Assembly: GCA_026416715.1 (NCBI GenBank)
Contig: JAOAEQ010000033.1
Span: 1 to 27,865, forward strand
Reading direction: 5' to 3'
Length of the DNA stretch: 27,865 nt
Origin: a bacterium
GTDB taxonomy: Bacteria > UBP4 > UBA4092 > JAOAEQ01
Below, piece after piece: positions 1 to 27,865 of this stretch. The notes under the pieces are model-generated. The model was given only the letters and a program-made list of their open reading frames with translations, was not told where the DNA came from and did no database searches. Position numbers and translations under genes: made by a program. The first letter of the stretch is position 1; every line of letters begins with the position of its first letter.

Positions 1-1290
1 GATTATATTGCTATGCCGAAAACCAATTTGTACCAATCGTTGCATACAACCGTTATCGGACCGGACGGTGAACCTATCGAAATCCAGATTCGAACGAAAG
101 ACATGCACCTGACTGCAGAAACAGGAATCGCTGCCCATTGGCTTTATAAAGAAAAAGATGGGAAACCGATTGCAGCAACCCAACAATATGAAAAAGAGTT
201 CGCCTGGTTACGTCAGATCCTTGAATGGCAACAAGAACTTCGCGACCCGAAAGAATTTATGGAAGCGTTAAAAATCGATATATTCAGTGCGCAGGTATTT
301 GTCTTTACTCCAAAAGGTGAAGTGAAAGAGCTTCCCGCCGGTTCGACCCCGGTTGATTTCGCCTATGCAGTGCATACCGAAGTAGGTAATCATTGTGTAA
401 GTGCTAAAGTAAACGGGAAAATTGTCCCACTCCGAACTTTATTAAAAACCGGAGATATTGTCGAAATTATCACCAGCAAAACTGCAAAACCGAGTCGGGA
501 TTGGTTAAATTTCGTTCGCACTTCTCGTGCCCGGAGTAAAATCCAGCATTATCTGAAAACAGTTGATAGCGAACAGTATATTGCTGATGGTAAAGATGCG
601 GTAGCCCGGGAACTGCGGGGATTACATTTGAATCCGGCAGAGGTGTTTAAATCCGACAAATTCGCGGAAATTTGTGCCGGATTCGGTCTTTCCAATATTT
701 CAGATTTATTTATTCATATCGCACTTGGCAAAATCTCACCAAAACAAGTGAGTAGTAAATTAGTACCGCAACCGGAACCGTCGCCGGAACGAACGACAGA
801 AACAAAACCGCCGTTAACAGAAGAAGTTGTTTTATCCCGTGAAGGAATTAAAGTTAAAGGAGTTCATGATGTTTTGATTCGGTTCGCAAAATGCTGTCGT
901 CCTGTGCCCGGAGATAACGTTCTTGGTTTTGTTACTCGTGGTCGGGGAGTATCAATTCATAAAAAAGATTGTCTGAGTATTCAGCCATTTCTATCTGAAA
1001 CGAACCGCATTGTTACGGTTGATTGGGATATGGATAAATTGAAAAAGCATTTAGTACCAATTAAGATTGAAATGTATGACCGACCAGGAACGTTAGCTGC
1101 TGTTCTAGCAGAAATTGCACATCTGGATATCAATGTACATTCATCGGTAGTGAAAAATATTAAAAATAACCGCGCAATGGGTATCATCACTTTAGAGATA
1201 TTACGGATAGAACAGCTCAATGAAATTCTAAATCGGTTGCGTCAGATACCAAATGTTTTAAGTGTAAGTCGAACCAAACGAGTAAAGTAA
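1..1290 (+). CDS. RelA/SpoT-family (p)ppGpp synthetase/hydrolase, C-terminal part (5' end outside window)
   Basis: This is the C-terminal part of a long Rel/SpoT stringent-response protein, which makes and/or degrades (p)ppGpp in the cytoplasm. The reading frame is open from base 1 and enters in the end of the synthetase domain (DYIAMPKTNLYQSLHTTV, then EIQIRT and AAHWLYK). A TGS domain follows at about residues 97-160 of the visible part (VFVFTPKGEVKELPAGSTPVDFA). Next come the helical region and the conserved Cys-Cys zinc-finger segment (KCCRPVPGD, about residue 297). A C-terminal ACT domain with DRPGTLAAVLAEIA ends the protein. The hydrolase HD domain would lie upstream, so mono- or bifunctionality cannot be judged. 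The gene converges on rpmB with a 73-nt gap and no obvious U-tailed terminator. Family assignment is secure; choosing among rel, relA and spoT is not possible here. Confidence 0.96.
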   Translation, partial: DYIAMPKTNLYQSLHTTVIGPDGEPIEIQIRTKDMHLTAETGIAAHWLYKEKDGKPIAATQQYEKEFAWLRQILEWQQELRDPKEFMEALKIDIFSAQVFVFTPKGEVKELPAGSTPVDFAYAVHTEVGNHCVSAKVNGKIVPLRTLLKTGDIVEIITSKTAKPSRDWLNFVRTSRARSKIQHYLKTVDSEQYIADGKDAVARELRGLHLNPAEVFKSDKFAEICAGFGLSNISDLFIHIALGKISPKQVSSKLVPQPEPSPERTTETKPPLTEEVVLSREGIKVKGVHDVLIRFAKCCRPVPGDNVLGFVTRGRGVSIHKKDCLSIQPFLSETNRIVTVDWDMDKLKKHLVPIKIEMYDRPGTLAAVLAEIAHLDINVHSSVVKNIKNNRAMGIITLEILRIEQLNEILNRLRQIPNVLSVSRTKRVK

Positions 1291-1363
1291 CGGAGATTAC
1301 CGCAATTGATAAAAATATGTCATGAGAAACATACTGAATTGTAACACGATAATCAGCGTTTAC

Positions 1364-1558
1364 TTACGCAGCTTTTTTAACTTTACCAGAACGAAGACAA
1401 CGGGTGCAAACATAAATATACTTATTCTGTCCTCTTTGTACTATTACTTTAACCCGTTGCAAATTAGGAAGCCACCGCCGTTTGGTCTTAATATTAGAAT
1501 GAGATACTTTATGTCCCGTACCTGGTTTTTTCCCACAAATTGTGCACTGTTTTGCCAT
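1364..1558 (-). CDS. rpmB: 50S ribosomal protein L28
   Basis: Ribosomal protein L28 (bL28), 64 residues, a normal length. It begins [12 protein letters not shown] and has the family core [20 protein letters not shown]. It carries two Cys-x2-Cys pairs (CTIC at the N-terminus, CTRC near the C-terminus), so it is the zinc-binding form. The tail is very basic (RSGKVKKAA). It is divergently transcribed from recG, with its 5' end 67 bp from the recG start. A perfect AGGAGGT Shine-Dalgarno lies at 1576-1582 on the minus strand but ends 17 nt before the ATG, which is much longer than usual. In-frame ATT (1559-1561), ATC (1562-1564) and ATA codons lie between them before an upstream TAA. I keep ATG because MAKxC is the usual N-terminus. 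Confidence 0.97.
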
Positions 1559-1625
1559 AATGATTATGAATGATTACCTCCTATTTTAATAATACATTTT
1601 AGCATAGTTCTATTTATATACGCAA

Positions 1626-3776
1626 ATGTCAAGTCTACCACACATATCTAATGTTAATCCATTAGATACTTCAGTGCAATATGTTAAAGGCGTTGGTCCA
1701 AAACGAGCAGAATTACTCGCGCGTATTGGCGTAGTTACCATTCGAGATTTGTTGTTTTATTTCCCACGAGATTATCAGGATCGAAGAAATATCACACCAA
1801 TTGCACAGCTTGAACCAGGAAGTTTTGCAACGGTTATGGGAACCATCACTGCTGTGCAGGAGTCGAAACCTGTGAAGCGCGGAACCCGGGTCCGTCATAT
1901 ATTAAAAATAACTATCTCTGACCAGAGTGGATTGATGGATCTCGTCTGGTTTAATCAGCCGTATCGTAAAGATCAATTTACCATTGGTGAACACTATATT
2001 TTTAGCGGGAAAGTCAGCACGCAGACGTTAATGAAAGAAATGGTTAATCCAGAATATGAAAAACTCGATAGTATCTCTCCAATTCCCACGGCAACAAATT
2101 CGGCACAATTTATTCATACGCATCGGATTGTTCCTATATATCCATTGAGTGAACAGATTGACCAACGTTGGCTGCGAACGATACTGAAAACGGCTATTGA
2201 ACAATACGCACCTCGTATACCTGAAATTTTACCGAAAAAACTCTTGCTCCGATATCAATGGCTTTCTCGAGCGGAAGCGATTCGAGAAATTCATTTTCCA
2301 AGTTCAATGGAAAAAGTTATGCTCGCAAAACAACGGTTGATTTATGACGAGCTATTCTTACTCCAGCTATTACTTGCTGGCCAAAAAGCACAATTACAAC
2401 GAATTACGAAACCACAAAAATACTCTGCCGCCAACCTAGTTTTATATGAACGTTTCATTAGTCAATTACCGTTTGTATTAACCAGTGCGCAGCAGAGAGT
2501 GATTCGTGAAATTCAGGCAGATTTATTGCGACCCGCACCGATGAACCGGCTGTTACAAGGTGATGTTGGTTCTGGGAAAACCGTAGTCGCACTATCCGCA
2601 ATGTTAATCGCATTGGGTAGCGGATATCAATCTGCCTTGATGGCACCAACCGAAATTTTAGCGCAACAACATTATGCAACCATAAAAACTTTACTAGCCA
2701 AAAGCAATTTTGACCTCGATGTCATTCTGTTAATTGGCGGAATGACCCCGCGCCAGAAAAAAGATGCGTTAGCTCGAATTCAATCGTGTCCGAACAGTAT
2801 TATTATTGGTACGCATGCACTAATCCAAGAACAAGTTAAATTTTCGCGATTAGCGTTAGTTATCATTGATGAACAGCATCGGTTCGGGGTTATCCAACGG
2901 CATATATTACGGAAAAAAGGATGGTTGCCAGATGTGTTAGTTATGACAGCTACCCCTATTCCTCGCACTCTAGCAATGACGGTATATAGTGATTTAGATG
3001 TATCGGTGATAGACGAACTTCCGCCGGAACGACTGCCAGTACAAACCCGCTGGCTCACTGAAGAGCAGCGGGATGAATTATATGCATTTCTAAAACAAGA
3101 ACTGGGAGCAGGAAATCAAGCGTACCTCATTTATCCACTGATTGAAGAATCGGATAAATTAGCGTTACGCGCAGCTACAAAAATGTACGAGCATCTCCAA
3201 CGTGATATCTTTCCAGAATTTCGGCTCGGGTTACTGCACGGGCGGATGAAAGAATCGGATAAACAGCAGATGCTAGCAAATTTTTTATCGCAGAAAATTC
3301 AAATGCTAGTTTCGACTACGGTAGTTGAAGTTGGTGTAGATGTAACCAATGCAACGATTATGGTCATCGAACATGCCGAACGATTCGGATTAGCGCAACT
3401 TCATCAGTTACGTGGCCGAGTCGGTCGTGGGAATCGGCAATCGACCTGTATTCTCGTTACAGCAAAAAATATTTCGGATGCGGCTCAAGCCCGTATGCAG
3501 ATACTCTGTTCGACTACTGATGGATTTTTGATTGCTGAAGAAGATTTAAAATGGCGTGGTTCCGGAGAACTACTTGGTACCGCACAACACGGCACTCCTT
3601 CACTCCATCTAGCGGATTTATTGCGCGATGTTCGTTTACTGCAACAGGCAAAAAATGATGCGGTGGAATTGATTGCACGTGATGCATTATTATCGATGCC
3701 AGAACATGCTTATCTCCGGCAAGAAATATTGCGTATGAAACGTTCTGGAAAAACAGATTTGAGCAAAGTTGCTTGA
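1626..3776 (+). CDS. recG: ATP-dependent DNA helicase RecG
   Basis: RecG, the double-strand DNA translocase that reverses stalled forks and processes branched recombination intermediates. At 716 residues it is a normal, full-length RecG. The N-terminal wedge/OB region starts with VQYVKGVGPKRAELLARIGV and LLFYFPRDYQDRR. Helicase motif I is GDVGSGKT (about residues 312-319), the DEAD-equivalent is DEQH (about 415), and motif III is TATPIPRT. Motif VI is QLRGRVGRG, and the C-terminal TRG-type segment includes WRGSGELLGTAQHG. The ATG at 1626 gives the expected N-terminus but no good Shine-Dalgarno precedes it (upstream bases are AT-rich), so translation may be weak or leaderless. The stop codon overlaps a promoter for the next gene. 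Confidence 0.97.
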   Translation: MSSLPHISNVNPLDTSVQYVKGVGPKRAELLARIGVVTIRDLLFYFPRDYQDRRNITPIAQLEPGSFATVMGTITAVQESKPVKRGTRVRHILKITISDQSGLMDLVWFNQPYRKDQFTIGEHYIFSGKVSTQTLMKEMVNPEYEKLDSISPIPTATNSAQFIHTHRIVPIYPLSEQIDQRWLRTILKTAIEQYAPRIPEILPKKLLLRYQWLSRAEAIREIHFPSSMEKVMLAKQRLIYDELFLLQLLLAGQKAQLQRITKPQKYSAANLVLYERFISQLPFVLTSAQQRVIREIQADLLRPAPMNRLLQGDVGSGKTVVALSAMLIALGSGYQSALMAPTEILAQQHYATIKTLLAKSNFDLDVILLIGGMTPRQKKDALARIQSCPNSIIIGTHALIQEQVKFSRLALVIIDEQHRFGVIQRHILRKKGWLPDVLVMTATPIPRTLAMTVYSDLDVSVIDELPPERLPVQTRWLTEEQRDELYAFLKQELGAGNQAYLIYPLIEESDKLALRAATKMYEHLQRDIFPEFRLGLLHGRMKESDKQQMLANFLSQKIQMLVSTTVVEVGVDVTNATIMVIEHAERFGLAQLHQLRGRVGRGNRQSTCILVTAKNISDAAQARMQILCSTTDGFLIAEEDLKWRGSGELLGTAQHGTPSLHLADLLRDVRLLQQAKNDAVELIARDALLSMPEHAYLRQEILRMKRSGKTDLSKVA

Positions 3777-3801
3777 CAAACTAAAAAAACTGCGGTATTT
3801 T
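3773..3801 (+). promoter_or_regulatory. Sigma-70 type promoter upstream of the GAF-PAS histidine kinase
   Basis: A perfect -35 TTGACA (3773-3778) is separated by exactly 17 bp from a -10 TATTTT (3796-3801). The -35 box overlaps the recG stop codon, so the promoter starts inside the upstream gene. The predicted start is near 3808, about 80 nt before the kinase ATG. Assignment rests only on consensus and spacing. Confidence 0.7.
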
Positions 3802-3810
3802 ATATCATCA

Positions 3811-3824
3811 TATCATTTATGATA
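3811..3824. promoter_or_regulatory. Perfect 14-bp inverted repeat just downstream of the kinase promoter (candidate operator)
   Basis: TATCATTTATGATA is a palindrome of 6-bp arms around TT, placed within about 15 bp after the predicted transcription start at 3808. The position is typical of a repressor site, but short AT-rich palindromes also arise by chance. Confidence 0.35.
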
Positions 3825-3888
3825 ATCACAAGAAGCAATCCATACATAATAAAAAATATTGTATCTTTGTGGTTAACCTATTTTGGTT

Positions 3889-5547
3889 ATGGCTAAACCA
3901 ATACAACAGAATAAAAAAGATTTAGGAACATTGAACCATTCACCTCGGTTAACAGCATTGTTTGAAGTAGCAAGGATGATGAGCGCAATATTAGAGTTAG
4001 ATACGTTGTTGCAGATGATAGTGCAATTAGCTGCTGAACAGAGTTATGCGCGAAAAAGTTCGCTGATGTTACTGGATACTACTACGCAAGAATTAGTCAT
4101 TCGGACTGCATTTGGAATTGATAATACCTCGGTTGTCGGGATTCGGGTTAAAGTAGGTAAAGGGATTGCCGGTCAAGTAGCAAAAAGTGGAACGGCGATC
4201 TGGGTTAAGGATATTGAACGCGATCCTCGATTCCGGAGGAAAAGTAAAAAGAAATATCTCACGAAATCATTTATCAGCGTACCGTTAACCATCAAAAACG
4301 AAGTTATTGGCGTACTGAACGTAAACGACCGGATAGATAACCGTTCATTTACGCGGGAAGATTTTGAACTCGTAACGATTTTAGCGAGTCAAGCGGCGGT
4401 AGCGATTGATAATGCGAAATTATATGCTGAAACCGAACAAATGCGAAATTATTTGCAAAATATTCTGAATAATCTTGTTGAAACTGTAGTGGTAATTGAT
4501 CATACAAACGTATGCACGTTCGTGAACGAAAATGCGCGGTTATTTTTCAAACCATCAGTTCGTTCCGCTATCGGTTTTAAATACCCGGAAATATTTAATA
4601 GTCGGATTGCAAAAGCTATGCGGGATGTCATTAATGCTACCTATCAAAATGGTATTGTTATTGACCAGGAAATAGAATATAAAGATGAAAAGGGAACGGT
4701 TATCCCGATTGGGATAACCGGTTCATTGCTTCACTCGGTTGATGACCATGATTCAAAAGCGAAACCGGAAATAATCCTAATATTTCGCGATCTGACCGCA
4801 AGTCACGAACTCACTCGACTCCGAATTCTCAATGAAATGAAAACGGAATTTGTTTCAACGGTATCTCATGAATTGCGCACTCCATTAACCGCAATTAAAG
4901 GGTCGGTTGGTCTAATGGCTGAAGGCAGAACTGGTCCACTATCGCCAGTCCAACAAGAAATGATAACGCTCATTAAACGAAATACTGACCGACTGGCGCG
5001 CATGATTGATGATCTCCTTGAATTAACCCGAGCTGAAGCAGGGAGAATGAGAATCGACCCTAAATACATTGAACTTCGCGATGTGGTTAAAGACGTTTTT
5101 GCTCTATTAAGCCAACAAGCAGCGACGCAAAACCTAGAACTGCGAAGTGAAATTCCACCGGAATATAGTCCGATGTATGTTGATGCAGATAAATTACAAC
5201 AAGTATTAATCAATTTAGTAGGTAACGCTATCAAGTTTACCCCGGAAAATGGTTCAGTAACGGTTCAGGCAACCGAAACTGAACAATATTGGCAAATAGC
5301 GGTTCGAGATACTGGTATTGGAATCCCTGCAGAGGAGCTACCAAAAATATTCGACGCTTATCATCAAGTTCGCCATCCCCAACGAGAAAATGTTTTTAAA
5401 GGATTCGGGCTAGGTCTCCCGATAACCAAACGCATCATTGATGCGCATAATGGAAAAATCTGGGTAAAATCGCGGTTGGGTAAAGGAACAACTTTCACAT
5501 TCCGAATTCCTAAACCAGCTGAACCGATTCAGCTAAGAAAACGTTGA
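3889..5547 (+). CDS. Soluble sensor histidine kinase (GAF-PAS-HisKA-HATPase)
   Basis: A cytoplasmic two-component sensor kinase of 552 residues without membrane segments. A GAF domain spans about residues 20-178 (GKGIAGQVAKSGTAIWVKDI, FISVPLTIKNEVIGVLNV). A PAS-like domain follows at about 183-305, then HisKA with the phospho-acceptor in SHELRTPL (His327). The HATPase has the N box NLVGNAIKFTP, G1 DTGIGIP, the F-box-like KIFDAYHQV and G2 GFGLGLPITKRI. It has no receiver domain, and no response regulator is adjacent; the nearest one at 22117 belongs to another unit. I chose the ATG at 3889 over an in-frame TTG six bases upstream; neither has a strong Shine-Dalgarno. The next gene follows after 78 bp on the same strand. 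The signal is unknown; GAF/PAS domains could bind a small molecule or redox cofactor. Confidence 0.93.
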   Translation: MAKPIQQNKKDLGTLNHSPRLTALFEVARMMSAILELDTLLQMIVQLAAEQSYARKSSLMLLDTTTQELVIRTAFGIDNTSVVGIRVKVGKGIAGQVAKSGTAIWVKDIERDPRFRRKSKKKYLTKSFISVPLTIKNEVIGVLNVNDRIDNRSFTREDFELVTILASQAAVAIDNAKLYAETEQMRNYLQNILNNLVETVVVIDHTNVCTFVNENARLFFKPSVRSAIGFKYPEIFNSRIAKAMRDVINATYQNGIVIDQEIEYKDEKGTVIPIGITGSLLHSVDDHDSKAKPEIILIFRDLTASHELTRLRILNEMKTEFVSTVSHELRTPLTAIKGSVGLMAEGRTGPLSPVQQEMITLIKRNTDRLARMIDDLLELTRAEAGRMRIDPKYIELRDVVKDVFALLSQQAATQNLELRSEIPPEYSPMYVDADKLQQVLINLVGNAIKFTPENGSVTVQATETEQYWQIAVRDTGIGIPAEELPKIFDAYHQVRHPQRENVFKGFGLGLPITKRIIDAHNGKIWVKSRLGKGTTFTFRIPKPAEPIQLRKR

Positions 5548-5625
5548 AAAAAGTCGTAACCTCATATCTCATTCTCATTCCTGTGAATGAATTACAGTCC
5601 CGTGAACTCGGAAGTTGAGGCTCAT

Positions 5626-8600
5626 ATGAGTGATCGAATGCACATAATCCCGTTTGCCGACTTAATCCGTTGGATTTTCGAAGAATACGCAAACGATAGA
5701 ACGATTTTCGGAATTTCGGAATCTAAATTCTATAAACAAAAAAATAATGATCCTACCCACATTTTTTCTAGAAAGATAGAACTCCCGTTAGGACCAGCTG
5801 CCGGACCTCAGACACAGTTAGCACAAAACATCATTACCGCATATTTAGTAGGAGCGCGATTTTTCGAACTTAAAACTGTTCAGGTTATTGATGGACACGA
5901 TTTACAACTAGCTAAACCGTGTATTCTTGTTGACGATGAAGGGTATAATACCGAATGGTCAACAGAATTAACGGTTTCTCAAGCGTTGCATGAATATATT
6001 AAAGCGTGGTTTGCTCTATCAATTCTCGCGCAAGAATTCGGTCTCGGACATAAAGATGGGTTTCTATTCAACCTGAGTGTGGGCTATGACTACGATGGGA
6101 TAACCCATCCTAAAATCGACCGGTTTATTGAAGGATTAAAGAATGCCAGCTCTACCGCAATCTGGCCAGAATGTAGGAACTATGTATTAACCCATCTGAA
6201 TCAATTTAACCATATTTCTGCGGATTATGTTGATTCGATATCTCCTACGGTAAGTAATTCGGTTACATTATCAACGCTCCATGGATGTCCGCCAGAAGAA
6301 ATTGAAAAGATCGCACGCCATTTGATTGCGGTTAAAAAATTGCATACCTTCATAAAATGTAATCCAACATTATTAGGATACGATTTTGTTCGGAAAACAC
6401 TTGATACGATGGGCTATGGTTATATCTCGTTTGACGATCGCCATTTTAGAACAGACCTACAATTTTCTGATGCAATTCCTATGTTCAAACGATTGCAGGA
6501 ATTTGCTAACGAACATCAGGTTGAGTTCGGATTGAAGATATCGAACACACTACCGGTTAACATAACCAACCACGAATTACCAGGTAACGAAATGTACTTG
6601 AGTGGAAAAGCGTTATATCCGCTCGCTATTAATCTCGCCTGCCGGTTAGCCGAAGAATTTCATGGTGAGCTGAGAATATCTTATGCCGGCGGAGTCGACG
6701 CTTTCAATATTAAAGATATTTGTGAATCGGGACTTCTCCCTGTAACTTGTGTCACTACGATACTGAAACCGGGAGGATACACTCGATTTTATCAACTTGC
6801 GCAGATACTAGAAAAATGTAACTATCCAAAAACATGTATACCTATCAATGTTGAAAAACTAAAAAGAATTGCTGCAGATGCAATAATGAATGAATACTAT
6901 TTAAAGCATCAGCAAACAGCTATTTCTCGGAAACTTTCATTACCGGTACCGCTAATTGATTGCTTTATAGCACCCTGCACCGTTTCGTGTCCTATTAATC
7001 AAGATGTACCCGAATATATTCGATTAGTAGATACTGGAAAATATGGAGAAGCAATATCACTTATTACCAAACGGAATCCCCTACCTTTCATAACCGGAAC
7101 TCTCTGTACCCATCCTTGTATGGAAAAATGTTCACGGATTGATTATGATGAATCCGTTTTCATCCGTCATTGTAAACTCATAGCAGCAGAACATGGTTTT
7201 CCGCAATTCATTAGGCAACTCTCTAGACCGGCGCTAACCACTAAAAGTAAATGTAAAGTAGCGATTATTGGCGGTGGGCCTGCAGGGATGGCAGCTGGTT
7301 ATTTTCTTAGGCTTAGTGGAATCGAGGTCACTCTATTTGAGACGCGCAATAAACTCGGTGGCATTGTTGAACATATTATCCCTAATTTTAGAATTTCTAG
7401 AACTGCGATTGAAAACGATGTAAAATTGCTCGAATTGATAGGGGTTACATACAAGTTAAATTACAGTAGGCATGTTACAATTGATGAGTATAAGAAAAAA
7501 GGATTCAAATATATCGTGCTTGCAATAGGCGCATCGGTACCTGGTTCGTTAAAATTAGAGCAATGCGACAGAGAATTGATTAACGCATTAACATTTTTAG
7601 CGAGCTATAATCAAGGAACGGGTTCGGTTGCATTAGGGAAACGAGTAGCCGTTGTAGGTGGAGGGAATACCGCTCTTGATGCAGCGAGAACCGCAAAACG
7701 GATTAACGGAGTTGAAGAAGTTTATCTTGTATACCGACGAACGATAAAATTCATGCCTGCGGATAGAGAAGAACTCGAACTTGCCTTTGCGGATGGCATT
7801 AAGGTTATCGAGTTAGTGACGCCGATAAGTTTTATAAACGGGATATTAACATGCCAAAAAATGAAACTCGGAAATAATGATACTAGCGGTCGCCCGATTC
7901 CTATACCTATTCCCAACGAACTTATTGAGATTCAAGTTGATTCCGTTATTCTTGCGATCGGTGAAAAAGTTGATTCTGACTATTTATTCAACAATCATAT
8001 CCAGTTAGATGAAACAGGAAAACCAATAGTTTCACCGGATAATGAAACCTCTATACAAAATGTTTACATCATCGGTGATGCACATTTAGGTCCTTCTTCT
8101 ATCATAGAATGTATCGCTGAGGGTTTTAAAGTCGCTCGGACAATAGTGCAAAAGGAATTGAATGTGACTTTAGATTTATCCAGTAAATTTACTTATACCC
8201 TAGAGCAGATCGCTGAAATTAATCTGAAAAAAGGAATATTAAAAACCAAAAGTGAAAATAAACCATGTCTAGAGTGCAATTATTTATGCAACATCTGTTC
8301 TGAAGTATGCCCGAACCGAGCGAATGTGCAAATTCGAGTTCCCGGTTTGAAAAATTTTAATCAAATACTCCATATTGACGCACTCTGTAATGAATGCGGA
8401 AACTGTGCGACGTTTTGTCCGTACTCCAGTTCGCCATATAACGATAAGTTTACTTTCTTTTGGACTCTATCAGATTTTGAATCGAGCAAAAATGACGGGT
8501 TCGTTTCTATAGACAAAAATAAGTTCAAAATCCGGTTACTCGGTTCGATAAAAGAAGTTACTTTTAACGATAATGGAACATGGGATTACACACATGGTTA

Positions 8601-8685
8601 TACGGAAACTCTTGCAGAAAACATACGGCGATTTATTTGGACAACATACACCAAATATAATTTTTTGTTTATCAACGCAAAATGA
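5626..8685 (+). CDS. ygfK: YgfK-type Fe-S flavoprotein (putative selenate reductase subunit family)
   Basis: A 1019-residue oxidoreductase that aligns along its whole length with E. coli YgfK as I recall it (about 1030 aa). The N-terminal third is dihydroorotate-dehydrogenase-like (LPLGPAAGPQTQLAQNI, TLSTLHGCPPEEIE, NPTLLGYDFVRKTL). A glutamate-synthase-small-subunit-like part follows: cysteine region CFIAPCTVSCPINQDVPEYI, FAD Rossmann motif VAIIGGGPAGMAAGYFL, NAD(P) motif VAVVGGGNTALDAA, and IIGDAHLGPSSI. The C-terminus holds two [4Fe-4S] ferredoxin motifs (CNICSEVCPNRANV and CNECGNCATFCP). The family was named after a proposed selenate reductase; its true substrate is not settled. The start at 5626 is preceded by GAGG at a good distance and gives MSDRMHIIPFADL, matching the E. 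coli N-terminus; an in-frame ATG at 5587 is possible. The usual partners (SsnA, xanthine-dehydrogenase-like Mo hydroxylase) are absent. DUF6599 and DUF362 genes follow closely. Confidence 0.92.
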   Translation: MSDRMHIIPFADLIRWIFEEYANDRTIFGISESKFYKQKNNDPTHIFSRKIELPLGPAAGPQTQLAQNIITAYLVGARFFELKTVQVIDGHDLQLAKPCILVDDEGYNTEWSTELTVSQALHEYIKAWFALSILAQEFGLGHKDGFLFNLSVGYDYDGITHPKIDRFIEGLKNASSTAIWPECRNYVLTHLNQFNHISADYVDSISPTVSNSVTLSTLHGCPPEEIEKIARHLIAVKKLHTFIKCNPTLLGYDFVRKTLDTMGYGYISFDDRHFRTDLQFSDAIPMFKRLQEFANEHQVEFGLKISNTLPVNITNHELPGNEMYLSGKALYPLAINLACRLAEEFHGELRISYAGGVDAFNIKDICESGLLPVTCVTTILKPGGYTRFYQLAQILEKCNYPKTCIPINVEKLKRIAADAIMNEYYLKHQQTAISRKLSLPVPLIDCFIAPCTVSCPINQDVPEYIRLVDTGKYGEAISLITKRNPLPFITGTLCTHPCMEKCSRIDYDESVFIRHCKLIAAEHGFPQFIRQLSRPALTTKSKCKVAIIGGGPAGMAAGYFLRLSGIEVTLFETRNKLGGIVEHIIPNFRISRTAIENDVKLLELIGVTYKLNYSRHVTIDEYKKKGFKYIVLAIGASVPGSLKLEQCDRELINALTFLASYNQGTGSVALGKRVAVVGGGNTALDAARTAKRINGVEEVYLVYRRTIKFMPADREELELAFADGIKVIELVTPISFINGILTCQKMKLGNNDTSGRPIPIPIPNELIEIQVDSVILAIGEKVDSDYLFNNHIQLDETGKPIVSPDNETSIQNVYIIGDAHLGPSSIIECIAEGFKVARTIVQKELNVTLDLSSKFTYTLEQIAEINLKKGILKTKSENKPCLECNYLCNICSEVCPNRANVQIRVPGLKNFNQILHIDALCNECGNCATFCPYSSSPYNDKFTFFWTLSDFESSKNDGFVSIDKNKFKIRLLGSIKEVTFNDNGTWDYTHGYTETLAENIRRFIWTTYTKYNFLFINAK

Positions 8686-8719
8686 AACTATAGAATAACT
8701 CATTCAGGTAAAGAACGCG

Positions 8720-9640
8720 ATGCGAATACGAAACAGTTTTATTATTTTTTCTATTGTAGGATTATTACACACCATAGCATTTGCTGGGTACAGCACCTAT
8801 TCTCTCAGCATTTTTCTACCTAAAACCACTACCGAATGGATTGCAATCGGAACTACGCAACATTTCGATCGGCAAACGATTTTCGATTATATGGACGGTA
8901 CCGGTGAATTATACCGTTCATATAGTTTTCGTGAACTCGTTGTTCAGCGTTATAAACCTATACAATCGAACGAATCGGAAATCACAGTTGAATTATTCGA
9001 CATGGGGTCTAGTGCTGATGCCTTTGGAATATTCTCGTTCGAGCAAATGGATGAACCCGTTGGTATCGGTCAAGGGTCTGAATATGGCGGCGGACTATTA
9101 CGGTTCTGGAAAAACCGATTTTTTATCAATATTTATATGGAAAATGAAACAGAACTAGCTAAACAAACTATTCTTGCGCTAGGGCGAGAAATTGCCACGG
9201 CAATATCGGAAAATGGCACGATACCGAATTTAGTTGCTTACCTTCCTCAAGCGGGACTTATTGACCGGAGTATCCGATATTTCCATCTCCAATCTGGTTT
9301 AAATTATCATTATCAACTAGCTGAGAAAAATATCTTTAACCTTGATAGTACTACCAATGCTCTATTAGCAAAATATCAATTCGGGTCTGAAAAACCGTAT
9401 CTTCTCATTATCCAATATCCATCGCAAACCGCAGCAAACCGTGCATTGAATGATGTTATGAGTTACTATAAAACGTACGGTGAAATGAAAATGGGGAAAA
9501 ATTCATCGATATTTTTTCAAATTCAAAAAAAGAGATGGATTGCTATAACAAAAGCAAAAGAAGATTTACTATTTATCATTCTCAATGCAAATTCAAAATT
9601 GATTGCTGAAAAATTACTCAATGCAACTACTAAATTTTAA
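8720..9640 (+). CDS. Secreted DUF6599-like protein
   Basis: A 306-residue protein with an N-terminal signal peptide (MRIRNSFIIFSIVGLLHTIAFA, cleavage near residue 22), so it is probably periplasmic or exported. The body shows features I associate with the DUF6599 family: W-IGTTQHFDRQTIFDYMDGTGELYRSYSF near the start of the mature protein, FDMGSSADAFGIFSFEQ, and GGGLLRFWKNRFFINIYME. No catalytic motif is evident and the function is unknown. It starts 34 bp after the ygfK-like gene and ends 19 bp before the Tat-exported DUF362 gene, so the three are probably one operon. An AGGTAAAG element precedes the ATG. The family name is from memory and is less certain than the description. Confidence 0.75.
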   Translation: MRIRNSFIIFSIVGLLHTIAFAGYSTYSLSIFLPKTTTEWIAIGTTQHFDRQTIFDYMDGTGELYRSYSFRELVVQRYKPIQSNESEITVELFDMGSSADAFGIFSFEQMDEPVGIGQGSEYGGGLLRFWKNRFFINIYMENETELAKQTILALGREIATAISENGTIPNLVAYLPQAGLIDRSIRYFHLQSGLNYHYQLAEKNIFNLDSTTNALLAKYQFGSEKPYLLIIQYPSQTAANRALNDVMSYYKTYGEMKMGKNSSIFFQIQKKRWIAITKAKEDLLFIILNANSKLIAEKLLNATTKF

Positions 9641-9659
9641 AGGAAATGAGGTGAATGAG

Positions 9660-10565
9660 ATGAGCCAAAACAAAATAACCCGCCGTGATTTTATTCGTAC
9701 TACGGCAGCAGTAACGCTATCTAGTGCAATCATGCCGCCGTTTCTTGCAGAGGCTTTCAGCAAAGAAACGGTTGCAGCTGCCAAACGAGTCAAGGTCATT
9801 TTAATTCGGGATGCGAATGCAGTCGATTCGCAAGGGAATGTGAATACTGAAATAATTCAGCAGATGCTAGATACCGCAGTTGCCGCTTTGTTTGATACAA
9901 AAGACGTGAGTAATGCTTGGAAATCGATTATCCAGCCAACAGATATTGTCGGGATAAAAAGCAACGTTTGGAAAAACATCCCTACCCCAAAAGAACTCGA
10001 ACATGCGATATATACCCGAGTTAAAGAAATTGGGGTTTCCGGAAAGAATATCTCTATTGATGATCGCGGGGTTCTAAAAAATCCAATTTTTCAGAATAGT
10101 ACCGCGTTAATTAATGTTCGCCCTCTGCGCACGCATTATTGGGCAGGAATCGGCAGTTGCATTAAGAACTATATTATGTTTACTCCAACTCCATGGGAAT
10201 ATCATACCGATGCGTGTTCTGATTTAGCGGCGATCTGGCAGTTCCCTATTGTTAAAGGGAAAACGCGGTTGAACATTTTAAGTGCGCTTACTCCGCAATT
10301 TTATGGTCGCGGACCGCACGGGTTCGACAAACGGTATGTTTGGAATTATAACGGTCTGCTGGTGAGTACAGACCCGGTCGCGGTGGATACGGTCGGAGCA
10401 CGAATTCTTCAGTTGAAACGTATCGCTTATTTTGGAGAAGACAAACCGATGGAAACAACACCGAAACATATTGAAGTCGCAGACAAGAAATATCGGCTAG
10501 GAATAAGCGATTTAACCCAAATCGAATTAGTTAAATTAGGGTGGAAAAACGATATTCTAATTTGA
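9660..10565 (+). CDS. Tat-exported DUF362-family protein
   Basis: A 301-residue protein whose N-terminus carries a twin-arginine signal (TRRDFIR at about residues 7-13, then a hydrophobic stretch TTAAVTLSSAIMPPFLAEA). It should therefore be exported folded, often a sign of a bound cofactor. The mature part matches DUF362 (VKVILIRDANAV, PTDIVGIKSNVW, LINVRPLRTHYWAGIGSCIKNYIMF, STDPVAVDTVGARIL). No ferredoxin-type cysteine cluster is present in this version. The start at 9660 is supported by GAGGTG ending 6 nt upstream; longer starts (for example TTG 9603) would run into the preceding gene and bury the Tat signal. It is the last gene of the likely ygfK-DUF6599-DUF362 unit and converges on the dGTPase gene. 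Its biochemical role is unknown. Confidence 0.88.
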   Translation: MSQNKITRRDFIRTTAAVTLSSAIMPPFLAEAFSKETVAAAKRVKVILIRDANAVDSQGNVNTEIIQQMLDTAVAALFDTKDVSNAWKSIIQPTDIVGIKSNVWKNIPTPKELEHAIYTRVKEIGVSGKNISIDDRGVLKNPIFQNSTALINVRPLRTHYWAGIGSCIKNYIMFTPTPWEYHTDACSDLAAIWQFPIVKGKTRLNILSALTPQFYGRGPHGFDKRYVWNYNGLLVSTDPVAVDTVGARILQLKRIAYFGEDKPMETTPKHIEVADKKYRLGISDLTQIELVKLGWKNDILI

Positions 10566-10603
10566 ACAATAGTTTCTTAATTACGATAGTATAATGGCTC
10601 AAT

Positions 10604-10621
10604 TTCCCGTTTCAACGGGAA
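10604..10621. terminator. Hairpin between convergent genes (possible bidirectional terminator, no U-tract)
   Basis: TTCCCGTT and AACGGGAA form a perfect 8-bp inverted repeat around TC, in the 66-bp gap between the convergent DUF362 and dGTPase genes. Position suggests termination for both genes, but neither side is followed by a run of T. Confidence 0.45.
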
Positions 10622-10631
10622 CATCAGACCT

Positions 10632-11795
10632 TTAGGTAATATCACTTTCAGGGGTGAATAATTTTTGGTATTCCTGTTGTGCGAATCGGTCGGTCATTCC
10701 AGCGATATAATCGCAGATAATGCGATAGTTTGAATCAATCCCATTTTCTAGTTTTGCTTGCCATTTCGGTGGTAATACTTCCGGATGCTCTAGATAGAAA
10801 TTAAACAATGCAACGATAAACCGTTTCGATTTATCCACAGCTCGCATTACCCGATAATGTCGATAGACGTTATGAAACAAAAACGATTTAAGTTCCTGAT
10901 TAGCGTCTCGCATTTCTGCACTAAATCCAGCAAGTTTATTCGGTTGTTTCCGAATATCATCTACTGAATGAATCTGGCGAGCGTGAATTTGTCGTTCAGT
11001 TTCTAATACCGCATCGGTTACCTGCAAATTGATGAGTTTCCGAATCGCTTTATGTCGAATTCGTGGCGGTTTTTCTTCCGGATGATATTGGCGGATTAAC
11101 TCTTGCACTTGCCGCCATAATGCCACTTGCGATAAATCCGATTCGGTAATTAATCCTTCCTGCAGTCCGTCATCTAAATCATGATTGTTGTATGCAATTT
11201 CATCCGCAACATCAACAATTTGCGCTTCGAGCGTTGGCATAACTTGCGGATCCCACCCTTCATCGAGCAGCGGAGTATCATACGAGGTTGAATGTTTAAT
11301 TATCGCTTCCCGAACCTCATAACACAAATTTAATCCCGGAAATGCGGAATACTTCTCTTCTAACACATCGACAACCCTTAATCCATGACGATTATGTTCA
11401 AATCCACCATGGTCTAGCATTAGCTGATGTAATGCTTCTTCGCCTGCATGCCCAAACGGAGTATGTCCTAAATCATGCGCTAGCGCAATCGCTTCCGTTA
11501 AATCTTCATTCACTCGTAGTAACCGAGCTATTGTTCGTGCGATTTGCGCAACTTCTAGCGTATGGGTTAACCGTGTCCGATAATGGTCACCTTCATGGGT
11601 AACAAAAACCTGCGTTTTATATTCTAACCGGCGAAACGCAGTGCTATGAATTATTCGATCGCGGTCGCGTTGAAATGCGGTGCGCAAATCATGTTCCGAT
11701 TCCGGATACTGCCGTCCTCGCGACTGACTACTTTTCATCGCATACGGTGCAAGAATTCGCTCCTCTAGTTTTTCGTATTCTTCTCGCTTTTGCAT
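10632..11795 (-). CDS. dgt: dGTP triphosphohydrolase-like HD-domain protein
   Basis: An HD-superfamily dNTP triphosphohydrolase (dGTPase-like), cytoplasmic, which hydrolyses deoxynucleoside triphosphates to nucleoside and triphosphate. It is 387 residues from the chosen start. Visible motifs are LAPYAMKSSQSRGRQYPE, FRRLEYKTQVFV, RTRLTHTLEVAQIARTIA (first metal His), AHDLGHTPFGHAGE (HD pair) and QIVDVADEIAYNNHDLDDGL (final Asp). It belongs to the shorter bacterial type rather than the longer E. coli Dgt type, so substrate preference may be broader than dGTP. I place the start at 11795 (MQKREEYE), preceded by AAAGG about 7 nt upstream. A longer start at 11831 adds residues encoded by a dispersed CTCTGCG-type repeat (11804-11826) and is unlikely. 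The upstream gene on this strand is an ABC permease about 110 bp away. Confidence 0.92.
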   Translation of the reverse strand: MQKREEYEKLEERILAPYAMKSSQSRGRQYPESEHDLRTAFQRDRDRIIHSTAFRRLEYKTQVFVTHEGDHYRTRLTHTLEVAQIARTIARLLRVNEDLTEAIALAHDLGHTPFGHAGEEALHQLMLDHGGFEHNRHGLRVVDVLEEKYSAFPGLNLCYEVREAIIKHSTSYDTPLLDEGWDPQVMPTLEAQIVDVADEIAYNNHDLDDGLQEGLITESDLSQVALWRQVQELIRQYHPEEKPPRIRHKAIRKLINLQVTDAVLETERQIHARQIHSVDDIRKQPNKLAGFSAEMRDANQELKSFLFHNVYRHYRVMRAVDKSKRFIVALFNFYLEHPEVLPPKWQAKLENGIDSNYRIICDYIAGMTDRFAQQEYQKLFTPESDIT

Positions 11796-11803
11796 TTCAA
11801 AAC

Positions 11804-11826
11804 CTTTCACCGCAGAGTTCGCTGAG
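11804..11826 (-). repeat. CTCNGCGnnCTCTGCGGTGAAA-type dispersed repeat, copy 1
   Basis: On the minus strand this reads CTCAGCGAACTCTGCGGTG followed by AAAG. It is the clearest of three copies in the window, lies directly upstream of the dGTPase start, and appears inverted relative to copy 2. Similar CTCTG(T/C)G tandem motifs occur between genes in many unrelated bacterial genomes, as I recall; no function is known to me. Confidence 0.5.
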
Positions 11827-11873
11827 CACATAGAAAAATATGATGAATTCTGATTTTCTTCTCATGATTAGTT

Positions 11874-11900
11874 CTCTGCGGAATTAGCGGTCTCTGCGGT
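11874..11900 (+). repeat. CTCTGCGG-type dispersed repeat, copy 2
   Basis: CTCTGCGG occurs twice (11874-11881 and 11892-11899), with AGCGGT before the second, on the plus strand between the ABC permease stop and the dGTPase gene. It faces copy 1 in inverted orientation across a 47-bp AT-rich spacer. Confidence 0.45.
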
Positions 11901-11904
11901 TATG

Positions 11905-12804
11905 TTATCCTTTAATTCCGGCAAGTTTAATTCCTTCGACAAAGAACCGCTGGTTGAACACAAACACGATAATGATCGGCGCGAGCATAATAATCGACCC
12001 AGCCATTAAGAGAGTCCATTCGGTCGTATAGAGTCCCTGAAATGACTGTAATCCGACGGCTAACGTTTTCATTTCCATCGAATTGGTGACAATCAACGGC
12101 CACATGAAATCTTTCCATGTACCCATAAATACGAACGTGGTTAACGTAGCTAGTGCTGGTTTAGATAACGGTAAGGTTATCCGACGATAGATCCCGAATA
12201 ACGAAGAACCATCAATTTTTGCGGCTTCTTCCAGTTCCACTGGCAAAGACATGAAAAATTGCCGGAGCATAAAGGTGCCGTATGCGGAAAACATCCCCGG
12301 AACAATCAACGCAAAATAGGAATCGATCCCAATTGGTTTCCCAAAATAGGTGCCAAATAGGTATATATCGGTATTCCATAATTCACCAAGCGTGCGCAAT
12401 AGAATAAACACCGGAATCATTGTGACTACACCCGGAACCATCATCGTCGCCAGATACCCGAAAAACAACTTATCCCGACCAGGGAAATTTAATCGCGCAA
12501 ACGCAAACGCAGCTAATGAACTGGTGAACACTTGCCCAAAGGTTACCATCACGGTCACCAAAATGGTATTGAAATAAAACCGGGGAAACGGAACCGCAGT
12601 CCAGGCTTTCGGATAATTCGACCAGACTATCGGGTTCGGAATCAACTGTGCTAGAAAATTATCCGTAACTGTGAATACTGCTCCCGGCTCTTTCAAGGAA
12701 GTGGCTAACATCCAGAAAAAGGGCAGTAACATCGTAAACGCACCACACCCGAGAAAAATGTAGGCGAGTATCTTCTTCATGAAATCTTTTCTCTTCTTTT
12801 CCAT
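11905..12804 (-). CDS. Carbohydrate ABC transporter permease, MalG/UgpE type
   Basis: An inner-membrane permease subunit of a CUT1-type sugar importer, 299 residues with about six membrane segments. The first is KKILAYIFLGCGAFTMLLPFFWMLATSLK, a typical MalG-family start. The cytoplasmic EAA loop is EEAAKIDGSSLFGIYRRITLPLSKPAL (about residues 192-218), which contacts the ATPase, and the C-terminus ends GIKLAGIKG as is common in this family. An alternative start at 12780 (MKKILAY) has a purine-rich stretch upstream and is as plausible as 12804. It lies 90 bp downstream of the MalF-type gene and should be co-transcribed with it. Substrate cannot be inferred because no binding protein or sugar enzyme is adjacent. 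Confidence 0.94.
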   Translation of the reverse strand: MEKKRKDFMKKILAYIFLGCGAFTMLLPFFWMLATSLKEPGAVFTVTDNFLAQLIPNPIVWSNYPKAWTAVPFPRFYFNTILVTVMVTFGQVFTSSLAAFAFARLNFPGRDKLFFGYLATMMVPGVVTMIPVFILLRTLGELWNTDIYLFGTYFGKPIGIDSYFALIVPGMFSAYGTFMLRQFFMSLPVELEEAAKIDGSSLFGIYRRITLPLSKPALATLTTFVFMGTWKDFMWPLIVTNSMEMKTLAVGLQSFQGLYTTEWTLLMAGSIIMLAPIIIVFVFNQRFFVEGIKLAGIKG

Positions 12805-12894
12805 ACGGTCAATCCACGATTAGCGAATGGATCGAATTTAACTAATCGGATAATTCGCTTCCCATATTCGCACTATTCGAACTGAGTAAAAATG

Positions 12895-13875
12895 TTAAAA
12901 ATAATGCACGCGTTTCCCGCCATATTTCCAATTCAGAAGCGTCACGATAAACACTAAGAAAAACAATACCCACGCTATTGCTGCCGCATACCCCATCTTA
13001 AACCAAACAAAAGCATTGTTGTAAATATAGTAACTTAACGTCGTACTTGCTCCCGCAGGTCCGCCACCGGTCATAACATACGCGGCATCAAACCCGCCCT
13101 GGAACCCGCCAATTAAACTCATCGTGAATATAAAAAATGTCGTCGGCGTTAACATCGGCCAAGTGATATGGATAAACTTCTGCCAACCAGAAGCACCATC
13201 AATCTCCGCAGCTTCATAGAGATGCGAAGGCACATTCTGCAACCCCGCTAGATATAACACCATATTCACGCCACCAACCGAACTCCAGAAAAACATTAAC
13301 ATTAACGCTGGTTTCACCCAAGCAGTACTAGCTAGCCATTCCGGACCGGTTAGTCGAACTCCCATGAGCTGACCAAACCGCGAAATCAACCCATTGATTA
13401 ACCCGAAATCCGCATTGTATAACCAGCGCCAGAGTAAATACGTCGCTACCCCGGCAGTGATCGTCGGCAGAAAATATATAGTCCGAAAAACAACCCGACC
13501 GCGTATCTTCTGATTTAACGCCATCGCTAACACTAACGAACCCGCAATGTTTATCGGTATCCCCAGCATTAAGAAAATCGTGTTCCCAAGATACCGCCAG
13601 AAATAAGGGTCTTTTGCCTCCAATATGTTCCAGAAAAAGATATAATCCGTCCAATGCCGGATCGCTTCAGGTCGAACCGTAAAACCAAGGAGCTCAGAAA
13701 AATTCTTCAAGCCGACAAAATGGCGTTCCCCGAGCAAATCCCACTGCGTGAAACTCAATAAAAATGAGGCTAATACCGGCAATAAAGTGAAGGTTAAAAA
13801 CCCAAGTATGTTCGGTAAAATAAACGCATACCCAGCAAGCGCCTCTTTAATTCTTCGTTTGGTACGTTGCGTCAT
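12895..13875 (-). CDS. Carbohydrate ABC transporter permease, MalF/UgpA type
   Basis: Partner permease of the same CUT1-type importer, 326 residues and about six membrane segments. The first segment is GYAFILPNILGFLTFTLLPVLASFLLSFTQWD, followed by FVGLKNFSELL. A periplasmic loop precedes YLGNTIFLMLGIPINIAGSLVLAMALN. The EAA loop is YEAAEIDGASGWQKFIHITWPMLTP, and FQGGFDAAYVMTGGGPAGAS is characteristic of this subunit. It is first in a two-gene minus-strand unit with a good promoter at 13925-13954, yet the ATG at 13875 has no evident Shine-Dalgarno (upstream sequence is CCCCTTACCGT). The usual first gene, a solute-binding lipoprotein, is missing, as is the ATPase, which is often encoded elsewhere and shared. 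Confidence 0.94.
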   Translation of the reverse strand: MTQRTKRRIKEALAGYAFILPNILGFLTFTLLPVLASFLLSFTQWDLLGERHFVGLKNFSELLGFTVRPEAIRHWTDYIFFWNILEAKDPYFWRYLGNTIFLMLGIPINIAGSLVLAMALNQKIRGRVVFRTIYFLPTITAGVATYLLWRWLYNADFGLINGLISRFGQLMGVRLTGPEWLASTAWVKPALMLMFFWSSVGGVNMVLYLAGLQNVPSHLYEAAEIDGASGWQKFIHITWPMLTPTTFFIFTMSLIGGFQGGFDAAYVMTGGGPAGASTTLSYYIYNNAFVWFKMGYAAAIAWVLFFLVFIVTLLNWKYGGKRVHYF

Positions 13876-13924
13876 ACGGTAAGGGGATAGAAAATATTTT
13901 TTCTGATTTTTTAAATATTAAAAC

Positions 13925-13954
13925 AATATACCAAGAAATAGTTTTTATCGTCAA
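13925..13954 (-). promoter_or_regulatory. Sigma-70 type promoter for the ABC permease pair
   Basis: On the minus strand, TTGACG (13954-13949) is separated by 18 bp from TATATT (13930-13925). Transcription would start near 13918, about 43 nt before the MalF-type ATG. Having the promoter directly before the permease supports that no binding-protein gene precedes it in this operon. Confidence 0.6.
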
Positions 13955-14041
13955 ATATCGCAGTGAGAAATAATCTGTTATAAAAGGGAAAAATATCATT
14001 TTTCATCGATATAATGTTGGAAGAAAATAAAGGAACTGAAA

Positions 14042-14069
14042 ATAATTTGCGCTATTAATAGCAAATTAT
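14042..14069. promoter_or_regulatory. 9-bp inverted repeat with palindromic centre upstream of the secreted protein gene
   Basis: ATAATTTGC (14042-14050) and GCAAATTAT (14061-14069) are perfect inverted arms separated by 10 bp that are themselves nearly palindromic (CTATTAATAG). A TATAAT at 14082-14087 lies 12 bp further on, so the dyad covers the -35 zone of the likely promoter of the gene at 14101. This suggests an operator, or an activator site replacing a missing -35 box. Confidence 0.4.
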
Positions 14070-14100
14070 CTAGCTGAATTATATAATATATATTAATTAT

Positions 14101-14883
14101 ATGGTAAAAAGAGTTTTTATTTTTATCTTGTTATTTTACGCTCATACTCCAACCAATGCAGTAAATATTAACGGCATAATCGATATTCATCCTGTAGGAT
14201 ATATCGTTGACCGAGCTACACCGTTTGCAATTCATTTTTCTTGCTGGACTTCAACTTTTGCTGGTTATACAATGGTAACAGCAAAAATCCAAATTTTGTC
14301 TGATGCAACGACGGTAATAAATTATACCTGGAGTACGGCTCAAGGCATTAGCGCATGGCGAGCTGATGAGGTTCAACCAAGCCTTTGTAATCCGATGTCA
14401 GTAAGTAATACTACTGTTTCCGGATGGCTATTTGGTATGTCACGGTCTTTAACATATTTTGGTGTAACAACATGCAAAATCCGCCTATATCGAGGGGGAA
14501 GCAGTTTCCCGCATGATATTTCCACGTCGGTGCTACTCTATGCATGGAATACTACCGTTGATGCTGGGTGGCTCGAAGGAATCGATCCGCTTATTGGCGC
14601 GAAAACTATCGTCCTTGCTAAAGATAGCTCTGGCAAAATATTAGGTAGCTATATCACGGAAGATAACCAAATTATTGAACCGCTCCCGTATCCGTCAACC
14701 GCTGGATACTTCAGACTCAGCGTTCCTGTTGGAATCGTGGCTTCGCTTGAATTTCGGAATCTAAATAATCAAGTTATAAAAACTCAAAATGGACCTTGGT
14801 ATGTTACTGCTGGCACCATAACTCATATTGGTTTTCCAACCCATATTGAGAATACCCTTTGGGAAATATTTGAAAATAACTAA
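14101..14883 (+). CDS. Secreted protein of unknown function
   Basis: A 260-residue protein that I do not recognise. It begins with a short basic and hydrophobic signal peptide (MVKRVFIFILLFYAHTPTNA, cleavage near residue 20), so it is exported. The mature part is rich in Thr, Ser, Trp and Tyr and in alternating hydrophobic residues, as in beta-sandwich extracellular proteins. Three cysteines (in SCWTS, PSLCNPM and TTCKIR) lie in the first half. The second half (GAKTIVLAKDSSGKILGSYITEDNQ...GYFRLSVPVG) resembles the regular strand pattern of a carboxypeptidase-regulatory-like or Ig-like beta domain, but this is only by eye. The ATG is preceded by very AT-rich DNA without a Shine-Dalgarno; a TATAAT at 14082-14087 would give a 5' leader of only a few bases. 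It is a single-gene unit between two promoters. Confidence 0.75.
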   Translation: MVKRVFIFILLFYAHTPTNAVNINGIIDIHPVGYIVDRATPFAIHFSCWTSTFAGYTMVTAKIQILSDATTVINYTWSTAQGISAWRADEVQPSLCNPMSVSNTTVSGWLFGMSRSLTYFGVTTCKIRLYRGGSSFPHDISTSVLLYAWNTTVDAGWLEGIDPLIGAKTIVLAKDSSGKILGSYITEDNQIIEPLPYPSTAGYFRLSVPVGIVASLEFRNLNNQVIKTQNGPWYVTAGTITHIGFPTHIENTLWEIFENN

Positions 14884-14891
14884 AATATATC

Positions 14892-14921
14892 TTGACAAAT
14901 ATAGTCATTTATAATTATAAT
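14892..14921 (+). promoter_or_regulatory. Consensus sigma-70 promoter for the cysteine synthase 1 / sulfur-prenyl gene cluster
   Basis: TTGACA (14892-14897), an 18-bp spacer and TATAAT (14916-14921) match both consensus boxes perfectly. The predicted start is near 14928, giving a leader of about 47 nt before the ATG at 14975, too short for a known sulfur-responsive riboswitch. This is the strongest promoter match I see in the window. Confidence 0.83.
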
Positions 14922-14974
14922 ATTTAGTATAATAACTGACTTAATTATGTGGTTTATTGAGATAGGGGGCATGT

Positions 14975-15904
14975 ATGAGTCCAAAACGGGTTAATAATAT
15001 TCTCGAATTAATTGGTGATACCCCGATAGTGAAACTTAATAAAGTGGTTGGAGAAACCGATGCAACTGTCTGGGCAAAATTAGAAATGTTCAATCCATTA
15101 TCGAGTGTGAAAGACCGAATTTGTTTAGCTATGGTTGAATCTGCGGAACAAGAAGGAAAACTAAAACCGGGAATGACCTTGGTTGAACCGACGAGTGGTA
15201 ATACTGGCATCGGGTTAGCTATGGTTGCTGCGGTTAAAGGATATCGGCTGATTCTGACGATGCCAGAAACCATGAGTATTGAACGGCGAAAACTATTGAA
15301 GGCATTGGGGGCAGAACTGGTGCTTACTCCCGGAACCGAAGGAATGCCCGGCGCAGTTAAAAAAGCGGAAGAACTCGTTACTGCACATTCGGAATATGTT
15401 ATGCTGCAACAATTTAAGAATCCAGCGAATCCTGAGGTTCATCGCCGAACTACCGCAAGAGAAATTCTAGAACAGGTTGGCAATGAAATTGACGCATTTA
15501 TTGGTGGGGTTGGCACCGGCGGAACGATTACCGGCGTAGCGGAAGTTTTCAAAGAGCAATTAAAATTAACAACAAAATTTTATGCGGTAGAACCAAGTAA
15601 ATCGCCGGTTATTTCCGGTGGAAAACGCGGTCCTCATAAAATTCAAGGGATTGGCGCAGGGTTCATTCCTGAAGTCTTACGAGTAGAACTCATTGACGAG
15701 ATTATCCAAGTGCAGGAAGAAGATGCTGTAGCTACCGCCCGAGAGTTAGCGAAAAGAGAAGGTATTCTCGTTGGGATATCATCAGGTGCTGCATGTTGGG
15801 CTGCGTTGCAAGTGGCAAAAAAACTTGGGAAAGGGAAAACCGTTGTGGTTATCTTTCCTGATACTGGGGAACGGTATTTAAGTACCGACCTGTTCGACGC
15901 ATAA
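14975..15904 (+). CDS. cysK: Cysteine synthase 1 (O-acetylserine sulfhydrylase family)
   Basis: A PLP-dependent enzyme that makes cysteine from an activated serine (usually O-acetylserine) and sulfide, 309 residues, cytoplasmic. The PLP lysine is in PLSSVKDR (Lys46). TSGNTGI binds the substrate carboxylate, [10 protein letters not shown] is the phosphate loop, and GISSGAA and PDTGERYLS complete the fold. There is no regulatory CBS domain, so it is not cystathionine beta-synthase. Before the catalytic lysine it has LSS where its paralogue at 21201 has GGS, so substrate preference could differ. An AGGGGG element lies 7 nt upstream of the ATG at 14975, and a consensus promoter lies before that. 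It heads a run of nine plus-strand genes, but a 43-nt palindrome follows its stop and may limit read-through. Confidence 0.95.
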
Positions 15905-15956
15905 CCTCTCCCGATTGAACCGTGACTGGATATGGTATATTACTGTAATCAATCAG

Positions 15957-15999
15957 GGAGTTGAGTGGGTATTGCTCAGAGCAATACCCACTCAACTCC
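15957..15999. terminator. 43-nt perfect palindrome (21-bp arms, 1-nt centre) after cysteine synthase 1
   Basis: The 21-nt arms 15957-15977 and 15979-15999 are exact reverse complements around a single A at 15978; the core reads TATTGCTCAGAGCAATA. It sits 52 bp after the cysK1 stop and 37 bp before the kinase-like gene. RNA from either strand would fold into a very stable hairpin. No T-run follows on either side, so it is not a classical Rho-independent terminator; it may act as a partial terminator, a 3'-end stabiliser, or a protein-binding palindrome. Confidence 0.6.
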
Positions 16000-16036
16000 G
16001 GTGTAATTCATCATTAACTAGCGGTCTTTTAATTCT

Positions 16037-16615
16037 ATGCACTTTGATAACGAAGATAAACGGCAGGTAGTCCATCTCACGATGGTAATTTTTGCGGTAT
16101 TATTACGCTGGCTCGTTAAATGGCAAGCGATGGTTTTTGCCGCTGTAGCGCTATTGTTCAATCTGTTCATCTTACGTCGGCTGATACCAGATTTGTTTAG
16201 AGAACAGGAGCTAAAAAAAGGATATTCGATTGGCATAGTTATGTATCCGCTCGTGGTCTTAATTTTAGTAACAGTTTTCCCGCTCTATATCGCTGGCGGT
16301 GCTTGGGCGATTTTAGCGATCGGTGATAGTTTCTCGAACATCATCGGACGACGGTTTGGGAAGAAGAAATTATACTGGAATCCAGTGAAAAGTTATGCGG
16401 GATTAATTGGATTTATAATTCCGTCAATGATAGGAAGCGGTTTTTTCCTCTGGTGGATTAATCCCAACATTGGAGTTAAAGAACTAATTAACTTATCGGT
16501 TATTGGCTCAATAGTCAGTGGTATATTAGAGACATTACCGCTTAAAATAGATGATAATATTTTAGTTGGTTTAGGAGCTGGAATAACGTTATTTTTTTTA
16601 TCTATATTATTGTAA
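16037..16615 (+). CDS. Phytol/dolichol-kinase-like membrane protein (VTE5/SEC59/DGK1 family)
   Basis: A small integral membrane protein of 192 residues in the CTP-dependent polyprenol/phytol kinase family, whose members phosphorylate an isoprenoid alcohol (or diacylglycerol) using CTP. Family marks are the N-terminal DKRQVVHL (compare RK..H), AILAIGDSFSNIIGRRFGK (about residues 91-109, Asp97 in the nucleotide-binding region), WNPVKSYAGLIGF (KS at 118-119) and ETLPLKIDDNILV (Glu165, DDN 172-174). About six hydrophobic segments are visible. The gene has no clear Shine-Dalgarno and starts 37 bp after a strong palindrome, so its expression may be set by that element. A Cys-rich small gene follows after 3 bp, and DUF92 and UbiA genes lie further along the strand. 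The actual alcohol substrate is unknown; some relatives are only annotated as phosphatidate cytidylyltransferase-like. Confidence 0.85.
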   Translation: MHFDNEDKRQVVHLTMVIFAVLLRWLVKWQAMVFAAVALLFNLFILRRLIPDLFREQELKKGYSIGIVMYPLVVLILVTVFPLYIAGGAWAILAIGDSFSNIIGRRFGKKKLYWNPVKSYAGLIGFIIPSMIGSGFFLWWINPNIGVKELINLSVIGSIVSGILETLPLKIDDNILVGLGAGITLFFLSILL

Positions 16616-16618
16616 GGT

Positions 16619-16927
16619 ATGAACACAATCACATCCTCACAACCAATTGAGTCAGTGTCTGGGACAACTACGGGAGAAATATGTAGCCGATGTAAAGCTG
16701 AACTCTGTCAACGGCAAATTGTATGCAATCTTGCGCTAGGTTATGAGACTGTCTATCAATGTATCGTTTGCCTGGCAAAAGAAAAAAAACAACCTGCTCA
16801 AAGCTTATTTAACTATCTGCTTCGTTATATACAAACCCGCCCTTGCTATATGATAATGTGGCAGAAAACTCGATGTTCTGATACCCAGCGTATCAGATGC
16901 GAGTTTCGTGCATCCTGTGATCAATAA
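16619..16927 (+). CDS. Small cysteine-rich protein of unknown function
   Basis: A 102-residue protein with ten cysteines, which I do not recognise. They are at 22, 25, 30, 36, 48, 51, 76, 86, 94 and 100: two Cys-x2-Cys pairs (CSRC and CIVC) separated by 22 residues, with further single cysteines between them and in the tail. The spacing of the first four to six would suit a zinc ribbon or an Fe-S site. The C-terminal part is basic (RCSDTQRIRCEFRASC). There is no signal peptide or membrane segment. It starts 3 bp after the kinase-like gene with TAAGGT just before the ATG, so it is very likely co-translated with it. Location beside sulfur-assimilation genes suggests a metal, redox or sulfur-carrier role, but that is inference. 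The start at 16619 is the only reasonable one. Confidence 0.72.
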   Translation: MNTITSSQPIESVSGTTTGEICSRCKAELCQRQIVCNLALGYETVYQCIVCLAKEKKQPAQSLFNYLLRYIQTRPCYMIMWQKTRCSDTQRIRCEFRASCDQ

Positions 16928-16992
16928 TCACTATCACCCTCTATAATTATCCGTCAATTCCCTTATTACTCTGGTAGTTTTGGGTTAAAACC

Positions 16993-17001
16993 TGCTACAA
17001 T
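16993..17001 (+). promoter_or_regulatory. Extended -10 promoter before the DUF39 gene
   Basis: TGCTACAAT is an extended -10 element (TGn followed by TACAAT at 16996-17001) in the 119-bp gap between the Cys-rich gene and DUF39. No good -35 is present (GGTAGT at the right distance), as is usual for this promoter class. It would give a leader of about 40 nt and let the homocysteine genes be expressed apart from cysK1. Confidence 0.45.
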
Positions 17002-17046
17002 GTATATTTGGAATTGGTGGATATATATGAAAAGGAGCAACCGCGT

Positions 17047-18240
17047 ATGGCAAAAACAATCGCTGAAATCAATGAAAAAATTAAAAAAGGTCAAGTGGTA
17101 GTAGTTACCGCAGAAGAAGTTATTGACCTAGCAGCTAAAAAAGGAATTAAACGAGCGGCGCAAGAGATTGATGTTGTAACCACAGGAACTTTTGGTCCGA
17201 TGTGTTCGTCCGGTGCCTTCATCAATTTAGGACATTCTAAACCGCGGATAAAAATCCAAAAAGCGTGGTTGAATGGGGTTAATGCATATGCTGGGTTAGC
17301 GGCGGTAGATATTTACCTTGGCGCAACCGAGATTCCAGATGATGACCCGGCAAACAAAATCTATCCTGGTGAATTTAAATATGGCGGCGCCCATGTTATC
17401 GAAGAACTCATCGCTGGAAAAGATGTGCGGCTAAAAGCGATTGCACATGGTACCGATTGTTATCCCCGAAAAGAAATTGATACCTGGATAAATTTAAAAG
17501 ATTTAAATCAAGCGTATCTCTGTAATCCGCGAAACGCATATCAGAATTATAATGTTGCCGTGAATTCGTCTGACCGGGTATTGTATACCTACCTCGGTAT
17601 GCTCTTACCGAAATTCGGGAATGCAAATTATTGTAGTGCTGGACAATTAAGTCCGTTACTGAATGACCCATTTTATAAAACTATCGGGATTGGAACCCGG
17701 ATTTTCCTCGGTGGCGGTATCGGGTATGTTTATTGGGAAGGAACCCAGCATACCCCAACGGTTAAACGAACAGATAGAGGAGTCCCGCGAACACCAGCAG
17801 GAACGCTAGCGGTAGTTGGCGACCTGAAACAGATGAGTCCGAAATGGATAAAAGCGGTTAGTTTCACCGGTTATGGAGTTTCGTTAGCGGTTGGAATTGG
17901 TGTTCCAATTCCAATTCTAAATGAAGAGATTCTAGAATACACCACCATTAAAGATGAGGATATCGTTGCGCCGATAGTAGATTACGCTACGGCATATCCA
18001 GAACGTAAACCAGATATTCTCGGAGAAGTTGATTATAAACAGTTACGGAGCGGAACGATTAAACTCAATGGGAAAGATGTACCGACTGGCGGGTTATCGA
18101 GTTATGCGAAAGCGCGTGAAATCGCGTTATTGTTAAAACAATGGATTCAAGAAAGGAAATTCCTGCTAACAGAAGCAGTGCAACCATTACCTGGACCCGA
18201 ATCCGGTCAGACTTTTAAGCCATTGAATGACCGACCATAA
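17047..18240 (+). CDS. COG1900/DUF39 homocysteine-biosynthesis protein
   Basis: A 397-residue cytoplasmic protein of the DUF39 (COG1900, HcyBio) family. In Methanosarcina (MA1821) this family is required to make homocysteine from aspartate semialdehyde and sulfide, independently of O-acylhomoserine. It begins MAKTIAEINEKIKKGQVVVVTAEE, a family signature, with TTGTFGPMCSSGAFINLGH next (Cys53, the position of a cysteine reported as essential, from memory). Further cysteines are at 138 (HGTDCYPRKE), 159 and 196 (NYCSAGQLSPLLNDP). It continues with a Gly-rich FLGGGIGYVYWEGTQH. There is no C-terminal CBS pair as in the archaeal protein. The start at 17047 is set by AAAGGAG 9 nt upstream; a longer TTG start is unsupported. 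The NIL-ferredoxin and UPF0280 partners follow on the same strand, the first after a palindromic gap. Confidence 0.93.
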   Translation: MAKTIAEINEKIKKGQVVVVTAEEVIDLAAKKGIKRAAQEIDVVTTGTFGPMCSSGAFINLGHSKPRIKIQKAWLNGVNAYAGLAAVDIYLGATEIPDDDPANKIYPGEFKYGGAHVIEELIAGKDVRLKAIAHGTDCYPRKEIDTWINLKDLNQAYLCNPRNAYQNYNVAVNSSDRVLYTYLGMLLPKFGNANYCSAGQLSPLLNDPFYKTIGIGTRIFLGGGIGYVYWEGTQHTPTVKRTDRGVPRTPAGTLAVVGDLKQMSPKWIKAVSFTGYGVSLAVGIGVPIPILNEEILEYTTIKDEDIVAPIVDYATAYPERKPDILGEVDYKQLRSGTIKLNGKDVPTGGLSSYAKAREIALLLKQWIQERKFLLTEAVQPLPGPESGQTFKPLNDRP

Positions 18241-18264
18241 AAAGAAAATTTCACATTCAAAACC

Positions 18265-18295
18265 TAGCGAAGAGAAGTTAAACTTCTCTTCGCTA
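18265..18295. promoter_or_regulatory. 31-nt perfect palindrome between DUF39 and NIL-ferredoxin genes
   Basis: TAGCGAAGAGAAGTT and its exact reverse complement flank a single A at 18280. The element begins 25 nt after the DUF39 stop and ends 18 nt before the next ATG, leaving AAGGAG free as ribosome site. There is no T-run (TTACC follows), so it looks like an mRNA-processing, stabilising or attenuating hairpin rather than a standard terminator. Its geometry (odd-length, one-base centre) is the same as the palindrome at 15957-15999 while the sequence differs. Confidence 0.6.
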
Positions 18296-18313
18296 TTACC
18301 AAGGAGTTAGATT

Positions 18314-18724
18314 ATGTTTAAAGAGAAACTGGTTCTAAATTTTCCACATTCGACGATTGACCAACCGATAATTTATCGGTTGATTAAAGACCATGATGTT
18401 GAAGTGAATATCCTTCGCGCGCGGATTACCCCGAAAGAAGAAGGAGAAATGGTAGTAGAATTAACCGGAAGAAGTAAACAACATCTCCAACAGGTTCGAG
18501 ACTATTTGATTGCACATGGTGTTAAACTGCAACCTCTAGAAAAGGATATCACCTGGATTCAAGACCGATGCACGCACTGTACCGTTTGCGTTGCTGTTTG
18601 TCCAGTTAGAGCGTTTAAAGTTGACCTTAAAACGAAAGAAATTACGTTCGATAGAGAAAAATGTATCGCGTGTGAACTCTGTATTCCAGCATGTCCGTAT
18701 CGGGCAATGGAAATCCGCATTTAA
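18314..18724 (+). CDS. NIL-domain ferredoxin, homocysteine-biosynthesis partner
   Basis: A 136-residue soluble protein. Residues 1-78 form a NIL domain (KLVLNFPHSTIDQPIIYRLIKDHDVEVNIL), the substrate-sensing fold also found on methionine ABC transporter ATPases. The second half is a 2x[4Fe-4S] ferredoxin with cysteines at 86, 89, 92, 96 and 117, 120, 123, 127, each set ending in CP. The domain order equals Methanosarcina MA1822, which works with the DUF39 protein in homocysteine synthesis, probably supplying electrons for reduction of a persulfide or thio-intermediate; the electron role is inferred. A strong AAGGAG precedes the ATG. The UPF0280 gene begins 4 bp after the stop codon, consistent with translational coupling. 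Confidence 0.93.
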   Translation: MFKEKLVLNFPHSTIDQPIIYRLIKDHDVEVNILRARITPKEEGEMVVELTGRSKQHLQQVRDYLIAHGVKLQPLEKDITWIQDRCTHCTVCVAVCPVRAFKVDLKTKEITFDREKCIACELCIPACPYRAMEIRI

Positions 18725-18728
18725 GGTT

Positions 18729-19448
18729 ATGCATCAAGAACGAACTTATCGTGCGCGATCTGTTGCTTCGGATTTAGTCCGGTTTGAAGTGGGTATTCAA
18801 GAGACTGATTTATTGATTTTTGCTGAGAGAGACCTGAAAGCAGAAGCGACCGCAGCGGTGTTAAAATATCGGAACCAAATTGAAGACTATATTATTCAAG
18901 ATCCGGAATTTCAGACGATATTAGTTCCGTATCCCGTATCAGAGCTCGCGCCACAAATTGTTAAACAGATGGCAGCCGCAGCGAATCAAGCTAACGTCGG
19001 ACCGATGGCAGCGATCGCTGGAGCGATAGCGGATTTTGTGGCGCTGGATTTAGCAGATAATACTAGGGATTTGATTATCGAAAATGGCGGCGATATTTAC
19101 ATCCGAACCCAGAAACCACGACGAATCCTAATTTATGCCGGCAACTCGCCATATTCCGAAAAGGTTGGAATTGAAATCAGACCGGAACAAACTCCATGTG
19201 GAGTATGTACTTCCTCAGGAACAGTTGGTCATTCGTTAAGTTTTGGTAAAGCGGATGCTGTGACTATTGTAGCGAAAACCGCAACGTTAGCTGATGCGGT
19301 AGCTACCGCCGTTGGGAATATCATTAAAGAACCTACGGATATTAACGCTGGGATAGCATTTGCTCGAAATATTCAAGGGATCACCGGCGTGGTCATTATC
19401 ATCAAAGATAAACTTGGTGTCTGGGGAGATATCCAATTATGGAAATAA
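18729..19448 (+). CDS. UPF0280/COG2122 ApbE-like protein
   Basis: A 239-residue cytoplasmic protein of UPF0280 (COG2122), distantly related to the FAD:protein FMN transferase ApbE. Family regions are MHQERTYRARS at the N-terminus, VGPMAAIAGAIADFVA in the middle, IIENGGDIYI, then TPCGVCTSSGTVGHSLSFGKADAV with two cysteines, and TLADAVATAVGN. In methanogens COG2122 is linked to sulfide assimilation into homocysteine together with COG1900 and the NIL-ferredoxin; its exact reaction is not established as far as I know. I take the ATG at 18729 as start because longer versions would overlap most of the ferredoxin domain gene in another frame and lack family sequence. TAAGG from the preceding stop codon is the only ribosome site and is close. 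Its last 10 nt overlap the DUF92 gene. Confidence 0.9.
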   Translation: MHQERTYRARSVASDLVRFEVGIQETDLLIFAERDLKAEATAAVLKYRNQIEDYIIQDPEFQTILVPYPVSELAPQIVKQMAAAANQANVGPMAAIAGAIADFVALDLADNTRDLIIENGGDIYIRTQKPRRILIYAGNSPYSEKVGIEIRPEQTPCGVCTSSGTVGHSLSFGKADAVTIVAKTATLADAVATAVGNIIKEPTDINAGIAFARNIQGITGVVIIIKDKLGVWGDIQLWK

Positions 19449-20188
19449 CTCACTCTTTTATCCAAGCAATTTTAGTTAATGGAATTATTGCCGGTATCGC
19501 CTATTACACAAAAGTGGTTCGTAAATCTGGGATAATCGGTGGATTATTGGTCGGGATACCGATTTATTATTTTCTCGGATACCGCGGGTTTATCATACTA
19601 TTTGCGATGTTTATTTTAGGAACATTGGCAACCAAAATTGGATTTAGAACAAAACAAGACCTTGGATTAGCTGAAGCGGAAGCAGGAGCACGCGGATTCA
19701 CTAATGTGATTGCAAAATGTTTACCTGGGGTAGTGTTTGCTTTTCTAAGTTCATTTGCTGATGAGTATAGCGGTTTTTTCTTCAAAGCGATGTCATTAGG
19801 ATTTATCACATCATTTGCAACCGGCGCGTTTGATACCGTCTCTGGTGAAATTGGGCAAGTATATGGTAAACGCGCATTTACCCTACTCCCGCCTAAAAAA
19901 GCTAAACCGGGAACTGAAGGCGCAATTTCTTTCGAGGGTACCCTAGCAGGACTACTCGCTGCGCTCATTGTCATTCTATTAGGTTATTGGCTGATTTTAT
20001 CTCAATGCCCGATGAAATTTAAACAAGCGGTTTTTATTCCAATCACGGCAGCTATCATAGCAAATCTAATTGAAAGTATCCTTGGTTCGCAGTTCGAACA
20101 AAAACAATTACTCGGTAAATTTGGGTCAAATCTTATTAATATAACCCTTGGTGGTACTCTCGCAGTATTACTTTTCAGAATTCTATGA
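19439..20188 (+). CDS. DUF92 membrane protein, phytyl-phosphate-kinase-like (VTE6 family)
   Basis: A 249-residue integral membrane protein of DUF92 (COG1836/TMEM19). The plant member VTE6 phosphorylates phytyl phosphate to phytyl diphosphate. Signature stretches are GTLATKIGFRTKQDLGLAEAEAGARGFTNVIA (residues 61-92), ATGAFDTVSGEIGQVYG (127-143, with the conserved D..SSE-type segment), PGTEGAISFEGTLAGLLA (157-174) and ESILGSQFEQKQLLGKFGSNLIN near the end. About six membrane segments are visible. The ATG lies inside the last codons of the UPF0280 gene (10-nt overlap) and its TGA overlaps the next ATG (ATGA), which binds it tightly to both neighbours. The prenyl substrate in this organism is unknown; phosphorylation of a polyprenyl phosphate is the best inference from the family. 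Confidence 0.9.
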   Translation: MEITHSFIQAILVNGIIAGIAYYTKVVRKSGIIGGLLVGIPIYYFLGYRGFIILFAMFILGTLATKIGFRTKQDLGLAEAEAGARGFTNVIAKCLPGVVFAFLSSFADEYSGFFFKAMSLGFITSFATGAFDTVSGEIGQVYGKRAFTLLPPKKAKPGTEGAISFEGTLAGLLAALIVILLGYWLILSQCPMKFKQAVFIPITAAIIANLIESILGSQFEQKQLLGKFGSNLINITLGGTLAVLLFRIL

Positions 20189-21126
20189 AAATTATAGAAA
20201 AAATAAAGTTATATTGGAATTTTACTCGACCATTTACCCTCGTTGCACCAGCGTTAGGGTTTTTCTCCGGTGGTATCACTGCGGTTGGGTCTAGAGCGCA
20301 TCGCGTAGGACTTAGTTTTTTCCAAGAAATCAACTGGATGCAGGATGTATATTTTATTCTACTCGGTTCCTTAATGGCAGCAACCTTAAACGCAGCGTCG
20401 AATGTTCTCAATCAAATTTACGATCTGCCGATAGATAAATTTAATAAACCAAACCGACCATTATGTACCGGGATTATCTCGATACACTCCGCGAAAATTT
20501 ATGCAGGATTTCTATACGCGATTGCCCTGTTGCTCGGTTGGTTTGTAGCACCACACGGACGGCATGAATGTTTCTGGCTAGCGTTCATCGCTGCCGTTTT
20601 TACGTACATCTATTCCGTTCCACCAATTCGTACGAAACGATTAGGTATGATAGCAAATATTACTATAGCAATCCCGCGCGGGGTTATGCTTAAAGTTGCA
20701 GGGTGGTCAGCCGGACTGACCATTTTTTTGGCTGAACCGTGGTATATCGGCTTAATTTTCGGTCTCTTCCTGTTAGGAGCAACAACAACGAAAGATTTTG
20801 CGGATTTAGAAGGCGATAAACAATATGGATGTAATACGTTACCTGTACGATATGGGGTTAAGAAAAGCGCACTGATTATTTCACCATTTTTTGTTATTCC
20901 TTGGCTCCTATTACCACTCGGCGCAATGACCGGAATTTTAACCGGAAATAAATCCGCATTAATAATTCTGGGTAGTATTTTAACCGTTTGGGGTATTTTT
21001 GTTGATTATTTAATGTTACGCAAACCAGAAGAACTTGCAACTGATGAAAATCATATCTCCTGGAAGCATATGTATTTAATGATGTTTGTCGCCCAAATCG
21101 GATTTGCCATATCGTATATGTTATAA
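20185..21126 (+). CDS. UbiA-family membrane prenyltransferase
   Basis: A 313-residue integral membrane prenyltransferase that transfers an isoprenoid chain from its diphosphate to an acceptor. The two metal-diphosphate motifs are present: NQIYDLPID with N76, D80, D84 followed by KPNRPL, and D204-x2-D207-x3-D211 in DFADLEGDKQYG. YSVPPIRTKRLGM (about 143-155) and about eight to nine hydrophobic segments fit the family. The N-terminal FTRPFTLVAPALGFFSGG resembles the branch with chlorophyll synthase, homogentisate prenyltransferase and geranylgeranylglyceryl-phosphate transferases, but the acceptor cannot be assigned by eye; a quinone or tetraether-like lipid precursor are both possible. Its start codon overlaps the DUF92 stop (ATGA), implying coupled translation and supply of its diphosphate substrate by that kinase-like protein. 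Confidence 0.92.
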   Translation: MKIIEKIKLYWNFTRPFTLVAPALGFFSGGITAVGSRAHRVGLSFFQEINWMQDVYFILLGSLMAATLNAASNVLNQIYDLPIDKFNKPNRPLCTGIISIHSAKIYAGFLYAIALLLGWFVAPHGRHECFWLAFIAAVFTYIYSVPPIRTKRLGMIANITIAIPRGVMLKVAGWSAGLTIFLAEPWYIGLIFGLFLLGATTTKDFADLEGDKQYGCNTLPVRYGVKKSALIISPFFVIPWLLLPLGAMTGILTGNKSALIILGSILTVWGIFVDYLMLRKPEELATDENHISWKHMYLMMFVAQIGFAISYML

Positions 21127-21136
21127 AAATCAATAC

Positions 21137-21163
21137 AGGTCGAACATTTATACCCCTCGACCT
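21137..21163. other. Short hairpin in the UbiA-cysK2 gap
   Basis: AGGTCGA (21137-21143) and TCGACCT (21157-21163) form a perfect 7-bp stem with a 13-nt loop, in the 74-bp gap between the prenyltransferase and cysteine synthase 2. No U-tract follows. It could be a weak processing or pausing element. Confidence 0.3.
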
Positions 21164-21200
21164 CCAATTCATTAAAATTAGCTTATCTCTGAAAATCTTT

Positions 21201-22124
21201 ATGCCGTTGGCAATTGCAGAAAATATTTTAGACCTCATCGGAAATACACCGTTAGTCAAATTACATCATCTTTTCCGACCAAATTCGGCGACAGTTTATG
21301 CAAAACTTGAATTCCAGAATCCGGGTGGAAGCGTGAAAGACCGAATTTGTATAGCAATGCTCGAAGAAGCGGAAAAGCGCGGATTAATTAAACCGGGTTC
21401 AACTATAGTTGAACCGACGAGCGGAAACACCGGCATAGGGTTAGCGCTGGTTGCTGCGGTAAAAAAATATCGGCTCATTTTAACGATGCCGGAATCAATG
21501 AGTGAAGAACGGATAAAAATGCTGAAGTTGTATGGAGCAGAAGTGATTCTCACTCCGGCAAAAGACGGTATGCTTGGTGCGATTGCAAAAGCGGAAGAAA
21601 TTATCGCGAATACTCCCGGTGCATTTATGCCGCAACAGTTTAAAAATCCAGCGAATCCGGCGATACATCGGAAAACTACCGGTCCGGAAATTTTTAAAGC
21701 GCTCAAAGGTAACCTTGACGCGGTAGTTATCGGCGTTGGAACCGGCGGAACGTTAACAGGAATAGCCGAATTTTTAAAAAAGAAGAAACCGGCGATTAAA
21801 ATCATTGCCGTTGAACCAGCATCGTCAGCGGTTCTCTCCGGTAAAAAAGCTGGACCGCATACTATTCAAGGGATAGGTGCCGGATTTATTCCAGAAGTGT
21901 TAAATCCAAAGGTTATAGATGAAATTGTTTGTATTAACGATACTGAAGCGTATCAAATGGCAAAACGATTGGCTACCGAAGAAGGGATACTTGCTGGGAT
22001 ATCGAGCGGAGCCGCGGTGGCTGCAGCAAGCAAAATAGCAGAACAATTAGGACAGGGAAAAATTGTGGTCGTCATTCTGCCGGATCGTGGTGAACGATAC
22101 TTAAGTGTTGCAGAATTTAGTTAA
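21201..22124 (+). CDS. cysK: Cysteine synthase 2 (O-acetylserine sulfhydrylase family)
   Basis: A second PLP-dependent cysteine synthase, 307 residues, clearly paralogous to the one at 14975 (shared NIL-LIG-TP-VKL start, [52 protein letters not shown]). The PLP lysine is Lys46 in NPGGSVKDR, the more usual sequence for the family. GVGTGGTLTG and GISSGAA are intact and there is no CBS domain. The ATG at 21201 has no good Shine-Dalgarno and follows a 74-bp gap after the UbiA gene, so it may be the last gene of that operon. Its 3' end overlaps the convergent response-regulator gene by 8 bp, leaving no room for a terminator outside coding sequence. Confidence 0.95.
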   Translation: MPLAIAENILDLIGNTPLVKLHHLFRPNSATVYAKLEFQNPGGSVKDRICIAMLEEAEKRGLIKPGSTIVEPTSGNTGIGLALVAAVKKYRLILTMPESMSEERIKMLKLYGAEVILTPAKDGMLGAIAKAEEIIANTPGAFMPQQFKNPANPAIHRKTTGPEIFKALKGNLDAVVIGVGTGGTLTGIAEFLKKKKPAIKIIAVEPASSAVLSGKKAGPHTIQGIGAGFIPEVLNPKVIDEIVCINDTEAYQMAKRLATEEGILAGISSGAAVAAASKIAEQLGQGKIVVVILPDRGERYLSVAEFS

Positions 22125-23526
22125 TGGATTCTTTTTTCTCCCACGGTGGAACTAAATTTAAATCCCGAATTTTTTGATAGAGATTTCTTCGACTCATATC
22201 CGCAGCTTTTGCTGCTGCTGTAATATTCCACTGATATCGAGTTAATAACGAATTAAAATAGTGTCGTTCGAAAACAGTTTTCGCTTCCTGATATGTTTTT
22301 TGCTGAATTAACGATTCGACTTCCGAAACCATTTCGGGGGTTTTAGCAGCGATAATTTGAGCCGGAAGGTCAGTCGGTAAAATTTTTTCTGAATCGGATA
22401 AGGTAAATAATTGTTCAATGATATTTTCTAATTCGCGAATATTTCCAGGCCAAGAATAGTTGATTAATAACTGCATTGCTGCCGGGGTAATAACCAATTC
22501 TTTTTTCCGTTTCGATTTTTTGGATAAACGAGTTAAACATCGGTCAATCAGTTTCGGAATATCTTCTTTCCGTTCGCGTAATGGGGGAAGATGGATGGGA
22601 ATGACATTTAACCGAAAAAATAAATCTTCACGAAACATCTTTTGTCTCACGGCTTCTTGCAAATCTTTATTCGTTGCGGCAATCAGTCTGACATCCGCGC
22701 GAAGATTTTCTAATCCACCAACCCGTTTAAATTCTTTATCCTGTAACACCCGAAGAAATTTTACCTGGAGAGATAACGGCAATTCAGCTACTTCGTCAAG
22801 AAAAAAAGTCCCGCCTTCTGCGGATTCAATTAATCCCTTCTTTTGACTTATTGCGCCAGTAAATGACCCTTTTTCGTGCCCAAAAAGTTCACTCTCGAGT
22901 AGATGTTCTGGAATACCGCCACAATTTAAACTTACAAAAGGTTTATCTTTTCGTAAACTATGATAATGGATAGCTTTCGCAATGACTTCTTTACCTGTTC
23001 CGCTTTCACCGGTGATCAGCACCGTACTATCGGTTGTCGCTACCTTTTTAATCAGCTCGAATATTTTTTGCATTACCGGCGTTGACCCAACGAGATTATC
23101 AAAATCATATTTCTGTTCAATTTCCTGTGTTAAATACCAATTCCGAATTTTTAATTCCTGCCGTTCCCGAGCTTTCGCCACCCGAAGGATAATTTCATCG
23201 TTGGTATCCCAAGGCTTTAAAATATAATCGTATGCTCCTAACTTCATGGCTTGTACCGCAGTTTCAACTGTTCCATACGCGGTTATCATAATCACCTCAG
23301 AATCAGGATAATTCCGTTTGATTTCCTTGAGCAGTTCCATTCCATCCAACTTCGGCATGCGGATATCACTGATAATAATATCCGCCGGGTCAGTTTTCAT
23401 CATCTGTAATGCGGTTAAACCATCTCCAGCAGTTCGAACTTCGTATCCCTGCATTTTTAGAACCGTATCAAGGATATGTTGCATATTCGGTTCGTCATCA
23501 ACGATTAAAACTTTCCCTTTAGCCAT
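22117..23526 (-). CDS. NtrC-family sigma-54-dependent response regulator
   Basis: A transcription activator of 469 residues with three domains. The receiver domain (1-120) has the phospho-acceptor Asp54 in ISDIRMP and Lys104 in KPW. The AAA+ domain (about 143-375) has Walker A GESGTGKE (173-180), the sigma-54 contact loop GSFTGA (220-225) and Walker B FFLDE (241-245). A Fis-type helix-turn-helix (about 430-460) includes WNITAAAKAADMSRRNLYQKI. The contact loop has Ser instead of the common Ala in GAFTGA, a variant known in functional members. It is the last gene of a three-gene minus-strand unit headed by a membrane histidine kinase, which is its probable partner. A start 18 nt downstream of the upstream gene's stop fits co-transcription. 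It converges on cysK2 with an 8-bp overlap. Target promoters are unknown. Confidence 0.96.
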   Translation of the reverse strand: MAKGKVLIVDDEPNMQHILDTVLKMQGYEVRTAGDGLTALQMMKTDPADIIISDIRMPKLDGMELLKEIKRNYPDSEVIMITAYGTVETAVQAMKLGAYDYILKPWDTNDEIILRVAKARERQELKIRNWYLTQEIEQKYDFDNLVGSTPVMQKIFELIKKVATTDSTVLITGESGTGKEVIAKAIHYHSLRKDKPFVSLNCGGIPEHLLESELFGHEKGSFTGAISQKKGLIESAEGGTFFLDEVAELPLSLQVKFLRVLQDKEFKRVGGLENLRADVRLIAATNKDLQEAVRQKMFREDLFFRLNVIPIHLPPLRERKEDIPKLIDRCLTRLSKKSKRKKELVITPAAMQLLINYSWPGNIRELENIIEQLFTLSDSEKILPTDLPAQIIAAKTPEMVSEVESLIQQKTYQEAKTVFERHYFNSLLTRYQWNITAAAKAADMSRRNLYQKIRDLNLVPPWEKKESIN

Positions 23527-23543
23527 ATGCGATGTTTTATAAT

Positions 23544-24530
23544 TTAACGACGCATTTTCGGTATTGGTGAAGTTCTCACTTTACTTATTTTCCAATCTCC
23601 GTTTTCTTTCACCAACGAATAGGTTTGCTGATATAATTTTTCGAACCGACCGGACTGTTCACTTTTCACACATTCAATATACGCAAAATTATCTTCAATT
23701 TTTTTAGAACTTATTTCAACTAACTTCTGTTTAGGGATATTTCCATTATTCTGATTTTTCATCGCATCAGCAAACGCGTGTTGTCGGCTTATAATATACT
23801 CATTTTTCGGAACAGTTTGCAGTCGTTTACTCAAGAGATTATATTCTGTTTCAAAATCTTGCGTATTCCAGCATGTAATAAACTTTTCTATCACTGCTTC
23901 CGGAGAATGAACATCTCGTGTTAGAGACGGCGATTCAGCTTGTGGTTCTTGCACCGGTTCAAAACCCTTTTCTCGCTGCCGACTTGCAACTAATTGTTCG
24001 ATAAACGAAAATGCGGTTAATTCATCTGCAGCAGATTGTTCTTCTTGAACCTCGTTAGGATAAAATTCCGGCTCGGATTTTTGCAATTTTGGATGGGTTA
24101 CGGTCTCTTCTTCAGGCACTACTGGTGTTCCCGTAGGGGTTGTGCTTGTTGTTCTTGCCTGTAAAATCTGTTCTTCCCGTTGTTTGATTTCATTCAGTAA
24201 ATCAAAAATAATATCGCGCTCTTCACTATCAAGTTGGTTTACCGTCCAGCGGAGCATCTTGGTGAGGGTAATTCGTCGGCGGCGCACTTTTTCGATGTCA
24301 TTGGTTCGAATTGACTCGGTCAGTCCATTCCCATTCTTGTTAATCTGCTTCTGCCAGTTTACGTGATATAACCGACAGGAAGTGCCTTTATCGATCAAAT
24401 CGCTATTCGGATTCGAGCAATAACTGATTAGAATCCATTCTCCTTCTACCAAAGTTTGTTCTGCAGAATAATACATACAATCCGTATGCGGACAAACTAA
24501 TTCTCGTTTTCTCATTAGTTTCTCTGTCAT
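23544..24530 (-). CDS. Two-part protein: N-terminal Cys motif and C-terminal NTF2-like domain, in a two-component operon
   Basis: A 328-residue protein without signal peptide or membrane segment. The N-terminus holds four cysteines, C13, C18, C38 and C52 (CPHTDC, YCSNPN, TSCRLYHVNW), spaced as in a small zinc or Fe-S binding module. A charged helical part (about 75-130, RRRRITLTKMLRWTVNQLDSEE) is followed by a low-complexity linker rich in Thr, Pro, Glu and Gln (about 130-200). The C-terminus (about 215-325) looks like an NTF2/DUF4878-type domain: SPEAVIEKFITCWNTQDFETEYNLLS and YSLVKENGDWKISKV. It lies between the histidine kinase (62-bp gap) and the regulator (17-bp gap), so it should act in the same signalling pathway; ligand or redox sensing via the cysteines is inference. 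AAGG lies about 7 nt before the ATG at 24530. Confidence 0.82.
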   Translation of the reverse strand: MTEKLMRKRELVCPHTDCMYYSAEQTLVEGEWILISYCSNPNSDLIDKGTSCRLYHVNWQKQINKNGNGLTESIRTNDIEKVRRRRITLTKMLRWTVNQLDSEERDIIFDLLNEIKQREEQILQARTTSTTPTGTPVVPEEETVTHPKLQKSEPEFYPNEVQEEQSAADELTAFSFIEQLVASRQREKGFEPVQEPQAESPSLTRDVHSPEAVIEKFITCWNTQDFETEYNLLSKRLQTVPKNEYIISRQHAFADAMKNQNNGNIPKQKLVEISSKKIEDNFAYIECVKSEQSGRFEKLYQQTYSLVKENGDWKISKVRTSPIPKMRR

Positions 24531-24592
24531 AGATTACCTTGAACCAATAAACTTAAGGTTTTCAAGTATTAACGACCCTTACCTCTGAATCT

Positions 24593-25933
24593 TTATTTCT
24601 GACTCTTGATCGGCAATCGAACAATTACCGTAGTTCCCTTACCCGGTTGGCTTTCAATATGGATTGTTCCATTATGCCACTCGATGATTCGATGGATGAT
24701 GGTTAATCCCAAACCTAAACTTCCTGGTTTAGTGCTGAAAAATGGAGTAAAAATTCTATTCAAATTTTCCTGCGCAATACCAACTCCTGTATCTTGAATC
24801 TGAAGTTCAATTTCGTGCTTGGGTTCAGAATCATTCGTGGTTACCACCGCAGTTTTTATCCGCATCGTTCCTCCCGTGGTTTCCATCGCTTCACACGCGT
24901 TTCGCATCAGGTTATAAATCGCCCGTTGGATGAGACTTGGATTAGCGGTAATTGTCGGGAGGTTCGGGTCTAACTGAGTTTGTATCTGGATATTTTTCTC
25001 ACATTGCAGTTGTTGTATCTCCAATATAGTATCGCCGATAATCCCATTTACGTCAACTGGCTCGACACTGGTTGCAGTCGGTGACGTTAATTGAACTAAC
25101 TGATTGATTATCTTTTTGCATCGCGTCGCTTCGGTATGAATTATCTGGACACTTTCCTTTTGTCCAGGAGAAAGTTCACTATGCTTGATGAGATAATCAG
25201 CGTTTGCCATAATAATACCGACTGGATTATTGATTTCGTGCGCAATTCCGGCAGCGATTTCACCCATGCTAGCCAATTTTTCGGTTTTTAGCATTATCGC
25301 TTCCATCGCGCGCATCCGTTCAAAATCAGATTTAATTTTCTCCCGCTGGCTTCGCACAATCTCTAAAATAAACCAGCTAATCAACATTACCGCCCAGATT
25401 AAAATGAGTTTTGAAATGAACTCGTGCGAAGTCAGAAATAATAAATTCGGTTCCGTGCTAACTAGAATAAAGATGTAGAGTAAACTGATGATAACATTTA
25501 TGATAACACTCATAGTTTTATTGGGAAAGAGAACTATCCCACGTAGGATAACCAGAAAATATAACAGATAGAAATCACTGCGAAGCGTTCCTTGGCTTTC
25601 CTGTCGACCGGTTAAGAAGATAAGCAACGAAACGACAACGATATCTATTGCTAATGATAAATGGCTTAAAGTTAGGATTTCCCGCTGGGTATATCGGCGG
25701 AAGTAATAGATATAGGAATAAAATAAGTTACTAAATCCATATAACACCAAAAGACCAAATATCAACGGCGGGATATAAAAGCTCCCGAGCTGGATTCCAA
25801 CCAGCATATAACTGGTCACCAGCAATATCCATTTCGATGGGATAACCGCTTTTCGTTCGATATTAACCATCCAAGCGTGTTCTGCTGGTAATTTCGAATC
25901 ATCAGTTGTAAAAATTAATCGCGAATTTTTCAT
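24593..25933 (-). CDS. Membrane-bound NtrB-like sensor histidine kinase
   Basis: A 446-residue inner-membrane sensor kinase. Six hydrophobic segments span about residues 34-192, with only short loops, so the membrane part itself is the likely sensor, as in other multi-span sensor kinases. After a coiled linker (193-222) the HisKA domain has His232 in GIAHEINNPVG. The HATPase has the N box NLMRNACEAM (341-350), G1 DTGVGIA (381-387), F box RIFTPFFSTKPG and G2 SLGLGLTIIHRI. The HEINNP and FFSTKPGSLGLGL forms are typical of kinases that pair with sigma-54 regulators, and such a regulator is encoded two genes downstream. It heads the minus-strand unit. I see no convincing promoter in the roughly 200 bp upstream. 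Confidence 0.95.
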   Translation of the reverse strand: MKNSRLIFTTDDSKLPAEHAWMVNIERKAVIPSKWILLVTSYMLVGIQLGSFYIPPLIFGLLVLYGFSNLFYSYIYYFRRYTQREILTLSHLSLAIDIVVVSLLIFLTGRQESQGTLRSDFYLLYFLVILRGIVLFPNKTMSVIINVIISLLYIFILVSTEPNLLFLTSHEFISKLILIWAVMLISWFILEIVRSQREKIKSDFERMRAMEAIMLKTEKLASMGEIAAGIAHEINNPVGIIMANADYLIKHSELSPGQKESVQIIHTEATRCKKIINQLVQLTSPTATSVEPVDVNGIIGDTILEIQQLQCEKNIQIQTQLDPNLPTITANPSLIQRAIYNLMRNACEAMETTGGTMRIKTAVVTTNDSEPKHEIELQIQDTGVGIAQENLNRIFTPFFSTKPGSLGLGLTIIHRIIEWHNGTIHIESQPGKGTTVIVRLPIKSQK

Positions 25934-26580
25934 TTACTTTCTATATCAGACCAATAAGGTTCGTTCGGGCGAAAAAGTTCGCACCTGACTAACCCTTTTG
26001 GAACGCTTCTTTTAGAAAACGTTAGTCGAAGATTATCAGGAAACAGCCTTAAAAAACCTATAGCCCTAAATGGTTATTACCTCTGAGCTAAAGCTCGGTC
26101 GAAAAAGATTGAAAATGCATTCTATGGCAGGAGACTTTTTTGGTTGCTTACAAAAGCTGCTCGTTTATAGAAACCATTTAACTATATCGGATTTAGTAAA
26201 TCAAGACCTTATGCTTTCGACCAACTGTATTCGAGTGCAAAATCCTCCTACCCATTGTTATGAAAATAAACCCCTTTTCCCGCACTATTTACAGTTTAGC
26301 ACAGTTCCTATAAATAATCTATCTGATTTTTTTCTTTAACCAAGTAAACCATTAAATTCAGACAATAATATTAACAAATTATGACTTAATTTAGCTTAAT
26401 TCATTCGACCTAGCTTTATCCGTGGTGGTTTGTCAAAATTTTAATTCTTTGTATCGCAGCGGACGAAAGAAACTTAGAGAAAAATTAGTTCAATTCATTA
26501 CCTCGAAAAATCTCTGTGAACTCTGTAGCGAAGAAATTCCCTTCAAATCGACTAAACTTATGAATGAATTTATTGAATCC
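25934..26580. other. Non-coding stretch of about 650 bp between the sensor kinase and DUF5009 genes
   Basis: No convincing gene lies here. Two open frames on the plus strand (26070-26339 and 26422-26616) lack ribosome sites and family sequence, and the second runs into the DUF5009 gene. Visible structure includes 7-bp inverted arms GACTAAC (25987-25993) and GTTAGTC (26021-26027), a palindrome GAGCTAAAGCTC (26084-26095), and a CTCTGTG-type repeat at 26512-26533. AT content rises after 26330. It could hold the kinase promoter, a leader RNA or a decayed gene. Confidence 0.55.
26512..26533 (+). repeat. CTCTGTG-type dispersed repeat, copy 3
   Basis: CTCTGTGAACTCTGTAGCG followed by AAG resembles copy 1 (11804-11826, minus strand) over 22 bases with a few C-to-T or A-to-T differences. 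It lies in non-coding DNA downstream of the DUF5009-like gene. Confidence 0.45.
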
Positions 26581-27865
26581 TTACACCCGAACAAAAACCT
26601 TAGCACGGGTAAATAGATAGACAGAAAGGCACACGAGGAAGGTTAATAGAAATGCCCAAATAGTTCCCAGAACAACATTATTTGCGACTACTGCATCTAT
26701 CGGATTAATCAGATGAGTTATATGTAATAACGGATAAACAAATCCACCCCCCATAATATATGCAAGTAGCGGGTTACTCCCGACCACACGCAAAAACCCG
26801 ACCGTCCAGCCTTTTCGGTAGACATCGATAATCATAAAAAATGCGATTAGCAACGCAATCGCCATTCCTGAGGAAACAAAATAATATGCCGGGGTAGCCG
26901 GGTCTTTTTTAATTCCTCCTTCATACGGCTCGATAATATATCCGATGATTAAAAAAAATATCCCCCAATTCAGTATGGTTTTTAAGAATGTTCCAACTCC
27001 AGTCTCGGTTTTTTTGAATAAACAATAAACTAACAAACAGCAACTAGCGGTAAATAATAATCCGGTTAATACCCAACGGGTATATAAATATATCACACCG
27101 CCAACGACAATCGCGAACAACGTTCCCAGCGCAGTTACTGCAGGTAATCTCGATATTCCAAGATCAACGAGAACAATATCCTTTTGCTTACTAAACTTCA
27201 ATAACATATCGCCAATAATACTCCCGAACAAAATGACTGATACGACTTGAATCCAGGTTGCGCCGAATAGCCAGTGGATTGGTTTAATCCAGTGGTCTAT
27301 AGTAGAAATAATCAGACCGTTTGCGGAATGATGTAATCGTAATGCAAAAATGCCGACCAGAATCGCACAACGTGCCCATAAACTGTTACGCGTGATTAAC
27401 CAGAACAATGAACCAGCAGTATATCCGAACGCTAGAATGCGAATAATAATGTCATCTCGTTCTTTACTGAATCCGCTGCCATCTTTGAATGTAACCGTTG
27501 CCATCAATAGAATTAGACCGACTAGACCAACTATTCGCAGTAGATATTTTACCCACTTCCGACTCGTAAACCAAATCGGGAGACGCAAACTATCGAATCG
27601 GACTAAAAATAATAGCCAGCAACAGAAGCCAAGCAAACTCCGAAGCCAGAGAGTTAATCCCGGTTGGTCAGCCATCGCCCAAGGACTGCTATTCCCGAGG
27701 TAAATTGCAAGCGCTGCTAGAACTGCCCCGCGCCAGAAGATATGCCCGATGATTTTCCAATACGGCTCCCCGTTATCTATTCGGCGAGACAATGCTAGCG
27801 GAATCGCTGCACCCATTGAAAATAAGAAAAAAGGGAATACTAAATCTACCCAAGTTATTCCCGGA
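26581..27865 (-). CDS. DUF5009/HGSNAT-like membrane acyltransferase (5' end outside window)
   Basis: An integral membrane protein whose coding frame stays open to the window edge, so the N-terminus is missing. The first visible residues PGITWVDLVFPFFLFSMGAAIPLALSRR are the hallmark of the DUF5009 family, related to heparan-alpha-glucosaminide N-acetyltransferase, which moves acetyl groups across membranes to amino sugars. About ten further hydrophobic segments are seen, and VGSNPLLAYIMGGGFVYPLLH near the C-terminus matches the family's conserved GxNpLxxY segment. The ATG at 27814-27816 is internal, since family sequence continues upstream of it. Acetylation of an exported or incoming glycan is the usual guess; the substrate is unknown. 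No neighbouring glycan gene is visible in the window apart from the distant sugar permeases. Confidence 0.87.
   Translation of the reverse strand, partial: PGITWVDLVFPFFLFSMGAAIPLALSRRIDNGEPYWKIIGHIFWRGAVLAALAIYLGNSSPWAMADQPGLTLWLRSLLGFCCWLLFLVRFDSLRLPIWFTSRKWVKYLLRIVGLVGLILLMATVTFKDGSGFSKERDDIIIRILAFGYTAGSLFWLITRNSLWARCAILVGIFALRLHHSANGLIISTIDHWIKPIHWLFGATWIQVVSVILFGSIIGDMLLKFSKQKDIVLVDLGISRLPAVTALGTLFAIVVGGVIYLYTRWVLTGLLFTASCCLLVYCLFKKTETGVGTFLKTILNWGIFFLIIGYIIEPYEGGIKKDPATPAYYFVSSGMAIALLIAFFMIIDVYRKGWTVGFLRVVGSNPLLAYIMGGGFVYPLLHITHLINPIDAVVANNVVLGTIWAFLLTFLVCLSVYLFTRAKVFVRV

Follow-up and report, generated by a model that had tools for sequence, protein, structure and literature searches.

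We found that a SEC59/VTE5-like predicted kinase (hereafter KIN), a DUF92 protein of the VTE6 family and a UbiA prenyltransferase form a real set of genes that recurs in distantly related bacteria. An earlier note on this DNA had proposed that these three genes act as a unit and that they share one locus and one pathway with the sulfide-assimilation genes lying among them. The first of these proposals was borne out, as the three genes are fused, adjoin each other or occur together in distant bacteria at a level exceeding chance, and the second was not supported by the genome comparisons. On the basis of the sequence evidence, we consider it rather probable that KIN, DUF92 and UbiA constitute a prenol salvage-and-transfer module and that the sulfur genes are coincidental neighbours. 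An association of this UbiA clade with VTE5/VTE6-type kinases did not appear in the open-access literature that we searched.

The window, i.e., the whole stretch of DNA that was analysed, is an entire contig of 27,865 bp from a host genome (2.96 Mb, 100% complete) belonging to a barely sampled phylum. The genes that had been named were located at 16037-21126 as described, with KIN, DUF92 and UbiA interleaved with HcyBio, NIL-ferredoxin and COG2122, as follows:

14975-15904: cysteine synthase (CysK), on one flank
16037..16615, + strand: KIN, SEC59/VTE5-like predicted prenol kinase, a membrane protein of 192 aa
16619..16927, + strand: cysteine-rich ORF of 102 aa, between KIN and HcyBio, starting 3 bp after KIN
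17047..18240, + strand: HcyBio/COG1900 (DUF39); PF01837, 525 bits; start placed by the ribosome-binding site
18314..18724, + strand: NIL-domain 2[4Fe-4S] ferredoxin; PF09383, 58 bits, plus two Fer4
18729..19448, + strand: COG2122 (UPF0280); NF003323, 311 bits vs a cut-off of 271
19439..20188, + strand: DUF92, VTE6-family predicted prenyl-phosphate kinase; PF01940, 151 bits vs a cut-off of 27.5
20185..21126, + strand: UbiA prenyltransferase; PF01040, 126 bits vs a cut-off of 34.2; both Asp-rich motifs
21201-22124: cysteine synthase (CysK), on the other flank

Two starts were revised, that of HcyBio likely being 17047 and that of COG2122 likely 18729. There is a 10-bp overlap between COG2122 and DUF92 and a 4-bp overlap between DUF92 and UbiA. 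The cysteine-rich ORF showed no match in Pfam or NCBIfam and no tblastn match in the loci searched.

The Pfam search returned no match for KIN itself, and the window protein did not reach PF01148, the CTP-transferase family, to which 9 of the 25 members of the KIN family showed weak matches. The KIN profile detected a CdsA-like GD...K(S/T)xxG core with a moderate probability of 58%. When KIN was aligned with 24 homologues, D97, K118, G122, E165, D173 and N174 were invariant, and the VTE5/SEC59 catalytic residues (two Asp, K(S/T)xxG and DN) were all present in KIN. In addition, KIN could be aligned to the N-terminal domain of proteins in which KIN and DUF92 are fused. The homologue alignment, the weak PF01148 matches of its relatives and the CdsA-like core led us to assign KIN to the SEC59/VTE5/CTP-transferase type; KIN, which has no family match above a curated cut-off, is probably a prenol kinase. 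Its single-sequence structure prediction was poor (pLDDT 64) and was not used as evidence. The KIN and DUF92 profiles were weakly related to each other, and relatedness of SEC59-like and DUF92 proteins has already been described for archaea (PMC5898192).

The window DUF92 protein passed the PF01940 cut-off and missed that of TIGR00297 in NCBIfam (163 vs 205.85 bits). In the DUF92 tree, from which characterised VTE6 itself is absent, all 15 of the DUF92 proteins placed from genomes carrying the UbiA clade described below fell within one supported clade (96*) of 21 members. The other six members include proteins from three genomes (G048, G192 and G323) that are cyanobacterial according to the ChlG equivalog. 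Three weak DUF92 matches (G022, G169 and G187) were excluded.

Among 386 diverse bacterial genomes, the window UbiA protein showed 42-55% identity to relatives in 20 others, and the resulting clade was spread over 21 genomes and 15 families. PF01040 and the two Asp-rich motifs place the protein in the UbiA superfamily, and an NHxSWKHMY-type C-terminal signature is common to the clade. In the phylogenetic tree, the clade was monophyletic (96/100*) and lay outside the ChlG, BchG, homogentisate phytyltransferase, DGGGP synthase, MenA, CtaB and E. coli UbiA references. Homogentisate phytyltransferase was nearest, as a sister with weak support (91/79, not starred), and a topology joining the clade with ChlG/BchG was not rejected (p-AU 0.12). 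The bit scores led us to reject identity with ChlG/BchG (113 vs 313 and 99 vs 212 bits), which was also separate in the tree, and with homogentisate phytyltransferase (94 vs 226 bits), which is at most a sister. Identity with DGGGP synthase was rejected as well (87 vs 296 bits), as DGGGP-synthase-like proteins formed a separate clade (100/100*) and the GGGPS partner was not found in the host; for MenA, the score was below the cut-off. A tblastn search of plasmids yielded no KIN or DUF92 match, and the UbiA query retrieved only distant ChlG and DGGGP synthase sequences. The earlier note had named an unrelated, well-known housekeeping role of UbiA, together with a lack of kinase linkage elsewhere, as evidence that would count against it; we found no known role of this kind that fits the clade, and the kinases were linked to it in other genomes.

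ChlG/BchG, homogentisate phytyltransferase and DGGGP synthase are users of C20 donors. The solved structures nearest to the window UbiA were chlorophyll synthase and DGGGP synthase (including 6M31), and all three of these enzyme types are also among its nearest named models. Because its nearest structures and models are of these types, the prenyl donor of the UbiA clade is probably C20. A geranylgeranyl-reductase family gene was present in 18 of the 21 UbiA-clade genomes vs 182 of the 365 others (p = 0.0013). The host possesses such a gene on a different contig, and in one genome (G036) a member of this family lies near KIN-DUF92.

The association of the trio was evident across the sample, which comprised 21 genomes with the UbiA clade and 365 without it. 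DUF92 was present in 16/21 of the former and 46/365 of the latter (odds ratio 22, p = 3.5e-10) and, counted per family, in 13/15 vs 36/245 (p = 7e-9), in statistics that are not fully corrected for relatedness; five UbiA-clade genomes had no DUF92. Seven of the 16 genomes with both genes carry a KIN-DUF92 fusion (G084, G119, G144, G256, G281, G349 and G354), and two more carry KIN adjacent to DUF92 and unfused (G036 and G181), while in the window the two are separate genes with the sulfur genes in between. UbiA adjoins DUF92 or KIN-DUF92 in four cases (the window, G385, G119 and G256) and is remote from KIN/DUF92 in most genomes. In the short stretches examined, other members of the phylum of G385 carry this UbiA and no DUF92. 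One locus (L145) was excluded from the counts, as the UbiA beside its DUF92 is a different, DGGGP-synthase-like protein. Apart from the trio, the sole gene recurring directly beside UbiA across families was a prenyl diphosphate synthase, which is farnesyl/geranylgeranyl-diphosphate-synthase-like according to its best models (G209, G339, G084 and G036). Within small groups, a NUDIX-like and TPR pair and a glycosyltransferase also recur near members of the UbiA clade.

The route from prenol to prenyl phosphate, prenyl diphosphate and finally a prenylated product, as originally proposed, fits the association of the trio, and its reactions are predicted by homology. KIN would convert free prenol to prenyl phosphate, with CTP by family analogy, and DUF92 would phosphorylate this once more, giving prenyl diphosphate. 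The prenyl group, probably C20 geranylgeranyl or its reduced counterpart, would then be transferred by the UbiA-clade enzyme to a lipid-soluble acceptor, and the product may be handed over directly along KIN, DUF92 and UbiA. In the phytol salvage of plants and cyanobacteria, VTE5 and VTE6 are followed by homogentisate phytyltransferase or ChlG. The window shares the same three protein superfamilies with this system, and its DUF92 shares a clade with those of cyanobacteria; however, its UbiA lies outside both ChlG and homogentisate phytyltransferase, and the host is not expected to be photosynthetic because there was no ChlG-type gene among its UbiA matches. SEC59-DUF92 fusions are already known in archaea, e.g., Mbar_A3310 (PMC5898192), and display a KIN domain followed by DUF92, as in the fusions of many bacteria observed here, whereas the genes of the window are separate, with sulfur genes between them. 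An association of such fusions with UbiA is not described in the excerpt of PMC5898192.

It is possible, and we suggest it tentatively, that the UbiA clade makes an undescribed prenyl lipid, distinct from the known quinones, chlorophyll, tocopherol and archaeol, in many non-photosynthetic bacteria, with a dedicated salvage pair recycling the prenyl chain. The prenol and prenyl-phosphate kinase genes assigned so far are few, and plants and cyanobacteria account for most of them (PMC9782597). The joint occurrence of a UbiA clade and a specific DUF92 subclade in distantly related bacteria offers a defined target of three enzymes with likely C20 substrates.

Alternatively, UbiA might be a quinone prenyltransferase that produces a quinone or naphthoquinone precursor, with the two kinases recycling the tail. 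We regard this role as doubtful and keep it in consideration because the host's other UbiA-family genes encode only a decaprenyl-phosphate phosphoribosyltransferase and an IspH-UbiA fusion, with no standard MenA or UbiA among these matches. The sister position of homogentisate phytyltransferase, the maker of a quinol precursor, is in line with it at its unstarred 91/79. However, the window UbiA scored far under the MenA/MqnP/UbiA equivalog cut-offs, most UbiA-clade genomes contain several further UbiA paralogues, and no quinone genes were recognised near clade members. That the genes have no pathway link, KIN-DUF92 serving dolichol/undecaprenol-type phosphate metabolism and UbiA being unrelated, is unlikely, as they co-occur strongly, the DUF92 proteins come from a matched subclade and the genes directly adjoin each other in three unrelated families. 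Such independence would agree with the presence of KIN-DUF92 fusions in many genomes without clade UbiA, with a polyprenyl-phosphate-sugar-type glycosyltransferase after UbiA in one family (f36) and with the linkage of archaeal DUF92 to the uppS gene (PMC5898192).

Bacterial GGGPS and DGGGPS lipid genes, which occur in FCB-group bacteria (PMC7852524), likewise involve the UbiA superfamily and a GGPP-type donor, and the resemblance of the window UbiA to DGGGP synthase models and 6M31 raises the question of an archaeal-type ether lipid, in which UbiA would be DGGGP synthase and KIN would be CDP-archaeol-synthase-like. The window UbiA, however, belongs to another clade and scored below the DGGGP synthase cut-offs, and among the 21 clade genomes only 3 had PcrB/GGGPS above its cut-off, including one marginal case. 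PcrB/GGGPS was not found in the complete host genome, and this largely refutes archaeal ether lipids, which we consider very improbable here.

Against these readings, a salvage-and-transfer module beside unrelated sulfur genes is the interpretation that we prefer. HcyBio, NIL-ferredoxin and COG2122 are needed to form homocysteine from aspartate semialdehyde and sulfide in Desulfovibrio, according to genetic evidence (PMC5764234), and the window contains this set as three adjacent genes flanked on either side by CysK. CysK, HcyBio and NIL-ferredoxin, often joined by COG2122, form a recurrent group in 80 other, named COG1900 loci, many of them short, and blastp of these same loci found no KIN, DUF92 or UbiA alongside, a search that may overlook divergent membrane proteins. 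None of the 50 COG1900 genomes searched contained a UbiA-clade member; weaker UbiA matches in two of them grouped with DGGGP-synthase-like proteins in the tree. HcyBio was present in 4/21 UbiA-clade genomes vs 72/365 others, an odds ratio of 0.96, which is the chance level, and across the 386 genomes it showed no association with DUF92 (odds ratio 0.75). Because the loci, the genomes and the co-occurrence analysis were all negative, the mixture of the trio with sulfur genes looks local to the host genome. The arrangement only in this one assembly, which the earlier note had named as counting against it, is what we observed for the combined locus within the sample searched, while the trio recurs elsewhere. 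The tight packing of the contig, with DUF92 running into COG2122, is suggestive of a joint pathway in which a prenyl lipid would receive sulfur through the sulfide genes, but given these counts and the genetic role that the three sulfur genes already have, we attach hardly any likelihood to it. The sulfur genes appear to be, and are best read as, coincidental operon neighbours of the prenyl genes, and caution is warranted, as the striking mixture is probably a local accident. The homocysteine set in the window is ordinary, and only KIN and DUF92-UbiA around it are unusual.

Two perfect hairpins, both strong and with no T-runs, lie inside the gene cluster, where transcription may be divided at them, and a cysteine-rich open reading frame (ORF) was also located there.

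15957-15999: hairpin between the cysteine synthase gene and the predicted prenol kinase gene (KIN); 20-bp stem, folded stretch -41 kcal/mol
16619-16927: cysteine-rich ORF of 102 aa, starting 3 bp past the end of KIN
18265-18295: hairpin between the HcyBio and NIL-ferredoxin genes; 14-bp stem, folded stretch -21 kcal/mol

The ORF had no family match in Pfam or NCBIfam, and tblastn revealed no homologue among the comparison loci. Elsewhere in the window, 5587-8685 encodes a YgfK protein resembling a selenate reductase subunit (1345 bits vs. a cut-off of 835).

In four comparison loci, extended SDR genes were found upstream of genes for DUF92 or for KIN and DUF92 in one protein; the SDR is nucleotide-sugar dehydratase-like in L138 and L154 and HpnA-like in L158 and L170. 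The UbiA-clade gene is followed by a glycosyltransferase of the polyprenyl-phosphate-sugar type in L205, L206 and L207, which belong to one family, and is flanked by NUDIX-like and TPR-like genes in L208 and L209, from two genomes. At another UbiA-family locus of the host (L217, G000:C15), a single open frame (493-2271) comprises IspH with a UbiA-like domain at its C-terminal end.
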